Assembly: GCA_013299115.1 (NCBI GenBank)
Contig: JAAFKA010000017.1
Span: 1 to 64,000 of the forward strand
DNA: 64,000 bases
Direction of reading: 5' to 3'
DNA from: Cytophagales bacterium
Lineage (GTDB): Bacteria > Bacteroidota > Bacteroidia > Cytophagales > Thermoflexibacteraceae
How positions within the stretch are numbered: position 1 is the first letter of the stretch; the number at the start of each line of letters is the position of its first letter. This document shows positions 1 to 64,000 of the stretch, one piece after another. Both the position numbers and the translations under genes were made by a program. The notes below the pieces were generated by a model, which saw nothing but the letters and a program-made list of their open reading frames with translations, was not told the origin of the DNA and did no database searches.

Positions 1-249
1 ATAATTGTAATCTGCCCAATTCAATTTGTCTGCTATCCACAATCCTTCAAACAATTCTTTTTTGCCCTGAAACAAATATTTCAGTGTACTCAATAGCAAA
101 GATTTCCCAAAACGGCGAGGGTGAGAGTAGAAGTAGCAATGATATTGCAATAAATCATAAATCAATGCTGTTTTGTCCACGTAGGTACACTTTTCTGTAC
201 GCAGTTTGGCAAAATCTTGAATACCGAGAGAATATTTAATAGGCTGCAT
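1..249 (-). CDS. AAA-ATPase-like / PD-(D/E)XK nuclease protein, copy 1 (partial, N-terminus only)
   Basis: First 83 codons of a third copy of the tandemly repeated gene described at 281-1819; the rest lies left of the window. The start ATG at 247-249 lies 31 bases after the stop codon of copy 2, exactly as copy 2 starts 31 bases after copy 3. The sequence is mosaic: bases 1 to about 120 match copy 3 (3141-3260), whereas about 125-290 match copy 2 (1695-1860). The Walker A-like stretch SHPRRFGKS is encoded here. Function is as for the other copies: predicted ATP-binding protein with a C-terminal nuclease-fold domain. Confidence 0.8.
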   Translation of the reverse strand, partial: MQPIKYSLGIQDFAKLRTEKCTYVDKTALIYDLLQYHCYFYSHPRRFGKSLLLSTLKYLFQGKKELFEGLWIADKLNWADYNY

Positions 250-280
250 CTGAGTTAAATTTAAGGCAAAGTTACAATTT

Positions 281-1819
281 TTATTTCCATTTTTCCACTT
301 CATACTCCCCAATAGTTTTGTCTTTGCACACAGCCCCAATCAAGAAAACTGCCTTGCTTGTGCCTTCATACTGTTGGTAATATTTTTGGTCGTGGATTTG
401 CTGCATTGCTTCTTTCAATGTACCATTAACTTTAAATTCTAAGATAAAAATGCTGTCTTGCGTTTCCACTACTACGTCAATTCTGCCTTCGCTGACGCTG
501 GGTTCTGCCTGCGTATAGTAGCCCATGAGCCTGAAAGTCAAGAAGATAATGGCGTGGTAATATTTTTCTTTATGGGCATCAAAAATTTGATAGGGAATAG
601 CCCCAAACAAGCCATTCATTAGCTTAAAAAGTTGGGCAAAGTTGTGTTGTTTGATTGCCTCATACAATTCTCTTACCAGTGGTTTCACACTTTGGCGGTG
701 GCTATATTTCCGCAACAAGTGCAAAGTCATCGAATCTCGTACCTCTTGATTAGGGTAAGTCAATTCATAGACATCACCATCTTTGTCTTTAATCGTGAGA
801 TAACCTGTTTGAAAAAGTAAGGTAACATCATTAACTTCTTCTATCTGAAAACTGAGTAATAAATCTACTTCAGCATAAATTTTTTCAATATTATATTTCC
901 ATTCTTGGCTCAATAATTCTACCAAAAACGTAGGCGTGCCTGTTTCAAACCAATAGTTACGAAATTCGGCATACTTCAAAAATGTTAAAAGAGAAGTTGG
1001 GTTATAGACTTTATCTATTCCATTCCACGAATAGCCGTTGTACCAGAGTCGCATTTTGGCATACAAAGCCTCGTAAGTTAGTCCTTTTTTTTGTGCAATT
1101 TGTTCCAGTCGTTGCCCAAAATAATGGACAATTTCCTCATCTGTATAGCCTAACAAAGTGGCAAATTCACTTTGCAAAGTAATATCCTCTAATTGATTGA
1201 GGTCAGAAAACAACGACACTTTGCTAAACTTTGCTACGCCTGTGATAAAAACAAATTTCAGATAAGGGTCAAGTTCTTTTAAAGGCGAATAAAAACTACG
1301 CAACCATTGTTTGTTTTCTTGCACAATAGCCAATTGGTCGTTGCCCAAATATTCGTTGATGGGTTTGTCATATTCGTCCACCAAAAATACCACTTTTTGT
1401 TGGTGCTTGTCGTGTAATTTTTGCACCAATTCGGTAACTCTATCCGAAATGCTATCTTTGGTTAGTATAATGCCATGTTCTGCTGCTTGTTGTTGCAATT
1501 TGCTATGAATATCTTTTTGCAGCCCAATTTCTTTGAAACCTCCCTGAATAAAACTAAAATGCAGCACAGGATAATTATAGTCTGCCCAATTCAATTTATC
1601 TGCTATCCACAACCCTTCAAATAACTCCTTTTTACCCTGAAACAAATATTTGAGGGTACTCAATAGCAAAGACTTCCCAAAACGGCGAGGGTGAGAGTAG
1701 AAGTAGCAATGATATTGCAATAAATCATAAATCAATGCTGTTTTGTCCACGTAGGTACACTTTTCTGTACGCAGTTTGGCAAAATCTTGAATACCGAGAG
1801 AATATTTAATAGGCTGCAT
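281..1819 (-). CDS. AAA-ATPase-like / PD-(D/E)XK nuclease superfamily protein, copy 2
   Basis: 512-residue protein with the architecture of Bacteroidota and Clostridia proteins annotated as AAA-ATPase-like plus DUF1703/PD-(D/E)XK. The N-terminal half has a P-loop-like RRFGKS near residue 50 and a Walker B-like VVFLVDEYDKP. The C-terminal region has a nuclease-like signature EGRID followed thirteen residues later by E-F-K, as in DNA-cleaving PD-(D/E)XK folds. I chose the start at 1819 (MQPIKYSLG), which matches the start of copy 3, rather than an upstream extension that would overlap the end of copy 3. The 31-base gap to copy 3 suggests co-transcription. The family is often multicopy; its biological role is unproven, with mobile-element or defence roles only inferred. 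Confidence 0.85.
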   Translation of the reverse strand: MQPIKYSLGIQDFAKLRTEKCTYVDKTALIYDLLQYHCYFYSHPRRFGKSLLLSTLKYLFQGKKELFEGLWIADKLNWADYNYPVLHFSFIQGGFKEIGLQKDIHSKLQQQAAEHGIILTKDSISDRVTELVQKLHDKHQQKVVFLVDEYDKPINEYLGNDQLAIVQENKQWLRSFYSPLKELDPYLKFVFITGVAKFSKVSLFSDLNQLEDITLQSEFATLLGYTDEEIVHYFGQRLEQIAQKKGLTYEALYAKMRLWYNGYSWNGIDKVYNPTSLLTFLKYAEFRNYWFETGTPTFLVELLSQEWKYNIEKIYAEVDLLLSFQIEEVNDVTLLFQTGYLTIKDKDGDVYELTYPNQEVRDSMTLHLLRKYSHRQSVKPLVRELYEAIKQHNFAQLFKLMNGLFGAIPYQIFDAHKEKYYHAIIFLTFRLMGYYTQAEPSVSEGRIDVVVETQDSIFILEFKVNGTLKEAMQQIHDQKYYQQYEGTSKAVFLIGAVCKDKTIGEYEVEKWK

Positions 1820-1850
1820 CTGAGTTAAATTTAAGGCAAAGTTACAATTT

Positions 1851-3392
1851 TTATTTCCATTTTTCCACTTCATACTCCCCAATAGTTTTGTCTTTGCACA
1901 CAGCCCCAATCAAGAAAACTGCCTTGCTTGTGCCTTCATACTGTTGGTAATATTTTTGGTCGTGGATTTGCTGCATTGCTTCTTTCAATGTACCATTAAC
2001 TTTAAATTCTAAGATAAAAATGCTGTCTTGCGTTTCCACTACTACGTCAATTCTGCCTTCGCTGACGCTGGGTTCTGCCTGCGTATAGTAGCCCATGAGC
2101 CTGAAAGTCAAGAAGATAATGGCGTGGTAATATTTTTCTTTATGGGCATCAAAAATTTGATAGGGAATAGCCCCAAACAAGCCATTCATTAGCTTAAAAA
2201 GTTGGGCAAAGTTGTGTTGTTTGATTGCCTCATACAATTCTCTTACCAGTGGTTTCACACTTTGGCGGTGGCTATATTTCCGCAACAAGTGCAAAGTCAT
2301 CGAATCTCGTACCTCTTGATTAGGGTAAGTCAATTCATAGACATCACCATCTTTGTCTTTAATCGTGAGATAACCTGTTTGAAAAAGTAAGGTAACATCA
2401 TTAACTTCTTCTATCTGAAAACTGAGTAATAAATCTACTTCAGCATAAATTTTTTCAATATTATATTTCCATTCTTGGCTCAATAATTCTACCAAAAACG
2501 TAGGCGTGCCTGTTTCAAACCAATAGTTACGAAATTCGGCATACTTCAAAAATGTTAAAAGAGAAGTTGGGTTATAGACTTTATCTATTCCATTCCACGA
2601 ATAGCCGTTGTACCAGAGTCGCATTTTGGCATACAAAGCCTCGTAAGTTAGTCCTTTTTTTTGTGCAATTTGTTCCAGTCGTTGCCCAAAATAATGGACA
2701 ATTTCCTCATCTGTATAGCCTAACAAAGTGGCAAATTCACTTTGCAAAGTAATATCCTCTAATTGATTGAGGTCAGAAAACAACGACACTTTGCTAAACT
2801 TTGCTACGCCTGTGATAAAAACAAATTTCAGATAAGGGTCAAGTTCTTTTAAAGGCGAATAAAAACTACGCAACCATTGTTTGTTTTCTTGCACAATAGC
2901 CAATTGGTCGTTGCCCAAATATTCGTTGATGGGTTTGTCGTATTCGTCCACCAAAAATACTACTTTTTGTTGGTGTTTGTCATGTAATTTTTTTACCAAT
3001 TCGGTAATTTTACTCGAAATACTGTTTTCAGTTAATACAATGCCATGTTCATTGGCTTGTTCTTGCAATTTGCTATGAATATCACTTTGCAATCCAACTT
3101 CTTTGAAACCTCCCTGAATAAAACTAAAATGCAGCACAGGATAATTGTAATCTGCCCAATTCAATTTGTCTGCTATCCACAATCCTTCAAACAATTCTTT
3201 TTTGCCCTGAAACAAATATTTCAGTGTACTCAATAGCAAAGATTTCCCAAAACGGCGAGGGTGAGAATAGAAGTAAGTTTTTCCCTCTAAAAGTTGATAA
3301 ATCAAGGCAGTTTTGTCCACATAAGTACAGTTTCTTGTGCGGAGTTCCTGAAAATCTTGGATACCGAGAGGATATTTGATAGGGTGTGCCAT
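1851..3392 (-). CDS. AAA-ATPase-like / PD-(D/E)XK nuclease superfamily protein, copy 3
   Basis: 513 residues, first gene of the array in transcription order. P-loop-like SHPRRFGKS (Lys50-Ser51), Walker B-like FLVDEYDKP, and C-terminal nuclease-fold residues Asp449 in EGRID and Glu462-x-Lys464 in LEFK are all present, so nothing obvious is broken. The first 50 residues differ from copies 1 and 2 (RTRNCTYVDK against RTEKCTYVDK; LLEGKTYFY against LLQYHCYFY), as does a patch around residues 130-160. The C-terminal 370 or so residues are identical to copy 2. Its upstream neighbour murG runs in the same direction and ends 57 bases away, with no obvious terminator between. Confidence 0.87.
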   Translation of the reverse strand: MAHPIKYPLGIQDFQELRTRNCTYVDKTALIYQLLEGKTYFYSHPRRFGKSLLLSTLKYLFQGKKELFEGLWIADKLNWADYNYPVLHFSFIQGGFKEVGLQSDIHSKLQEQANEHGIVLTENSISSKITELVKKLHDKHQQKVVFLVDEYDKPINEYLGNDQLAIVQENKQWLRSFYSPLKELDPYLKFVFITGVAKFSKVSLFSDLNQLEDITLQSEFATLLGYTDEEIVHYFGQRLEQIAQKKGLTYEALYAKMRLWYNGYSWNGIDKVYNPTSLLTFLKYAEFRNYWFETGTPTFLVELLSQEWKYNIEKIYAEVDLLLSFQIEEVNDVTLLFQTGYLTIKDKDGDVYELTYPNQEVRDSMTLHLLRKYSHRQSVKPLVRELYEAIKQHNFAQLFKLMNGLFGAIPYQIFDAHKEKYYHAIIFLTFRLMGYYTQAEPSVSEGRIDVVVETQDSIFILEFKVNGTLKEAMQQIHDQKYYQQYEGTSKAVFLIGAVCKDKTIGEYEVEKWK

Positions 3393-3449
3393 ACGTTTTA
3401 TTTATCTTTTGGCAAATATACAACTTCTGAATAAAACTTGCAACAGCCC

Positions 3450-4550
3450 TTATTTTACCAATTTCATCACTTCTTGGGCTATTTGTTCGGCTGCTTGTGG
3501 TTTAGCAAAAGTTTGGATATGGGTAGCTAAGGTTTGTTGCAACGAATGGTTTGTCAATAAGTTAGTTAAATTTTGCAGAAGCAGATTTTTCACTTCGCTG
3601 TCTTTTATCAACAGGGCACCTTGTTTATTGACATAACTCAACGCATTTTTGGTTTGGTGGTCTTCGGCTGCGTAGGGAAAGGGAACTAAAATGCTCGGCT
3701 TGCCCGCCAACGCCAATTCGGAAAGAGCCAAAGCCCCTGCACGTGAAACCACTACATCTGCTAAACTATATGCAAATTGCATTTCGTAAATAAAATCTTT
3801 GACTACTAAATTTGGATTGGTAAGTAAATGATTGGCTTGCAAGGTTTGCGATATTCTTGCAAAATCTGTACTTCCTGTTTGCCAAACTACCTGAAAATCA
3901 AGAGCTAACAACGCTGCTACACTTGTCAGCATGGCTTCATTGATACTTCTTGCCCCTAAACTTCCACCTACTACTAATACTGTTTTTTTGTTGGCTTGCA
4001 AACCAAAAAATGCACAAGCATGTGCTTTGAGGTGGGCTATTTGCAATAAATCTTTGCGAACAGGATTACCCGTATAAACCAATTTGGAGGCTGGAAAATA
4101 AGTAGCCATATCGGGGTAAGCTACGCAAATGGTATCCACAAATTTTGACAACCATTTGTTAGTCAAACCTGCATAGCTATTTTGCTCTTGTATCAAAGTA
4201 GGAACTCCTTGTAAAACAGCCATTTGCATTAAAGCCCCACTTGCATAGCCACCCACACCCACGCACACATGAGGCTTAAAAGCTGCAATTAACTGCTTTG
4301 CTTGCCACAAACTTGCTGCCAAACGGAAGGGAAATTTCAGGTTTTCTATGCTCAAATTTCGTTGCAAACCTCTGATGGGCAAGCCAACAATCTCAAAACC
4401 TGCTTTGGGTACTTTTTCCATTTCCATTTTGCCTGCTGCCCCCACAAACAAAATTTCTGTCGATGAGTCTATGCTTTGCAGAGTTTGTGCTATGGCAATG
4501 GCGGGATAAATATGCCCACCTGTGCCGCCACCACTGATGATGATTTTCAC
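3450..4550 (-). CDS. murG: UDP-N-acetylglucosamine--undecaprenyl-pyrophosphoryl-muramoyl-pentapeptide transferase
   Basis: MurG adds GlcNAc to lipid I to make lipid II on the inner face of the cytoplasmic membrane, the last cytosolic step of peptidoglycan precursor synthesis. At 366 residues it has the usual length. The N-terminal GGGTGGHIYPA is the MurG glycine-rich loop; mid-protein VVGGSLGARSINE and the C-terminal SRAGALALSELALAGKPS with PYAAEDHQ form the UDP-GlcNAc site of GT-B glycosyltransferases. The gene usually sits in the mra/dcw cluster beside ftsW and murC; here neither is adjacent. It is followed by the tandem nuclease array and preceded by a ceramidase-like gene. Confidence 0.97.
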   Translation of the reverse strand: MKIIISGGGTGGHIYPAIAIAQTLQSIDSSTEILFVGAAGKMEMEKVPKAGFEIVGLPIRGLQRNLSIENLKFPFRLAASLWQAKQLIAAFKPHVCVGVGGYASGALMQMAVLQGVPTLIQEQNSYAGLTNKWLSKFVDTICVAYPDMATYFPASKLVYTGNPVRKDLLQIAHLKAHACAFFGLQANKKTVLVVGGSLGARSINEAMLTSVAALLALDFQVVWQTGSTDFARISQTLQANHLLTNPNLVVKDFIYEMQFAYSLADVVVSRAGALALSELALAGKPSILVPFPYAAEDHQTKNALSYVNKQGALLIKDSEVKNLLLQNLTNLLTNHSLQQTLATHIQTFAKPQAAEQIAQEVMKLVK

Positions 4551-4653
4551 AAAATTAGTTTTTAGTGCTTAATTCTAAATTCTTATTTGTTAGTTGTCAT
4601 AATATTTAGTTAAACCAAATTCACAACTAACAACTTACAACCAACAACTAAGC

Positions 4654-5445
4654 CTACCTTTCTCCTAACCTACTTCCATCTTGATTTTGGTCAGGCGTTG
4701 TTTGGTCGTTTTCGTGTGTGCCGTTGGGTTTGTTTTCAAAATCGTCTTCTTCGGGTAACTCCACCTCTTGCGTAACCGAAAATAAGTACAAAAACATAAG
4801 ATGGCAAGCCAAAGCCCCAAAGGTATGCCAAAGCCAATGCGTACCCATAGGCAGAAAAGGAGTTTCCCAAAAATCTGCTATTCGGCAAAACAGGGCTGCT
4901 GCAAAGCTGGCAACCGCCAAAATCACGTAGTAATAGTATCTAAAATTTGTACGCCACATCCACAAAAAAGTGGGCAGGAGAATAGACAAAGCCAATAATG
5001 CGTAAGAAACATTGGTAGCTGTGCCTTCGGGCAAGAATTTAAAAGCAAGAAACTGGGCTGAAACAAAGACAAATGCAGCCGTTAATAAAGACCTTTTTTT
5101 GGGGAAAGCCTTGAAAGTGAAGTAGATACCTGCCGAGATGCAAAGAAGCAAAATAGGCAAGTAATCCATTATCAAAAAATAGTGTGAAGACCGAAAAGCA
5201 TGATACAAAGTGCCACCCACGCCGCCAATAGCCAAAATGGGCAAACTGTAACGCAAAAAAGAGTTGCGTTTTCTGGATTTGTGAATTTTGCTGTACCAAT
5301 ACAACACAATGCCCAGAAAAAAGGCAGCCGACACTGCATTCCAAGGCTCTACAATAAAACGGCTCAAATCTGTTTCTGAATAAACAGGACCTCCATCGGG
5401 CAGTCGCAGCACCTGCAACAAAATATCAATCAACGGCAACAGCAT
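4654..5445 (-). CDS. CREST-superfamily (alkaline ceramidase-like) membrane hydrolase
   Basis: 263-residue protein with about seven hydrophobic segments. The conserved polar residues match the alkaline ceramidase/PAQR (CREST) superfamily of metal-dependent membrane hydrolases: His82 and Asp94 in YHAF...IMDY, and His203, His207, His215 in a C-terminal helix (HWLWH...CH), after Asp191. In eukaryotes these enzymes cleave the amide bond of ceramides. Bacteroidota make sphingolipids and sulfonolipids, and a serine-palmitoyltransferase-like gene lies at 38566, so a role in their turnover is plausible, but the substrate is inferred. The C-terminal tail is hydrophilic and rich in Asn, Asp and Gln. Confidence 0.75.
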   Translation of the reverse strand: MLLPLIDILLQVLRLPDGGPVYSETDLSRFIVEPWNAVSAAFFLGIVLYWYSKIHKSRKRNSFLRYSLPILAIGGVGGTLYHAFRSSHYFLIMDYLPILLLCISAGIYFTFKAFPKKRSLLTAAFVFVSAQFLAFKFLPEGTATNVSYALLALSILLPTFLWMWRTNFRYYYYVILAVASFAAALFCRIADFWETPFLPMGTHWLWHTFGALACHLMFLYLFSVTQEVELPEEDDFENKPNGTHENDQTTPDQNQDGSRLGER

Positions 5446-5483
5446 GAAAAGTGAATTAAGTAATTTGCAAAACTACAAAATTA

Positions 5484-5906
5484 TTATTGAATAGAAAAAT
5501 TTACAGCCTGTTTTAATTCCTCATTCAAATACACATCACAACGGTAGCTGCCCTTAAACCAAGGACGGGCTAAGGAAAACGGAAAATCTAAGGTGGTATT
5601 TAATGAGTCGGTGGGTTGGTCTAAGGTGCGTACTTCAAAGTTTTCGTAGCCCTCTGCATTAACGGCAATCAGCGTAATTTTGACCTTCGAGCCAGCCTGT
5701 TTTTTGTTGAGGTTTACGCCACAATGAAAAGTTTGGTTGTCGGCAGCAATATTTTGGGTTTCATCACCCATTTTGCCATTGTTGTCTTTGGCTATAAATG
5801 CTTTGGTTATGTGCAAAGGCTCATTGGCTATATTTTTATCAGACGTACAAGCCACAAACAAAAGATGGGCTATGACTACAAAGAAGGTAAAACGAAAAAA
5901 GGACAT
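5484..5906 (-). CDS. Putative lipoprotein of unknown function
   Basis: 140 residues with a signal peptide ending in a lipobox-like LLFVAC (Cys20), so probably lipid-anchored. The mature part is polar and beta-rich with no motif I recognise; the C-terminal half (GSYRCDVYLNEELKQ) resembles the immunoglobulin-like beta sandwiches common in Bacteroidota lipoproteins. It precedes the ceramidase-like gene with a 38-base gap in the same direction and may be co-transcribed with it. Function unknown. Confidence 0.75.
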   Translation of the reverse strand: MSFFRFTFFVVIAHLLFVACTSDKNIANEPLHITKAFIAKDNNGKMGDETQNIAADNQTFHCGVNLNKKQAGSKVKITLIAVNAEGYENFEVRTLDQPTDSLNTTLDFPFSLARPWFKGSYRCDVYLNEELKQAVNFSIQ

Positions 5907-5965
5907 GATAATTTTTAATGCTTAGTTTTTAATGTTTAATTTTTAAAGAATGTAAGTTGTTGAAA

Positions 5966-6140
5966 ATGTAACATACGTTATAGCTGTGTTTTCGGTTGTT
6001 ACAACCGAAAGTAAAGCAAGTGTTTCTTTGTGCTTTCGGTTTCTCAAAACCGAAAGTAAGACTTTGGGATTTGAGAATCCCAAAGCACCTTTTATCTAAA
6101 ATACTCCTCCAATTACCTGTGTGGGTTGAAACCCACACTA
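5966..6140. repeat. Cluster of short palindromic repeats (families F, E, E, E, A)
   Basis: Between the lipoprotein gene and mtaB lie a family F element (5966-5988, variant of ACATACGCTTTAGCGTGTG), three family E hairpins (5989-6012, 6031-6057, 6061-6088; type CTTTCGGTT..AACCGAAAG with covarying stems) and a family A palindrome GTGTGGGTTGAAACCCACAC at 6119-6138. The stem sequences differ between copies while pairing is kept, which indicates conserved structure rather than conserved sequence. The last palindrome overlaps the mtaB coding end. Confidence 0.8.
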
Positions 6141-7447
6141 CTCATTAATTCTGCTTCTGCTGCTTGCATTATGCCATTGGCATCTATGCCTGTTAGTTGT
6201 ACTTTTTTGAGTTCGTTGATGAGCAAAGGGTCATATTTTACCCCAACTCTGATATAATTTTCGGTAAATCCGAAAAGTTGCCCATTTTCTACATCATTTT
6301 CAAACAAAACTGTTGCCTCGTTGCCTACGTGCTGTTCGTAGAAATACCTGCGTTTTTTCTCCGACAAACTATGCAACATTTTCGACCTATCACTCCGTAA
6401 CGCCAACGGCACTGCATTGGGCATTTGGGCTGCGGGTGTATTTGCTCTTTCAGAATAAGTAAAAACGTGCAAATAAGAAATGTCTATTTCGTTCAAGAAA
6501 TTGTAAGAATCCAAAAAGTCGGTTTCGGTTTCGTCTGGAAAACCTACAATCACATCTACACCTATGCAACAGTGGGGCATCAAAGTTTTGATTTTTTGCA
6601 CCCTTTCTGCATACAATTCACGTTGGTAGCGGCGGTACATGAGCCTTAAAATTCGGTTGCTGCCCGACTGTAAAGGAATGTGAAAGTGCGGAACAAATTT
6701 TTTGGATTGGGCTACAAATTCTATGATTTCATCTGTCAATAGGTTGGGTTCAATAGACGAAACTCTGAATCTGTCTATTCCCTCCACTTCGTCTAATTCT
6801 CGCAACAAATCTATGAAACGGTATTTTCTTTTGCCCTCTATGATGCCATAATCTCCTGTGTTTACGCCTGCAATCACAATTTCACGAATGTCGGTTTGGG
6901 CAATTTCTCTTGCCGTTTTCAATATATTTTCAGGTGTATCACTTCGACTTGTTCCTCTTGCTAAGGGAATGGTACAAAAAGAACAGTTGTAATTGCAGCC
7001 GTCTTGCACCTTCAAAAAACTGCGAGTTCGGTCGCCGTAAGAGTAAGAATGATGAAATTTTGTAGTTTGGTCTATTTCAGAAGCAAAAACTTGGGCAGTG
7101 GCAGGTCTTACAAAACCGTCTAAGAGGTCTGTAAGCATAAATTTTTCGGCAGCACCCAAAACCGCATCTACGCCCTCTATTTCAGCTATTTCTTTCGGTT
7201 TTAGTTGGGCATAGCAACCAATGATGGCAATATAGGCGTTGGGCGAAACTTTGCGTGCCTCTTTTACCAACTTTTTGCACTTTTTGTCGGCATTTTCTGT
7301 AACCGAACAAGTATTGATAATAAAAATATCGGGCGTATCTGTAAACTCTACTTTTTGATAGCCTTTTTGCTCAAACTGTCGGCTGATGGTAGAGGTTTCT
7401 GAGTAGTTTAACTTGCAACCCAAGGTATAAAATGCAACTTTTTTCAT
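6113..7447 (-). CDS. mtaB: tRNA (N6-threonylcarbamoyladenosine(37)-C2)-methylthiotransferase
   Basis: MtaB converts t6A37 to ms2t6A37 in ANN-decoding tRNAs using two [4Fe-4S] clusters. Cys11, Cys47 and Cys78 in the N-terminal UPF0004 domain (TLGCK, NTCSV, IGCYA) hold the auxiliary cluster; CNYNCSFC (Cys151, Cys155, Cys158) is the radical-SAM site; a TRAM-like domain follows near the C-terminus. The 444 residues fit the MtaB subgroup. The last nine codons (SSVGFNPHR) are encoded by a family A palindrome at 6119-6138, so the natural C-terminus has probably been replaced or extended by a repeat. A -7 box (TATCTTTG, 7468-7475 on this strand) lies 21 bases upstream of the start. Confidence 0.95.
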   Translation of the reverse strand: MKKVAFYTLGCKLNYSETSTISRQFEQKGYQKVEFTDTPDIFIINTCSVTENADKKCKKLVKEARKVSPNAYIAIIGCYAQLKPKEIAEIEGVDAVLGAAEKFMLTDLLDGFVRPATAQVFASEIDQTTKFHHSYSYGDRTRSFLKVQDGCNYNCSFCTIPLARGTSRSDTPENILKTAREIAQTDIREIVIAGVNTGDYGIIEGKRKYRFIDLLRELDEVEGIDRFRVSSIEPNLLTDEIIEFVAQSKKFVPHFHIPLQSGSNRILRLMYRRYQRELYAERVQKIKTLMPHCCIGVDVIVGFPDETETDFLDSYNFLNEIDISYLHVFTYSERANTPAAQMPNAVPLALRSDRSKMLHSLSEKKRRYFYEQHVGNEATVLFENDVENGQLFGFTENYIRVGVKYDPLLINELKKVQLTGIDANGIMQAAEAELMSSVGFNPHR

Positions 7448-7467
7448 CTCTCACAAAATAATGGTTG

Positions 7468-7475
7468 CAAAGATA
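7468..7475 (-). promoter_or_regulatory. Bacteroidota -7 box upstream of mtaB
   Basis: Reads TATCTTTG on the minus strand, a perfect TAnnTTTG. No well-spaced TTG is seen upstream, so only the -7 element is claimed. Confidence 0.5.
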
Positions 7476-7596
7476 CAATGCTTACAATTCAATTCTTAGT
7501 TTTTAGGGCTTAATTTTTTTAGGAATTTAGTTAGTTTAAGTCCACATGAGAATTAAAAGCCTCTACTTTCGGAGGTAACAGTTGTTCCGTTTAAAA

Positions 7597-8403
7597 TTAA
7601 ATGTTAATATCGTCAGTCAAAGTTTTGGCACTTCCTCGCATGATGCCTTTTTTGGATTGGCGAATGAACTCTATGATTTCGTCCCTTTCGGCAGAGGTTG
7701 GTAGCTCGGCTTCTATGGCACGCAAGGCGTCACTGGTGTTGAGGCTGTTCATATAGATATAACGATAAATTTCTTGCAACTCACCTATTTTGTCAGCAGT
7801 AAACCCTCGTCTTCGTAAACCAATTAGGTTTAAACCACTATATGCAATAGGTTCGTGGGCTGCTCTCGTGTAAGGTGGCACGTCTTTGCGAACCAATGAG
7901 CCGCCAGCTACCATCGTATGCTTGCCTATGCGAACAAATTGCAAAATGGCACTGGTGCCACCAATTACCGCAAAATCGTCTATAATTACATGACCTGCCA
8001 ACTGTACAGAGTTTACCAAAATACAGCCGTTACCAATGACACAATCATGGGCAACGTGGACATAAGCCATTATCAAACAATTAGAGCCTATGACAGTACA
8101 GTTACGGTCAGAAGTTCCTTTGTTTATAGTCGCAAATTCGCGGATAACAGTATTGTCACCTATTTCAGTCGTTGTAATTTCACCTTTATATTTGAGGTCT
8201 TGTGGTATATTAGAAACTACTGCCCCCGAATGAATTTGACAGTTTTTTCCTATTCTTGCCCCATTGCAGATTACGGCATTGGGACCTATCCAAGTATTAT
8301 CACCAATCACTACATCAGCCTGAATCGTAACAAATGGTTCTATGCGGACATTGTTGCCAATCTTTGCATCAGGGTGTATGTAGGCTAAGGGCTGATTTAT
8401 CAT
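7597..8403 (-). CDS. lpxA: Acyl-[acyl-carrier-protein]--UDP-N-acetylglucosamine O-acyltransferase
   Basis: LpxA transfers 3-hydroxyacyl from ACP to UDP-GlcNAc, the first step of lipid A synthesis. The N-terminal two thirds is a left-handed parallel beta helix of hexapeptide repeats (IGNNVR, IGDNTW, IGKNCQ), with the catalytic His119 in VHVAHDC and the LpxA-specific PQDLKYKGE segment. The C-terminal helical domain begins at the GLNLIGLRRRGF stretch. 268 residues is slightly above the usual 255-265. Other lpx genes often cluster with it, but here it stands alone between mtaB and a 421-base intergenic region. Confidence 0.96.
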   Translation of the reverse strand: MINQPLAYIHPDAKIGNNVRIEPFVTIQADVVIGDNTWIGPNAVICNGARIGKNCQIHSGAVVSNIPQDLKYKGEITTTEIGDNTVIREFATINKGTSDRNCTVIGSNCLIMAYVHVAHDCVIGNGCILVNSVQLAGHVIIDDFAVIGGTSAILQFVRIGKHTMVAGGSLVRKDVPPYTRAAHEPIAYSGLNLIGLRRRGFTADKIGELQEIYRYIYMNSLNTSDALRAIEAELPTSAERDEIIEFIRQSKKGIMRGSAKTLTDDINI

Positions 8404-8755
8404 TTGCGTCTATTTTTGTGGTTTGCCAACCTTTGACAAATTTCGCACAAATTTATAGAAAAAATAAATATTCTATCAATTTTATGAAAAGATTATCTAA
8501 GCATTTGAAATAATAGAAAAAAAAGCTAAAATAGAGGTTATTACGATAATTTTTGTATAGAAAATTAACCCGTTGATTTTCAGCTAATTGACCTTGCACC
8601 CTGAAAGGTATGGTACAAATCGTAATAGCCTCTAATATTGAGAACGAAACAGAGGTTTAAGAAAAATACAATGGGTAACTGCTGTGTGGCTAACCATTTT
8701 GGTAGATTAGGTTTATAAATTTCATTAAAAATAAGGAAAAAAATAATAAAACACC
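8404..8755. other. Intergenic region with one MITE-like inverted repeat (8532-8634)
   Basis: No coding capacity seen. It contains 16-bp inverted ends TAGAGGTTATTACGAT (8532-8547) and ATCGTAATAGCCTCTA (8619-8634; one mismatch in the pairing) bounding a 103-bp segment whose interior includes a degenerate copy of the family B palindrome (CCCTGAAAGG). The rest is AT-rich sequence between divergent genes. Confidence 0.6.
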
Positions 8756-8784
8756 TTGTTTTTTTGTTTTATTTTATATTTTTG
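8756..8784 (+). promoter_or_regulatory. Bacteroidota-type promoter
   Basis: TTG (8756-8758), an 18-base spacer and TATTTTTG (8777-8784), matching TTG-N19-TAnnTTTG. It lies 40 bases upstream of the small membrane protein start at 8825 and follows an AT-rich tract. Confidence 0.7.
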
Positions 8785-8824
8785 CGAAGTTGTAATTTTT
8801 ATAAACCTTAAATCTTATTAATTT

Positions 8825-9292
8825 ATGAGAACATTCACTAAATTTTTCCAATTGGTTTGTTGCCTTGTATTCTATGTGTTTGCAACGGCTTCTATGCCTT
8901 CTGATGCTAACCAGAAAGTATTTTCTACTGAGCAGCTAAACGCAGAGTTAGCAAACGCTAAAATGGTTGCAACACCTGCTGCAACTGTGGCAGAAAAAAG
9001 TGAAAACAAATCTTTTTTTGGAAAAATTGCTTCCAAAATCTCTAACAAGGTAACGAATATCAAAAACACTTACAAAGCAATTAGAAACATCAAAACAGAC
9101 TCTCGTGTGTTGAGAATTGGTTTGATTATGCTTGGAATTGGTATTTTAATGGTAGTTCTTGTGTATGCAATCGCATTAAGTAGTACTTCTGCTACTGCTG
9201 CAGGTGTAGGAGCTTTAGGAATATTAGCATTATTAGGCTATTTAGCTATTTTAGGCGGAGTAGTCGTAACAATCATTGGACTTGTTAGATAA
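8825..9292 (+). CDS. Small secreted/membrane protein with two C-terminal TM helices
   Basis: 155 residues: an N-terminal signal peptide (cleavage probably after ATA near residue 22), a polar middle with a Lys-rich stretch (FGKIASKISNKV), then two long hydrophobic helices in the last 60 residues rich in Gly, Ala, Ile and Leu. No catalytic motif is visible. Similar short signal-peptide plus TM-hairpin proteins are common unknowns in Bacteroidota. It has its own promoter and an intrinsic terminator, so it is a monocistronic unit. Confidence 0.8.
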   Translation: MRTFTKFFQLVCCLVFYVFATASMPSDANQKVFSTEQLNAELANAKMVATPAATVAEKSENKSFFGKIASKISNKVTNIKNTYKAIRNIKTDSRVLRIGLIMLGIGILMVVLVYAIALSSTSATAAGVGALGILALLGYLAILGGVVVTIIGLVR

Positions 9293-9312
9293 TTTCCTTA
9301 TTAATCAACAAA

Positions 9313-9345
9313 AAACCTTGTAAGAGATTACAAGGTTTTTTTATT
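9313..9345. terminator. Bidirectional intrinsic terminator
   Basis: Stem AAACCTTGTAA (9313-9323) pairs perfectly with TTACAAGGTTT (9328-9338) around a GAGA loop, followed by a T tract. It serves both the upstream plus-strand gene and the convergent GlmU-like gene. Confidence 0.88.
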
Positions 9346-9363
9346 TTTAAAATGATAGTGATT

Positions 9364-10575
9364 TTACCTCTCCTCCCTTCTCCACACCTCCGCCAATATT
9401 TCTTGCTCTATTTTGCTAAATGCTAAGTTTCTTCGTTGCATGACTCGACTTGTCATTTCGCAAAACTTGTCGAACCTAAATTTTTCTATACCTGCGCTGC
9501 CTCCCCATGCAAAAGAAGGGACAAATTTAGGGGGAAAATCTGCCCCAAAAAGGTTTGCTCCTACGCCCACGACTGTGCCTGTGTTGAGCATGGTATTAAT
9601 GCTGCACTTGGCGTGGTCTGCCATAATAGTTCCGCAAAATTGCAGCCCTGTGTCTGCCATAGCTTGTTGCCTGTAATTCCAAATACTTACGTTGGCGTAG
9701 GTGTTTTTGAGATTAGAGGTATTGGTATCTGCCCCCAAATTGCACCATTCGCCAATGATAGAATTACCCAGAAATCCGTCATGCCCCTTGTTGGAGTAGC
9801 CCAAGAAAACTGAATTGCTTACTTCGCCTCCCACTTTGCAGTAGCTGCCAATGGTGGTATCTCCCTTAATTTTTGCTCCCATGTTTACTTCTGACCCTTC
9901 GCAGAGGGCAAAAGCACCCTTAATCATAGCTCCTTCGTGTATTTTTGCGTTTCTGCCTATATAAATGGGTGCATCTTCGGCATTGAGCAAAGCAGCTTTT
10001 ATGGTTGCCCCTTGCTCTATAAAAATATTTTCCTCGCCATACACCTGCGTATATTTGTCGGTAATGGGCTGGCTTTGTCTGTTGTGCGTGAGCAAAGCAA
10101 AATCTTTGATAATTTCCCCTCTATTTTCCCTAAAAATGTGGTAAGGAAAAGTAATGGCAATAGGGTTTTGCTCTACTTCCAATTTTTGATTAGTGGGCAA
10201 AGTAGCAGGTAACTCAAAAAACTCTTGGGCAGTCAGCACCCTATTGGTTTTGAAAACAATCGGGGTTTCGCCTACACAAAGCAAGGTCTGCAAAGGAGCA
10301 GTTTTGAGTAAAGCAAACCACGCCGCATCAGGACAAACGGTACTATTGACACACCAAACCACATTGGTAGGTGAAACAGCAACCGCAGGTGCAGCAAATT
10401 TGGTTTGCAAATAGGTTTCCGTATGATAAAAAGTTTGGTTTGTGGACTGTTGTAAGTAATTTTGCCATTTTTCGGCAATAGTCAAAATTCCCACACGCAA
10501 AGCAGCTATGGGTCGGGTAAAAGTCAAAGGCAGTAAATCTTGCCAATGGGTGGGGTTATCAATCAGTAGTAACAT
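9364..10575 (-). CDS. GlmU-family putative sugar nucleotidyltransferase (Bacteroidota type)
   Basis: 403 residues resembling the Bacteroidota alternative GlmU family: an N-terminal degenerate nucleotidyltransferase-like region beginning LLLIDNPTHWQDLLPLTFTRP, then a left-handed beta helix from about residue 200 with hexapeptides (IYIGRNAKIHEGAMIKG, IKGDTTIGSYCKVGG) and the typical DTNTSNLKN and WNYRQQ segments. Proteins of this family are thought to supply UDP-GlcNAc by acetylating and uridylating glucosamine-1-phosphate; a canonical GlmU is not in the window. Activity is inferred from family membership. Confidence 0.88.
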   Translation of the reverse strand: MLLLIDNPTHWQDLLPLTFTRPIAALRVGILTIAEKWQNYLQQSTNQTFYHTETYLQTKFAAPAVAVSPTNVVWCVNSTVCPDAAWFALLKTAPLQTLLCVGETPIVFKTNRVLTAQEFFELPATLPTNQKLEVEQNPIAITFPYHIFRENRGEIIKDFALLTHNRQSQPITDKYTQVYGEENIFIEQGATIKAALLNAEDAPIYIGRNAKIHEGAMIKGAFALCEGSEVNMGAKIKGDTTIGSYCKVGGEVSNSVFLGYSNKGHDGFLGNSIIGEWCNLGADTNTSNLKNTYANVSIWNYRQQAMADTGLQFCGTIMADHAKCSINTMLNTGTVVGVGANLFGADFPPKFVPSFAWGGSAGIEKFRFDKFCEMTSRVMQRRNLAFSKIEQEILAEVWRREER

Positions 10576-10594
10576 ATTAAGTGTTAGTTTGTAG

Positions 10595-10880
10595 CATAAG
10601 TTTTAGCCCAATGTTGTTAAGCTAAGAAACAACCTACAACCCTGAAAGGGTTGAACAATAATAGCCCTACGTGCAACGTAGGGGAAAAGGTGCAAAGCTA
10701 CTCCACAACCCCGAAGGGGTTGAACATTCGTGTAGCAATATGTCATTGTTCAACCTCTTCGAGGTTGGATGCAAGTTTACAAATACTTCCCTACGTTGCA
10801 CGTAGGGCTATTATTGTTCAACCTCTTCGAGGTTGTAAGTTGTTTCTTAGCTTAATAGCATTGGGCTTTAGCCTGTGCCA
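10595..10880. repeat. MITE-like element, about 285 bp with about 85-bp terminal inverted arms (family B)
   Basis: The left arm (about 10602-10690) and right arm (about 10785-10873) are near-perfect inverted copies: each reads CCCAATG.TGTTAAGCTAA, then AGAAACAAC, a GGGTTGAACAATAATAG palindromic section and CCCTACGTGCAACGTAGGG. Three smaller palindromes of type CAACC..GGTTG sit inside. No transposase is encoded, so it would be non-autonomous. Fragments recur at 20783-20842 (right arm) and 30192-30224 (outer end). Confidence 0.8.
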
Positions 10881-10918
10881 CTAAATTATAGTCTATTTGG
10901 TTTATAAAAATCGTAATA

Positions 10919-10945
10919 CTTCGGGTTTTGAGAAACCCGAAGCAC
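10919..10945. repeat. Family E palindromic repeat
   Basis: ACTTCGGGTTTTGAGAAACCCGAAGC forms a 10-bp stem; same layout as the hairpins at 5989-6088 and 44138-44166 with a different but compensating stem. It lies 12 bases downstream of the stop of the 10957 gene and could also act as a transcription end. Confidence 0.65.
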
Positions 10946-10956
10946 TTTGTTATTCA

Positions 10957-11382
10957 TTAAAATTCGTCTATCGGAAAAATAGGGTCGTGTTTTTTGTCTA
11001 AGCCTAATTCTTTTTTTGCCAAGAGCAAAGCCTCGTCAAAAGTTTTGACTATGGTGTAAGTAGCTATGGGACGTTGGATAAGAAAAATGCCGTTTAACAC
11101 CATTCGTTGGAAGGCGGTGGGCAACACATAATAGTTGTGAATCATTGCTTTTGCAACTTGTTTTTGGTTTTCTCTAATCCAGGCAGCTTGCCTTATCCGC
11201 AGTTCAAAAGACATTACTTTGGCTTTGGTGGCATCAAAAATAGTAATAAATCTTTCACCTGAAAGGTAGAGGTCTAACAAATCTTTTAGAAATTGCCTAA
11301 ATTCTTTGGAGGTAGCCTCTGGTTTGTTGATACGTACAACCACGATTGGAAATTGGCTATGGTCTATTTCTGCATATTGCAT
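10957..11382 (-). CDS. Conserved hypothetical protein, STAS/SpoIIAA-like size
   Basis: 141 residues, soluble, without signal peptide. The pattern of alternating strands and helices (FPIVVVRINKPEA, RFITIFDATKAKVMSF, YYVLPTAFQRMVLN) resembles small alpha/beta SpoIIAA- or STAS-like proteins often found near signalling genes in Bacteroidota, but I see no diagnostic motif. It is flanked by palindromic repeats on one side and a glycosyltransferase on the other. Function unknown. Confidence 0.75.
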   Translation of the reverse strand: MQYAEIDHSQFPIVVVRINKPEATSKEFRQFLKDLLDLYLSGERFITIFDATKAKVMSFELRIRQAAWIRENQKQVAKAMIHNYYVLPTAFQRMVLNGIFLIQRPIATYTIVKTFDEALLLAKKELGLDKKHDPIFPIDEF

Positions 11383-11509
11383 AGTTGTTTAGCTTTGGTT
11401 GCTTATTACCTTTGCAAGATGTATGCAAATTTTCAAAAATTATGAATAAAATTTGTAAATATTCTTGGTTCTTATAAGGTTTTCTGAAAAGGTAGCCTCT
11501 AAATATTTT

Positions 11510-12442
11510 TTATTTCCCTTCCCCCAGATTACTTTCTTGCACAAAATACAAAGGTCTTTTCTTCACATCTGTATTAATTCTACTGATGTATTCGCCAATG
11601 ATGCCCAAACTGATGAGTTGCACACCACCCAAAAACATGATGCCCACCATTAACGACGCCCAGCCTGGCTCCGTTGGCAAATCTGTAAAATAACGGACAT
11701 AAAACGAAAATACTATCATCAAAAAAGCAATAAACGACACCAAAAAGCCTGTTGCGGTTACGAATTTGATAGGAAAATTGGAAAACGCCGTAATGCCGTC
11801 TAAGGCAAATTTGAACATTTTTTTGTAGGTATAGCCTGTTTTGCCTGCATTTCGTTCACTGCGGTCATACTCCACATAGGTCTGTTTATAGCCAATCCAC
11901 GAGATTTGCCCACGCAGAAATTTGCTGGTTTCAGGCATTTGGCGGAGTGCTAAGACCACTTTGCGACTAATCATGCGAAAATCTCCTGTATCCACAGGAA
12001 TACTGATGGAGGTAATAGCAGCCAATAGACGATAAAAGACTTTGGCGGTAAGCAATTTCATAAAACTTTCGCCTTTGCGAGCCTTACGTTTGGCATAGAC
12101 TACTTCATAGCCCTCTTGCATTTTGGCGTACAAGTCGGCTATCAATTCGGGTGGGTCTTGCAAGTCTGCATCTATAATTACTACATAATCCCCTTCTGCT
12201 CGGTCTAAACCTGCACTCACCGCCACCTGATGTCCAAAATTTCGGCTCAAATCTATGTATTTCACTTCGGGGTGCGAAGATGCCAACTCTTTGACCAATG
12301 CCAATGAATTATCTGCACTGCCATCATTGACAAAAATCAACTCATAAGACTGGCGAAATGCCTGCATCACCTCCGTTAGCCGACCATAAAGAAGGGCTAT
12401 ATTCAGGGCTTCGTTATAAATGGGAATAATGACCGAAATCAT
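11510..12442 (-). CDS. Family 2 glycosyltransferase, dolichol-phosphate-mannose synthase/GtrB type
   Basis: 310 residues from the preferred start (MISVIIPIYNE); an upstream extension of 28 codons adds only non-conserved residues. The N-terminal GT-A domain shows VIIPIYNE, IFVNDGSADNSL, DADLQDPPEL (DxD metal site) and a QISWIGYKQ motif; the C-terminal part has two TM helices as in GtrB and polyisoprenyl-phosphate glycosyltransferases. Such enzymes load a hexose on undecaprenyl phosphate for surface glycan modification. The acceptor is inferred. No linked flippase is present in the window. Confidence 0.9.
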   Translation of the reverse strand: MISVIIPIYNEALNIALLYGRLTEVMQAFRQSYELIFVNDGSADNSLALVKELASSHPEVKYIDLSRNFGHQVAVSAGLDRAEGDYVVIIDADLQDPPELIADLYAKMQEGYEVVYAKRKARKGESFMKLLTAKVFYRLLAAITSISIPVDTGDFRMISRKVVLALRQMPETSKFLRGQISWIGYKQTYVEYDRSERNAGKTGYTYKKMFKFALDGITAFSNFPIKFVTATGFLVSFIAFLMIVFSFYVRYFTDLPTEPGWASLMVGIMFLGGVQLISLGIIGEYISRINTDVKKRPLYFVQESNLGEGK

Positions 12443-12582
12443 TGCTGCTATGAGATTATTTTTTGGTAATTGATTACAAATTGCTATTGCTTTGCAAAGA
12501 TATATTTTTTTGCTAAATTTACACAACTAAAAAAGTATTGCTTGTAGAATACTGTCAATAAGTTTTTTAAGCACTAAACTTC

Positions 12583-14220
12583 ATGAAATTTTACCTTCTT
12601 GCCTATTTTCTCATTTTTTTTGCAACGCACTTTGCTGTTGCTCAATCTCGTTATACACGCCAAGACAGTTTGCGGGGCAGCTTGTCGGCACAACGCACTT
12701 GCTTTGACGTGGTGCATTATGACCTCAATTTGCGAGTCATACCCGACCAACAAAGCATTGTAGGCTACAACCGAATTACCTACAAAGTGGTGCAGCCTTT
12801 TGATAAAATTCAATTAGATTTGTTCGAAAACTTGCAAATAGACAGCGTAAAGTTTGGCAACATAGCTCTGCCTTTTGAAAGAGAAGGCAAGGCTTTTTTT
12901 GTCAAATTTCCAATGACACAAACTGTTGCAAAAGATGTAACTCATTCATTGACAGTTTATTATCAAGGCAGACCAACCGTAGCCATCAACCCACCTTGGG
13001 ACGGAGGTTTTACTTACAAGCAAGACAAAGCAGCTAAAACGTGGATAGGCGTAAGTTGCGAGGGCATAGGGGCAAGCCTTTGGTATCCAAACAAAGACCA
13101 CTTGTCAGACGAGCCAGACAGTATGCGAATTTATTGCGAAGTGCCTACGGGCTTGGTCTGCGTAGCCAATGGCAACCTCATTTCGCAACGTCAAACAGCA
13201 GACAACTACACAGGTTTTGAGTGGAAAGTTAGTTATCCTATCAACAATTACAACGTAACTCTCAATATTGCCGACTATGCTCGGTTGCAAGATTTTTATG
13301 TAAGTGAAACCAAAGATACTTTGCAGTTAGACTATTATGTGTTGGCTGCTAATGCCAAAAAAGCTCAAAAACATTTTGAGCAAGTGAAACCGATGTTGGC
13401 TTGTTTCGAAAAACTGTTTGGCAAGTATCCTTTTTGGAAAGACGGCTACGCTTTAGTGGAAACGCCGTACTGGGGAATGGAACACCAAGGGGCAATAGCT
13501 TATGGCAACAAATACCAAAACAACAAATGGGGATTTGACTACATCATTGTTCACGAAAGTGGGCATGAATACTTTGGCAATTCGCTAAGTGTAAACGACC
13601 ACGCCGAAATGTGGATACACGAAAGTTTTACGACTTATGTAGAGGCTTTGTTTGTGGAGTATATGTATGGCAATCAAACCATGCTGACTTACTTAATGGA
13701 ACAGCAACAAAACATACAAAATATTACACCTATGCTCGGCGATATGGGCGTAAACTACGACAAATGGGAAGGTAGTGATATTTATTACAAAGGCACGTGG
13801 ATGCTACACAGCCTCCGCAATACAGTGGCAAATGATACACTATGGTTTGCAACTATCAAAGATTTTGCTACCAAATTCAAAATTTCTAACTTGAATACCC
13901 AACAAGCCATAGATTTTTTTAATGCAAGAATAGGCAAAAACCTTACGCCTATTTTCAACCATTATTTGCGTGTGCCAGCCCCACCCAAATTGGTTTATCA
14001 GGTAGAAACCAAAAAGAAAAAAATAATAGTCAAGTATCGTTGGCAAAGCCCCTTTACAGATTTTAATATGCCTGTCAAGGTAAAATTGAGCAACGAAAAA
14101 AATTATACTACGCTATATCCTACGCAAGAATGGCAAGAAATCACATTGAAATTTAAAGAAACTCCCGAAGGGCTGCGGTTTAGCCAAGAGTTGTTTTATT
14201 TTGAGGTGGGTAAACAATAA
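12583..14220 (+). CDS. M1-family metallopeptidase (aminopeptidase N-like), exported
   Basis: 545 residues with a signal peptide cleaved about residue 20 (AVAQS). Zinc site HESGH (His324, Glu325, His328) with the third ligand Glu347 in HESF exactly 19 residues later, and the exopeptidase-type GMEHQGA motif at 298-304, where the usual GAMEN Asn is His. N-terminal beta-sandwich domain about 35-240, thermolysin-like domain 240-450, short C-terminal beta domain. It probably trims peptides in the periplasm. Shorter than classical PepN, but usual for Bacteroidota M1 enzymes. Confidence 0.93.
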   Translation: MKFYLLAYFLIFFATHFAVAQSRYTRQDSLRGSLSAQRTCFDVVHYDLNLRVIPDQQSIVGYNRITYKVVQPFDKIQLDLFENLQIDSVKFGNIALPFEREGKAFFVKFPMTQTVAKDVTHSLTVYYQGRPTVAINPPWDGGFTYKQDKAAKTWIGVSCEGIGASLWYPNKDHLSDEPDSMRIYCEVPTGLVCVANGNLISQRQTADNYTGFEWKVSYPINNYNVTLNIADYARLQDFYVSETKDTLQLDYYVLAANAKKAQKHFEQVKPMLACFEKLFGKYPFWKDGYALVETPYWGMEHQGAIAYGNKYQNNKWGFDYIIVHESGHEYFGNSLSVNDHAEMWIHESFTTYVEALFVEYMYGNQTMLTYLMEQQQNIQNITPMLGDMGVNYDKWEGSDIYYKGTWMLHSLRNTVANDTLWFATIKDFATKFKISNLNTQQAIDFFNARIGKNLTPIFNHYLRVPAPPKLVYQVETKKKKIIVKYRWQSPFTDFNMPVKVKLSNEKNYTTLYPTQEWQEITLKFKETPEGLRFSQELFYFEVGKQ

Positions 14221-14229
14221 CCCAAAAAA

Positions 14230-14322
14230 ATGAACCAAAACAAATATTCACTCGATGTCTTTGTGAGGGAAACATTCGAGAATTTTGCTGAAAAGGACTA
14301 CTTTGAGTTAGAAACTTCGTAA
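14230..14322 (+). CDS. Possible 30-residue peptide or gene remnant
   Basis: ATG at 14230 opens a 30-codon frame rich in acidic and aromatic residues (FVRETFENFAEKDYFELE), ending at TAA 14320-14322. It begins ten bases after the aminopeptidase stop. Codon use looks normal, but the length and lack of a promoter make it doubtful; it may be the residue of a larger gene. Confidence 0.25.
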   Translation: MNQNKYSLDVFVRETFENFAEKDYFELETS

Positions 14323-14387
14323 TTATTGGAAATTAGTTTTCAAAACCAATTAGAAATAATAGAATTGTAGTTACCTTTACGTTTGCT

Positions 14388-15827
14388 ATGCTGACCTCCA
14401 CGCTATTAAGTCCAGAAAATAAACAAAGATTAGCTCATGAACTTGAGCAAGCTGCCAATCGGTATCATATCGTAGGCTTGTGGATTGCTGCCGTTTTCGA
14501 CCCTTTGTTTGGTGTTACAGATTATATCAACATTCCTCATGCGTGGAAACAGGTTTTTGTCATTCGTTTGATAGTAACTCTGTTGGCGTTTGGCTTGTTG
14601 TTGCTCCGCAAAAAATATAATTACCCTTCGTTTTTGGGAGTTTACATTGCTTTTTTTGCCATTTCTTTGCAAAATGCTTATACGTATAGCTTGATAGACG
14701 TAAAAGATTTTTTGGGGCATACCCTCAATTACATTGCTTTGTTTTTGGGTACGGCTATGTTTGTTTTGTGGCGTTGGCAATATTCTGTTGCTGCCATTGC
14801 TGCTTCTGCCTTGTCTTGTATCTTGTTTTTCAATCAAAATCACAAATTAGCTTTGCACACAGCCTTAGTCGAAGGTGGTTTGCTGTTGGTGGTTATGGCT
14901 GTTTTTACGGTCTTGCTTATTCAAACTCGTTATAATTTAACAGTCAAAACCATTTTGGCAAGAATGGCGTTGGCAGACGCAAACAGTGCGTTGAATGAGC
15001 AAAAAGAGTTGGTGGAGGCAAAAAATATGGCTTTAAGTGAGCAAAAAGAGTTGGTAGAAGCCAAAAATGCAAAAATTTTGGATAGTATCAAATATGCTCA
15101 ACGGATACAAAATGCTATTTTGCCCTCCTTAGATACCATTAAAACTGTTCTGCCTTACTCTTTTGTATTTTTTAAGCCCAAAGATATTGTATCAGGAGAT
15201 TTTTATTATTTCAATCAAATTGGCGACAAAATAGTGATGGCTGCTGTAGATTGCACAGGACATGGCGTGCCTGGGGCTTTTATGAGTATGATTGGCTATG
15301 AAATATTGAACGAAATTTTATATGTCTGGAAAATAGATTTGGCAAACGAAGTTTTGTATCACCTCAACCTCAATATTAGAAAATCACTCAAACAAGAGGA
15401 AACGCAAAACAAAGATGGTATGGACATAGCCCTTTGCGTAATAGACAAAGCCAACCAAACTGTTCAATATGCAGGAGCAAAAAATCCTTTGTTGTATATC
15501 CAAAACAAGGAAATGATAGAAGTAAAGGCAGATAAAATTCCGATTGGTGGCGACTACAAAGGCAATGAGGAAAGAAAATTTACCAATCATTTAATTCCTT
15601 TGGTGGCTACACCTACAATGTTTTACTTATTCACAGACGGTTTTCAAGACCAATTTGGGGGCGAAGAAGGCAAAAAATATAGTATCAAACGAATGAAAAC
15701 CTTGTTTTTGGCGGTTTATCAACAAGAAATGGACACCCAAAGAGAAACCATAGCCACTACCCTGCACCAATGGCAGGGCAAAGAAAAACAGATAGATGAT
15801 GTGTTGGTGATGGGATTTGAGGTGTAA
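14388..15827 (+). CDS. Membrane-anchored SpoIIE/PP2C-type serine phosphatase
   Basis: 479 residues. Residues 40-185 hold about six TM helices; a heptad-like linker follows with a direct repeat (SEQKELVEAKN, about residues 204-228), then AKILDSIKYAQRIQNAILPS, typical of Bacteroidota signalling phosphatases, and a SpoIIE domain with FKPKDIVSGDFYYF and DCTGHGVPGAFMSMIG (Mn-binding Asp). Such proteins dephosphorylate anti-sigma-factor antagonists in partner-switching pathways. No partner kinase is adjacent. The sensory input of the membrane domain is unknown. Confidence 0.92.
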   Translation: MLTSTLLSPENKQRLAHELEQAANRYHIVGLWIAAVFDPLFGVTDYINIPHAWKQVFVIRLIVTLLAFGLLLLRKKYNYPSFLGVYIAFFAISLQNAYTYSLIDVKDFLGHTLNYIALFLGTAMFVLWRWQYSVAAIAASALSCILFFNQNHKLALHTALVEGGLLLVVMAVFTVLLIQTRYNLTVKTILARMALADANSALNEQKELVEAKNMALSEQKELVEAKNAKILDSIKYAQRIQNAILPSLDTIKTVLPYSFVFFKPKDIVSGDFYYFNQIGDKIVMAAVDCTGHGVPGAFMSMIGYEILNEILYVWKIDLANEVLYHLNLNIRKSLKQEETQNKDGMDIALCVIDKANQTVQYAGAKNPLLYIQNKEMIEVKADKIPIGGDYKGNEERKFTNHLIPLVATPTMFYLFTDGFQDQFGGEEGKKYSIKRMKTLFLAVYQQEMDTQRETIATTLHQWQGKEKQIDDVLVMGFEV

Positions 15828-15830
15828 ATT

Positions 15831-16499
15831 TTACCTCAAGTCCACCTCTTGAATGTTGCGATTGGGATAAAAAGACTTGCTAAAATTAAAAAAACTGTCT
15901 TCTAATTTCACATTGCCTGTCATTTGAGTAATATGAATAAGAGTACGTTTACCACTTTTTTCAAATAGCTGAAACCTTTTGAGTTCTTTACTTTTTTTGC
16001 TTATCCACAACCGAATTTTAAAATATTCTTTTTCTCTATCTTCTGGCACCAAATCTATCACTTCGCAAAGGTCGGTTTCTATTTTTTCGTCTTGCAGATA
16101 AATGTATTTAAAACCTTTTTGATAGAGTGAAAAAATCTTTATCAGATTGATTTCTTCTGTTTCAGGCTCATAATTAGTAATTGTAACTTCGTCTTTAATC
16201 CCTTTGCCTATATTTTTTGCTTTGATATAAGTCCAAACTGTGCTGCCATTGTTATAAATCTCCTGCCAATCTGCCATTTGTAGTCGATATTTATTACCCT
16301 TTACAGTCATCTTGCCTGTAAAAGTTTCGTCTATATTTTCAGTTTCGCTGTGAACAGAACAGCTAAAATTGGCAATATAGTTATTCATTTTTTTGTGGGT
16401 ATCATTCATTTGTTTCAAGATTTCGGCTGCTTTGGGGTCATATTGAGCAAAAAGCAAGGCGGGCAATAACAAAAAAGTGAGAATATAGATAATTTTCAT
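15831..16499 (-). CDS. LolA-like outer membrane lipoprotein carrier protein
   Basis: 222 residues from the Met that opens a clear signal peptide (MKIIYILTFLLLPALLFAQ). The mature part follows the LolA half-barrel pattern: an early helix EILKQMNDTHKKMNNYIANF, then strands including FTGKMTVKGNKYRLQM and a KSKELKRFQLFEKSG hairpin. LolA ferries lipoproteins across the periplasm; Bacteroidota carry several divergent homologues, so lipid or lipoprotein cargo is inferred. Ends three bases from the convergent phosphatase stop, leaving no room for a terminator. Confidence 0.85.
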   Translation of the reverse strand: MKIIYILTFLLLPALLFAQYDPKAAEILKQMNDTHKKMNNYIANFSCSVHSETENIDETFTGKMTVKGNKYRLQMADWQEIYNNGSTVWTYIKAKNIGKGIKDEVTITNYEPETEEINLIKIFSLYQKGFKYIYLQDEKIETDLCEVIDLVPEDREKEYFKIRLWISKKSKELKRFQLFEKSGKRTLIHITQMTGNVKLEDSFFNFSKSFYPNRNIQEVDLR

Positions 16500-16692
16500 G
16501 GATTTCCTAAGCAAAAATATAGCAGTCAAAACACAATAATTATTCCAATTTTTTGCTTCTTCAATCTCAAAGGGGTAGTGCTACAGGGGTAATACTCAAA
16601 ACTAACATTTTTTGAGAAATGATAGTTCCAAACATTATATCTGTGGCACTATCCACAAAGACTCTGTTTATTATTTGACCATCAGTATGCTT

Positions 16693-17742
16693 TTAGGCTT
16701 TGCACAAGCCCAAAAACTGATTAATCTGTTCGGTAGTTCCCAAGACAATGGCTATGTCCCCTGCCACAAATATTTTGTTATCGGGAGGGTTGAGTATAAA
16801 ACCTTTGGTAGCATCTTTGTAACCTAACAAAACTACACCTGTTCGGTTTTTGAGGTCTAATTCGGCTATGGTTTTGCCCTTGTGGTGCGGAAGAAACTGC
16901 TCATAATGCAGTTCTTCGAGTTGCAACTGCTGCGAAACCTTATTGGCTGTGCCTGTCATCATGCTCACAAACTCCACTACTTCGGGTCTTATTACCAAGT
17001 TTGCCATTTGCAAGCCGCCAATCACATCGGGCAGCACCACTTCATTTGCCCCAGCCCTGTATAACCTGCCTACGGTGGTTTCTTGCGAGGCTTTGGCTAT
17101 GATTTTGATTTGCGGGTTGAGTTCTCTTGCCGTTAAAGTAACAAATACGTTGTCCGAATCATTGGGCAAAGCACAAATAATAGCCCTTGCTTTTTTGATA
17201 CCTGCCTCCAACAGCACCTCGTCTTCGGTTGCATTGCCCAACAAAGCCATTCGTTCAGGGTTGATATGGGTAATTAAATGAATAATCTTTTCGTTAGATT
17301 CCTCTATGACAAAATAAGGTAATTTGCTATTTTCTAATTCGGCACAAACACGCCGCCCATATCTGCCGTAACCGCAAACAATAATGTGATTTTTCATACT
17401 GTATGTATGTGTTTTGCTGATGTAATGCCTAAAAATATCTCTTAATTCGCCTTCAAAAATATATTTGGTTAAGACCGAAGCAAAAAAAGTGAAAGTGGTG
17501 AGGTTATAAATGACAAAAAAAGAGGTAAAAACTTTGCCCATTTCACTCAAAGGCTTGATTTCATTCATTCCCAAAGTAGAAATGATGATGACCGACATGA
17601 AAAAAGAATTGGGCAAAGTCATATCCTCTATGCTCATATAACCCACTATGCCAATCACGAAACTCAACAGCAACAAAGACACAGCAAAAACCAACTGCGA
17701 TAGTCGTCTGATAATTTCCTGTAAATGGTGAACTGCGAGCAT
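16693..17742 (-). CDS. Two-TM potassium channel-like protein with RCK (TrkA-N/TrkA-C) domains
   Basis: 349 residues: TM1 about 15-35, pore helix and filter region 44-62, TM2 about 70-92, then a cytosolic RCK domain with the Rossmann motif GYGRYG (124-129) and a C-terminal TrkA-C domain about 255-345. The layout is that of MthK/Kch channels. The selectivity filter reads STLGMNE where K+ channels have TVGYGD: Thr and the first Gly remain but the second Gly and the Tyr are absent. Ion selectivity is therefore uncertain. Followed (beyond its start) by the MITE at 17754. Confidence 0.87.
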   Translation of the reverse strand: MLAVHHLQEIIRRLSQLVFAVSLLLLSFVIGIVGYMSIEDMTLPNSFFMSVIIISTLGMNEIKPLSEMGKVFTSFFVIYNLTTFTFFASVLTKYIFEGELRDIFRHYISKTHTYSMKNHIIVCGYGRYGRRVCAELENSKLPYFVIEESNEKIIHLITHINPERMALLGNATEDEVLLEAGIKKARAIICALPNDSDNVFVTLTARELNPQIKIIAKASQETTVGRLYRAGANEVVLPDVIGGLQMANLVIRPEVVEFVSMMTGTANKVSQQLQLEELHYEQFLPHHKGKTIAELDLKNRTGVVLLGYKDATKGFILNPPDNKIFVAGDIAIVLGTTEQINQFLGLCKA

Positions 17743-17753
17743 ATTTTCTATCT

Positions 17754-17919
17754 AATGTAAGTTGCGTAGCATGGTAGTGTGGACTTCAGTCCACACATTT
17801 TTTAATGATACAAAATTATATTTTGCAAAAATTCATACAAAAATTGATTACAAGAATCCTTAATTGAGTTATGTGTGGACTGAAGTCCACACTACATTAA
17901 ATACCAAGCAACTTATATT
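17754..17919. repeat. MITE-like element with about 45-bp inverted arms built around family A palindromes
   Basis: Left arm (17755-17798) and right arm (17872-17919) are inverted copies: AATGTAAGTTGC-N-GTAGTGTGGACTTCAG.. on one side, its complement on the other. Each arm contains a 20-bp palindrome (GTGTGGACTTCAGTCCACAC, 17777-17796, and its inverse at 17873-17892). The 75-bp centre is AT-rich without an ORF. Confidence 0.75.
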
Positions 17920-17926
17920 ATCTATT

Positions 17927-18673
17927 TTAAGTAAGCATAGCCCCGTCTATCTGTATGACCTGCCCACTGATGTAAGCCGCCATATCTGAGCCTAAGAAGA
18001 TGCAAAGGTCTGCCACTTCCTCTGGTTTGCCTCCTCTTTTCATAGGAATAGCCTCTTTCCAACTGTCCACCACTTTGGCATCGAGTTTTGCTGTCATTTC
18101 GGTTTCTATAAATCCAGGGGCAATGGCGTTGCAACGGATATTTCGCGAACCCAACTCTAAGGCTATGGATTTGGTAAAACCAATGATACCAGCTTTGGAG
18201 GCTGCATAGTTTGCCTGTCCTGCATTGCCTTTGATACCCACTACGGAAGTCAAATTGATAATAGAACCATTTTTTTGTTTCATCAACACTTTGGCTGCTG
18301 CTTTGGTGAGGTTAAAGACAGATTTGAGGTTGATATTCATCACAGTATCCCACTGCTCTTCAGACATACGGAGGAGCAAGCCGTCTTTGGTTACGCCTGC
18401 ATTGTTGATAAGTACGTCTAAGGTTGCAAAATCGGCAGTGAAGTTTTTAATCAATTCTTCGGCTGCTGCATGGTTGGAGGCATCTGAACGGTAGCCTTTT
18501 GCCTTTACGCCCAAAGCCTGCAATTCTTTTTCCAAAGCCTCGCCCTGCTCTACGCTGGAAAGGTAAGTAAAGCCTACATTGGCTCCTGCCTTCGCAAAAC
18601 CTAATGCAATGGCTTTGCCTATGCCCTTAGATGCCCCTGTTATCAAAGCATTTTTGCCTTCTAATAATTTCAT
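17927..18673 (-). CDS. fabG: 3-oxoacyl-[acyl-carrier-protein] reductase
   Basis: FabG reduces 3-ketoacyl-ACP with NADPH in the type II fatty acid cycle. The 248-residue form starting MKLLEGKNALITG is preferred; an upstream 61-codon extension would run into the preceding gene and has no SDR features. Motifs: TGASKGIG, NNAG, Ser in NLTSVVG, catalytic YAASK, and the IAPGFIETEMT loop typical of FabG. It is usually near acpP/fabF; here it is next to a HAD phosphatase instead, transcribed in the same direction with a 79-base gap. Confidence 0.95.
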   Translation of the reverse strand: MKLLEGKNALITGASKGIGKAIALGFAKAGANVGFTYLSSVEQGEALEKELQALGVKAKGYRSDASNHAAAEELIKNFTADFATLDVLINNAGVTKDGLLLRMSEEQWDTVMNINLKSVFNLTKAAAKVLMKQKNGSIINLTSVVGIKGNAGQANYAASKAGIIGFTKSIALELGSRNIRCNAIAPGFIETEMTAKLDAKVVDSWKEAIPMKRGGKPEEVADLCIFLGSDMAAYISGQVIQIDGAMLT

Positions 18674-18752
18674 AACCCAATCTGTTGTTAAGGTGTTTAA
18701 GTAGTTTGGTAGCAAAACTACCAATTTTTTTAGAAAAAGAAGGTAAAATTTA

Positions 18753-19475
18753 TCAAATATTGTGCATAATTGCCACCACCGCATTATTTTCCATAGTAAA
18801 AAACAATGGCACTGTTTGGTTTCGCAAGCTAAGGTATTCCTGATAAGTAACATCAAAGGCTTGGCGTTTGCTCACAGTTGCCTCAAAATTGCCACGCAAA
18901 CCTGCAAGCAATTCTGCTACTTCTCTTATGGCAAAATTTCCACCTACAAAAGCTGTTTGATAATCTGCCAAGTGATGTTTTTTTACATAGTGTGCAAATA
19001 AAGGGCTGGCTGCGCGTTGCACACAGACCCGCAACCCACATTGAGCAGCTACTGACAGGTCTAATACATCATCAAAACAAAAACAAACTTCGTGAGCTTG
19101 CAAATTGAAATGAGCTAAAAAATGCTCAAAAGCTATAGTTTTGTTCGAAAACTTGGAATAAATAGCCTGAAACCTCTCCCTTTTGGCTAAGTAAGAGGCT
19201 GGTTGGTTGTTTTCGCCTGTCATAATGGCGGTAATAGGAAGTTTATCATGCTGCAACCAATGCCCAAAACGCAAGAGGTTTGTACCCATTGAGTCTATTT
19301 CTGAATAAGGACTGCCTGCGTCTGTCTTGCTGCCATTGTTAAAAACACCGTCCCAATCAAAAATAAAGGCTTTGATGGGAGCTAATTTTTGTAAAAAAAT
19401 AGCTGGGCTTACAAAAAACTGCCCACCTAAATTGGTAAATAACTCAAAAATATCGTTGGTAGTAAGGTCTTGCAT
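18753..19475 (-). CDS. KdsC-like HAD-superfamily phosphatase
   Basis: 240 residues. HAD motif I FDWDGVFNNG (nucleophile Asp40, acid Asp42), motif II-like MTGEN, and motif IV FCFDDVLDLS place it with KdsC-type phosphatases lacking a large cap. The N-terminal 34 residues precede the core and a C-terminal extension of about 70 residues follows, longer than the 170-190 residues of KdsC. Substrate unknown; sugar phosphates or nucleotides are possible. Confidence 0.8.
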   Translation of the reverse strand: MQDLTTNDIFELFTNLGGQFFVSPAIFLQKLAPIKAFIFDWDGVFNNGSKTDAGSPYSEIDSMGTNLLRFGHWLQHDKLPITAIMTGENNQPASYLAKRERFQAIYSKFSNKTIAFEHFLAHFNLQAHEVCFCFDDVLDLSVAAQCGLRVCVQRAASPLFAHYVKKHHLADYQTAFVGGNFAIREVAELLAGLRGNFEATVSKRQAFDVTYQEYLSLRNQTVPLFFTMENNAVVAIMHNI

Positions 19476-19570
19476 AACTAAAAATAAATAAATTTGGTCG
19501 TGTGGACAAATAATGCACTTCTTTTGAAAAATATAGCAAGAAATTATATCTTTTTTTCAACAATTTTTTT

Positions 19571-19578
19571 TAGCTTTG
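19571..19578 (+). promoter_or_regulatory. -7 box upstream of dnaN
   Basis: TAGCTTTG, a perfect TAnnTTTG, 73 bases upstream of the dnaN start. The -33 region is a T-rich tract without an exact TTG at the best spacing. Confidence 0.5.
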
Positions 19579-19651
19579 CGAGCAAATTAAAAACAGAAGC
19601 CAAAATAGCTACTATCTATCTTTTTATCACAGCAAAAACGCAAAATAAAAT

Positions 19652-20782
19652 ATGAAATTTATTGTTTCTTCGGCTAATCTACTCAAACAACTCACTTCCT
19701 TGAGTGGGGTAGTACCCAGCAATCCGATTATGCCGATTTTAGAGAACTTTCTTTTTAAAGTTACGGCTAACAAGCTGATTGTTACGGCTTCGGATATGCA
19801 AAATTCTATGACTGCCGAAATTAATGTGGATAGTGATGAAGACGGCAATGTGGCTGTTCCTGCCAAAATGTTGATAGAAACTTTGCGTAACCTGCCCGAA
19901 CAACCTGTTACCTTTGTGCTAAACACAGATACCTACACCTTAGAAATTATTTCTGACAAAGGTCGTTATCGTTTGGCGGGCGAAAATGCAGAGGATTTTC
20001 CAGAGCCTCCAAAAGTAGAAATGGGCAAAGATGCCGTAGAATTGTCATCTGAGGTACTTTCAAGTGCCATTGCCTATACTTTGTTCTCTGTGAGCAATGA
20101 CGAAATGCGTCCTGCAATGAATGGGGTCTATATAAACGTAACCGCAACCAATGCTACTTTTGTTTCTACGGATACGCATCGTTTGGTTCGTTACCGCCGT
20201 TCAGATGTTTCTTCGCCCGTAGAAGCTGCTTTTATCATTCCGAAAAAAACCTTGACTTTGCTCAAAAACGCATTGCCTTCTGACAATACACCTTTGTCTA
20301 TGTATTTCAACAAAACCAATGCGTATTTTATATTCAGCAATATCAAATTATCTTGCCGTTTGATAGACGAAAGATTCCCCGATTACGAAAATGTAATTCC
20401 GCTCAACAACAGCAATAGCCTAAAAGTTAGTCGCACAGAGTTCATTGGCTCTTTGAAAAGGATAGCAATTTACGCCAATAAGTCCACCAATTTGGTGAAA
20501 TTTAAGTTTGCTGGCGAAGATACTTTGACTGTTTCTGCCGAAGATTTAGACTTTTCAAACGAAGCCAGCGAAACATTGAACTGCACTTACGAAGGCAAAG
20601 AAATGGAAATAGGTTTTCAGGCTCGTATGTTCTCTGAAATGCTATCAAATTTGCACTCTCCTGAAATTTCTTTGCAAATGTCGGAGCCTAACCGTGCAGC
20701 CTTGTTGGTTTCTACCGAAACGTATGAGAAAGAAGACATCTTGATGTTGGTCATGCCTGTAAATTTGGCAAGTTATTATTAA
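19652..20782 (+). CDS. dnaN: DNA polymerase III subunit beta (sliding clamp)
   Basis: 376 residues, the usual size, covering the three-fold repeated clamp domain (about 1-125, 126-250, 251-376). Recognisable segments: the N-terminal SSANLLKQLTSLSGVV with LPILENF-like PIMPILENFLF, RYRLAGENAEDFPEPP, STDTHRLVR, LIDERFPDYENVIP and the C-terminal EDILMLVMPVNL clamp end. It tethers polymerase III to DNA and binds partner clamp motifs in a cleft. It is not beside dnaA or recF here. A family B repeat fragment and a terminator follow. Confidence 0.98.
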   Translation: MKFIVSSANLLKQLTSLSGVVPSNPIMPILENFLFKVTANKLIVTASDMQNSMTAEINVDSDEDGNVAVPAKMLIETLRNLPEQPVTFVLNTDTYTLEIISDKGRYRLAGENAEDFPEPPKVEMGKDAVELSSEVLSSAIAYTLFSVSNDEMRPAMNGVYINVTATNATFVSTDTHRLVRYRRSDVSSPVEAAFIIPKKTLTLLKNALPSDNTPLSMYFNKTNAYFIFSNIKLSCRLIDERFPDYENVIPLNNSNSLKVSRTEFIGSLKRIAIYANKSTNLVKFKFAGEDTLTVSAEDLDFSNEASETLNCTYEGKEMEIGFQARMFSEMLSNLHSPEISLQMSEPNRAALLVSTETYEKEDILMLVMPVNLASYY

Positions 20783-20842
20783 GCTGCCTCACGTTGCACA
20801 TGGGGCTATTCAAAGTTCAACATCTTCGATGTTGTAACTAAA
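20783..20842. repeat. Fragment of the family B MITE
   Basis: ACGTTGCACATGGGGCTATT and CAACATCTTCGATGTTG match, with substitutions, the right arm of the element at 10785-10873. It is a decayed solo end. A family D-like palindrome (ATTCGCCCAAAGACGAAT) follows at about 20852-20869. Confidence 0.55.
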
Positions 20843-20884
20843 AAATATTTTATTCGCCCAAAGACGAATACACAGGAAAATATA

Positions 20885-20926
20885 CAGAAAACCTTGCAAG
20901 TTGTTGTTACTTTGTAAGGTTTTCTG
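20885..20926. terminator. Intrinsic terminator hairpin after dnaN
   Basis: CAGAAAACCTT (20885-20895) pairs with AAGGTTTTCTG (20916-20926). The loop is 20 bases. It separates dnaN from the downstream sigma factor gene. Confidence 0.6.
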
Positions 20927-20965
20927 CATTATCAAGCAAAGCTATTTTCATTTGCCTGCAACTTC

Positions 20966-21514
20966 ATGGAACACAAAGACCTCTTACTACACCCTGCGGA
21001 GGAATTGGCAATTATCACAGCAGCCCAGAAACAGTCGGCAGCTTTTCACCCTTTGTATGAAAAATATGCCGAAACTATTTTTTATTTTCTCTACCGCCGT
21101 ACCCATGACGAAGACTTGGCAGCCGACCTTACTTCTCAAACTTTTTTGAAAGCCTTAGAAAATATTAAAAAATTTCAACCTCGTGGCGTACCTTTTGTAG
21201 CTTGGTTATACAGAATAGCTGCTAATGAAGCCAATGCACACTTTCGCCAATCGAAAACTACACCGAAATTAAGTTTAGAGTCTATTTTTGCACACAGAAT
21301 AGCTGAAGAAACCGCCGACTCGATGACCGAAGAAAAATTGGCTCAATTAGCAACTTGTCTTTCTACCTTAAATGACGCCGACTTGCTGCTAATTCAGTTG
21401 CGGTTTTATGAAGAAAAATCTTTTAAAGACATTGGTTTTATTTTGGATATTAGCGAAGCAAATGCCAAGATGCGACTGTACCGCCTACTCGATAAACTCA
21501 AAAAAATGCTATGA
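20966..21514 (+). CDS. ECF-type RNA polymerase sigma factor
   Basis: 182 residues. Region 2 about 25-95 (FHPLYEKYAETIFYFLYRR, DLAADLTSQTFLKALENI, FVAWLYRIAANEA) and region 4 about 125-180 (LLLIQLRFYEEKSFKDIGFILDISEANAKMRLYRLLDKLK) with the helix-turn-helix. It would direct RNA polymerase to a small regulon. Its stop overlaps the start of the next gene by four bases (ATGA), so the two are translationally coupled, and the partner may be its regulator. Confidence 0.92.
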   Translation: MEHKDLLLHPAEELAIITAAQKQSAAFHPLYEKYAETIFYFLYRRTHDEDLAADLTSQTFLKALENIKKFQPRGVPFVAWLYRIAANEANAHFRQSKTTPKLSLESIFAHRIAEETADSMTEEKLAQLATCLSTLNDADLLLIQLRFYEEKSFKDIGFILDISEANAKMRLYRLLDKLKKML

Positions 21515-21765
21515 CAAAGAAAGTAATTTTTACGAATGAAAAACCAGACTTCAAAAAGTATAAAAAACGACTTGCTTTTGACGGCTTATTGGAAAAAAAA
21601 CGCCAAAAAGACCAAAAAAGATTGCGTTGGAATCTGATGGTATTGGTGTTGGAGGTGCTGCTGGTTATTGCTATGGCTTATTGGGCTGTAAATAAACTGC
21701 AAAAACCTCGAACTTTTTTGCCTGTGGAACAAGAACAAATTGTTCCATTGGTAGAAAAACCCTAA
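21511..21765 (+). CDS. Small single-TM protein coupled to the sigma factor
   Basis: 84 residues: a basic N-terminal cytosolic part (about 1-45, Lys-rich KKYKKRLAFDGLLEKKRQKDQKR), one TM helix about 47-65 (MVLVLEVLLVIAMAYWAV), and a short outer tail. Anti-sigma factors are often encoded directly after ECF genes and have this cytosol-TM-outside topology, but this one lacks a recognisable zinc or anti-sigma motif and is short. A membrane regulator of the sigma factor is a reasonable inference only. Confidence 0.7.
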   Translation: MTKKVIFTNEKPDFKKYKKRLAFDGLLEKKRQKDQKRLRWNLMVLVLEVLLVIAMAYWAVNKLQKPRTFLPVEQEQIVPLVEKP

Positions 21766-21839
21766 GTTTAGACGTGTCATCTTAATTTTTAAGCATTTTG
21801 CAGGCATACTTTCCTATACTTTTACAAGAAATCTATTCA

Positions 21840-23819
21840 TCACTTCATTGGTTGCAAAACCAATATGGTCTGAGCAAAAGCCTCTTGTTTGCCTATTATT
21901 TCCTCAAAACCTTGTTTTTCGGTGGCAGCAAAGTGCCTATTGCCATAAACGGCAGCAATGTGTACAGTTACTCGGTTGCCTTCTAAGGTATAGTGCGACT
22001 GAAACCAAGTAGTAGGTTGCTCGGCAGTAGCCAAAATTGCCGAAAAATTTAGGTCTTCCAAATTGCGAACTATATAACCTGCGGGAATATTAAAAATAAT
22101 AGTCCGTTGATAGGTTTGCTCACAAGTAATGCTAAACTCTTGCGAACTGTTAGCCTCAATAGTTGGTGGCGTAAGGGTCAATAATTTGCCTATGTCAAAC
22201 AATAATTTGTCGCCAGCTTTTTGCAGCAGTTCGTTGGTCTGCACAGCAGCCATTAATGAAAAAGTAGGCAAAGTTGATACAGGCGATGCCGTTGCAGTTG
22301 ATTTTCCGTTCAGTTTGAGGTTATTCACTTCAATAGCTGGCACATATTGGCGGAGGTAATTCTGCCAAAATTGCTGTTTGTCTTCCTTGCCCGCATAGAC
22401 CTCACACAAAGGCGAGGCATAATAACCTTGCCACTCACTATGCCAATAGCCGTTTACTTTTTCTTGCGTTGGGTCTATCGAAAGTTGAAAAGTAGCCCTG
22501 TCGGTGTTTTGCATGGCACGTTGGGCTGGTATTTTTTGGATAGTAGAATAGGCAAAATTTGAAACAAAATCTATGAAAAGTCCTTGATTATCAGTGAATT
22601 GATAAGGCACAAAACCATAACGAAAACCTTTGTCGGTAGGCGAAAGAAACTGTTGCGTAGTCGGAAACCAAATCAAATATTTTTCTAAACAATACCAATT
22701 TGGAAATTCACTATCAAACAGGGCTTGCTGCCGATTGGAAGTTACCACTAATTGGTGTGGAATTTGGGCTGTTTGCAAGCCAAACAAAAACAATTTGGTC
22801 AGCGTAGCGGAGTTCGCATAGTTGTTTTCAAAAGCAACTTCCAAAGACTCGTCTTTTGCTGAAGGCACTAACCGAATAGTAGTTTTTAGCCACTCCTCTA
22901 TGGCTTGTATTTTGTCTGTATGAGTTTTTTTATTTTTTGCAATTTCTTTTACTTTGTTTGCAAGAGGTTGAAATTTTTTGAGATTTTGCAACCTAAAATC
23001 ATACATTTTTTCGCCAATCAACTGGGCTATGTTAGCCCAAGTAAAAAGTTTTTGGTCAGGATTTTGGGCGTTGTAAGCCAATTTGAAGTCTATCCGCATC
23101 AGTTTTGCTGCATTTGCCACACCAAAATCGGCAGTAGTGGAGGCAGGTAATTGGGGCAAGTGCAAAGACAAGGTATTCTTTGATTTGTATTTTTGTCCAC
23201 TCGATACTACTTCGGGCAAACCATTGTAACTTTTCGCCTCAAAAATTAATTGTTTGGGGGCTATCAATTCAAATTCTACTTCTTTTGCCAACAAATCTGT
23301 TTGCAATATTTCTCTACCAAACAGCATAGGCTTTTTTTGCAAGGTATAAAAATACTCTATTTCGCCACCTACGGCTGCACCTTCTATGGCAAATAGCTTG
23401 TAAGCCTCGCCTGTTTGGTCGGTTAATTCTTTCAAATTGGCTTGGTCAAAGTTGGTGATTTTGCCCGAAGCACTAATAAATCTTGCTTGCAAGTGCAAGA
23501 TAGTCAGCAAGTTATGGGCAGCAATATAAATTTTGTTGTGCGTATTTAAAGCATTTTGAGAATTGATGCGAATAATTTTGTGGACAGTTTCCACCATTTG
23601 CAGTGCTTGGTTTGCATCATAGACATATTCTATCACCCGTTTGTCTTTTAAGACCAACACAGGTTCATTCACTTCTTGTGCCGACAGCGGAAAGAGTTGG
23701 CGGGGAGTCTGCCAGATGTAAGTTTGGTATTCGAAACGCAAAATTTCGTTTGCTTTGCTCAAAAAAGGCAAAACAAAATACATCAAAAAAGTTAAAAATA
23801 GTTTATTTTGGGCAGGCAT
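21840..23819 (-). CDS. DUF3857/transglutaminase-like exported protein
   Basis: 659 residues from MPAQNK, whose signal peptide follows immediately (LFLTFLMYFVLPFLSKA); a longer frame upstream adds nothing conserved. The N-terminal part (IEYVYDANQALQMVETVHKI) matches the DUF3857 domain; residues about 300-430 correspond to the transglutaminase-like fold (QAIEEWLKTTIRLVP, then the position of the active-site loop). Where active members have a Cys-Lys-Asp/Glu-Lys loop, this protein has NNYANSATLTKLF, with no Cys, so it is probably catalytically inactive. The C-terminal part is beta-rich. Function unknown. Confidence 0.82.
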   Translation of the reverse strand: MPAQNKLFLTFLMYFVLPFLSKANEILRFEYQTYIWQTPRQLFPLSAQEVNEPVLVLKDKRVIEYVYDANQALQMVETVHKIIRINSQNALNTHNKIYIAAHNLLTILHLQARFISASGKITNFDQANLKELTDQTGEAYKLFAIEGAAVGGEIEYFYTLQKKPMLFGREILQTDLLAKEVEFELIAPKQLIFEAKSYNGLPEVVSSGQKYKSKNTLSLHLPQLPASTTADFGVANAAKLMRIDFKLAYNAQNPDQKLFTWANIAQLIGEKMYDFRLQNLKKFQPLANKVKEIAKNKKTHTDKIQAIEEWLKTTIRLVPSAKDESLEVAFENNYANSATLTKLFLFGLQTAQIPHQLVVTSNRQQALFDSEFPNWYCLEKYLIWFPTTQQFLSPTDKGFRYGFVPYQFTDNQGLFIDFVSNFAYSTIQKIPAQRAMQNTDRATFQLSIDPTQEKVNGYWHSEWQGYYASPLCEVYAGKEDKQQFWQNYLRQYVPAIEVNNLKLNGKSTATASPVSTLPTFSLMAAVQTNELLQKAGDKLLFDIGKLLTLTPPTIEANSSQEFSITCEQTYQRTIIFNIPAGYIVRNLEDLNFSAILATAEQPTTWFQSHYTLEGNRVTVHIAAVYGNRHFAATEKQGFEEIIGKQEAFAQTILVLQPMK

Positions 23820-23940
23820 TGGCAATTTTTTATGAGGTACAAGGGTAAATTTATTGCTTTTTTTGCAAAAATTCAATGTTTTTAGGAAATAATTATTTTG
23901 ATAGTGATGTAGAATAAGAATCAATAGAAAAACTAAATTT

Positions 23941-24682
23941 TTAGTTTGTTGCCTTGTTTACTTGCTGTGCAGCAGCTTTTTCATACCTGTCAATTATTTG
24001 TGCGAGGTGCTTGTCATATTGGGCAAACATAAAGTCTAAAAAAGGTTGTTTGCTTTCGGTTTCTTGTGTTGCCAATCTCCGTTTAAAAAGTGATGCAATT
24101 TTTTATTAGCTACCACATCTCCCAAGTTTCCTTGTGCCAACAAACGAGGTAATTCGGCTATTTCATCAACAGGCGTAATGATACTGTTGCCTGCTCTATC
24201 TCGGTGAACATACTGCACAAAAGACAACATAGCTGGGGTTAATACATTCAAAAAGGCTTCGTTGTGCGTTGTAACCAAAATGTCTATCTGCCTTGCAGCA
24301 CTTTCTTTCAACAAAATTTCTAACAACAGACCTGCACGTGAGGGGTGAATTCCGTTATCTATTTCATCAATAACCAACAAACTATGGGCTGGGCTGGTCA
24401 AAATGGCAGTCAAAATAATGATAAATCGCAAAGTTCCTTCGGATAAGGTTTGCATATCAGTCAAACCTGCAATAAAACCAGCTACATTGCTACCATTGGG
24501 CTGTAATTTATCTGTAATTTTTGAGTAGTTCTTTTGTTGATACTTCGCTGCAAAAACAACAAGGCATCAATAGCATTAGATTTTCCACTTGCATTTAGCC
24601 CCATCAGCACTGTTACAGGTTCTATATACAAAATAGTATCTCCAAAACTTTTCCAATTTTTAAGATGTAGTTCTTTTATCAT
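23941..24682 (-). pseudogene. AAA15/OLD-like ATPase, disrupted
   Basis: Three pieces of one ATPase in different frames. 24482-24682 encodes the N-terminus with Walker A GLNASGKSN and then stops; about 24036-24464 encodes LSEGTLRF, Walker B LLVIDEIDNGIHP and the H-loop TTHNEA; a third piece ending at TAA 23941-23943 encodes FMFAQYDKHLAQIIDRYEKA. About 740 bases remain where such ATPases need about 1200, so the region between Walker A and the signature (about 150-200 codons) is deleted and the C-terminus is frameshifted. It lies divergent to the intact ATPase at 24874 but is not a duplicate of it. Confidence 0.85.
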
Positions 24683-24748
24683 GGTGGTAATTTATCTTTA
24701 CAAAATCTATTTTGCAAAGGTACAAAGAAAAATTAAAATCCAATACCA

Positions 24749-24820
24749 CCAAAAACCTACAATCTTTTATTTACTTCCTCTTTGTTTTTTTTTGTTAGTT
24801 TTTGTATATTGCCGAATTGA
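24749..24820. repeat. 72-bp direct repeat, left copy (DR1)
   Basis: Nearly identical to 27981-28052, beginning CCAAAAACCTACAATC and ending TATATTGCCGAATTGA, with about four differences. It holds a promoter-like TATATTGC and lies 53 bases upstream of the ATPase start. The two copies enclose the three-gene cassette. Confidence 0.88.
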
Positions 24821-24873
24821 AAAGGAGCAAACAATAAAACTTTGCCTTAACCGAAAAACTAACCTTATTTCAG

Positions 24874-26118
24874 ATGCAAATTCTCAATCTTAGCTTAAAA
24901 AATATTGGAACTTTTATAGAGGGCAACTTAGATTTTACGACTGATGGCGATAAGTATGCACCCGTAACCATTATCACAGGCGAAAATGGAACAGGAAAAA
25001 CTTTGATTTTAGATGCAATAAGAATAATGTTATACGGAGGCAATCAAAACATTGAACGAAATATTATTAGAGATGAAAAAGCATTTGATATTGGAATGAT
25101 GCTCAAAGATGCTAATATCCATATGAAAGCTGTTTGTAATAGAATGATTCAGAAGAAATTTCAAATTCTTGCTACTAATAGTTTTTTTCATCAAATTGGT
25201 AAGTCCCTGACTTTTCACAGTAACATAGTAAAAGACTATGAACAATATGTCCTAAGTTATTGGACTTCCAAACTAAGCAATGATAGTTTTGAAATTGTAT
25301 CTCCAAAACCTTACAATGCAGAAAAATACTTGTTTAATGCGTTGAGTGGCGTACACAGCAACCAAGATTTGACCAATACCATTTGCTTTTTTGATAACCT
25401 CCGCAAAAGTGAAGAACCAAACGAAAAACAATTAGGCGAAGTTATTTTTGATATTTTGAAACGAATAGTAAAAGCCTGTTTGCTCAATGGCGAATTTAAG
25501 TATGTGAAACAGAAAACTTACACGCCAATTATTTCGCAAAATGGTATGGAGGTCAGTTTAGACAAGTTGAGTAGTGGCAATTTGTACCTTATTCAAAGAT
25601 TGGTTGCCTTGCTGGGACAGATGTATGCAGTTCACGAGTTGAATAAAACGCCATTGCAAGATATTTGCAAAACCGAAGGCATTTTGTTGATAGACGAAGC
25701 CGAAAACCACTTGCACCCCAAATGGCAGAAAACTTTTTTGAATACAATTTTGGGCATTTTTCCCAATTTACAAATCATTGCAACTACCCATTCGCCTTTT
25801 ATTGTGGGTTCGGTAGCAAATGCTCGTGTGTATGTGTGCCAAGCCCAGACAGACCATTCCATTATCGTAGATAAAACAGCAGAATATGCCAACAGCCCAA
25901 TAGATGAAATTTTGATTTCAGAAGTGTTTGATACCCAACCTTTTAACGAGGAAATTACAAATCTGATGAAACAAAGAAAAGAGGCAATTATGGTACAAGA
26001 CAAAGCAAAAAGAACAGCCATAGAACAAAAATTGCAAGCACTCAATCCTCAATATTTTTCTTATTTTGAGATAGATGAGTTATTGGAAAAAATTAGGAAG
26101 GATAAAAAAACGGTTTAG
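24874..26118 (+). CDS. ABC/SMC-like AAA ATPase (AAA21/PtuA-like), accessory
   Basis: 414 residues. Walker A GENGTGKT about 37-44, ABC-type signature LSSGN, Walker B ILLIDEAENHLHP and H-loop ATTHSPFI: a complete nucleotide-binding head without the long coiled coil of SMC proteins, as in the ATPases of Septu, retron and OLD defence systems. The C-terminal 80 residues are helical and charged. No HNH, TOPRIM or reverse transcriptase partner is next to it; instead a membrane protein and a GTPase are encoded convergently. A defence role is inferred from ATPase type and cassette layout. Confidence 0.85.
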   Translation: MQILNLSLKNIGTFIEGNLDFTTDGDKYAPVTIITGENGTGKTLILDAIRIMLYGGNQNIERNIIRDEKAFDIGMMLKDANIHMKAVCNRMIQKKFQILATNSFFHQIGKSLTFHSNIVKDYEQYVLSYWTSKLSNDSFEIVSPKPYNAEKYLFNALSGVHSNQDLTNTICFFDNLRKSEEPNEKQLGEVIFDILKRIVKACLLNGEFKYVKQKTYTPIISQNGMEVSLDKLSSGNLYLIQRLVALLGQMYAVHELNKTPLQDICKTEGILLIDEAENHLHPKWQKTFLNTILGIFPNLQIIATTHSPFIVGSVANARVYVCQAQTDHSIIVDKTAEYANSPIDEILISEVFDTQPFNEEITNLMKQRKEAIMVQDKAKRTAIEQKLQALNPQYFSYFEIDELLEKIRKDKKTV

Positions 26119-26130
26119 GTTTTAATTTTT

Positions 26131-26183
26131 TTACGTTGGCAATGGTTTGGGCAACCCAGTGCTTTTCGCACCTTGACAATCAT
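26131..26183. repeat. Family H dispersed repeat
   Basis: About 53 bases that recur at 30098-30151 with about five differences: TACGTTGGCAATGGTTTGGG, then CAACCC, GTGCTTTT..GCAC and CTTGACAAT. Both copies begin 13-17 bases after the stop codon of a plus-strand gene. Confidence 0.7.
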
Positions 26184-26264
26184 ATAAAAATAATTACAAA
26201 AATAACACTTGCTAATTTTTGAAAACTTAGCAAGTAAAATAGAAAAATATCAACCCTTAACAAA

Positions 26265-27131
26265 CTACTTTTTCCCCATCCTCAAAGAATCCAAAGTCCT
26301 CAAAAGCAAAGCATTTTCTTTGGCAAGAGAGTCGTTTTTTTGTTTTAAAGCAACTATCAAGTTTTGCATTTTGTTAATTGTTGCTTGCTCGTTGTTCCTA
26401 TAAACATAATTTTTTACTTTGTAAGCAGAGGTTTTCTCAACCAAACTAAATTTATCTTTCATTTCCTTGTTTAGCCAAGGGGTGGAGTCTGCTAATAAGT
26501 AGGCTTTGTTGTAATAGGTTATGGGTTGGGTTGCAATATTTTTGTGATTAAGCACTAAAGTCAAAATAAGAAAAACTGAAACAGCAGAAAATAAAACAAA
26601 AACAAAACTAAAATCTCCCTGAAAAATTTCTTCATTGGTAACTAATTCTCTACCAATTTTCACTTGCAACTGCTCTATTTCTTTTGTTTTCCTTAATTTA
26701 TAATAGGTGTTATGCACTTGATGGAGTTCTTGATAATTTTTGAGGACTTTATGATAATTATCTTTTTTAAGTACATTTTTGCTACCAAATAGTAAATAGA
26801 CAAATGAAAAAACGGAAATGAACACAATTAATTTTTGGGTGTTGTAAGATATAAATGAAAAAAATGAATAATCAAAAAATATAGAAAAAGTAAACACATA
26901 AGCAAGTATAAACAAAGCTAAAACTGTTAGCTGATACAAATTTTTTAAAAAAGACAACCTACTTACTTGTTTATCTAACTCCTCCCATGCTTTACGCAAC
27001 TGTTCGTTTATAGTTTGTTCATCTACAAATTCAGACTCTTTACGCAACTGTTCGTTTATAGTTTGTTCGTCTATAAATTCAGGGTTTTCCACTTTTTTAG
27101 TGTCGTCATCTTCTAAAACATTGTTTTCCAT
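26265..27131 (-). CDS. Membrane protein with internal N-terminal repeat
   Basis: 288 residues. Residues about 15-45 contain a 17-residue tandem repeat (F-I/V-DEQTINEQLRK-E/A, twice). Then two TM helices about 65-115, a short loop, a basic helical segment and a third TM about 170-195, ending in a coiled-coil tail (INKMQNLIVALKQKNDSLAKENALLL). One base separates its start from the GTPase stop, so they form an operon with the GTPase first. A membrane partner or anchor for the GTPase is the natural inference; no family recognised. Confidence 0.75.
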   Translation of the reverse strand: MENNVLEDDDTKKVENPEFIDEQTINEQLRKESEFVDEQTINEQLRKAWEELDKQVSRLSFLKNLYQLTVLALFILAYVFTFSIFFDYSFFSFISYNTQKLIVFISVFSFVYLLFGSKNVLKKDNYHKVLKNYQELHQVHNTYYKLRKTKEIEQLQVKIGRELVTNEEIFQGDFSFVFVLFSAVSVFLILTLVLNHKNIATQPITYYNKAYLLADSTPWLNKEMKDKFSLVEKTSAYKVKNYVYRNNEQATINKMQNLIVALKQKNDSLAKENALLLRTLDSLRMGKK

Positions 27132-27132
27132 T

Positions 27133-27912
27133 TTATTTTTCAGTTAGCAGTCTTAGCAAAGTTTCGGCAAAATGCTTTTTCATTATGTATTTTTGCTCCT
27201 CTCCAAACTCAAAATCTGTTTGTCTAAGGTTGGCAAAAGAGTGAATAATAGCACAATAAGGCAACATCAAGTGGCGTTGTGGTAGTTTTGCATACTCGAA
27301 AGCCTTGCCATAAGCACTTTCTCTGTAATACGCAAAAACTTCATTTCGGTTTGCCTGCCAAATATCAGCCTTATTGACTAAGGAAATAATCCATTGGGCT
27401 TGCGAAACATTGGCAAAAGGCAACCATTCTGCCAAGTGATGCAATTCTTTTTCTCTGTTTAGAGCCAAAAAAGCAGGTTTAACTTTGCCGTTTTCGCTGA
27501 CTTCCTCCTTGTTTTCATAACCTGTTTCGTGGTAGCCGTAGCTTACTAAGTTGATAATTCCTTTGTAAGCCGTATCAATAAAAGTTTTCTTAAAATATAT
27601 CTTTCGGTCTTCTTTTTTGTCAGGCTCACCAGAAACGTCTAAAAAAGCAATTCTTTCATTCAACACTTCTGTAACAATTTCTGTTGGCAAAATAGTTCTA
27701 TTTTTGACTACATCAAACTGCAAAGCATCTACAAAAGAGTTGATAAACTGCGTTTTGCCCACACCTGTACTGCCCAAAACCAGTATTTTGTGCTTCTTTT
27801 TCCAAAAATCGAGCAATTTTTTTAAAACTTCTGTCCTGAAAATTTGCTTACCCACATAACCTGCCCCCGCAGCCACAAGAGGTTTGCCTACGTCAATCAA
27901 TTCTATTGCCAT
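27133..27912 (-). CDS. P-loop GTPase, accessory
   Basis: 259 residues from MAIELIDV (11 extra codons upstream are possible). An N-terminal amphipathic and Gly-rich stretch, then G1 GSTGVGKT about residue 47, G3 DVSGE, and G4 NKAD in SLVNKADIW. Between G3 and G4 lies an insert (TAYKGIINLVSYGYHETGY). The G-motif order matches TRAFAC-type small GTPases related to YfjP/AIG1-like proteins. It heads the two-gene minus-strand operon with the membrane protein. Role unknown; membrane-linked GTPases occur in several bacterial immune loci. Confidence 0.82.
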   Translation of the reverse strand: MAIELIDVGKPLVAAGAGYVGKQIFRTEVLKKLLDFWKKKHKILVLGSTGVGKTQFINSFVDALQFDVVKNRTILPTEIVTEVLNERIAFLDVSGEPDKKEDRKIYFKKTFIDTAYKGIINLVSYGYHETGYENKEEVSENGKVKPAFLALNREKELHHLAEWLPFANVSQAQWIISLVNKADIWQANRNEVFAYYRESAYGKAFEYAKLPQRHLMLPYCAIIHSFANLRQTDFEFGEEQKYIMKKHFAETLLRLLTEK

Positions 27913-27980
27913 CTTTTTCCTTAGTTTTTGCAAATAAAAATACAATACCCAAACAATACTAACAATTTATTGCCAATCTA

Positions 27981-28052
27981 CCAAAAAACCTACAATCTTT
28001 TATTTACTTCCTCTTTGTTTGTTTTTGTTAGTTTTGTATATTGCCGAATTGA
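27981..28052. repeat. 72-bp direct repeat, right copy (DR2)
   Basis: See 24749-24820. Located between the divergent starts of the GTPase gene and sdhA, 112 bases from the sdhA start, and carries the same promoter-like TATATTGC. Confidence 0.88.
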
Positions 28053-28164
28053 ATGATTGGAAATAATAAAAACAACCTCTAAAACATTTTTTTCACAAAA
28101 AAACTAAGTATAGTTGCAAAACAAAAAGATTAATTAATAACTTATAAGCACATACACAAATCTA

Positions 28165-30081
28165 ATGGCAGATATGAAACTCGAATCAAAAGCCCCCGAA
28201 GGTCTTTTAGCCGAAAAGTGGGCAAAACACAAGTTCAACATGAAGTTGGTGAACCCCGCCAACAAACGCAAATATGATGTCATCGTTGTAGGCACAGGTT
28301 TGGCAGGGGCTTCGGCAGCAGCTTCGCTTGCCGAATTGGGCTACAATGTCAAGGCTTTTTGCTACCAAGACAGCCCTCGCCGCGCACACAGCATCGCAGC
28401 ACAAGGCGGTATCAATGCAGCCAAAAACTACCAAAACGATGGCGACAGCGTATATCGTCTGTTTTACGACACCATTAAAGGTGGAGATTATAGAGCAAGA
28501 GAGGCAAATGTCTATCGTTTGGCACAGGTCAGCGTCAATATCATAGACCAATGTGTGGCTCAAGGTGTGCCTTTTGCCCGCGAATATGGCGGTTTGTTAG
28601 ACAACAGGTCTTTTGGTGGCTCGCAAGTTTCGCGTACTTTTTATGCTCGTGGGCAAACAGGACAACAGTTGTTGTTGGGTGCTTACAGTGCCTTGAGTCG
28701 CCAAATTGCCAACGGCAAAGTTACCATGTACCCACGTACAGAAATGCTCGATGTGGTAACCATAGACGGCAAAGCAAGAGGAATTGTAACCCGCAATTTG
28801 GTAACAGGGGCAATAGAATCACATTCGGCACACGCCGTATTGCTCTGTACGGGAGGTTATGGCAACGTATTTTTCTTGTCGACAAATGCAATGGGCTGCA
28901 ATGCTTCGGCTGCATTCAGGGCTTACCGCAAAGGTGCTTTTTTTAGCAATCCTTGTTACACGCAAATTCACCCGACTTGTATCCCTGTTTCTGGCGACCA
29001 CCAATCAAAACTAACCTTGATGTCGGAGTCTTTGCGGAATGACGGCAGAGTTTGGGTGCCTAAAAAAGCAGGCGACAACCGACCAGCCTCGCAAATACCC
29101 GAAGACGAAAGAGATTATTTTTTAGAAAGAAAATATCCTTCTTTTGGTAATTTAGTGCCAAGAGATGTGGCTTCTCGCAATGCCAAATACGTATGTGATG
29201 AGGGCAGAGGCGTAGGCGAAACCAAATTGGCAGTTTACTTAGATTTTGCCGATGCTATCAAACGCAATGGCGAAGGCTGGGTAAGTGCAAAATACGGCAA
29301 CTTGTTTGATATGTACGCCAAAATCACAGGCGAAAATCCGTACAAACAACCGATGCGTATCTATCCTGCGGTACACTACACGATGGGTGGCTTGTGGGTA
29401 GATTACAACCTAATGACCACCATTCCAGGATTGTATGCGTTGGGTGAGTGCAACTTCTCCGACCATGGGGCTAACCGTTTGGGTGCTTCTGCCCTCATGC
29501 AAGGCTTAGCTGATGGCTATTTTGTAATTCCTTACACCATTGGTGATTATTTGGCAGGTATGCCTGTTACCAAAGTAGAAACTTCGCACCCCGAATTTCA
29601 GAAAGCTGAAAAAGCCCTGAAAGAGCAAATGACAAAGCTCATTAATATCAAAGGCAACAAAACTGTAGACCAATACCACAGAGAACTCGGTAAAATTATG
29701 TGGGACCAATGCGGTATGTCGCGCAGTGCCGAAGGGTTGAAACTTGCCAAAAAACAAATTCGCGAATTGAGAGCAGACTTTTGGAAAAATGTCAAAATCT
29801 TAGGCACAGATGAGGAGTTGAACATTACCCTCGAAAAAGCCTATCGTGTGGCAGACTTCCTCGAACTTGGCGAACTGATGGTGGACGATGCCCTCAATAG
29901 AGAGGAATCTTGTGGTGGACACTTCCGCGAAGAGTACCAATATGATGGCGAAGCAAAACGAAATGATGACGAATTTGCTTATGTGGCAGCTTGGGAATAC
30001 AAAGGCGAAGGCGAAACACAACTCCACAAAGAGGAATTGGTGTTTGAAAACGTGAAATTGACCCAAAGAAGTTATAAATAA
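28165..30081 (+). CDS. sdhA: Succinate dehydrogenase/fumarate reductase flavoprotein subunit
   Basis: 638 residues, the length of the Bacteroidota/Firmicutes-type SdhA. It oxidises succinate to fumarate in the TCA cycle on the inner face of the membrane, bound to the SdhB iron-sulfur subunit. FAD-binding [10 protein letters not shown] near residue 43, the covalent-FAD His in [15 protein letters not shown], active-site [16 protein letters not shown] and [16 protein letters not shown]. sdhC and sdhB normally flank sdhA; neither is here. Upstream is the repeat-bounded cassette, downstream a 450-base repeat-filled gap. Confidence 0.97.
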
Positions 30082-30245
30082 AATTTGTCGTATTTAGGTA
30101 CGTTGGCAATGGTTTGGGCAACCCCGTGCTTTTTTGCACCTTGACAATCGTACCTAAATTATTAATGTAAATTGCATAGTATCTGTAGAATGGACTTTAG
30201 TCCAATGCTGTTAAGCTAAGAAAGTGTTTTTTAGTGGGGCTGCCT

Positions 30246-30322
30246 AAGTGCCGTTAGGCACGAAATATTTATAGTATAGGCATATTCCCACCCCCCAAAG
30301 TGCCGTAGGCACGATATATTTT
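30246..30322 (+). repeat. Family C palindrome doublet (REPIN-like)
   Basis: AGTGCCGTTAGGCAC with the tail GAAATATTTATAGTA (30247-30276), a C-rich spacer, then AAGTGCCGTAGGCAC with a shorter tail (30298-30321). Same architecture as 34617-34712, 56166-56251 and 57104-57190. Confidence 0.75.
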
Positions 30323-30422
30323 GCTCGCAGTGGGTTTGTTTATTTTTTTTATCTGCAAAAATCAGTTTAATCAGTCTTAGCTGTGTGCGAAGTCATCTAC
30401 TTGAAGGCAACTAAACAAGTCC

Positions 30423-30463
30423 AAAAAAACGTCATACAACTTTGAAGTCGTATGACGTTTTTT
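30423..30463. terminator. Bidirectional terminator between sdhA and rplI
   Basis: AAAAAACGTCATAC pairs with GTATGACGTTTTTT. A run of A on one side and T on the other suits both converging transcripts. Confidence 0.8.
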
Positions 30464-30531
30464 AAATTAAAATTATTTATCAGACACCTTAGCGGTGTCT
30501 GATGAGTGGTTTTTTGTAAGAAGAACAAAGA

Positions 30532-30975
30532 TTAGTCTGCAATTACTTTAAAAGCAACTTCTTTTTTCACTTCTTTGTGCAGGTCTAAAACGGCGGTGTA
30601 TTCACCGAGCATTTTCACTTCGCCTTTGAATGTGATTTTTCTTCTTTCTACTTCAAAGCCTTTTTCTTTCAAGGCTTCAGCAAATTGTATGGTCGTAACG
30701 GCACCAAATATTTTGCCCGATTCGCCAGCTTTTGCTTTGATTTCTATTACTAAATCTCCAATGCCATCTGCCAATGCTTGTGCAGTTTTTTTGATTTTTT
30801 CGGCTTTGTGAGCAGCTTGCTTCATATTTTCGGCAAGCACTTTTTTTGCGGATTCAGAAGCTAAGCTCGCCAAACCTTGTGGAATAAGGTAGTTTCTGCC
30901 ATAGCCGTCTTTTACTTTCACTATATCATTTTTATAGCCAAGCCCGCTAATGTCTTCTTTTAAAATGAGTTCCAT
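30532..30975 (-). CDS. rplI: 50S ribosomal protein L9
   Basis: 147 residues. The N-terminal rRNA-binding domain MELILKEDISGLGYKNDIVKVKDGYGRNYLIP is diagnostic, followed by the long connecting helix (about 42-75) and the C-terminal domain. Last gene of the rpsF-rpsR-rplI operon, 26 bases after rpsR. L9 binds 23S rRNA domain V at the base of the L1 stalk. Confidence 0.98.
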   Translation of the reverse strand: MELILKEDISGLGYKNDIVKVKDGYGRNYLIPQGLASLASESAKKVLAENMKQAAHKAEKIKKTAQALADGIGDLVIEIKAKAGESGKIFGAVTTIQFAEALKEKGFEVERRKITFKGEVKMLGEYTAVLDLHKEVKKEVAFKVIAD

Positions 30976-31001
30976 TTTTGTAAAATATGTTTTGAGTTTG
31001 A

Positions 31002-31280
31002 CTATTTCAATTCGTCTGCAACATAAGGCAAGATAGACAAATGTCTTGCTCTTTTGATAGCTTGTGCCACGCGACGTTGGTATTTTAGGCTGGTGCCTGT
31101 CAAACGGCGTGGTAAAATTTTGCCTTGGTCGTTTACGAACTTCAAGAGAAAGTTTGCATCTTTATAGTCTATATATCTGATGCCCATTTTCTTGAAACGG
31201 CAATATTTTTTCCTGATTTCTGGCTTGTTTACAGGCTCATTCATCAGGGCATTGTTTCCTGTTGGGTTGTAGGTTGCCAT
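31002..31280 (-). CDS. rpsR: 30S ribosomal protein S18
   Basis: 92 residues. [18 protein letters not shown], then [33 protein letters not shown] is the S18 signature. It forms a heterodimer with S6 on the 30S platform, consistent with its place directly after rpsF. The N-terminal 22 residues form a short Asn/Pro-rich leader typical of Bacteroidota S18. Confidence 0.98.
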
Positions 31281-31294
31281 GGTTATCCTTCTTT

Positions 31295-31651
31295 TTATGC
31301 GTTAGTGGTGGTTTCTGATTTTCTGTTTCTGCGTTTCTCTGCAAATTGCATAGCAAATTTGTCCATTGCTATGGTCAAGTAACGCATTACTTTTTCATCA
31401 CGTTTGTACTCTATTTCTAAGACATCTACCAAGTTGGTAGCAGTGCCTTTGAATTGGAGTAAGCAATAAAAGCCAGTTGTTTTTTTCTGGATTGGATAAG
31501 CAAGCTTTTTCAAGCCCCAAGTTTCCTCGTGATAAACCTCTGCCCCAAGATTTACCAATACTTGTTTGAACTTTTCTACTGTTTCCTTTACCTGGGCATC
31601 CGATAAAACGGGATTTAAGATGAAAACAGTTTCATAATTTTTTACGTGCAT
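31295..31651 (-). CDS. rpsF: 30S ribosomal protein S6
   Basis: 118 residues: [25 protein letters not shown] at the N-terminus, [23 protein letters not shown] and [16 protein letters not shown] are typical of S6. First gene of the rpsF-rpsR-rplI operon. A promoter is seen at 31698-31729 on this strand. The C-terminal tail is basic (RNRKSE). Confidence 0.98.
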
Positions 31652-31697
31652 AATGTAGCAGTAAGTAAATGGTTTGGTATTAAAAAATTTTAGGCTG

Positions 31698-31729
31698 CAA
31701 AGTTAGTGTTTTTTGATTGAGAAAAGCAA
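31698..31729 (-). promoter_or_regulatory. Promoter of the rpsF-rpsR-rplI operon
   Basis: On the minus strand: TTG (31727-31729), a 21-base spacer and TAACTTTG (31698-31705), a perfect TAnnTTTG, about 46 bases before the rpsF start. Confidence 0.65.
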
Positions 31730-31773
31730 TAGATTGCCAAAAAAATGTTGAGTTTATTTTTATGCTCTATTAT

Positions 31774-32463
31774 TTACATTTTTTGTTTCCACCTATCTAA
31801 AAAATTGGTATAAAAAATAGACCACCTTGTAAAATTTGGTAATTTGTCTATTTCCCATAAACCTAAACATTTATCACCATAGTTGCCATCGCCTTCTGTG
31901 CAGTTTTCGTTGATAAGCAGCAGAGGTTTAGGAAAAAAGAAGGGGGCTAATTGTAAATTTAGTGTTCGCCAATCACCATCTTTAATATCTTTATTGGGGG
32001 TTTGTCTTGTAAAAGTGGTAGTAAGCAAATACTTAGATTTTGAATGTTTGTATTGACGAATGACTTGATAAATATTTTCAAAGGAGAGGTGTACTAAACA
32101 ATCTCTTGTAAAAATCAAATCTACTGTTGGGGCTACGTGCTTGGTAATATCTAAGGGAAGAAAAGCTGTTTTGTGACTACCAAACTCTTTTTGGTTGCGG
32201 GCAATTAACTTTTCTACAATATCTCCACCATAATATTGTTGAAGTTGTTGGTCTAACTCTGCTTGGATAGTACGCATCCAAAAAAAATCACCACAAGGGG
32301 CATCTAACATGGTTTTGATGTGATATTGGCGGAGTAACTTGGGTATTTCTTGGCGAATGGTGGCTGTCTGCACGAGGTTAGAGCCACTACCAGACAGAGA
32401 ATCAGCATCTCCCCAGTGGTTTTCTTCGGCTATTTTATTGAATATATTTTTTAGTTCTTCCAT
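31774..32463 (-). CDS. Class I SAM-dependent methyltransferase
   Basis: 229 residues from MEELKNIF, a start that leaves 14 bases after the glycosyltransferase stop; a 15-codon longer form would overlap it. Motif I LDAPCGDFFWM, the acidic residue at the end of beta-2 (YYGGDIVEKLI), and DLIFTRDCLVHLSFENI resemble methyltransferases found in glycan and lipooligosaccharide clusters. Co-transcribed with the upstream glycosyltransferase, so a surface sugar may be the target; the substrate is inferred. Confidence 0.82.
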   Translation of the reverse strand: MEELKNIFNKIAEENHWGDADSLSGSGSNLVQTATIRQEIPKLLRQYHIKTMLDAPCGDFFWMRTIQAELDQQLQQYYGGDIVEKLIARNQKEFGSHKTAFLPLDITKHVAPTVDLIFTRDCLVHLSFENIYQVIRQYKHSKSKYLLTTTFTRQTPNKDIKDGDWRTLNLQLAPFFFPKPLLLINENCTEGDGNYGDKCLGLWEIDKLPNFTRWSIFYTNFLDRWKQKM

Positions 32464-32477
32464 AAGAATAGTAAATT

Positions 32478-33536
32478 TTACACTCTTGTTTTCCAGTGTA
32501 AAAGACATTTGAAGACAAATATACAGTTTTCTTTGAGAGAATGTAAAGAAAAAGTAGGAAAAGGTGCTTTGAAGTAATAAATTAACAAACGAGGCTGATA
32601 GTTCACTAATTCAAAAGTAGCACAACTTTTCCCTATTGGCTGCATATAGTTTTGTAGTAATTTTTGCTCTAAAACCTTGCTTTGTAGATTGGCTTGGTGC
32701 AGCAGAGTTAAAAATTGTAATCTTTCCAAACTTTCTTGGGCTGTTGGTGCTATGTTTAGGCTGTGAGTTTGGTGCAAAGGAAGTAAAGTTTGCAAGGTTT
32801 TTATTGTATATTGGGAATGAGGTAAACCAATGACAGTCAATAAGTTAATTTGTGATTTTAAGCCATTAGCCTGTTGTGCATGGCTTTTGGTGGCACTGAT
32901 ATTTGCACCATGCCAACGATAAAGCAACAACACTTCGGGTAGGTTATGAAAAGAGGTTTTAGCAATGAGCCTTGTCCAAAGTTCGTAGTCTTCTGCGGGA
33001 TAAAAATTCTGGTCGTATTTATTTTTCTTCAATAATGCTGTTCTTGCCATCACCGTAGGGTGTCCCAGTGAGCAGTGATTCAAAAAATTAACCTTAATTT
33101 GGCTGTCCTCTTCGGGCTGTTCTACGGTCATCATTTTATTTTCAACTGTTTCTTTAAAAACGGTGTACCATGTTCCGCAAACTCCTATTGTTGGGTTTGT
33201 TTCCATATACGCCACCTGTTTTTCAAATCTCTGGGGCAAACAAATATCGTCTGCGTCCATGCGGGCTATGTAGCTTCCCTGTGCTTGCGTGATACCTTCG
33301 TTGAGGTGTTTTAAGTAGCCTGTGTTTTCTGTATAGTTGAAAAACTTAATTCGGTTGTCTTGCCTTGCATAGTGTTGCACAATAGCTGCACTGCTGTCTT
33401 TTGAACCATCATTGAAAATAAGAAACTCAAAGTTTATATAGGTTTGTGCCAATACACTTTCAATAGCTTCTGCTACATATTTTTCTGCATTGTAAACAGG
33501 CATCACAACAGAAACTAAGGGTTTTTGGGGTTGCAT
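32478..33536 (-). CDS. Family 2 glycosyltransferase
   Basis: 352 residues. GT-A fold: VSVVMPVYNAEKYVAEAI, FLIFNDGSKDSSA, ARMDADDICLPQRF (DxD), AEDYELWTRL. The C-terminal 120 residues are helical and not a TM hairpin, unlike the glycosyltransferase at 11510. Likely transfers a sugar to a surface polysaccharide. First of two genes in a unit with the methyltransferase. Confidence 0.92.
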   Translation of the reverse strand: MQPQKPLVSVVMPVYNAEKYVAEAIESVLAQTYINFEFLIFNDGSKDSSAAIVQHYARQDNRIKFFNYTENTGYLKHLNEGITQAQGSYIARMDADDICLPQRFEKQVAYMETNPTIGVCGTWYTVFKETVENKMMTVEQPEEDSQIKVNFLNHCSLGHPTVMARTALLKKNKYDQNFYPAEDYELWTRLIAKTSFHNLPEVLLLYRWHGANISATKSHAQQANGLKSQINLLTVIGLPHSQYTIKTLQTLLPLHQTHSLNIAPTAQESLERLQFLTLLHQANLQSKVLEQKLLQNYMQPIGKSCATFELVNYQPRLLIYYFKAPFPTFSLHSLKENCIFVFKCLLHWKTRV

Positions 33537-33564
33537 AGCAATTTTTTTAATTAATCTTTTACAA

Positions 33565-33657
33565 TAGAGTTTATGAATAATTTTCGAAAGATGTCATTTT
33601 TCAAAAAAATGACATCTTTTTTCAAACCTCATAACAAAAATTTATTCATAAACTCTA
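33565..33657. repeat. 93-bp MITE related to the IS remnant at 41262-41724
   Basis: Terminal inverted repeats TAGAGTTTATGAATAA (33565-33580) and TTATTCATAAACTCTA (33642-33657) are perfect over 16 bp. Inside is a strong hairpin AAAGATGTCATTTTT / AAAAATGACATCTTT. The right terminus matches the 3' end of the transposase remnant (41709-41724) with one mismatch, so the same transposase family could have moved it. It may also terminate transcription. Confidence 0.8.
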
Positions 33658-33771
33658 ATAGTTGTGCTCGACTGTCTGCAAAATTACATAAATTTGTTAA
33701 TATGACTGTACTAATTGTAAAAAACTCTTTTTAAATAGATTAAATCAGGTCTTTAAACTAAATTTGTTATA

Positions 33772-33779
33772 TATTTTTG
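33772..33779 (+). promoter_or_regulatory. -7 box for crtW, possible leaderless transcript
   Basis: TATTTTTG ends eight bases before the crtW ATG (33787), so transcription would begin at or next to the start codon. No strong -33 TTG is seen. Confidence 0.45.
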
Positions 33780-33786
33780 CTTACCC

Positions 33787-34473
33787 ATGTTTTATCAACA
33801 CAAAGGCGTAGGAATTGCTTGCACAGTTTTATTTTGTTGGACTGCTTGCTTGACAGTGGGGCTGGCGGGTTGCGAAGTGCAGTGGACAAATCCCTTGACT
33901 TATCTGCTCGTGCTGTTGCAAACCCACCTGTACACAGGTATTTTTATCACTGCTCATGATGCCATGCACAGTTTGGTAAGCCCAAATAAACGGCTAAATC
34001 AACTGCTGGGCTGGCTTTGTGCAGGGCTGTTTGCTTTCAACAATTTTGGGTTGCTCAACCGCAAGCACCATTTGCACCACCGTTTTGTTGCCACAGACCA
34101 AGACCCCGATTATTACAAAGGAGGTTTTTGGATTTGGTACTTCAATTTTGCCAAACAATATGTTACAATTTGGCAAATTTTGTTTATGGCAATTACCTAT
34201 AACCTTTTGAAGTTGGTCTTTCCCCAAACCAATGTCATATTGTATTGGATGTTGCCCTCTGTTTTGGCTACTTTTCAATTATTTTATTTTGGCACTTACC
34301 TCCCGCATAAGGGTACACACGACAACGAACACCATGCACGAAGCCAAAGTCGAAATCATTGGTGGGCTTTTTTGTCTTGCTATTTTTTTGGCTACCACTA
34401 CGAACATCACGACAGCCCCGCAACACCTTGGTGGTTGCTCTGGAAAGAGAAAGAAAAAAACAGTGAAAATTAA
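33787..34473 (+). CDS. crtW: Beta-carotene ketolase, CrtW type
   Basis: 228 residues, membrane-bound di-iron enzyme. His clusters HDAMH (57-61), HHLHH (94-98), THDNEHHARS and HYEHH..P..PWW match CrtW/fatty-acid desaturase-like ketolases; the dense PWWLLW ending and DPDYY segment are CrtW-specific. It adds keto groups at C4 of beta-ionone rings, giving canthaxanthin, astaxanthin or flexixanthin-type pigments. No other carotenoid gene is near. Followed by a hairpin terminator, so monocistronic. Confidence 0.9.
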   Translation: MFYQHKGVGIACTVLFCWTACLTVGLAGCEVQWTNPLTYLLVLLQTHLYTGIFITAHDAMHSLVSPNKRLNQLLGWLCAGLFAFNNFGLLNRKHHLHHRFVATDQDPDYYKGGFWIWYFNFAKQYVTIWQILFMAITYNLLKLVFPQTNVILYWMLPSVLATFQLFYFGTYLPHKGTHDNEHHARSQSRNHWWAFLSCYFFGYHYEHHDSPATPWWLLWKEKEKNSEN

Positions 34474-34496
34474 GTTGGCGAGGCAAAATGATACCT

Positions 34497-34531
34497 AAAA
34501 CCTTGTAGGTTCCAAAAACCTACTAAGGTTT
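34497..34531 (+). terminator. Terminator after crtW
   Basis: AAAACCTTGTAGGTT pairs with AACCTACTAAGGTTT around a short A-rich loop. Confidence 0.7.
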
Positions 34532-34556
34532 ACTTTTAAATTTTAAATAAAACCTC

Positions 34557-34626
34557 TATCTTTGTCTATTTATAAAAATAGCAAAATAGCATGGCATATT
34601 CAGATTTTACTTTAGAAGGTTTGTAG
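34557..34626 (+). pseudogene. Gene start truncated by a repeat: promoter and about ten codons remain
   Basis: A perfect -7 box TATCTTTG (34557-34564) precedes ATG at 34591, which opens MAYSDFTLE. This start is like that of a family of cyanobacterial and Bacteroidota hypothetical proteins beginning (M)xYSDFTLE. After ten to eleven codons the frame ends at TAG (34624) exactly where the family C palindrome doublet begins. The body of the gene is absent. Family assignment rests on the short start only. Confidence 0.5.
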
Positions 34627-34712
34627 GAATGACATATTTCGTTCCTACGGAACTCTAAAAACAAAAGAAAACCCATACTTTTACTATAAATATTTCAGTC
34701 CTACGGACTTTT
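34617..34712 (-). repeat. Family C palindrome doublet, reverse orientation
   Basis: GTTCCTACGGAAC (34641-34653) with upstream tail GACATATTTC, and AGTCCTACGGACT (about 34697-34709) preceded by the tail complement TACTATAAATATTTC. The stems differ from those at 30246 but the spacing and tails agree. Confidence 0.65.
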
Positions 34713-34752
34713 AAAAACTTGTGGGTAATCGATAGACTTTTAAAGTGTCCGA

Positions 34753-34760
34753 TAAATTTG
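34753..34760 (+). promoter_or_regulatory. -7 box upstream of the HupE-like gene
   Basis: TAAATTTG fits TAnnTTTG and lies 37 bases upstream of ATG 34798. Confidence 0.4.
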
Positions 34761-34797
34761 TCCACTTACTTACAACAAACAACCAACAACTTAATCA

Positions 34798-35391
34798 ATG
34801 CTCGACAATTTTATCCTCTATGCCCAAACAGGCTTTGAGCATATTTTAGACCCCCAAGGTTACGACCATATTCTTTTTGTGGTTGCCTTGTGTGCTATTT
34901 ACCAAGTCAAAGATTGGAAAAAACTCTTGTATTTGGTTACGGCTTTTACCGCAGGTCATTCCATAACCTTAGCCTTAGCCACCATGCGTTGGGTGCAGAT
35001 AGACAGTGCCTTAGTAGAATTGTTGATACCTGTTACAATTTTGCTCACTTGCTTTATCAACGTGCTGCAAGCCCCCAATGATTGGTTATCGAGCAAAACC
35101 ACACAACCCACCATGTCCTTGCGATATGCAGCAGCCTTGCTCTTTGGACTGATTCACGGTTTGGGTTTTTCCAATTTCCTCACTTCTCTCTTGGGCAAAG
35201 AGGCTGATTTATTGCTGCCTTTGTTTGCTTTTAATGTAGGATTAGAAGTAGGGCAACTATTGGTGGTCTTTACTTGCTTGCTCTTGACTTTCATTTCTGC
35301 CCTGTTGTTGGTCAAACGCCGAGATTTTATATTGGTCTTGTCGGGTTTGGTGGGTGGCGTAGCTTTTAAATTGTTGTTGGAAAGACTATGA
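34798..35391 (+). CDS. HupE/UreJ-like membrane protein
   Basis: 197 residues, six to seven TM helices. Motifs of the HupE/UreJ_2 family: FEHILDPQGYDHILFVVAL, TAFTAGHSITLALA and LIHGLGFSNFL, with conserved His that may bind Ni or Co. Members are thought to move metal ions across the inner membrane; the Bacteroidota group is uncharacterised. Its stop codon overlaps the start of the S41 protease (ATGA), so the two are coupled. Confidence 0.85.
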   Translation: MLDNFILYAQTGFEHILDPQGYDHILFVVALCAIYQVKDWKKLLYLVTAFTAGHSITLALATMRWVQIDSALVELLIPVTILLTCFINVLQAPNDWLSSKTTQPTMSLRYAAALLFGLIHGLGFSNFLTSLLGKEADLLLPLFAFNVGLEVGQLLVVFTCLLLTFISALLLVKRRDFILVLSGLVGGVAFKLLLERL

Positions 35392-36938
35392 AAGAAAATA
35401 ATAAAAAAAAATACATTAAGGCAACCCCGCAAGGGCTTAAAGCCCTTGCGGGGTTAAAAGTTATAATTTTATCTATCATCCTTGCCAACTTTTCTCCTCT
35501 TTTTGCCCAAAAAAAAATAGCTTACAATCCTGAACAGGTCTTTTTGCCTTCGCAAATAGCCCAAGATGCTGCCCTGTTGCAACAGATTTTGTACGATTTT
35601 CACCCTAATATTTTTCATTATACGCCCAAAGACTCGGTAGATTTGTATTTTGACAAACTCAAAAAAACGGAGGCTTTTCTGAACGAAAGGCAATTTAGAA
35701 TTTTGCTACGCCAAGCCGTTGCCAAAATCCGTTGCGGACATACCAACATCATTCCTTCACAACAATTTATTGACTATTACCTCAAATATGAACCTTGTTT
35801 TTTGCCTTTTGAGGTCTATTATGCAGACAATAAATTGCGAATTACCGAAAATCTGAGCAACGACTCCACTATACAAATTGGCGATGAATTGTTGGAAGTA
35901 AACAAAATACCTGTGCAAAAACTAATTGCCCAAATTTTGGAGATAGAAAGTAGCGATGCTTTCAACGAAACAGGCAAAGTGCAGACAGTTCAGGCAGGTT
36001 TTCGTTATTTTTGCTCTTTGTTGATAGGTGTTCGCAATGATTTTTTGGTAACAATCAAAAGCCCAAACGACAGTATTCGCCAGCTTTGCGTCAGCGAAAA
36101 AACAGAACTTCCTTTGCCAAAAACCATTGAAAATAAGAGTAAGATTAAAGAAGAAAACGTACAAAAAAACAGTCGCCAAACAGCCCAAAATCAGTGGACT
36201 ATTTGGCAAAGCCACCGCCGTTTGCGAATAGATACGCTGCACAAAAAGACAGCCGTTTTACAGATAGAGGATTTTGAAGGTAGCCGTTACAAAAAATTTT
36301 ACAAGCAAGTTTTTCAGCAGTTGGCAGAGCAAAAAACCGAAAATTTGGTAATAGACCTCCGCAACAACAGTGGAGGCAAAGTAGCCCATGTGGGTCATTT
36401 GCTCTCCTATTTGCTCGACCAATCTTTCGACTACCAATTTAAACGTCAAGCTAAACCCTTGACTTTCAAGCCCTATATGGAGTCGGGCAAGTTTTGGATT
36501 GGTTTAGCACCCAAACTGTTCAGGTGGGTAGCCAAAGAGCAAAAAGTGGCAGACTCGGTGCTTTACACTATCAACTACAAACCGCAAAAGAAAAATGCTT
36601 TTAAAGGCAAGGTTTTTATCCTCACCAATGGCAATACGTTTTCGGCTGCTGCTTACCTTGCCAGCTACCTCAAACAGTTGGCAAAGGCAACCGTCATAGG
36701 CGAAGAAACAGGCGGAAGTGGCATAGGGACTAATGCTATGTTGTTTGTCTTTATCAAATTGCCCGCCACCAAAGTTTATGTAAGGTTTCCTTTGTATAGA
36801 GTAAACTATTTGCTACCAATTACAGATAACAAAAAAGGAATCACACCCGACTACGCCGTCACGTACACATGGGAGGAGTGGCTGCAAAAACAGGACAAGG
36901 AAATGCAAAAGGTGTATGAATTGGTGGGAAAGGAGTAA
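35388..36938 (+). CDS. S41-family (C-terminal-processing-like) peptidase
   Basis: 516 residues. The start ATG at 35388 overlaps the HupE-like stop. Residues 11-24 (KATPQGLKALAGLK) are encoded by a 33-nt palindrome (35423-35455) inserted before the signal peptide (VIILSIILANFSPLFAQ). A helical N-terminal region with RCGHTNI (116-121), a PDZ-like region (IGDELLEVNKIPV), then the protease core: VIDLRNNSGG, catalytic Ser419 in NGNTFSAAAY, and EETGGSG. No ATG exists between the palindrome and the mature protein, so the repeat is translated if the gene is used. Confidence 0.87.
   Translation: MKENNKKKYIKATPQGLKALAGLKVIILSIILANFSPLFAQKKIAYNPEQVFLPSQIAQDAALLQQILYDFHPNIFHYTPKDSVDLYFDKLKKTEAFLNERQFRILLRQAVAKIRCGHTNIIPSQQFIDYYLKYEPCFLPFEVYYADNKLRITENLSNDSTIQIGDELLEVNKIPVQKLIAQILEIESSDAFNETGKVQTVQAGFRYFCSLLIGVRNDFLVTIKSPNDSIRQLCVSEKTELPLPKTIENKSKIKEENVQKNSRQTAQNQWTIWQSHRRLRIDTLHKKTAVLQIEDFEGSRYKKFYKQVFQQLAEQKTENLVIDLRNNSGGKVAHVGHLLSYLLDQSFDYQFKRQAKPLTFKPYMESGKFWIGLAPKLFRWVAKEQKVADSVLYTINYKPQKKNAFKGKVFILTNGNTFSAAAYLASYLKQLAKATVIGEETGGSGIGTNAMLFVFIKLPATKVYVRFPLYRVNYLLPITDNKKGITPDYAVTYTWEEWLQKQDKEMQKVYELVGKE
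35423..35455. repeat. 33-nt palindrome inside the S41 protease frame
   Basis: AACCCCGCAAGGGCTT, a central A, then its exact complement AAGCCCTTGCGGGGTT. Perfect 16-bp stem, in frame, GC-rich compared with its AT-rich surroundings. Confidence 0.9.
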
Positions 36939-36958
36939 GGAGTTGCAAAACTTCGTAT

Positions 36959-36996
36959 AAAAAAAGTCATACAAATTGAAATTGTATGACTTTTTT
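36959..36996. terminator. Bidirectional terminator between the S41 peptidase and RhlE genes
   Basis: AAAAAGTCATACAA pairs with TTGTATGACTTTTT. Same core as the hairpin at 30423. Confidence 0.85.
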
Positions 36997-37004
36997 AACT
37001 TTTT

Positions 37005-38393
37005 TTACTCTTTGTTTCCCCCTTTAAAGATAGAATTTTCTGTTTTGGGGGCTTTGGCAATATTTTTTTCTACTCCTTTGTCTTTGTTGCCAAGTCCTCT
37101 GTGTGCAGGTTTTTGGGCTTTTCTTTCTCCTCCGTTGTTGCCATTGCCCGATGAATTAGCCCCTTGCGAATTGCCGTTTTTGTGTGCAGGTCTTTGGTTG
37201 TTGCTTTTGCGTTGTTCGGGTCTTTGGTTTGCCTTTTTTTCCTTGATGTCAAAAATAGTCATCGGGAAAGGGTGATTAGAAACCACAGGCAATACTCTAC
37301 CAATAGTTTTTTGAATGTCTTTGAGGTATTCTTTTTCTTCCACATCACAAAAAGACAAGGCAATGCCCTGTTGCCCTGCCCTGCCTGTACGACCAATTCG
37401 GTGGATATAGGTTTCAGGCAAGTTTGGCAATTCATAGTTAATCACGTGAGAAAGTAAATCTATGTCTATGCCTCTGGCTGCAATGTCCGTTGCGACCAAC
37501 ACCTTTATTTGCCCTGTTTTGAAGTTGTTGAGGGCATTTTGCCTGTTATTTTGCGACTTGTTGCCGTGAATAGCTTGGGCGTAGATTCCCGATTTTCCCA
37601 ATTCTTGCACCACTTTGTCTGCCCCGTGTTTGGTGCGTGTAAAGACCAAAGCCGACTGAATTTGTGCATTTTTGAGCAAATAAACCAATAAGTTTTTCTT
37701 GCGTTGAGCATCTACAAAATAAATACTTTGCTGCACAGTATCTGCCGTAACCGTAGGTGGCGTTATTTCCACTCTTTCAGGATAATTAAGCAAGGTATCT
37801 GCCAATTTTTGCACCGCAGGAGGCATGGTAGCGGAGAAAAACAAGGTTTGTTTACGAGGTGGCAATTTTTCAATTACTTTCTTTACATCATTGATAAAAC
37901 CCATGTCCAGCATACGGTCTGCTTCGTCTAAGACAAAAACATTAACCGAAGACAAGTCCACCTGTCGTTGGTGCATCAGGTCGAGCAACCGACCAGGAGT
38001 AGCTACCAAAATCTCCACACCATTGCGGAGGGCAGTGGTTTGGGCTGCTTGCGAAACACCACCAAAAATAACAGTGTGTTTGATAGGCAAATATTTGCCG
38101 TAAGTAGCAAAACTCTCAGCAATTTGAATAGCCAATTCACGAGTGGGCGTAAGCACCAAGACCTGAATAAATCGTCTGCCTTTGGGGTTGGGGTTGCTTT
38201 CGTGAAGGAGTTGCAAAATAGGAATGGCAAAGGCTGCTGTTTTGCCTGTACCTGTTTGGGCAGTGCCTAAGAGGTCTTTGCGTTGCAACACAATGGGTAT
38301 AGCTTGTGCCTGTATGGGGGTGGGGGTTTCATAGCCTTCGTCTTTGAGTGCGTGGCGAATAGGCTCTATGAGTGCTAATTTTTCGAATGACAT
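37005..38393 (-). CDS. rhlE: DEAD-box ATP-dependent RNA helicase, RhlE type
   Basis: 462 residues. Q-motif about 22-29 (TPIQAQAIP), motif I AQTGTGKT, II DEAD, III SAT, IV-VI with HRIGRTGRAGQ. The basic, Gly/Asn-rich tail after residue 375 (QRPEQRKSNNQRP..) is typical of RhlE and CsdA-like enzymes acting on ribosomal or cold-folded RNAs. Core helicase assignment is certain; the RhlE subtype is from overall similarity. Confidence 0.95.
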   Translation of the reverse strand: MSFEKLALIEPIRHALKDEGYETPTPIQAQAIPIVLQRKDLLGTAQTGTGKTAAFAIPILQLLHESNPNPKGRRFIQVLVLTPTRELAIQIAESFATYGKYLPIKHTVIFGGVSQAAQTTALRNGVEILVATPGRLLDLMHQRQVDLSSVNVFVLDEADRMLDMGFINDVKKVIEKLPPRKQTLFFSATMPPAVQKLADTLLNYPERVEITPPTVTADTVQQSIYFVDAQRKKNLLVYLLKNAQIQSALVFTRTKHGADKVVQELGKSGIYAQAIHGNKSQNNRQNALNNFKTGQIKVLVATDIAARGIDIDLLSHVINYELPNLPETYIHRIGRTGRAGQQGIALSFCDVEEKEYLKDIQKTIGRVLPVVSNHPFPMTIFDIKEKKANQRPEQRKSNNQRPAHKNGNSQGANSSGNGNNGGERKAQKPAHRGLGNKDKGVEKNIAKAPKTENSIFKGGNKE

Positions 38394-38565
38394 AATAAAA
38401 ATTTTACAAAGGTAACAAAATTTTTATTCTTTTGGTGGCTTTGCAATTAAAAATATTGAAACGGTTTCATTGTTTTACCGTTTAAGCAAGAACTATTGGC
38501 AGGGTTTACAACCACTGCCAAAGTCTATCAACATTCTACTATGTCAGAGTTATGCTTTGCTAACC

Positions 38566-39843
38566 TTACGCTGTTTGGGGCTGTATGCCCAACGCCTGCA
38601 TAACAGGCAACAAACCTGCATTTTTATACGTGCCATCTTTCAACTTGCCCGATATAGCTTCAAAAGCTGCAATGGTTTCTTTCACATCTGCCAAAGTATG
38701 CGAAGCCGTAGGTATTAAACGCAACATCAACACATCTTTTGGCACAACAGGATACAACACAACAGAGCAGAAAATGTTGTAGTTTGAACGTAAATCTACA
38801 ATCAAATTGGCTGCCTCCGATTCGCCACCCTGCAAAAATACAGGCGTAACAGGAGATTCTGATTTTGCACCTATGTTAAAACCTCTTTCACGCAAAGCAC
38901 TTTGTAAGGCTTTCACAATAGTCCATAAGTTTTGACGCAATTCAGGTTTGCTACGCAACAACTCCAACCTTTTTATATTGCCATAGACAATAGGCATAGG
39001 CAAAGTTTTTGCAAAAATTTGCGACCTTGTGTTGTAACGCAAGAAGTCTAATACTTTTTTGGGTCCAGAAACAAAAGCCCCAATGCTTGCCATAGATTTG
39101 GCAAAGGTAGAGAAATACAAATCTACGCCGTCTTGCACGCCTTGCTCTTCGCCCACGCCTGCACCTGTTTTGCCCATTGTACCGAAACCATGTGCATCGT
39201 CTATCAACAAACGGAATTGGAATTTATTTTTCAATTCCACAATGTCTTTCACTCTGCCCATATCTCCCAACATACCAAATACGCCTTCGGTAATAACCAA
39301 AATAGACCCACCTGTTTTTTCTACTAATTTGGTTGCTCTTTCTAATTGCTTTTCGCAACTTTCTATGTTGTTGTGCGGAAACACAAATCTTTTGGCAAAA
39401 CTCATACGCAACCCATCGAGAATACACGCATGGCACTCCGAGTCATAGACTACGGCATCTTGGCGGGTCAGCAAAGCATCGATGATAGACATCACACCTT
39501 GGTAGCCAAAATTCATAACCATAGAGTCTTCTTTGCCCACAAAAGACGAAAGTTGTCTTTCAAATTCCTCTATCATATCCGAGTTGCCCGACATCATTCT
39601 TGCTCCCATTGGGTAAGCCAAGCCATAACGTGCTGCACCGTCTGCGTCTGCTTTACGCACTTCGGGGTGGTTTGCCAACCCTAAGTAGTCGTTTAAGCTC
39701 CAATTCAATACTTTTTTACCTCTAAAAGTCATGCGAGGTGCCACATCACCCTCCAACTTAGGGAAGGCAAAATAACCATGAGCAATGTCCGAATATTGCC
39801 CCAAAGGTCCTTTATTTTGTGCTAATCTGTCGAATAAATCCAC
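38566..39843 (-). CDS. Serine palmitoyltransferase-like PLP enzyme (alpha-oxoamine synthase family)
   Basis: 425 residues. Alpha-oxoamine synthases condense an amino acid with acyl-CoA and include serine palmitoyltransferase, KBL and BioF. Seen: the NDYLGLANHP motif, GNSDMIEEFERQLSSFVG, DDAHGFGTMGKTG and the PLP Lys in STFAKSMASIG. The long N-terminus (MDLFDRLAQNKGPLGQYSDIAHGY) resembles Bacteroidota sphingolipid/sulfonolipid enzymes. Whether serine (sphingolipid) or cysteate (capnine-type sulfonolipid) is used cannot be told. A ceramidase-like gene is at 4654. Expressed from its own promoter. Confidence 0.85.
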   Translation of the reverse strand: MDLFDRLAQNKGPLGQYSDIAHGYFAFPKLEGDVAPRMTFRGKKVLNWSLNDYLGLANHPEVRKADADGAARYGLAYPMGARMMSGNSDMIEEFERQLSSFVGKEDSMVMNFGYQGVMSIIDALLTRQDAVVYDSECHACILDGLRMSFAKRFVFPHNNIESCEKQLERATKLVEKTGGSILVITEGVFGMLGDMGRVKDIVELKNKFQFRLLIDDAHGFGTMGKTGAGVGEEQGVQDGVDLYFSTFAKSMASIGAFVSGPKKVLDFLRYNTRSQIFAKTLPMPIVYGNIKRLELLRSKPELRQNLWTIVKALQSALRERGFNIGAKSESPVTPVFLQGGESEAANLIVDLRSNYNIFCSVVLYPVVPKDVLMLRLIPTASHTLADVKETIAAFEAISGKLKDGTYKNAGLLPVMQALGIQPQTA

Positions 39844-39869
39844 TTGCTGAGATGTTTTGAAAATGACTG

Positions 39870-39900
39870 CAAATATAATGTTTTTTTTATTTTAACACAA
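39870..39900 (-). promoter_or_regulatory. Promoter of the Spt-like gene
   Basis: On the minus strand: TTG (39898-39900), 20 bases, TATATTTG (39870-39877). Matches the consensus fully; 26 bases before the start. Confidence 0.75.
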
Positions 39901-40069
39901 AATTATTATTTTGTTGTTAGGTTTTCCTTGCAAAAATTGCTTTAACCGCAGCCTACGCAAAGTCTTACGCAAAGTACACAAAGAAAAAATAACAAGCTTT
40001 GCAACCTTTGCGTTTTCTTTGTGACCTTTGCTGTTAAGTACACAATAGTTACTTAACAGCAATTTAACT
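39901..40069. other. Intergenic: CGCAAAG-type inverted repeat
   Basis: GCAAAGTACACAAAGAAAA (39971-39989) and TTTTCTTTGTGACCTTTGC (about 40014-40032) can pair, and ACGCAAAG motifs recur. A similar CGCAAAG/CGCAGAG string lies at 56271-56310. TAAGTACACAATAG and TACTTAACAG add another small inversion. No gene. Confidence 0.5.
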
Positions 40070-40100
40070 TTGTTGTTATTTTAAAATTTTGGTATATTTG
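40070..40100 (+). promoter_or_regulatory. Promoter separated from its gene by a MITE
   Basis: TTG (40070-40072), 20-base spacer, TATATTTG (40093-40100): perfect consensus. The family G MITE begins within ten bases after it; the first coherent gene downstream is the 45-residue protein at 40297. Confidence 0.65.
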
Positions 40101-40107
40101 CAGCCTA

Positions 40108-40267
40108 TGGACTTGTTTAGTTGGGAAAGCTATAACGTCTTTTACACGCAGATAACACTGATTTTACGGATAGAACACTGATTTTTTATTTTTTTATCCG
40201 TAAAAATCAGTTTAATCAGTGTTATCTGTGTGCTAAGTCGTCTGGTTGAAGGCAACTAAACAAGTCC
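40108..40267. repeat. Family G MITE, 160 bp, complete
   Basis: Ends GGACTTGTTTAGTTG (40110-40124) and CAACTAAACAAGTCC (40253-40267) are inverted. The interior is itself a long imperfect hairpin (CAGATAACACTGATT.. with AATCAGTGTTATCTGTG). Partial copies: 30344-30421 (right half) and 53471-53570 (stem). No ORF longer than 24 codons. Confidence 0.8.
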
Positions 40268-40296
40268 TAATATAAAAAAACTCAAATTTTTTTTCT

Positions 40297-40434
40297 ATGG
40301 AAAAGACAAATGATAAATTTATGGACAATATCCGCCAAATCAATAAAGCCTTGAAGGGCGTGGAGGCGGTGAGTTATTGGTTTTATGCTGTGGTTGCTCT
40401 TGTGGTGGTGGCAAAAGGCTTGTTAAGTCTGTAA
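40297..40434 (+). CDS. Small single-TM protein, 45 residues
   Basis: MEKTNDKFMDNIRQINKALKG, then one TM helix (VSYWFYAVVALVVVAKGLL). Short polar N-terminus and TM tail are a common pattern of small membrane proteins in Bacteroidota. It would have been read from the promoter at 40070 before the MITE arrived. Coding is likely from the clean frame and start, but not proven. Confidence 0.55.
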   Translation: MEKTNDKFMDNIRQINKALKGVEAVSYWFYAVVALVVVAKGLLSL

Positions 40435-40452
40435 GCACGGTAACAGCGTAAG

Positions 40453-40531
40453 GTAACATAAGCTTTAGCGTGTGATTTTTTGCTTTGTTATCGCATAGCC
40501 ACCAAGTGCCACACGCTAAGGCGTATGTTAC
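40453..40531. repeat. Pair of inverted family F repeats
   Basis: GTAACATAAGCTTTAGCGTGTG (40453-40474) and its inverse CACACGCTAAGGCGTATGTTAC (40510-40531) form a 22-bp stem with mismatches around a 35-base loop. Single copies are at 5966, 53371, 54251 and 57556. Confidence 0.75.
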
Positions 40532-40553
40532 ATTCGAACTATTCAATAGGAAG

Positions 40554-40895
40554 ATGCCACTCAACACCACTCAAAAAGGCAAAATAGCCGAGCAACAAGC
40601 CCAAAATTATTTGCAACAGCAAGGTTATGAGTTATTGACTACCAATTACAGGCAAGGGAGAGGGGAAATAGATTTAATAATGCGTAAGCCAAACCTTGTT
40701 ATTTTTGTAGAGGTCAAGAGCCGAAAAAATGCCGATTTTGGCAACCCTGAAATAGCTGTAACACCGCAAAAGCAAAATCTGATTCAACAAACGGCAGAGG
40801 CTTATCTCCTCGCAAATAATTTGCATTGCCCTATTCGGTTTGATATTATTGCTATTACAGGCAATGAAATTGAGCATTTTGAAGATGTGTTTTGA
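40554..40895 (+). CDS. YraN/UPF0102-family endonuclease-fold protein
   Basis: 113 residues from MPLNTTQKGKIAEQQAQNYL, the conserved YraN start; an upstream 23 codons would read into a family F repeat. The PD-(D/E)XK-like core GRGEIDLIMR..FVEVKSRK is the family signature. UPF0102 members are near-universal in bacteria with an unclear role in DNA repair or processing. Confidence 0.93.
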   Translation: MPLNTTQKGKIAEQQAQNYLQQQGYELLTTNYRQGRGEIDLIMRKPNLVIFVEVKSRKNADFGNPEIAVTPQKQNLIQQTAEAYLLANNLHCPIRFDIIAITGNEIEHFEDVF

Positions 40896-41133
40896 GAAAA
40901 AAATGGTTGTTATTAGTAAAACTGTGATGGTCTGATAAGCAAACACTAAGTAGGCTTTAGTATTTGAAACTTCTACGACAGTTTATAGAAAACTATTACG
41001 AAAAAAAGCATACACTTGTTGAGTTTCAAGTTCTTAACTAAAAAAATATAATTTTTTTGATTGAGAATTTGGAATTACTGTAATTATTTGCTTATTTTGC
41101 AAAGTAAAATTTAAGCGTAACAAAAATCAAAAC

Positions 41134-41208
41134 GGAGGGAGTAGCTCAGTAGGTTAGAGCACCAGATTGTGGTTCTGGGGGTCGTGGGTTCGAAACCCAT
41201 TTCTCTCC
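41134..41208 (+). tRNA. tRNA-His (anticodon GTG)
   Basis: Cloverleaf: acceptor GAGGGAG / TTCTCTC (two wobbles), D stem GCTC/GAGC, anticodon stem CCAGA/TCTGG with loop TTGTGGT (anticodon GTG), T arm GTGGG TTCGAAA CCCAT. An extra G at 41134 opposite C73 (41208) is the His-specific G-1. CCA is not encoded. A terminator follows. Confidence 0.95.
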
Positions 41209-41210
41209 CT

Positions 41211-41245
41211 AAAAAAGTCGTTAAAGAAATTTGACGACTTTTTTT
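41211..41245 (+). terminator. Terminator after tRNA-His
   Basis: AAAAAGTCGT pairs with ACGACTTTTT, followed by T residues. Confidence 0.85.
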
Positions 41246-41261
41246 ATGACTAAATAGAAAG

Positions 41262-41708
41262 AATTTTACACAGGAAAAAAAACAGCATACGATAAAAAAC
41301 TTAGTCATCACGAATAAAGATGGGCTGATAGTCTTTGTAAGCCCTACTTTTCGTGGAAAAGTACACGATAAGTTGTTAGCTGACACTTTGTTAATCACTA
41401 AAAAATGTACTTTACTAACAGATTTAGGGTTTTATGGTTGGAAACTTCCTGAAACCATAGTTGTCATGCCGCACAAAAAGCCTAAAAAAAAATCCCTGAC
41501 CAAGCTACAGAAAGTACAGAACAGATTGCAAAGCAGAGAAAGAGTAAAAATAGAAAATATTTTTGCTCACGTAAAAATCCTTAGAATTGTGAAAGAAAGA
41601 ATAAGAACTTACATAGAAGAAACTAAAAATACCGTATTTACGATAGCAGTAGCCCTTTACAATTTCAGAAGAACTTTTGCTTTAAAAAGAAAAATTATTT
41701 ACTTGTAA
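41262..41708 (+). pseudogene. IS5-like DDE transposase, 5'-truncated and frameshifted
   Basis: Two frames join: TGKKTAYDKK, then after a one-base slip near 41295 NLVITNKDGLIVFVSPTFRG..HDKLLADTLL and on to stop at 41706. The second catalytic Asp region (TDLGFYGW) and the terminal Glu region (RVKIENIFAHVKILR) are present; the first Asp and the left terminal repeat are missing. The right end TTATTTATAAACTCTA is at 41709-41724. The break lies just after the tRNA-His terminator. Confidence 0.85.
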
Positions 41709-41779
41709 TTATTTATAAACTCTAATAAAGAGTTTTCTATTTCCTATCTTGCAATAAAAATCATACCATTGTCAACCTT

Positions 41780-42712
41780 ATGAACTCCACCAACATAGAA
41801 ACCCAAGCCCTTGCTGAACTCAAAGCATTGGCAAATGCAAAACTTCAAACCACCAAAGAAGCCGACCTGATAAGAAAAAGAGAGGAACATCTTTTGGAAG
41901 TATTGGAAACTAACTATAAAAACAATGATTACGACAAGCTAAAAAATATAGTAACCGTACTTTACAGGTATGTGAAGAAACAACCCAATTTTGCAGATAT
42001 TCTGCCCAACGAACAGCAAAGTGAAACACAAAGAGAGACTGCCTTCAAAAAATTGTGGGGAGCTATAAAGAACAGTGCTTTGTTATCTAATAAAGATGCA
42101 GGTGTTTTCCCCAACGAACGAAGTATAAAAGATTTTTTGCTGACTGAAAAAAAGATAATCAATAAAACTAAAAATTTCTTAGCTATTTGTTATGGCAATG
42201 CGGTTGATTTTGAGGATTACTGCCAAAAAGTAAAAAATAGTGCCGAAGGAATTGAAGGAAGGTGGATTTCGGTGGTGCGGAGCAATGATGGTTTGTATTT
42301 GCTGTTTTCAAATTTGGTGGTAGAACAAACAGGAGAACAGACCTACAAAGCAAATTTAGACAATAAATTTGAAGGCGAAGGCAGAGTAATTGGTAGTTAT
42401 TTTCAATGTATTTTGCAAAATGAATGTAAAATCTTGTTGCTTTCTTTCTTTTTGGGTGCCAACAAACAACCCAAACTATTGAAAGGAACTTTTAGCACCG
42501 TAGCCACCAATGGCTCACCTGTGGCGGGCATAGAGTTGTTAGTCCGCCCTGCTTTGCTGCCCAAACTTGTTGCCCCTTGTAAGTTTGACCTAAAAGACAG
42601 CAAAATTTGGGAAAAAACAGAGCCTTGTCTGCAAAAAGTATTCGAGGATTTTGATAAATGTTATTTTAAAATAGACAGTAACAAAGTGTATTTTGAGTGG
42701 GCAGATTTGTAA
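41780..42712 (+). CDS. Hypothetical protein upstream of the TIR gene
   Basis: 310 residues, soluble. N-terminal third is helical and charged (KALANAKLQTTKEADLIRKREEHL); the C-terminal half is beta-rich (GIEGRWISVVRSNDGLYLLFSNLVV, GEGRVIGSYFQ, LLKGTFSTVATNGSPVAGIELLVRP). The domain split looks like a helical adaptor plus a beta-sandwich sensor such as occur next to bacterial TIR and caspase-like effectors, but I do not recognise a named family. Same strand as the TIR gene, 73 bases upstream with a family A palindrome between. Confidence 0.8.
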   Translation: MNSTNIETQALAELKALANAKLQTTKEADLIRKREEHLLEVLETNYKNNDYDKLKNIVTVLYRYVKKQPNFADILPNEQQSETQRETAFKKLWGAIKNSALLSNKDAGVFPNERSIKDFLLTEKKIINKTKNFLAICYGNAVDFEDYCQKVKNSAEGIEGRWISVVRSNDGLYLLFSNLVVEQTGEQTYKANLDNKFEGEGRVIGSYFQCILQNECKILLLSFFLGANKQPKLLKGTFSTVATNGSPVAGIELLVRPALLPKLVAPCKFDLKDSKIWEKTEPCLQKVFEDFDKCYFKIDSNKVYFEWADL

Positions 42713-42766
42713 AACGGAATTTAGTCTGTTGCTCATCTGTTGTAACCAAACGGACTAAAGTCCGTT
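42713..42766. repeat. Family A palindromes upstream of the TIR gene
   Basis: AACGGACTAAAGTCCGTT (42749-42766) is a perfect palindrome, followed by CTACA; a degenerate copy (AACGGAATTTAGTCTGTT) is at 42713-42730. The 42746-42771 stretch is identical to the repeat unit amplified inside the TIR gene at 43539-43564. Confidence 0.88.
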
Positions 42767-42785
42767 CTACATAAAAAATAATCGT

Positions 42786-44099
42786 ATGAAAACCCCGACC
42801 TATCACATTTTTCTTAGCTTTGCAGACGAGGACAAAGATTTTGCTTTGGCTTTGTGCAAACTGTTGGAGGCAAACCAAATTTCGGTTTGGTGCAGTGCCA
42901 CCCACGTACCCGCAGGGGCAGATATTCACGCAGCGGTGAGCAAAGCCTTGCCTGTTTGCGAATATTTTTTGCCCTTGATAAGCAAAAGTTATAACCGAGC
43001 ATGGCACGAAAAAGAGTTTCATAGTGCCAGCCACAACCGCCACAATGATTGCATAATTCCTGTGTTGTATCAAACCAATTACAACATCATAGAACAAAAT
43101 ATGCACCTATTTTCTCTCATTTCGTCTATTCGGGCATTGGAAGCTACTGACGATACTATTGAGGAAGTTGCACAAAAAATTATAGCAAAAATCAATACTA
43201 CGTTGGCAAGGGGCGAAGCCAGTGCTGCCAACAACATCGACAAGCGTAGAGATTCAAACAAAAGCATTACTTCTTTCAAAACTTTGATTTCAGAAAAAGT
43301 TTTGCATAGCAAGTTGGCACAAATCGTTGTTTTTATGTCCTTGTTCTCTCTTTCTACCAAGTCTATTTATGATTATGTGGCAAGCAAAGAGGAGGAAAGA
43401 CAAATTGCAAAAGCCCAAAAAATAAAGCAAGAACAAATTGCAACCTTGACAGATACCTTAGTGTTGGCAGAGCAAGCTGTGGTGGAGAAAATAGGGTTTG
43501 AAACGGAGGACAATAACGAACTGAAGTCCGTTCTACAGCCAAACGGACTAAAGTCCGTTCTACAGCCAAACGGACTGAAGTCCGTTCTACAGCTAAACGG
43601 ACTAAAGTCCGTTCTACAGCCAAACGGACTGAAGTCCGATGTACAGCAAGATGATAAATTTGCTTTGAAAATACGAAGTGTAGTAGCAAAAAAACAAAGT
43701 AATGGACTACCTATTTTGCACTTTACTATTGTAAATAAAGGCAAAAAATCTGTATTTTTCAATTCTCTTATTTTGGAGGTATCGGAGAGTAGAGGCACAG
43801 AGTTTAAAGAAGTGTTGGGCAAGGAAATTGAAACCATTGGCATCTGGGAAGTACCCATTTTGGCAAGCAATGAAAACATACGTTACAAGCACAAAATAAC
43901 CAAATCTCCCAGCAAATTGGTAGAGCCTAACCAAACAGTGGAGTTAAGTGTGGTTTTGTATAGAGAGCAAAACGGCAAAAGAGTAACACCCGAAGAGGGC
44001 AGAGTGATGCAGATTACGTTTTTGAGTAGTGAAAATTTGCAAGCAAGTTCACGAGATTTCTATTTTGAGAAGAACGGAGATTTTGTTTATGATGAGTAG
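42786..44099 (+). CDS. Membrane-anchored TIR-domain protein
   Basis: 437 residues. TIR domain about 5-140: FLSFADEDKDFALALCKLL, then the BB-loop area, and AWHEKEFHSA with the WxxxE-type Glu of TIR NADases. A TM segment about 178-196 (LAQIVVFMSLFSLSTKSIY), a coiled-coil stretch, then about 245-290 a run of five nine-residue repeats (LKSVLQPNG type) made by a DNA palindrome, and a C-terminal Ig-like beta domain about 300-437. Bacterial TIR proteins deplete NAD+ or make cyclic ADP-ribose signals during phage defence; here that role is inferred. Confidence 0.85.
   Translation: MKTPTYHIFLSFADEDKDFALALCKLLEANQISVWCSATHVPAGADIHAAVSKALPVCEYFLPLISKSYNRAWHEKEFHSASHNRHNDCIIPVLYQTNYNIIEQNMHLFSLISSIRALEATDDTIEEVAQKIIAKINTTLARGEASAANNIDKRRDSNKSITSFKTLISEKVLHSKLAQIVVFMSLFSLSTKSIYDYVASKEEERQIAKAQKIKQEQIATLTDTLVLAEQAVVEKIGFETEDNNELKSVLQPNGLKSVLQPNGLKSVLQLNGLKSVLQPNGLKSDVQQDDKFALKIRSVVAKKQSNGLPILHFTIVNKGKKSVFFNSLILEVSESRGTEFKEVLGKEIETIGIWEVPILASNENIRYKHKITKSPSKLVEPNQTVELSVVLYREQNGKRVTPEEGRVMQITFLSSENLQASSRDFYFEKNGDFVYDE
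43521..43648 (+). repeat. 27-nt tandem repeat of a palindrome inside the TIR gene
   Basis: Units start at 43521, 43548, 43575, 43602 and 43629 (last one partial and diverged), each CTRAAGTCCGTTCTACAG followed by CCAAACGGA. Units 1, 3 and 5 have CTG, units 2 and 4 CTA. The length is a multiple of three, so expansion keeps the frame. The reverse strand is also open through the array. Confidence 0.93.
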
Positions 44100-44105
44100 C
44101 TGTAT

Positions 44106-44209
44106 ATTCGCCTTTAGGCGAATGTTTTTGCAGTGTTGTGCTTTCGGTTGTAGCAACCGAAAGCACGCAAGCTGAAAGCACAAAACTGTATATTTGCCTT
44201 TAGGCGAAT
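44106..44209. repeat. Palindromes between the TIR and CHAT genes (families D, E, D)
   Basis: ATTCGCCTTTAGGCGAAT (44106-44123), GTGCTTTCGGTTGTAGCAAC and complement (44138-44166), ATTTGCCTTTAGGCGAAT (44192-44209). They separate convergent genes and may help end transcription. Confidence 0.75.
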
Positions 44210-44214
44210 GTTTT

Positions 44215-46824
44215 TTACTCTCCTATCATCACAAAAGCCCCCCAATAGTAGGGGTGGCTATAGTCTTTATTTTCTGATATTTTTGCTCGAACAGTTGCTT
44301 GTGCAGCTAACAAAGCTTGCTTTTTGTTTCCTGTTTTAAGCCAATTTGTATAGAAAATAGACATAAAATCTTGGGTGGCTAAATCATTTACTTCCCATAA
44401 AGACATCATAATTGCTTTTGCCCCTGCCACCTTAAAGCCTCTTTGCAACCCATAAACTCCTTCGCCGCTGCTCACTTCGCCCAACCCTGTTTGACAGGCA
44501 GACAAGACGACTAAATCTGTGTTGTCTAAGTTTAAGGTGCTGGCTTCGTAGGCTGTCAATACGCCGTCTTCTGCATTTGTATTGCTGAGGTCGTTTACGC
44601 CTGCTAAGACAATGCCTGAACTCAACATTTCATTACTTTTATTGGTGCTGTTCAATACAAAATAACCATGTGTAGCAATATGTAAAATTTTGGGGCTATT
44701 TGTAGCTTTTAATTGTTCTTCTGCTGCATCTATTTCCAAAAACAAGCCTATTTTGTACTTTTCTTTCTCCAAAAACGTAGCAATTTCTTTTACTTCGGTT
44801 GCTGTGCCTGGCAAAGTTTTAAAGTTTATATTTTTGATACCTACGAAAATGTCTAAATTTTTATCTTCTTCCCAATCATTTTCTTTCCTTTTCTGCTGTT
44901 GTTTAGTTCTTTTGTAATTTGGTTTGCCAAAAAGTTCAGCAGTTTTTTTAGGATTAGACGTATTATTTTGGAAAATATCTTTCAAATTGCCAATCATCGT
45001 CATACTAATCTCCTCTCCCAAAAATTGTTTAGTTTCTGGATTCTGTAATGTATTTAAACTTAGTCGATGATAGATACCATCGGGACAGAAATAAACTTTT
45101 TTTGCACCTTTGAGGGATGATAGAAAAGGTTTCCAAAAAATATTGTAAAAACTTTTGGTATCTTTCAAATTCATAATACTATCATTATAAGCTTTTAAGG
45201 CACTTTCCAATAACCTATTTTTGCCTAAATTTATTACTTGCAAATCACTTTTGCCAATAAACATTGCCAAATAGCTGCTGTCTGCCTCTATATTTATGAT
45301 TTCTATTGCCACTTCATCTGCCTTTAACTGATTTTGTAGGTCTTGATAAGTGTAATTTTTTGGGCTGAAAGCCTTAGCAAAATCTATGGAGGTTATTGCC
45401 AAAGCTCTTTCTATTTCATTTGCTTCGTTTTCCAATTTGGCAATATCAATTCTTTTTCTCTTTCTTTCTATAATAGACAAATTATAGGCTTTGGCAATAT
45501 TATTTTTCAGTAATTGCCAACTTTCAAAGTTATTTATCAAGGTTGTATTTTTACTTGTCAAAATACGTTTTTTCATTTTCTGTGTTTCGCCTAATAGCAT
45601 AGCTTTGGTTTGCAGTTGGAGATTTACCAAATTTTGTAAGAGAATTTGCAGGTTATAGTCTGGTTGTTTTTGTATGATTTCTGCAATAAAACTGTGATAA
45701 TTTTCAAAATAATGTTGCTCAGCTGCCAAGTATTGTCTTTTCTCCTGCTCACTCAAATTGATAAAACTACTTTGAATATGTTTTATTTTTATGTTTATCG
45801 ATTCTACCCACAAAGGTTCTGCCTTCGCATACAAACCTTGACGAGCATACAACAGTCCTAAACCATTGCATAACATAGCATAGTCGGGGTGTTCTTGTCC
45901 AACTGTTTGCAGATAAATAGCCTTTACTTTTATAAATAACTTCTCAGCCTTGTCATATACATCTTGTTCAAAATATAAGACTCCCAAATTGTAACAGAAA
46001 GTTGCATAATCTGCATGGTCTTCTCCATAATTTGTGGAGTAATTTGCTAACACCTCTTCGTATAATGGATAGGCTTGGTCATATTTTTTTTTCAATACAT
46101 ATAGATTTGCCAAATTATTACAAGCCAAAGCATAGTCCATGTCGTTTTTGCCCAATACCTTCAAATAAATTGCTTTTGCCTCTATAAACCAGAATTCAGC
46201 TTTATTATACAGTTCTTGTTCCTGATATGAGGTAGCTAAACCTTCACAAACTCGAGCATAAATTACATCTTTTTGTGAATTATTGATACAAACTTCCTTA
46301 GCCTCTAAAAATAAAGGTACAGCCTGCGCATATAAACCTTGACTATTGTATAAGGTGGCTAAGTTGGCACAAGATAAACCATAGTCTTGATGCTTTTTGC
46401 CCAATACTTTCAATCGTATTTCCTTTGCCTCTTTGTATAAAGGCTCTGCCTTATGATAAATTGTTTTTTCGTGGTATAAAGCTGCCAAATTATCACAAGA
46501 TTCTGCATAGCCCAACGAGTCTTGTGGGAGTATCTCAAAATGTATTTCTTTTGCCTCAATATGTAGTTTTTCGGCTTTATCATATAAATCTTGAATTCTG
46601 TACACAACAGCCAAATTGTTACAGACACTGGCGTAGTTGCTGTGTTTTTTCCCAAATTCTTTTTCAGCAGCCATTTTTGCTTTTTCAAAGACCTTTATGG
46701 CTTCGTCATAGTTTCCCGATGTATAAAGTTGCTGACCTTGCTCATTTAGCGCTGCCCAACTTATTTGTGCATACCCACCCATGCACACACACAAGAAAGA
46801 GAAAATCAACATTACAGTTTTCAT
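44215..46824 (-). CDS. Exported TPR-repeat protein with CHAT protease domain
   Basis: 869 residues from MKTVMLIFSFLCVCMGGYAQ, a signal peptide; 11 upstream codons are possible. Residues about 15-350 hold about eight 42-residue TPR units of kinesin-light-chain type (pattern LATLYNSQGLYAQAVPLFLEA). The C-terminal CHAT (caspase/separase-like) domain has the catalytic His in HIATHGYF and Cys in LSACQTGLG, with SLWEVND and YYWGAFVMIG at its end. TPR-CHAT proteases are used as effectors (for example with type III-E CRISPR), but a signal peptide places this one outside the cytosol. Convergent to the TIR gene. Confidence 0.9.
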   Translation of the reverse strand: MKTVMLIFSFLCVCMGGYAQISWAALNEQGQQLYTSGNYDEAIKVFEKAKMAAEKEFGKKHSNYASVCNNLAVVYRIQDLYDKAEKLHIEAKEIHFEILPQDSLGYAESCDNLAALYHEKTIYHKAEPLYKEAKEIRLKVLGKKHQDYGLSCANLATLYNSQGLYAQAVPLFLEAKEVCINNSQKDVIYARVCEGLATSYQEQELYNKAEFWFIEAKAIYLKVLGKNDMDYALACNNLANLYVLKKKYDQAYPLYEEVLANYSTNYGEDHADYATFCYNLGVLYFEQDVYDKAEKLFIKVKAIYLQTVGQEHPDYAMLCNGLGLLYARQGLYAKAEPLWVESINIKIKHIQSSFINLSEQEKRQYLAAEQHYFENYHSFIAEIIQKQPDYNLQILLQNLVNLQLQTKAMLLGETQKMKKRILTSKNTTLINNFESWQLLKNNIAKAYNLSIIERKRKRIDIAKLENEANEIERALAITSIDFAKAFSPKNYTYQDLQNQLKADEVAIEIINIEADSSYLAMFIGKSDLQVINLGKNRLLESALKAYNDSIMNLKDTKSFYNIFWKPFLSSLKGAKKVYFCPDGIYHRLSLNTLQNPETKQFLGEEISMTMIGNLKDIFQNNTSNPKKTAELFGKPNYKRTKQQQKRKENDWEEDKNLDIFVGIKNINFKTLPGTATEVKEIATFLEKEKYKIGLFLEIDAAEEQLKATNSPKILHIATHGYFVLNSTNKSNEMLSSGIVLAGVNDLSNTNAEDGVLTAYEASTLNLDNTDLVVLSACQTGLGEVSSGEGVYGLQRGFKVAGAKAIMMSLWEVNDLATQDFMSIFYTNWLKTGNKKQALLAAQATVRAKISENKDYSHPYYWGAFVMIGE

Positions 46825-46882
46825 ATTCGCCATGATTTGGTAAAGATTAGTTGCCAAGATAGTAAATTTTGCAAAAAAATAG

Positions 46883-46913
46883 TTGATTGCCTACAAAAAT
46901 GTTTGTATCTTGC
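46883..46913 (+). promoter_or_regulatory. Promoter of dapD
   Basis: TTG (46883-46885), 20-base spacer, TATCTTGC (46906-46913), one mismatch from TAnnTTTG at a variable place; 18 bases before the dapD ATG. Confidence 0.55.
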
Positions 46914-46930
46914 CGTAAAATAAGACCATT

Positions 46931-47752
46931 ATGCTACAAACAGACCTTAAAAAAGCTGTAGAATCTATCTGGGAAAACCGCGAATTACTCAAACTGAAAG
47001 AATACGAGGCAGCTATTCGCCACGTAATCAATGACTTAGATTTAGGCAAATTGCGAGTTGCTGAGCCTGGTTCTTCAGGCTGGCAAGTAAACGAGTGGGT
47101 AAAAAAAGCCGTTATTTTGTATTTTCCCCTGCAACAGATGCGAATAATGGAGGCTGGTATTTTTGAATATCACGACAAGATGCCCCTCAAAAAAGGCTAC
47201 CAAGAATTAGGTGTAAGAGTAGTGCCACCTGCTACGGTGCGTCATGGGGCTTTTGTAAGCAAAGGAGTTATCCTTATGCCTTCTTACACCAACATAGGAG
47301 CATACATAGACAGTGGTACGATGGTGGACACATGGGCTACAGTTGGTAGCTGCGCCCAAATAGGCAAAGACGTACACCTTAGCGGCGGCGTGGGCATTGG
47401 TGGCGTTTTAGAACCTGTGCAGGCAGCACCTGTTATCATAGAAGATGGGGCTTTTATAGGCTCACGTTGCATTGTAGTAGAAGGGGCAAGAGTAGGCAAA
47501 CAAGCCGTTTTGGGTGCAAACGTAGTCATCACAAGCAGCTCAAAAATCATAGATGTTACAGGGGCGGAGCCTGTGGAATACAAAGGTTATGTGCCAGAAA
47601 GGTCAGTTGTTATTCCAGGAAGTTACACCAAACAATTTGCTGCGGGCAGTTACCAAGTGAGTTGTGCCTTGATAATAGGCAAAAGACGAGAAAGTACAGA
47701 CCTCAAAACTTCGCTGAACGAAGCCCTAAGAGAAAATAATGTAGCGGTGTAA
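46931..47752 (+). CDS. dapD: 2,3,4,5-tetrahydropyridine-2,6-dicarboxylate N-succinyltransferase
   Basis: DapD succinylates tetrahydrodipicolinate in lysine and meso-diaminopimelate synthesis. 273 residues, the family length. N-terminal helical domain about 1-95 (SIWENRELLKLKEYEAAIRH), then a left-handed beta helix (VRVVPPATVRHGAFV, IGAYIDSGTMVDTWATVGS, GVLEPVQAAPVIIEDGAFIGSR) and the C-terminal region. Single gene here. Confidence 0.96.
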   Translation: MLQTDLKKAVESIWENRELLKLKEYEAAIRHVINDLDLGKLRVAEPGSSGWQVNEWVKKAVILYFPLQQMRIMEAGIFEYHDKMPLKKGYQELGVRVVPPATVRHGAFVSKGVILMPSYTNIGAYIDSGTMVDTWATVGSCAQIGKDVHLSGGVGIGGVLEPVQAAPVIIEDGAFIGSRCIVVEGARVGKQAVLGANVVITSSSKIIDVTGAEPVEYKGYVPERSVVIPGSYTKQFAAGSYQVSCALIIGKRRESTDLKTSLNEALRENNVAV

Positions 47753-47789
47753 AAAAAATTTTGAGTTTTAAATTTTTAATTACAAGTTT

Positions 47790-47854
47790 TTTTGTCATTC
47801 TGAGCATAGCGAAGAATCTGGGTTAAATTCTTCGATATGCTCAGAATGACAAAA
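47790..47854. repeat. Palindromic repeat of the TCATTCTGAGC type
   Basis: TTTTGTCATTCTGAGCATAG and its near-exact inverse ending AGAATGACAAAA form a long stem with GAAGAATC / AATTCTTC inside. This motif type is widespread in many bacteria. It may also terminate dapD. Confidence 0.85.
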
Positions 47855-47897
47855 TGTACTTTTATTTTATTGCATTACTTGGCAATTTTACTTTGTG

Positions 47898-47936
47898 AAC
47901 TTTGTGTTTTGTGATAACATTCGCCTAAAGGCAAAA
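47898..47936. repeat. Family D repeat with extended flank, copy 1
   Basis: AACTTTGTGTTTTGTGATAA followed by the palindrome ATTCGCCTAAAGGCAAAA. The same about 38-base arrangement recurs at 48330-48368, on the other side of the 90-residue gene. Confidence 0.6.
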
Positions 47937-47951
47937 AAGACATTAACGCAA

Positions 47952-48029
47952 ATGGACATTTTTAGTGATTCTTCCCAAGACTTAATTTCCAATATTTACA
48001 ACTTTTTTAACAACAATTCCAATGAATAG
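47952..48029 (+). CDS. Possible 25-residue leader peptide
   Basis: ATG 47952 to TAG 48027-48029 encodes 25 residues rich in Asn and Ser (ISNIYNFFNNNSNE). Its stop overlaps the ATG of the next gene (48022), so translation could be coupled. No known family. Confidence 0.3.
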   Translation: MDIFSDSSQDLISNIYNFFNNNSNE

Positions 48030-48294
48030 AATATTAGTTTTAATTACCTTATCAGACAATGGCATAGAAACCATAAAAACAACTCCTGAACTTCCTAAAA
48101 AGGAAATGGAGTTTGTCAATCAATGGAAACAAGAAAACATTTTGGAGAGTTTTTTTATTTCGGTAACAAAGAAAGATGCCGTTCTAATATTTCAGAATGT
48201 TGACCAAGCAAAGACTAAGGAACTCATAGAGTCCTTGCCTTATTTTCCTTATATGTCAAAAATTGATTATCACAACTTAAACAAACAGTTTTAA
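48022..48294 (+). CDS. Small conserved hypothetical protein with YCII/ferredoxin-like pattern
   Basis: 90 residues: MNRILVLITLSD (strand), then a helix EMEFVNQWKQENIL, strand ESFFISVTKKDAVLIFQ, a second helix AKTKELIESLPYF and a C-terminal strand. This beta-alpha-beta-beta-alpha-beta order matches YCII or Dabb-type ferredoxin-like domains. No catalytic motif seen. Its ends are bracketed by family D repeats. Confidence 0.7.
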   Translation: MNRILVLITLSDNGIETIKTTPELPKKEMEFVNQWKQENILESFFISVTKKDAVLIFQNVDQAKTKELIESLPYFPYMSKIDYHNLNKQF

Positions 48295-48329
48295 ATCTAA
48301 AAGTTGCTGCGATTATACAGTTTTTTGTA

Positions 48330-48370
48330 AACTTTGTGCTTAGTGATAACATTCGCCTAAAGGCGAATAT
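48330..48370. repeat. Family D repeat with extended flank, copy 2
   Basis: AACTTTGTGCTTAGTGATAA plus ATTCGCCTAAAGGCGAAT (palindrome at 48351-48368), like copy 1 at 47898. Confidence 0.65.
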
Positions 48371-48472
48371 ACAAAAAGATAACCTATCAAATGTTTGCAT
48401 AAAACGGCAAAAAATGTATAGATTTACCAACAATTTACCAAAACGGGCTGTTTTGCATAAAAAGGTATCAAT

Positions 48473-49021
48473 ATGAGCAATATAAAAACAGTTGAAGCCC
48501 CTGCGGGCTACGAAGGACAAGGTTTCTTCGCAACTTCTCTCGATAAAGTGATAGGGTTGGCACGTGCAAATTCTTTGTGGCCCCTGCCCTTCGCCACTTC
48601 TTGTTGCGGAATAGAGTTCATGGCAACTATGGCATCACACTATGATTTGGCACGTTTTGGCTCCGAAAGACCAAGTTTTTCGCCTCGCCAAGCAGATTTG
48701 TTAATGGTCATGGGTACGATTGCCAAAAAAATGGGACCCATTGTCAAGCAAGTGTATGAGCAAATGGCAGAGCCTCGTTGGGTAATTGCCGTAGGTGCTT
48801 GTGCTTCGAGTGGTGGTATTTTCGATACCTACAGCGTATTGCAAGGCATAGACAGAGTAGTACCCGTAGATGTCTATGTGCCAGGTTGTCCGCCAAGACC
48901 AGAGCAAATTATAGAAGGACTGATGAAAATTCAGGAATTGGCAAAAAACGAATCACTTCGCCGTCGAAATTCAGAGGAATACAAACAGCTTATGGCTTCT
49001 TATGGTATTTCGGTTTCGTAG
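48473..49021 (+). CDS. nuoB: NADH-quinone oxidoreductase subunit B
   Basis: NuoB carries the N2 [4Fe-4S] cluster next to the quinone site of complex I. Tandem Cys in SCCGIEFM, Cys in GACASSGG and CPPRPE are the N2 ligands. 182 residues is usual. Complex I genes are normally a 10-14-gene nuo operon; here nuoB is alone between a small unknown gene and the T9SS giant, with repeats on its left and a terminator on its right. Confidence 0.97.
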   Translation: MSNIKTVEAPAGYEGQGFFATSLDKVIGLARANSLWPLPFATSCCGIEFMATMASHYDLARFGSERPSFSPRQADLLMVMGTIAKKMGPIVKQVYEQMAEPRWVIAVGACASSGGIFDTYSVLQGIDRVVPVDVYVPGCPPRPEQIIEGLMKIQELAKNESLRRRNSEEYKQLMASYGISVS

Positions 49022-49085
49022 CCCAAAAAAAGTTTAGCTTTGGATAAAGAAAAAAGCCCCAGCATAGTACAAAAAATAAGGAAAA

Positions 49086-49115
49086 ACAGGGTAGCTTTTG
49101 AACAGCCTACCCTGT
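49086..49115. terminator. Bidirectional terminator between nuoB and the T9SS protein gene
   Basis: ACAGGGTAG (49086-49094) pairs with CTACCCTGT (49107-49115), with flanking A and T tracts. Confidence 0.85.
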
Positions 49116-49132
49116 AAGTTTTTTTTAATCTT

Positions 49133-52100
49133 CTACTGTTTCACTATTTTTCTTGTAATTTTTTGGTTGCCTATTTGCAAAGTGAGCAAATAAGTACCAG
49201 GTGCCAATTTGCCCATGTTGATAGCTAATTGCCCTCCGTTGTTTTCGTAAGCCTGTGGTGCTACGATAACTCTGCCCATAAGGTCTGTTACAGCCACCTC
49301 AACAGTTTTTGCTTCTGTTTTGCCCAAATTGACGTTTACAGTTTCTTGGGTTGGGTTAGGATACACCGTAACATCGTCTGCTGATAAGTTGGTTTTACCT
49401 GCTATCTCTTCAACAGGTAATTCGCCACCTTTTCCACTTCCGCAGAAGTTGCGAAGTTGGAAGGTTTCGCCACCCATTAAGGCACAGAAACCAGCCGAAT
49501 TGCAAGCTGTTTGGGTCAAACGTATGGTGTAGTTGTTGCAAAAAGGAGAAGTAGGAATAAACCAATGCAACAAGCCGTAAGCCTCGTAGGGTGCTAAGTC
49601 CACCAAAATATAAGCCCCACTTTCTAAGACTCTGATAGAACTACCCATGTAAGGAGTAATTCCACTGCCTTGTTGTCCTTGTGCTGTCCATTTGTCGTAA
49701 AGAGTCTGTCCAAGATTGACAATTAAATAGCCTGCGGGACTTTCAAAGAAAGAAGCATTTTTAGAAATAGCTTCTGTCCATGTAAATTTGGTGATAAGAG
49801 GCAAACAATATAATTTGTCTGTATTGTTGCTGCTTTCTTCTTTGCCAGCCACTTTTGTAAACCAAGAACTTGTTACGCAAGTAGTACGTGCAATAACGCC
49901 AGCCTGTAAAGTGCCATTACCACCTTTTTCTTTGGTAAGAATGGTAATGTTTTGCCAAAATACGTTGTTGTTGCACACCACGTTGTTGCCTAAGTTTGTT
50001 GTTTCTTTTGGCAAACTTTGTGTTCTGCACACCCCATCAGCAGGTTGTTCTATACGAGCCAACAAGCAGAAGTGATGATTTTGCACATATTCTCCCTCAT
50101 AAAAACAATTTGCATAATCATTTGGGTTGGGGAAAGTCCAAGCAAAACGATAGACTCTGGTTTCGTTTACGCCTTGTGTAATATCGCCATTGGTTACTAC
50201 ATTGCCATTGTCATCGACAATCGTAGTCGTGATTTCGCCACCTACGGGCGTTGTGCCGTTGTTGCACATTCCGTTAGTCCAGTTGTTTGGCCAGAACAAG
50301 CCTGTGGAGGCTGCTGCCCAATACAAACGCAATTTGCCTGCATCGGCTGCTGTACCTCTGTTGCGTACACGCACATACACATAGTTGGTGCCGCCTACTA
50401 CTGGGGCTTGGTCTGTGTCGTCATTGAAGGCATTGGGGCTGGGATTCAACCAAATATCAGGACTTTCCCAAGGGTTTTCGGAAGTGCTGCACTCTGTACC
50501 GTCATCATTGGGGTCGTCTTGTCCCCATAAATCTCCACCGCAGATGGGCAAAGAAGGAATAGTAACCGAACAAGAGTCGGCTGTGTAGTTGCAAGTATTT
50601 TGCAGACGGACTGCATATTGGTAGCTTACCCCTGCCGAAGTGGGGTTGGTGTCTATGATTTGGTAAGGCAAGCCTGTGATGGTGGCTGTGAAATTTTGCC
50701 CTGCGGGTTGTCTGTTCACAAAAACAGTCAAAGGATTGGCAGGTGATGGGGCAATGCCTGTGAAGGTCAAAGGAATAATCACTTGTCCGTTTGTAAATTG
50801 TGCCGAATCGCAAACCAAATCTATGGTAGTTTCTGGAATAGTAACAGTTTGATAATTGCTACTTACCACACTTGGATTTTGCGTGATAACTCGCACATAA
50901 TACGTACCTGTGAGTCCCCAAAGTGGCAAGTTAATGGTGTTGCCTGTGGGTTGAGTCTGCAAATTGCGTTGAATAATTAAAGCAGGATTGGAGAAAGGTG
51001 TACCTCCGTTTTGTGGATAGAACTCTACCAAAAAAGTACCTTGACGACAAGTCATAGCAAAATCCACTTGCAAATTGCAAGGCTGGGCAGTGGCAAGGGC
51101 TGCGGTAGTGCTAAGCGTTGGTGTGCAAGGGACATTGATTACATAAATACCCGAACCATAGCTCACATTACAAAGCTGATTATTCCAGTTACTAAACCAT
51201 ATATTGACGGCTACTATTTCATATCTTCCTGTTTGGGTAGGGCTGATGTTAATAGGAAGGTTGTGCGTAGTACTAAAAGAAGTATTGCTTAACTGATAAA
51301 AAGTTTGGTTATAGGAATTGGCAAAACCATTTGCATCGTAGTAGCGAATGGTTACTGTGAAGTCAAACGGCGTAGAAATAGGATTTACATCGTTTAATGA
51401 AACAATGGCTGGCACTGTAACTTGTGTAGTGCCTAAGGGTACTGTAGTGCTGCCACTTCCTACGCTTATATTAGCTGTACCTGTGCAAGCTTTTACATTA
51501 ATTGTATAACTTCCCTCCATTTTTTTACACACATCACCCTGCCAAGTAAAGGTAGCTGCTTCATATACGTATCTTTCACCTGCCAAAGAAGCTGGTACAT
51601 TGTCAGGGTAGGTAGGGCTAACAGAGCCAAAAATGAAACTTTGGGTAGGCAAATTGACAGTACCTAAGTTTTGATTGCTTGCACTAAATTTTGTTCTTTT
51701 TAACCCAAAAGTTACCAAAGTTCCTATGGGAATGTTAGAAATCGTAATGGGTATGTTGATATTCATAGCAGTATTGGCTAATATATCTCGTGAGCCTCCA
51801 CCCACTATGAGTGTGCCTTCGCTGGCGGGCAAGCAACCTGTAATATTGACAGTGTATTGCCCCTGAATAGTTGGGCAATTAATACCTTGTCCTGTAAACA
51901 AATCAACTTCATAAACATATCTTTCGCCTGATGTGGTTGGCGGGTTAATGGTGTTGGTATAAGTAAAACTACCTGAACCAACATAATTTTGCGTAGGTAA
52001 AGTAACTGTGTTGATAGTTGTACCTGCTGCATTGAGTTGAAGTCTTCTAAACCTTACTGTAACCACAGTACTTGCTGCTACATTGGCAATGGTAAAAGGC

Positions 52101-53110
52101 ACTGTAATGGTGGCACTGCTGTTGGCAATAATGTTTTGAGAACCAGTAGTAACTTGCAATGAAGGACGAACAACAGCAACAGGGTTGTAGGCTATGGAAG
52201 GAATAACACAACCATTAGTTAGGATATTAGTCAGTTGGTTGCCTGCTGCATTTATCAAAAAGCTGTTGAAAAAAGGTGCGCAACTTGGAAAGGGTGTAAC
52301 GGGTATATCGTTAAAATCGGGGCAGCAAGAACCTGCAAGAACAGTAGATAAAGCAATAGTGCGAATAAAACCTGTTGGCGTACCCGAATTGCTACCACCA
52401 TTTATTATAGAGTTATCTCCTGTAACAACAAGATTTCCATTCAAAATAGCTATACCACGAGGATTAAACCCTAAAATATTACAAACAGGTACAGTTTGCG
52501 TAAGAGTTGTAGCATTGAGAGTTAATAGCTGTCCTTGATTTGTATTGTTATTACAAGTGATATAAACATTATTTGCATCAAAAGTTAGGCCCAATGGCGG
52601 GAGTCCATTTGCCACTGAACTGACATTAAAACTGCGAATGGCTGTGGCAGTAGTTACAGTTGTAAATCTGATACGGTGAATTGCACCAAGTGCAGCTTGG
52701 GTAGCAGTACCTCTCCGAAGCACAAAAGCCTCTTGTGGATTTGTATTAGGTATAAAAGAAATATTATCTGCAATAATTGGATTACCTAAATTGTCTGTAA
52801 TTACCAAATTACCTACATTTGTAAAGGCACTATTATAAACCCTTGTAGGATTGTTTCTTTGGCAGACATACAAAAAGCCGCCATTGTTAGACATACCTGT
52901 CGGCTGTAGCAAGCCATTGATAGCAGGCGACACAGGTTGCAAGTTGCTTGCCTGAATTATCCTCGAATTGCTAAGGATAGCAATATCAGTGTAAAGCAGA
53001 GTGCCATTAAAATTGGTCATCGCGCCAATACTTTGGGCTACTATCCATGTACTCTTTAAAAGCAAAAGAGAACATAAGGACAAAAAGTAAATAAAATTTT
53101 TAAATTTCAT
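49133..53110 (-). CDS. Giant secreted protein with T9SS C-terminal sorting domain
   Basis: 1325 residues from MKFKNFIYFLSLCSLLLL (signal peptide, cleavage near STWIVAQ); an in-frame upstream extension to 53254 would add 48 residues coded by a 12-nt repeat and is unlikely. Residues about 30-300 look like a beta-propeller, then several Ig/CARDB-like beta domains (PPTTSGERYVYEVDL-type repeats). The C-terminal 75 residues (VTVYPNPTQETVNVNL..GKLAPGTYLLTL..) are a type A T9SS sorting signal, so the protein is exported and anchored or released at the surface. Likely adhesin or binding role. Confidence 0.88.
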   Translation of the reverse strand: MKFKNFIYFLSLCSLLLLKSTWIVAQSIGAMTNFNGTLLYTDIAILSNSRIIQASNLQPVSPAINGLLQPTGMSNNGGFLYVCQRNNPTRVYNSAFTNVGNLVITDNLGNPIIADNISFIPNTNPQEAFVLRRGTATQAALGAIHRIRFTTVTTATAIRSFNVSSVANGLPPLGLTFDANNVYITCNNNTNQGQLLTLNATTLTQTVPVCNILGFNPRGIAILNGNLVVTGDNSIINGGSNSGTPTGFIRTIALSTVLAGSCCPDFNDIPVTPFPSCAPFFNSFLINAAGNQLTNILTNGCVIPSIAYNPVAVVRPSLQVTTGSQNIIANSSATITVPFTIANVAASTVVTVRFRRLQLNAAGTTINTVTLPTQNYVGSGSFTYTNTINPPTTSGERYVYEVDLFTGQGINCPTIQGQYTVNITGCLPASEGTLIVGGGSRDILANTAMNINIPITISNIPIGTLVTFGLKRTKFSASNQNLGTVNLPTQSFIFGSVSPTYPDNVPASLAGERYVYEAATFTWQGDVCKKMEGSYTINVKACTGTANISVGSGSTTVPLGTTQVTVPAIVSLNDVNPISTPFDFTVTIRYYDANGFANSYNQTFYQLSNTSFSTTHNLPINISPTQTGRYEIVAVNIWFSNWNNQLCNVSYGSGIYVINVPCTPTLSTTAALATAQPCNLQVDFAMTCRQGTFLVEFYPQNGGTPFSNPALIIQRNLQTQPTGNTINLPLWGLTGTYYVRVITQNPSVVSSNYQTVTIPETTIDLVCDSAQFTNGQVIIPLTFTGIAPSPANPLTVFVNRQPAGQNFTATITGLPYQIIDTNPTSAGVSYQYAVRLQNTCNYTADSCSVTIPSLPICGGDLWGQDDPNDDGTECSTSENPWESPDIWLNPSPNAFNDDTDQAPVVGGTNYVYVRVRNRGTAADAGKLRLYWAAASTGLFWPNNWTNGMCNNGTTPVGGEITTTIVDDNGNVVTNGDITQGVNETRVYRFAWTFPNPNDYANCFYEGEYVQNHHFCLLARIEQPADGVCRTQSLPKETTNLGNNVVCNNNVFWQNITILTKEKGGNGTLQAGVIARTTCVTSSWFTKVAGKEESSNNTDKLYCLPLITKFTWTEAISKNASFFESPAGYLIVNLGQTLYDKWTAQGQQGSGITPYMGSSIRVLESGAYILVDLAPYEAYGLLHWFIPTSPFCNNYTIRLTQTACNSAGFCALMGGETFQLRNFCGSGKGGELPVEEIAGKTNLSADDVTVYPNPTQETVNVNLGKTEAKTVEVAVTDLMGRVIVAPQAYENNGGQLAINMGKLAPGTYLLTLQIGNQKITRKIVKQ

Positions 53111-53180
53111 TGTGTTATAAGATTTTAAAATGTTAAAATAATTTTTTATTTTGTAAATTTTTGCTTTTTTAATAAATTTA

Positions 53181-53252
53181 AAAATAAATTTCAAAATAAA
53201 TTTCAAAATAAATTTCAAAATAAATTTCAAAATAAATTTCAAAATAAATTTC
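53181..53252. repeat. 12-nt tandem repeat, six perfect copies
   Basis: AAAATAAATTTC from 53181, 53193, 53205, 53217, 53229 and 53241, plus a degenerate copy at 53169-53180. Read on the minus strand it encodes repeated KFIL. It lies 71-142 bases upstream of the signal-peptide start of the T9SS gene. Confidence 0.93.
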
Positions 53253-53254
53253 AA

Positions 53255-53734
53255 AAATTATTATGAAGCAATAGTTACAAGATAAATAGTTTAAGGGGTC
53301 TTAAACTTGCTGCAAAACTGATATTTTTATTTTATGAAAGCAAATAGTTTTGGCAAAAAAATTAAAAAAATGTAACATACGTTTTAGCGTGTGATTTTTC
53401 TCTATGTAATATATAACTAAGTATATTATTTTTTTGCACTTTACTTTGATAATTCACTTGATGTAATCTGTTTAAGCACACTGATAACGCAGATGATGCG
53501 GATTTTTACAGATAAAAACTGACAAAATCTGTGTTTTATCTGTAAAATCTGCGTTATCTGCGTGCTTAAACCTACTATTCGTTTATTTTTTACCAGACTT
53601 CGCACACCCCTCTATATCCTATACGTCAAAAATGGTCGAAACGCAACGGTAGGGTAAAAAAAAAATATTTTTTTTTATTCAAGCTGACTTTTCTTAGTTA
53701 TTGCTTACCTTTGCTCCTTTAAATCATCTTGTTT
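53255..53734. other. Intergenic region with repeats of families F and G
   Basis: Family F element at 53371-53394, family G stem at 53471-53570 (TTTAAGCACACTGATAACGC / GCGTTATCTGCGTGCTTAAA), then AT-rich sequence with a long T tract (about 53660-53680). A -7 box TACCTTTG at 53706-53713 precedes the ORF at 53735. No other coding signal. Confidence 0.7.
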
Positions 53735-54241
53735 ATGTGGTTAAAAAAAATAAAATCTTTCTTAGGTGATGTCTTTATTATTGGCGTTATTGTGTTATTT
53801 TTACTCGAAACTTCACTACATATCCAACCCAACGGGCTTATTATCCTCTTACTCACCATTATAATAACAATTCTATTGTGAGCAAGTGTGCAGGAGGCTT
53901 TGCAACTGAATTTGGCTTTTGTAGAGGAAGCCCGCCGTTTTGCTCTTTTGCATGGGGCAGCATTTGAAGTCGTACTGTTTCCACCCAAAGAATTTGTTTA
54001 TGTCAATTTGCTGCCACCAACCGAACAGCCCAAAGTGTGCAGCGAAGGTATGAAACAAACTTACAAAGTCTTTGCCGACTCCTTAGCCCGCCGCCAGATT
54101 CCTTGCTACGACATGACCGAAGACCTACAAGCCTTAGCCGCACAGGGCAAAAAACTGTATTTTTCTATCGATGGGCATTTTAACCACACAGGCAATTTGG
54201 AAGTGGCGAAACTCTGGGCAGCAAAGGAAAATAAAAAGTAG
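53735..54241 (+). pseudogene. Truncated SGNH-hydrolase-like gene with a 48-codon N-terminal piece
   Basis: ATG 53735 opens a 48-codon, two-TM-like piece that stops at TGA 53879. The same frame then continues without start to 54241 and encodes the end of an SGNH/GDSL-type hydrolase: FEVVLFPPKEFVY and the catalytic-type FSIDGHFNHTGNLEVAKLW (Asp-x-x-His). The central about 200 residues and the Ser motif are absent, so the hydrolase is dead. Whether the N-terminal piece is its old signal anchor (LLETSLHIQPNG resembles such anchors) or a separate small protein is unclear. Confidence 0.65.
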
Positions 54242-54250
54242 GTTTTCTAA

Positions 54251-54273
54251 TGTAGCATACGCTTTAGCGTGTG
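54251..54273. repeat. Family F repeat
   Basis: TGTAGCATACGCTTTAGCGTGTG; within duplicated block copy 1. The partner copy is at 57556. Confidence 0.8.
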
Positions 54274-54298
54274 CATGGTCAGGTACAAGAAGAATTTT

Positions 54299-54329
54299 TT
54301 GGATAGCAAGATTCAATTTTGTATCTTTG
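54299..54329 (+). promoter_or_regulatory. Promoter of nuclease-like gene 1
   Basis: TTG (54299-54301), 20-base spacer, TATCTTTG (54322-54329), a perfect consensus; 18 bases before ATG 54348. Conserved in the paralogous copy at 57603. Confidence 0.8.
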
Positions 54330-54347
54330 TCTAAAACAAAAAGTAAT

Positions 54348-54968
54348 ATGGAAAAGGTAATAAAAATTCCGTCATCTTACAGGTATTACAAATTAGAAAA
54401 TTTGGCAGCTATTTGTGGTATAGAACAAGCAGATGCAGAGAAACTGCTCTTACCTATACAAAATATTCCTGTATCCGACTTTTTGCAAACAACTATAGAC
54501 CGTAACTTAAATATGCCTATGCTAAATGAAAAAGCAAAGTCAGAGTTATTGGTTATGCCAATTTTGATGGAAGTTTGGGCTTTAAATAGGAACTTTAAAC
54601 CTATTTCGGGGGCAACTTTCAATGTAGAACCCAGTAAAGGACTGAAAGGCGTGGCAGATTTTCTTATTTCAAGCAACCCCAATGCAAGAGGAATAGAAAC
54701 ACCAGTAGTAGCTATATTTGAGGCAAAAGATGACAAATTAGACACTTGGTATGGGCAATGCGGGGCAGAGATGTATGCAGCAAGACTATTTAATGAAAGA
54801 AAAGGAAACAATATAAAAATTATTCATGGAGCAGTAACCAATGGTGTTGCTTGGCAATTCTTGAAATTAGAAAGACAAACTCTATTCATAGATACACAAA
54901 AATATGGTATTGCCAACCTGCCCCAACTTTTGGGGGCTATTCAAAAAGTGTATGATTTTTATAAGTAA
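54348..54968 (+). CDS. Predicted PD-(D/E)XK-fold protein, paralogue 1
   Basis: 206 residues from MEKVIKIPSSYRYYKLENL. Nuclease-like core: GVADFLISSNP (Asp), VVAIFEAKDD (Glu-x-Lys), then QCGAEMYAARLFNE helix, the order of PD-(D/E)XK enzymes. It looks like a small conserved hypothetical found also in cyanobacteria. The duplicate at 57651 shares about 85-90 percent of residues by eye, with all core residues kept. Substrate unknown; a stand-alone nuclease or antitoxin-like role is open. Confidence 0.75.
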   Translation: MEKVIKIPSSYRYYKLENLAAICGIEQADAEKLLLPIQNIPVSDFLQTTIDRNLNMPMLNEKAKSELLVMPILMEVWALNRNFKPISGATFNVEPSKGLKGVADFLISSNPNARGIETPVVAIFEAKDDKLDTWYGQCGAEMYAARLFNERKGNNIKIIHGAVTNGVAWQFLKLERQTLFIDTQKYGIANLPQLLGAIQKVYDFYK

Positions 54969-55045
54969 GCACTTTTTTGTTTTGTAGTTCTCTTATCTTT
55001 GCTTTGTATCTTTTATATTTCTATTATGCTCGGCAACTTAGAGAA

Positions 55046-55597
55046 CTATGCCACCGCAAAATCGGTATATTGCCTATACTGTGGCGGCTGAAAACCCAAC
55101 ACAATATCTGTTTTCTCAATCCCTTTTGTGACCAGTTCGTCTGCTACAAAACTTTCTGTGTTATTTTGTAGTATCCAAACCTTGCCATCTTGAATACAAA
55201 AATGAAAAGCAACCGTATAAATATACTTATCCCGATGCCAACCTATGGTAAGTAATTGATAGTGTTTATGCTCTTTGTCTATTATAAGATGACTGCGTAA
55301 GTCTGCATAAGCATTTTTTTTGTTTTGAAAATAACTTTGCAGTACTTCGCAAATTATCTGCTCGTATTTATTTATCTTTTCCATATGAAATTCAGAAACT
55401 GAAGATTGTCCCAAAAAAGATTTAATTTCTACTGCAATTTTTTCTAATCCTTTGGCAGCACCAATCACTCTTTCTGCACCTAAGTCAGCCCACAATTCTA
55501 CTTCTCCCGTACTAAGTTCTAAGGGGTCATTGGTAATTTCCCAGTTGTCTTTTAGCAAAGCTGTTTTGACAGCTTCGTGAAAATGGTCTTTTGCCAT
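55046..55597 (-). CDS. XisH-XisI fusion protein
   Basis: 183 residues from MAKDHFHEAVKTALL. The first about 78 residues are the N-terminal half of XisH (KDHFHEAVK, LWADLGAERVIGAAKG, KIAVEIKSFLG, with the PD-(D/E)XK-like Asp and Glu-x-Lys). After SEFH comes a full-length XisI (MEKINKYEQIICEVL, HYQLLTIGW, VWILQNNTE, DIVLGFQPPQYRQYT..AVA). In cyanobacteria xisH and xisI are adjacent separate genes needed for fdxN-element excision; XisH is normally about 138 residues, so its C-terminal half is lost by in-frame deletion. Function here unknown. Confidence 0.85.
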   Translation of the reverse strand: MAKDHFHEAVKTALLKDNWEITNDPLELSTGEVELWADLGAERVIGAAKGLEKIAVEIKSFLGQSSVSEFHMEKINKYEQIICEVLQSYFQNKKNAYADLRSHLIIDKEHKHYQLLTIGWHRDKYIYTVAFHFCIQDGKVWILQNNTESFVADELVTKGIEKTDIVLGFQPPQYRQYTDFAVA

Positions 55598-56165
55598 ATT
55601 TTTAATGCTTATAGTTGGGCAAAAATACAAAATTATCCGTAACAAGCCCTTTAGGGCCTGCCAAAGAAAAAAAAATCTCAATTGTACTTTTTATGGTTTT
55701 TATCGGGGCTGCCACCAGCAAAAATTAAGTTTAAGTGATAAAATCGGCTAAAAAAATATTTTTATCATTTTTTATATTTTTGTTTGTTTTATCAAAAATA
55801 AAGTTTTATCATTGTGGCAAATAACAAGAGTGAATAAAGCAAAAGGGATACTTCTCCTAAAAAAATTGACGAGTAAATGACTACGTTCTACTACGTCTCA
55901 CAAAATTATGAACCCCTTTTGAGTGTTTGCGGTGATTATTAACGGATAATTGACAAAAGAAACAATTAAGCTACTTTATGTCTGATACAATTTTGTAATT
56001 TGTAACCCGCAAACTCTTTTATTCACTGCGGATTGCCGCCCACTTGTATTTTTTATAGATTTAGCTTGCAATTCTTTTCGTTTTTTTGCACCCAAAACCC
56101 AGAAAAACGCAACGCAAGCCCTCCACCCCACGCCCAAAAATCACGTTTTAAGCCATATATTTGTT
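55598..56165. other. Non-coding region with TTTATCA sites and an unexplained structured stretch
   Basis: 55641-55662 holds the palindrome GCCCTTTAGGGC. 55735-55820 has four TGATAAA/TTTATCA motifs. 55926-56014 has a long-range stem GTTTGCGG / CCGCAAAC, then a hairpin GCGGATTGCCGC (56028-56039) and an unusually GC-rich purine-poor run about 56098-56145. No ORF of note. It may be a degraded mobile element end or a structured RNA; I cannot assign it. Confidence 0.4.
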
Positions 56166-56251
56166 TTAAGTGCCGTTAGGCACGAAATATTTATAGTAAA
56201 CAAATGCACCCCCTCTCTCCTCTTTTTTGTGCCGTTAGGCACTTTATATTG
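56166..56251 (+). repeat. Family C palindrome doublet, left boundary of the XRE/SSB segment
   Basis: AAGTGCCGTTAGGCAC with tail GAAATATTTATAGTA, spacer AAACAAATGCACCCCC and a TCTC-rich run, then GTGCCGTTAGGCAC (56229-56242). The inverse of 57104-57190 over about 80 bases. Confidence 0.85.
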
Positions 56252-56311
56252 GTAGCAAATCCAAAATTACACCGCAAAGGTCGCTAAGATTACGCAGAGA
56301 AACGCAGAAAA

Positions 56312-56590
56312 TTATAATTCTTTTATTTTTTCAGCAAATTTTAAAAGTTCTTTATATAAAGTGTCTTTTTTATTTTCGTTTCTTTTTTCCACTTCTTTAA
56401 AGCCTACCAATTCAATCTGTAAAATTTCGCATATTTTTACTAATTTATCTAAGGTAATTTCACTATTGCCACTTTCTAAGCTGCTATATTGAGCTTGCGA
56501 CAAGCCAAGAAAAACCCCCATTTCACCTTGTGAAATTTTTTCTTTTTTTCTTTTCTCTCTAATGGCATCTAAAATATCTTGTTTGCTCAT
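56312..56590 (-). CDS. XRE-family transcriptional regulator
   Basis: 92 residues from MSKQDILDAIREKRKKEKI. HTH of Xre/Cro type (ISQGEMGVFLGLSQAQYSSLESGNSEITLDKLVKICEIL split over the fold, recognition helix QAQYSSLESG) followed by a Lys/Glu-rich tail. A 12-codon longer start would lie over a perfect 11-bp palindrome (56594-56619), so the shorter start leaves that site as an operator right before the gene, suggesting autoregulation. Divergent to the SSB-like gene. Confidence 0.85.
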   Translation of the reverse strand: MSKQDILDAIREKRKKEKISQGEMGVFLGLSQAQYSSLESGNSEITLDKLVKICEILQIELVGFKEVEKRNENKKDTLYKELLKFAEKIKEL

Positions 56591-56593
56591 ATC

Positions 56594-56619
56594 CTTTTGA
56601 TAAAAAAGTTTATCAAAAG
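56594..56619. promoter_or_regulatory. Palindromic operator of the XRE gene
   Basis: CTTTTGATAAA, AAAG, TTTATCAAAAG: perfect 11-bp arms, four bases before the start codon. Half-sites TTTATCA recur near 55738, 55770, 55797, 55812, 56660 and 57308. Confidence 0.7.
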
Positions 56620-56740
56620 TAAACAAAAATAACTAAAAAATAAATAAACTGTAAAAATATTTATCATTTAGTTTGTTTTGTATTTATATTTTAAATAAAA
56701 TTGCAATATATTTAAAATATAAATTTAATCAATTACCACT

Positions 56741-57116
56741 ATGCAACGTATCGCAATTATCGGACATCTCTCAAGCTGTGTAGAAGTCTGCAACCAAGAA
56801 AATAAGGCTTTCCTCCGCTTTCAGGTAGCTGTAAAAGATAGAGAGATTGACCTCTATACAGGCGAAGTAAAAGAAGAAACGCAACATTTTGAGGCGGTGT
56901 ATTGGACTAATCAGACCAAAATAGCCAACCAACTCAAAGAAGGTAGCAAAAGATGTAGCTTATGTATTGGGCGTGGCTGTGGCAACTGCCAACCGTAGAA
57001 TAAAGGAAGTAAAACTTTATTTTGCAGTGGCTAAATACAAACGAATTACGTTAGGTCAGTTGTGCCAATTTTTCAAATTAGACTTAACGCAAATGCAAAA
57101 GAAGTTAAACTCCTAA
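56741..57116 (+). pseudogene. SSB-like (OB-fold) gene with frameshift
   Basis: ATG 56741 opens MQRIAIIGHLSS..VCNQENKAFLRFQVAV..TQHFEAVYWTNQTKIANQLKEGSK, a single-stranded-DNA-binding OB fold; it then stops at 56996 after a shift. The +1 frame from about 56951 continues coherently (VLGVAVATANRRIKE, then KRITLGQLCQFFKLDLTQMQKK) to TAA at 57114, ending inside the family C palindrome. SSB-like proteins of this kind are common on conjugative elements. A one-base insertion in the AAAA run at 56947 would explain it. Confidence 0.6.
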
Positions 57117-57190
57117 CGGAGTTAAAAAAAAGGGAGGAGAGGGGGTGCCTTGTTTACTATAAATATTTCGTGCCTAACGGCACTAAAAAA
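57104..57190 (-). repeat. Family C palindrome doublet, right boundary, inverted
   Basis: AACTCCTAACGGAGTT (57108-57123), a GGGAGGAGAGGGGGTGCC spacer, then TACTATAAATATTTC and GTGCCTAACGGCAC (57170-57183). Reverse complement of 56166-56251 with about ten changes. Confidence 0.85.
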
Positions 57191-57602
57191 AGAAAAGGCT
57201 TTTTTATTTAATTGTACTTTTCACAGGTTAAAATTTTATACGTTCTTTGAAAACTTAAAAACGGCAAAAGTTTTTTTTACAAAATTAAGGAAAAAAATAG
57301 TAAAAGTTTATCAAAAGTCGGTATTTTACACTACTTTTGCTCAGCTTTTGGCTCTTTTTGGCTTGTTACAGATAACGAGGTAAACTCTAAAATGTGCCAA
57401 ATTATAGCCCTAATGGGCGAAACGGACTAAAGTCCGTTATACAATTTTACGTTAAAAAACCATGATAAGATAATTTTATACTGAAAATTCATTGATTTTA
57501 TTGGAGGTGGCGAAACTTTGGGCAGCAAGGGAAAATAAAAAGTAGCTTATCAAATATAGCATACGCCTTAGCGTGTGCATAGCCAAGTGGTGGCAAAAAT
57601 TT
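57191..57602. other. Intergenic, repeats and duplication junction
   Basis: A family A palindrome AACGGACTAAAGTCCGTT (57421-57438) with GCCCTAATGGGC just before it, a TTTATCAAAAG half-site (about 57308), then from 57506 the duplicated SGNH tail (codons for EVAKLWAAR) and a family F repeat (57556-57578). A 77-codon open frame at 57150 has no coding character. Confidence 0.65.
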
Positions 57603-57633
57603 TTGGATAGCAAGATTCAATTTTGTATATTTG
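57603..57633 (+). promoter_or_regulatory. Promoter of nuclease-like gene 2
   Basis: TTG (57603-57605), 20 bases, TATATTTG (57626-57633). Both boxes are kept relative to copy 1 while flanks have changed. Confidence 0.75.
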
Positions 57634-57650
57634 TGTAAAACAAAAACCAA

Positions 57651-58271
57651 ATGGCAACTGCAATAAAAATACCATCTTCCTATCGATATTACAAATTAGA
57701 GGATTTGAAAAAAGTTTGTGGTATAGCACAAGCAGATGCTGACAAAATGTTGTTACCAATACAAGATATTCCTGTGTCTGTCTTTCTGCAAACAACTATA
57801 GACCGTAATTTGAATTTGCCTATGCTTAATGAAAAGGCAAAATCAGAATTATTGGTAATGCCTATTTTAACAGAAGTGTGGGCTTTAAATAGGAATTTTA
57901 AACCTATTTCTGGAGCAACTTTCAATGTAGAACCCAGCAAAGGTTTAAAAGGCGTGGCAGATTTTCTTATTTCAAGCAACCCTAATGCGAGGGGAATAGA
58001 AACACCTGTCGTAGCTATTTTTGAAGCAAAAGATGACAAATTAGAAAGTTGGTATGGGCAGTGTGGTGCAGAAATGTATGCAGCCCGACTATTTAATGAA
58101 AGAGAAGATAACAACATTCATACGATACATGGGGCTGTAACAAATGGTGTTGCTTGGCAATTTCTGAAATTAGAAGGACAAACTTTGTTTATTGATACGC
58201 AAATTTATGCTATTGCCAACTTGCCCCAACTCTTAGGGGCTATTCAAAAAGTGTATGATTTTTATAAGTAG
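57651..58271 (+). CDS. Predicted PD-(D/E)XK-fold protein, paralogue 2
   Basis: 206 residues, same length as the 54348 gene, MATAIKIPSSYRYYKLEDL. GVADFLIS, AIFEAKDD and QCGAEMYAARLF are unchanged; changes concentrate in residues 2-30 (KKVCGIAQADADKM) and near the C-terminus (EDNNIHTIH, QIYAIANL). The kept core and promoter suggest both copies are functional. An aldehyde dehydrogenase gene follows with its own promoter. Confidence 0.75.
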   Translation: MATAIKIPSSYRYYKLEDLKKVCGIAQADADKMLLPIQDIPVSVFLQTTIDRNLNLPMLNEKAKSELLVMPILTEVWALNRNFKPISGATFNVEPSKGLKGVADFLISSNPNARGIETPVVAIFEAKDDKLESWYGQCGAEMYAARLFNEREDNNIHTIHGAVTNGVAWQFLKLEGQTLFIDTQIYAIANLPQLLGAIQKVYDFYK

Positions 58272-58368
58272 TTTTTAAATTTACCTATTGTTTTTCCAAC
58301 GCCCAGATAACCACAGAAAACTGATAGAGAAAATAACAAGCAGGTAAACAAGGTTTCATTCTTTTTTG

Positions 58369-58376
58369 TAGCTTTG
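58369..58376 (+). promoter_or_regulatory. -7 box upstream of the aldehyde dehydrogenase gene
   Basis: TAGCTTTG, perfect TAnnTTTG, 25 bases before ATG 58402. Confidence 0.55.
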
Positions 58377-58401
58377 TCCCCCAACCAAAACACTATCAAA
58401 A

Positions 58402-59808
58402 ATGCAAGACCTCAACAAACTCTTTGCCTTGCAAAAAGCAAGCACCAACAAACTCAAAAAACGAAGTGTAGCCGATAGAATCCTCCAACTTAAACACTTA
58501 GAGCAGTTAATTATTCTTTACCAGCCAGCAATAGAGACAGCTATTTTGGCAGACTTTCGCAAACCTCCCGTAGAAACCATGCTGACCGAAATAGTTTCAG
58601 TCATCTCAGAGTTGCGACATACGATAAAAAACCTTAAAGATTGGACAAAACCTAAGAAAGTAGGGCAAACCTTAGCCTTGTTAGGCACTTCGGGCTATAT
58701 TTACAAAGAACCCAAAGGCGTTGCCCTCATCATAGCCCCTTGGAATTATCCGTTCAATTTGGCAATGAATCCCTTAATTTCTGCCCTTGCTGCGGGTTGT
58801 GCCATAGTTGTTAAACCTTCGGAGTTGTCGCCAGCTACTTCGGCTTTGTTGGCAAAATTATTGGCAGAGTTTGCCCCGACAGACGAGGTAGCCGTTGTGG
58901 AAGGTGGCGTGGAGGTTTCACAGGCTTTGTTGGCTTTGCCTTTCGACCATATTTTTTTCACAGGTAGCCCCGCCATTGGCAAAGTGGTGATGCACGCAGC
59001 AGCCAATCATTTGGCATCTGTAACCTTAGAGTTGGGTGGCAAATCTCCCGCCATCATAGACGAAACAGCAGATTTGCAAGATGCAGCCGAAAAATTGGTC
59101 TGGGGTAAGTTTGTCAATGCAGGGCAGACTTGCATAGCCCCCGACTACGCCTTAGTGAAACAAGAAGTAAAGCCTTTGTTTATAGAGGCAATGAAACAAC
59201 AGATAGAAAAATGCTACAATGCTGATAAACAAGGCATTGCAAAATCCGATTCGTTTTCGAGAGTTATCAATGACCGTCATTTTAGTCGTTTGGCAACTTT
59301 GTTGCAAGAAGCTACTTCGCAAGGGGCTACGCTTGCCATTGGTGGCGAAACCGAAGCAGCCACCAGATACATAGCCCCTACGGTGCTTACAGAGGTCAAA
59401 ACCTCGATGCGAATAATGGAAGAAGAAATTTTTGGACCTATTTTGCCCATCTTAACCTATCAAAATTCGGAAGAAGCCTTGCAACTCATTGCTAATTTGC
59501 CCAAACCTTTGGCTTTTTATATTTTCAGTCGAGATAACGAAAAAATAAACAAATACATAGCCCACAGCACCGCAGGCGGTACTTGCGTGAATGATTGCCT
59601 GATTCACATCGCCCACCCCGATTTGCCTTTTGGTGGAGTCAATAACAGTGGCATAGGCAGGTCGCATGGTGAGGCTGGTTTTTTGGAGTTTTGCAACCAA
59701 AGGTCGGTACTGAAACAAAGAATAGGTTTTACAGGTATCAAATTATTGTATCCGCCCTACACAGATAAGGTGCGAAATTTGGCAAAAATATTTTTGAATT
59801 GGGTGTGA
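58402..59808 (+). CDS. NAD(P)-dependent aldehyde dehydrogenase, ALDH3-like
   Basis: 468 residues, the short ALDH3/fatty aldehyde dehydrogenase length. Cofactor-binding IIAPWNYPFNLAMNPLISALAAG and VVKPSE, FTGSPAIGK, catalytic Glu in LELGGKSP, catalytic Cys in NAGQTCIAPDY and the C-terminal LPFGGVNNSGIGRSHG. Oxidises aldehydes to acids; long-chain aldehydes from lipid turnover are likely but inferred. A hydrophobic C-terminal stretch (KIFLNWV) might touch the membrane. Confidence 0.94.
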   Translation: MQDLNKLFALQKASTNKLKKRSVADRILQLKHLEQLIILYQPAIETAILADFRKPPVETMLTEIVSVISELRHTIKNLKDWTKPKKVGQTLALLGTSGYIYKEPKGVALIIAPWNYPFNLAMNPLISALAAGCAIVVKPSELSPATSALLAKLLAEFAPTDEVAVVEGGVEVSQALLALPFDHIFFTGSPAIGKVVMHAAANHLASVTLELGGKSPAIIDETADLQDAAEKLVWGKFVNAGQTCIAPDYALVKQEVKPLFIEAMKQQIEKCYNADKQGIAKSDSFSRVINDRHFSRLATLLQEATSQGATLAIGGETEAATRYIAPTVLTEVKTSMRIMEEEIFGPILPILTYQNSEEALQLIANLPKPLAFYIFSRDNEKINKYIAHSTAGGTCVNDCLIHIAHPDLPFGGVNNSGIGRSHGEAGFLEFCNQRSVLKQRIGFTGIKLLYPPYTDKVRNLAKIFLNWV

Positions 59809-59837
59809 GAACTTATAGTATATTTTCAATTCTTTTT

Positions 59838-62765
59838 TCAATTCCTCCAAATCCGCAAAGCTGCCACCTCTTTTTGCAACACTTTGTAAATCAAATATTC
59901 GTTTTTGTTTTCGTTATAGAAAGCCAAAATCTCTTGTTCACTTGCCAAAGGCTCGGTAAGTGAGTCGCCATTTTTGTAATAGAGATAGGTTTTCTTTTGC
60001 TCTGTATCTGTAACAGCCACCAAAGCTGCGTGTACGCCAAAATGAAAATACTGCACTTTTTTGGGGCTGGCGTTGTCATATTCTTTGCTAAACAAAGATG
60101 TAAGATTTCTGGAAAAAATTGTTAGCTTTTTCTCATCTTGTCTGCAAAGCAAATAATCTTGTTGGGCTGCTGCATCAGGCACTAAAAGGCAGAGAGATTG
60201 AGCCGAAGGTCTTTCCATTTCCTCTCTGTTTACCACTCTGCCTTGCAAGTTGATGCGGATAATTTCGCCTTGTGTAGTTTGCAAATGCAAAATAGTTTGT
60301 TGAAAATCAACGCCTTGCTGCACAAAAAAGTTGCTTTGCAAGCCTGCACCTACATACACAGGAAAACCTGCATAGAGTTCGCCATTGCGTTTAAAGAGGT
60401 TGATAATTCCCTTTTTTTCTACCAACAACAAGGCATCTTTGCCTGCCACTCGCAAATGTCTTGGTGGACTTGCCAACTCTCCCGATAATTTTTTCGGCGA
60501 CCAACCTTGTAAGATTTGCCCATTTTTTGACAACATCATCACATTGCCCTCCGCATCTGCTGCCACTATTCGGTAGTTTTGCGTGTTTTCATAGTCAAAA
60601 ACAGTCAAAAAATTGATAGTTCCTAAGTCTTTCAGTTCCAAAGGAGAAGTAGCCGTTGGTTTGCCATTTCTATCTATCCAATACAATTTATTTTGGGAAG
60701 CCACCAAATACTGCACCACCGAGCCTGTCCACAGTTGGCAAACAGTAAACTCCGTAGGCGAAGATTGCAAAGGAAAATGCCACAATTTTTTGCCACCCAC
60801 ACCCAAGAGATGCACGTGATTTCCTGCATCTTGTACGGCTATTTCTTTGCTTTGGTCTGTTGGGTGCAGCAGTAGCAAAGGCTTGCTTGTCAAGGTGTTA
60901 TAAAAGTTGGTTGCATAAACCTGCCTTGCTGTTGTGTGTGCCAAAGCTGAGTTTTCAGTTGAATTTCCTGTTTGATTTTGGGCTGTATTTCCAATCGTAG
61001 TGGGCAAAGTTTGGTTGCTTGCCACCAACGGAGTTCGAGGAATTTCGTGAAAAAAACCTGTGGTAGTTGAGATGTAATTTTCTTGCACAGTTTGTTGCAA
61101 AAACAACCATTCTATACGCAACAAATTTCGTTTGTTTTCTTCGGCTTTGCTCTGCCATTCGGGTTTGAGGGCTGGTGTGTAGCTACTCCATGCCCGCAAA
61201 GGCGACACAATTTGCGTGAGGTGGGCAGGTTGTTTGGCGACTTCCAAAAATGCAGAGGATTGGTACATTTTTGCCCACACTTGCCCATTGCCTATGTCTT
61301 CCAAACAAGCAATTAAGGCTTTGCTTGTGTTGCCAATGACCAAATAATTGTTGATAAAAGTAAAATAAGTTTGCGGAAAACCTGCAAAGGCTTGATAACC
61401 AAATAGTTTGTAGGGCAACTCTGCGAAAGGAAGTTGAATAATTTTTTGCTTGCCAAAGTTTTCGTAAGTCAGCGTATCTTTTGGATTTTTTATCAATTCT
61501 TTTGCCCAAAGTTGCAATCTTTTGTCCAGGGCTGCGGGTTCATTGATTTTGATAAACACCAATTTATCTGCATAATTTGAGCTAAAACTTTCGCCTTCGG
61601 TCATTGCCACTTCGCCATCCATATAACTCTGCCAAGTAAAAAAATCTAAATTTTCGCCATGTAATAAACTATCACTTTTCAGAGAAAAAATAGTTTGGAG
61701 GTTATCAAAAAAAGTCTTTTTGGAAGTTCCCAAATCCAACCTATAAAAGTAAGCCGTTTTTCGGGGAATAAATTGAAACAAACTACTCGTGGTTGTGGTG
61801 CTTAGTTGGTTTTCGTCCTCGTCTATGGCAGGAAAAGCAGCCAAAAAGTTTGGTGTTTGCTTTGGGTTGTTTTCTTTTTCGTTAGTTGCCTTTTGATTTT
61901 CTGCAAAAGATAATTGCAAACCACTGAATAAGAGAGAATTAGCTTTTTTGTTAGGGCTACCAACGGCTTGCAAATTCTGCAATTCAAAATAGCCTTTGGG
62001 TTGAGTTTGCAAGGTTTGCAAAATAGTTTGGTAGTTTTCTTGGTAAAAAACCGACAAAAAATTAGCAAACAAATCGGGATTGTAGTGGCAGGTAAGGGCA
62101 GGTGGCGAAGTTTGCTTAGTTGGTCGAGGCAAATCAAAAACAGCTTGGTTGGTTGTATAAAAATTGCTACGCCCCAATTCATTAAAATTGCGTATGGTTT
62201 CCTCCACCAAAAAAGAGGTAAAACTACCAACAAAATAACCTTTGTGAATGAGGTAAGAAAAAAGTTGAGAATTGTCTTTCAACCTAACTTCTTGAATTTC
62301 AACGCCTTGATAGTTTCTTTTTTCTACTATGCCTTCGTGACGAGTAATTAGATTTTGTAAGATTTGCTTAAATAACAAATGCTGGCGAAGGGTAACAGGG
62401 GCAAAAAAAGCAAAGTCAAAATTGCCCTTCGCTGTTCTGTGCAGACTAATGGTAAGAGGTTTGTCTTTAAAATATTGGTTTAGGTCTATGCCTTCGCCTT
62501 GCAAAACGGCAAGCAATTTTGCTCTTTGGGCGTAGGTTTGCAAGGCAGGCGTGGTGCGAAAATTTTGTCCAAACAAGGTGCTGTCGGCGGTTTGGTAGGT
62601 GTTTACCAAGTCGTGGATTTGAAAAACGGCTACGGCATCGGCAGGAATAAAACTCCAAACGGCAGTCTTGCTGTTTTTGTCCCAAATAGCAAGGGCAAGT
62701 TGCACCAACCAATAGCCAAAAAATAAAGACAAGGCAACAAAAGAAACTATGCGGAGGTATTTCAT
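59838..62765 (-). CDS. Large N-terminally anchored protein, C-terminal beta-propeller-like
   Basis: 975 residues: one TM helix about 8-28 (VALSLFFGYWLVQLALAIW), then FIPADAVAVFQIHDLVNTYQ, a pattern seen in DUF3352-like proteins, to about residue 560. The C-terminal third has repeated strands with Asp-x-x-Gly turns (VAADAEGNVMMLSKNGQILQGW, LLVEKKGIINLFKRNGELYAGFP), as in PQQ/WD-type propellers. Probably periplasmic and tethered to the inner membrane. No catalytic residues recognised. Codon use normal. It converges on the aldehyde dehydrogenase with a 29-base gap. Confidence 0.75.
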   Translation of the reverse strand: MKYLRIVSFVALSLFFGYWLVQLALAIWDKNSKTAVWSFIPADAVAVFQIHDLVNTYQTADSTLFGQNFRTTPALQTYAQRAKLLAVLQGEGIDLNQYFKDKPLTISLHRTAKGNFDFAFFAPVTLRQHLLFKQILQNLITRHEGIVEKRNYQGVEIQEVRLKDNSQLFSYLIHKGYFVGSFTSFLVEETIRNFNELGRSNFYTTNQAVFDLPRPTKQTSPPALTCHYNPDLFANFLSVFYQENYQTILQTLQTQPKGYFELQNLQAVGSPNKKANSLLFSGLQLSFAENQKATNEKENNPKQTPNFLAAFPAIDEDENQLSTTTTSSLFQFIPRKTAYFYRLDLGTSKKTFFDNLQTIFSLKSDSLLHGENLDFFTWQSYMDGEVAMTEGESFSSNYADKLVFIKINEPAALDKRLQLWAKELIKNPKDTLTYENFGKQKIIQLPFAELPYKLFGYQAFAGFPQTYFTFINNYLVIGNTSKALIACLEDIGNGQVWAKMYQSSAFLEVAKQPAHLTQIVSPLRAWSSYTPALKPEWQSKAEENKRNLLRIEWLFLQQTVQENYISTTTGFFHEIPRTPLVASNQTLPTTIGNTAQNQTGNSTENSALAHTTARQVYATNFYNTLTSKPLLLLHPTDQSKEIAVQDAGNHVHLLGVGGKKLWHFPLQSSPTEFTVCQLWTGSVVQYLVASQNKLYWIDRNGKPTATSPLELKDLGTINFLTVFDYENTQNYRIVAADAEGNVMMLSKNGQILQGWSPKKLSGELASPPRHLRVAGKDALLLVEKKGIINLFKRNGELYAGFPVYVGAGLQSNFFVQQGVDFQQTILHLQTTQGEIIRINLQGRVVNREEMERPSAQSLCLLVPDAAAQQDYLLCRQDEKKLTIFSRNLTSLFSKEYDNASPKKVQYFHFGVHAALVAVTDTEQKKTYLYYKNGDSLTEPLASEQEILAFYNENKNEYLIYKVLQKEVAALRIWRN

Positions 62766-62800
62766 ATTGGGTAAAGCCTTATTTTAAAATTAGAAACTAT

Positions 62801-64000
62801 TTAATCCTCTCTTGCCTCTCTTTTATTAGCATCTGCCATACGCACTATTTTGGGGTGAAAAGCAGCCAAAGTTGTTACTAATTCTTGCTGATATTCCATT
62901 ACTTGGTGTATGTTTTTATACACCATTGGGGCTTCGTCTAAATCTCCACCAATGAGTTGGATACCTTTGTCTTGCAAAAATTTTTTGACATCACTTTTTG
63001 TGAGGGTACTCATGGCTTTGCTGCGCGACATGACCCGACCTGCCCCATGCGAAGCTGAATTAATGCTGGCTGCATTGCCTTTGCCCTTGACTACAAAAGC
63101 TGGCGATGCCATCGTACCAGGAATGATGCCCAAACTTCCCTCATGTGCAGGTGTAGCCCCCTTGCGATGCACTAACACAGGTGTCCCATCGGCTAAGGTT
63201 TCTTTCCACGCAAAATTGTGGTGATTTTCAATCATCAGCACAGGTTTTGTGCCTAAAGAAGTAGCCATACGTTTGTGAATATGGTGGTGATTGGTAGAGG
63301 CATATTCCCCTGCCAAGTTCATAGCCAACCAATAACCCATACCTTCTTCCGTATCAAGACTTAGCCAAGCCAAATGTTGTGCCTCGCGTGGGAGTTTAGA
63401 AATTTCCATTGCCAACTTAGAATAATGCCCTGCAATGGTAGCCCCAAATCCTCTTGACCCCGAATGAGAAAGCAAAGCCAAATAGCTGCCCACAGGCAAA
63501 GGAATTTCAGGCGTAGTTGCCTTTACTTCCAATCTGCCAAACTCTACAAAGTGGTTGCCCGTACCCGAAGTACCGACTTGCCTGACGGCTTTGTCTTTGA
63601 GATTGCGAATAAATTTGCTTTGATGCCAAGCATCGCTGTCGAACAAATCATCAGCCAACGGTTGTTTGAAGTGTCCGTCAATGCCAAAAACGGTGTTGTC
63701 TTTGAGCCATGTTTTGAGTTGTTGGGGTCTTTGTTCCAAATAAAAACTTGCGTCTATGTCAAACACAGACAAACACATACGGCAGGCAATGTCCACGCCT
63801 ACTGCATAAGGAATGATTGTGTTATTGGTAGTAGCCAATACGCCACCAATGGGCAAACCATAACCAGGGTGAGCATCGGGCATCAAAGCACCTGCCACCG
63901 CCACAGGCAACCGCATGGCTGTATTCATCTGTTGGAGGGCTGGCGGTTCTATGCCCTGCCCACCATAGATTTCATACACCAACGGTTTTTCTAACAAACT
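62801..64000 (-). CDS. rtcB: RtcB-family RNA ligase, 5' end outside the window
   Basis: At least 398 residues. RtcB joins 2',3'-cyclic phosphate (or 3'-phosphate) and 5'-OH RNA ends using GTP and Mn2+. Seen: PDAHPGYGLPIGGV, GVDIACRM (the metal-binding Asp and Cys), GTGNHFVE, SHSGSRG, ENHHNFAW, and ASHGAGRVMSR with the His that is guanylylated. Position 63997 is only a TTG, so the start is beyond the edge. The DIACRM form instead of DIGCGM places it in a divergent RtcB subgroup. No archease gene is in view. Confidence 0.93.
   Translation of the reverse strand, partial: SLLEKPLVYEIYGGQGIEPPALQQMNTAMRLPVAVAGALMPDAHPGYGLPIGGVLATTNNTIIPYAVGVDIACRMCLSVFDIDASFYLEQRPQQLKTWLKDNTVFGIDGHFKQPLADDLFDSDAWHQSKFIRNLKDKAVRQVGTSGTGNHFVEFGRLEVKATTPEIPLPVGSYLALLSHSGSRGFGATIAGHYSKLAMEISKLPREAQHLAWLSLDTEEGMGYWLAMNLAGEYASTNHHHIHKRMATSLGTKPVLMIENHHNFAWKETLADGTPVLVHRKGATPAHEGSLGIIPGTMASPAFVVKGKGNAASINSASHGAGRVMSRSKAMSTLTKSDVKKFLQDKGIQLIGGDLDEAPMVYKNIHQVMEYQQELVTTLAAFHPKIVRMADANKREARED

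Follow-up and report, generated by a model that had tools for sequence, protein, structure and literature searches.

The XisH (PF08814; structures 2inb and 2okf) and XisI (PF08869; structures 2nlv and 3d7q) families are best described from the fdxN element of Nostoc 7120, where XisHI is reported to be required for excision; a XisF-XisH-XisI complex was proposed in 2014 (quoted in PMC4853749). A paper on the PD-(D/E)XK superfamily names XisH as an already known member (PMC1189080), and the role of both proteins is called unclear in the literature (PMC2674450 among the sources). The genes can be numerous; Thiomargarita Bud S10 is reported to carry four xisH and seven xisI (PMC4853749). Both domains also occur among the toxins predicted for extracellular contractile injection systems in Moorena (PMC11297309). 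This is the nearest to a toxin role for XisHI that we found in the open literature, which, surveyed mostly by listing, yielded no treatment of the pair as toxin and antitoxin. The putative LexA site reported in the promoter of a Lyngbya xisH (PMC2674450) would suit a damage-linked nuclease, although it proves nothing.

A truncated XisH joined to a complete XisI

The window analyzed here (the whole stretch of 64,000 nucleotides, from a Cytophagales bacterium) encodes on its minus strand a single open reading frame (ORF; 55046..55597) in which the N-terminal half of XisH precedes a complete XisI, as identified by reading of the ORF, Pfam profiles, and structure-profile matches. In this one assembly it runs from an ATG at 55597-55595 to a TAG at 55048-55046 and encodes 183 amino acids with zero internal stops; the frame stays open upstream of the ATG and would encode 211 amino acids if counted from a TTG. 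The Pfam XisI profile is matched completely (2e-40, 138 bits; residues 72-182, profile positions 1-110 of 110), and the XisH profile in truncated form (1.2e-27, 97.2 bits against a cut-off of 25; residues 2-83, profile positions 3-86 of 134), the last residues of the latter match already belonging to XisI. By E-value, both matches are far beyond chance. Alignment to PDB entries places the boundary precisely: residues 2-72 resemble XisH (2inb/2okf), residues 72-183 resemble XisI 2nlv, and residues 72-182 resemble 3d7q, so that the join falls between His71 and Met72 (nucleotides 55385/55384). The Pfam and PDB alignments bear out the preliminary description of this DNA, which had placed XisH and XisI in one 183-residue ORF at these coordinates with the junction at the XisI start Met. 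NCBIfam has no match for the fused ORF, nor for a full XisH, and a search of the fused ORF against the PADLOC 2.0.0 anti-phage defence models returned 0 families at E up to 1.

The XisI part (residues 72-183 plus the stop codon; 55046..55384, minus strand) is a full-length PF08869 domain that scores above the cut-off and has a known fold. In a structure model of the fusion this half has a pLDDT of 80-97 by blocks of ten and superimposes on 2nlv with a Z of 20.1 (112 residues aligned, rmsd 1.1). All nine columns invariant in 27 other XisI proteins are kept. The XisI part most likely still folds, either within the hybrid or as a product of its own retained ATG.

The XisH-derived part (residues 1-71; 55385..55597, minus strand), delimited by alignment to full XisH, is 52–71% identical to the 17 XisH N-halves with which it was aligned. 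As a reference for what is missing we used the full XisH of a Saprospiraceae metagenome-assembled genome (MAG; locus L009, whose numbering is used below), modeled with AlphaFold2 from an alignment of 31 full XisH proteins and the window fragment (pLDDT 89, pTM 0.84). In this model the E-x-K strand spans residues 53-59, the next helix 67-88, and the next strand 93-99. The fusion is cut at about residue 72 of 138, about one turn into helix 67-88, and strand 93-99 is lost. XisH had been described as cut after its ExK strand, which the model confirms.

The same description held that the fusion keeps the nuclease-like residues. The putative active-site D..E-x-K (columns D39, E58, and K60, assigned from the motif) is indeed present, but the statement misleads, as the fusion lacks most of the helix that follows and the core strand after it. 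With the window's own row excluded, the 31 full XisH proteins have 21 invariant columns; the fusion keeps 17 of these, all before the cut and all with the expected residue, and lacks A74, G76, Y81, and L96. Of a further 14 columns conserved at 90% or more, seven are kept, and Q77, L85, R92, L94, A97, F107, and W136 are lost. The fused ORF passes the PF08814 score cut-off and retains the active-site motif, but it has neither a full-length domain nor a complete PD-(D/E)XK core. It contains a XisH-derived stump and not a XisH. In the model of the fusion, the N-half has a confidence of 44-76, a value that says little because the alignment held XisI rows only.

The fold of the full XisH is nuclease-like. 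Its model matches 2okf/2inb with a Z of 23.6, and the rest follow far lower; these include the nucleases EndoMS (9.0), a Pyrococcus repair endonuclease (8.7), CdiA-CT (8.2), and PaqCI (7.9), as well as AF1548 (9.7) and AF2093 (8.7), both of unknown function, and some non-nucleases, with Z values below 8-9 being common in such comparisons. Because the nuclease fold is incomplete in the fusion, its nuclease is most likely dead.

We found no second fused ORF. Among the ORFs of 208 loci, 178 match the XisH half alone, 194 match the XisI half alone, and four match both; all four are the window's own locus, which is present four times in the set. Fusions with the same junction, for which a database search had been suggested, were thus not found elsewhere in the 208 loci, and we reject the fusion as a recurrent architecture. 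The loci closest to it are from Dolichospermum and a Thermoanaerobaculia MAG, followed by five from Saprospiraceae, Cytophagales, and Arcicella MAGs. Carriage by phages or viruses is likewise rejected, with zero matches among phage records and viral contigs. Plasmid records matching the fusion number 46; among the 40 listed, 31 match both halves as separate pieces, five match XisI only, four are from Leptolyngbya boryana, and none matches XisH alone. In the one of the four L. boryana records that was inspected, XisH is annotated as two ORFs beside XisI. A Synechocystis plasmid carries XisI without an annotated XisH, near a VapC-type pair.

Sister loci and surroundings

The window's genome (5.5 Mb in 74 contigs) contains three XisH/XisI loci, each with a different xisH deletion, mapped against six full XisH proteins. 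At the window locus (contig C9), XisH is kept to about residue 72 and joined to xisI in frame. At C6, XisH residues 1-58 remain, followed out of frame by a tail that resumes at about residue 121, and xisI has a stop; at C73, residues 1-30 remain, followed by a tail from about residue 104, again out of frame, and xisI is intact. One in-frame join out of three is the chance expectation. A comparable deletion occurs in a Dolichospermum locus (L007), in which an out-of-frame deletion spans about residues 72 to 123 of xisH and xisI is intact.

The preliminary description had read the fusion as a sign that the two proteins act in a complex. A fusion that was found once, and that arose through one of three distinct xisH deletions within a single genome, is no evidence of partnership; the arguments for partnership are the conservation of the operon and the XisF-XisH-XisI proposal in the literature. 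The description had also reasoned that a separate intact xisH elsewhere, with this copy frameshifted in other strains, would mark the locus as a decaying remnant. A profile search of the genome's contigs turned up zero intact xisH copies, and in the single genome searched from the same genus both XisH and XisI are absent. It is the sister loci instead that support the remnant reading. Both families are rare in the phylum: in a sample of 395 genomes, including the window's own, XisI is found in three and XisH in four; one genome (G111) carries XisH in broken pieces and lacks XisI.

TCAT occurs at both would-be breakpoints in relatives (e.g., L016); a role for microhomology at the junction would be a guess. 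At the C6 locus a HEPN gene lies directly upstream of the broken xisHI copy (L002, 1810-2528), adjoined by an ORF that by eye resembles its nucleotidyltransferase partner.

A 1743-bp mobile element (55633..57375), found by a search for inverted ends, lies upstream of the fusion and is not part of it. Its 16-nt inverted ends are TTATCCGTAACAAGCC (55633-55648) and TTATCTGTAACAAGCC (57360-57375, minus strand), with two matches versus a mean of 0.00 in shuffles; the end sequence is TTATCYGTAACAAGCC, and the element lies 35 nt upstream of the fusion's ATG. It contains an HTH_3 regulator (56312..56626, minus strand; Pfam 3.6e-12) and an SSB-like ORF (56741..56998, plus strand) whose 25.8 bits are just under the cut-off of 26. 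At the left end of further copies, an integrase-core ORF (C67), an N6_Mtase ORF (C13), and another ORF (C24) enter the element and stop, as if cut. The C19 copy has both ends, 3.6 kb apart. The C67 copy contains or adjoins an IS110-type transposase ORF, and the C19 copy holds what by eye is a shorter ORF sharing its start. Five copies, including the window's (55627-55648), share A-C-A-A-n-A just outside the left end, which either reflects a preferred target or belongs to the element end. Within the element, two 37-nt repeats (56164-56200 and 56223-56259) contain GTGCCGTTAGGCAC and have many short matches in the genome, several of them clustered on C6 and C74. We saw no sign at the locus of a tie between the element and xisHI.

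The fusion and the element sit between two copies of a direct repeat (54197..54967 and 57501..58270, both on the plus strand) that are 85% identical over 771 bp. Given the element and these repeats, the region was fairly called transposition-rich. Each copy encodes an ORF of approximately 206 amino acids (54348-54968 and 57651-58271) with no Pfam family, and that of the first copy is also without an NCBIfam match; by eye it appears to contain an EAK motif, which would be restriction-like. Relatives of this ORF lie near xisHI in Dolichospermum, Hassallia, and Adonisia loci. We considered it as a co-evolving partner of xisHI and rejected this, as it occurs near xisHI in only three of 80 loci (L007, L014, and L057; flanks of up to 3 kb). 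Elsewhere in the window a TIR_2-domain protein (42786-44099) adjoins a TPR-CHAT protein on the opposite strand (44215-46857), a candidate defence or signalling locus. No RNA family reached the gathering threshold between 50 and 62 kb of the window.

One-sided loss of xisH

To the three loci of the window's genome we added counts from two wider sets. The first comprises 59 near genomes, including the window's own, with 22 XisI and 15 XisH rows sorted by eye (a short XisI match of 91 positions in G049 and a XisH match starting at position 10 in G009 were both counted as intact). Seven XisH are intact, and all seven lie beside XisI. Eight XisI are damaged or partial, and seven intact XisI lack an intact XisH: C9 (the window fusion) and C73 in the window's genome, G003:C73, G005:C25, G002:C530, G054:C9, and G054:C49:333818.

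The second set derives from 20 starting loci, hand-picked from an 80-locus set, in 19 genomes. These genomes together contain 257 XisI and 193 XisH matches, fragments included, and copy numbers reach 36 XisI and 28 XisH matches per genome. XisH rows exceed XisI rows in three of the 19 (G070, G072, and G073), and in each the surplus consists of fragments. The asymmetry count omits five many-copy genomes, in which XisI:XisH totals are 19:15 (G059), 18:12 (G061), 36:28 (G064), 27:16 (G068), and 25:14 (G074), leaving 14 genomes with complete rows (132 XisI and 108 XisH), of which one is an Electronema MAG and the other 13 are cyanobacteria. The copies can be densely packed; in the cyanobacterium G064, with its 36 XisI genome-wide, four XisI and four XisH matches fall within about 5 kb (C141, 28457-33498).

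In the 14 genomes, a XisI counted as full from 93 positions upward and a XisH as intact from 125 upward, in both cases without stops. Of 104 full XisI, 62 have an intact XisH. For the other 42, XisH is full-length with a stop in eight cases, a fragment in 16, and not found in 18, these last including three minus-strand rows that may lie close to a contig end (G076:C19:831355, G071:C33, and G062:C37). Viewed from the other side, 62 of 63 intact XisH have an intact XisI, one has a shortened XisI (G060:C85), and none is alone. Where both genes are detectable, a broken XisH outnumbers a broken XisI by 24 to 1, with p values (binomial 1.5e-6, Fisher 1e-9) that are too strong, because the rows share ancestry and are not independent. 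The direction of the one-sided loss is the same in the near-genome set. Decay has struck XisI too in several places, including the C6 copy of the window's genome.

Intact pairs are tightly arranged: the profile matches of the 62 are 3-21 nt apart, and the xisH stop and xisI start overlap in all five relatives inspected. XisHI in general thus consists of two small adjacent or overlapping genes, as expected of a type II toxin-antitoxin system, and the further expectation that a toxin is not kept without its antitoxin agrees with 0 of 63 intact XisH being found without any XisI. This one-sided loss is what a nuclease toxin and its antidote would leave behind, and it suggests that XisI may be the antidote to a XisH nuclease.

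Origin of the fusion and comparison with known systems

We consider the fusion to be probably a disarmed xisHI pair that has kept xisI, in which xisH would have been lost first because its nuclease may be harmful unless XisI restrains it. The observed basis of this reading consists of the ORF itself, three deletions that each differ, the nuclease-like XisH fold, and the one-sided loss. The starting point would have been an ordinary overlapping xisH-xisI operon, in which a deletion may have begun after xisH codon 71, where the ExK strand has just ended, and reached as far as the start codon of xisI. The ends would by luck have joined in frame, leaving XisI whole with a XisH stump ahead of it. 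If XisH is a PD-(D/E)XK nuclease that is toxic to the host unless checked by XisI in the manner of a toxin-antitoxin pair, loss of the nuclease would be harmless or welcome, and loss of the antidote first would not. A XisH nuclease kept under control by XisI would best explain why xisH goes first and xisI stays. The retained XisI may then guard against incoming XisHI.

More tentatively, and with somewhat less confidence than we place in this account of the window locus, XisHI may at root pair a nuclease toxin and an antidote, or act in self-restriction, with solitary XisI and disarmed loci acting as antidotes against incoming XisHI and the control of fdxN excision arising as a later use. By itself the fusion is a broken gene pair, but it points to the question of the function of XisH and XisI and of the reason for their many copies per genome. 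If XisH is toxic without XisI, a large class of cyanobacterial genes, named for a single instance of excision, would turn out to be a family of toxins and antidotes. The observation is confirmed and its origin is ordinary, with one testable idea behind it.

A XisI with a function of its own, for which XisH is an optional partner, could yield the same asymmetry. Also weighing against the disarmed-pair reading are G111, where XisH pieces stand without XisI, the damaged xisI of the C6 copy, the lack of a PADLOC match, and the role in fdxN excision reported for Nostoc 7120, which is of another kind. Alternatively, the locus may be a horizontally acquired, useless pair that is rotting neutrally, with the XisI frame merely not hit yet. 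The damage to all three loci of the genome, including a xisI with a stop, is consistent with this, as are the absence of both genes from the same-genus genome and their rarity in the phylum, and the element 35 nt upstream of the ATG may have severed the promoter. Neutral decay should affect both genes alike, however, and the ratio of 24 to 1 and the absence of any intact XisH without XisI argue against it, which makes it the less likely account, with perhaps a modest chance of being correct.

A working hybrid, in which the catalytic half of XisH is carried by XisI (e.g., completed by a dimer partner) and serves as a tethered or regulated nuclease or as a DNA-binding XisI, would explain the in-frame junction exactly at the XisI Met and the undamaged state of the invariant columns, 17 in XisH ahead of the cut and nine in XisI. 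We consider it improbable given the cut within helix 67-88, the loss of strand 93-99 and of four invariant XisH columns, the lack of a second fused ORF in 208 loci or of any phage or viral match, and the different, out-of-frame cuts of the sister loci. Highly improbable is an excision-control pair serving the recombinase of a local element, as for the cyanobacterial fdxN element: the role is named in the literature and a mobile element adjoins the locus, but that element has its own ends and has copies at sites where no XisH or XisI was found, and other bacteria are reported to carry xisHI but not xisF (PMC4853749).

Compared with the XisH family, the fusion shares the N-half and the D..ExK motif and ends at about residue 72 of 138. 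Compared with the XisI family, its domain is complete and is preceded by a 71-residue XisH stump. The Nostoc fdxN element encodes the same two families in the same order (XisF-XisH-XisI), whereas here xisH is deleted. The Moorena contractile-injection toxins have the XisH and XisI domains in common with the window locus; those, however, are predictions of injected proteins, and an antidote role for XisI is absent from the available text (PMC11297309).

XisHI also resembles type II toxin-antitoxin and restriction-modification pairs without their toxin in its overlapping operon, its nuclease-like fold, and a partner that is often alone. Pairs of both kinds that have lost the toxin are a known pattern. 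Like the toxin of such systems, the predicted nuclease XisH was found intact only beside its partner.
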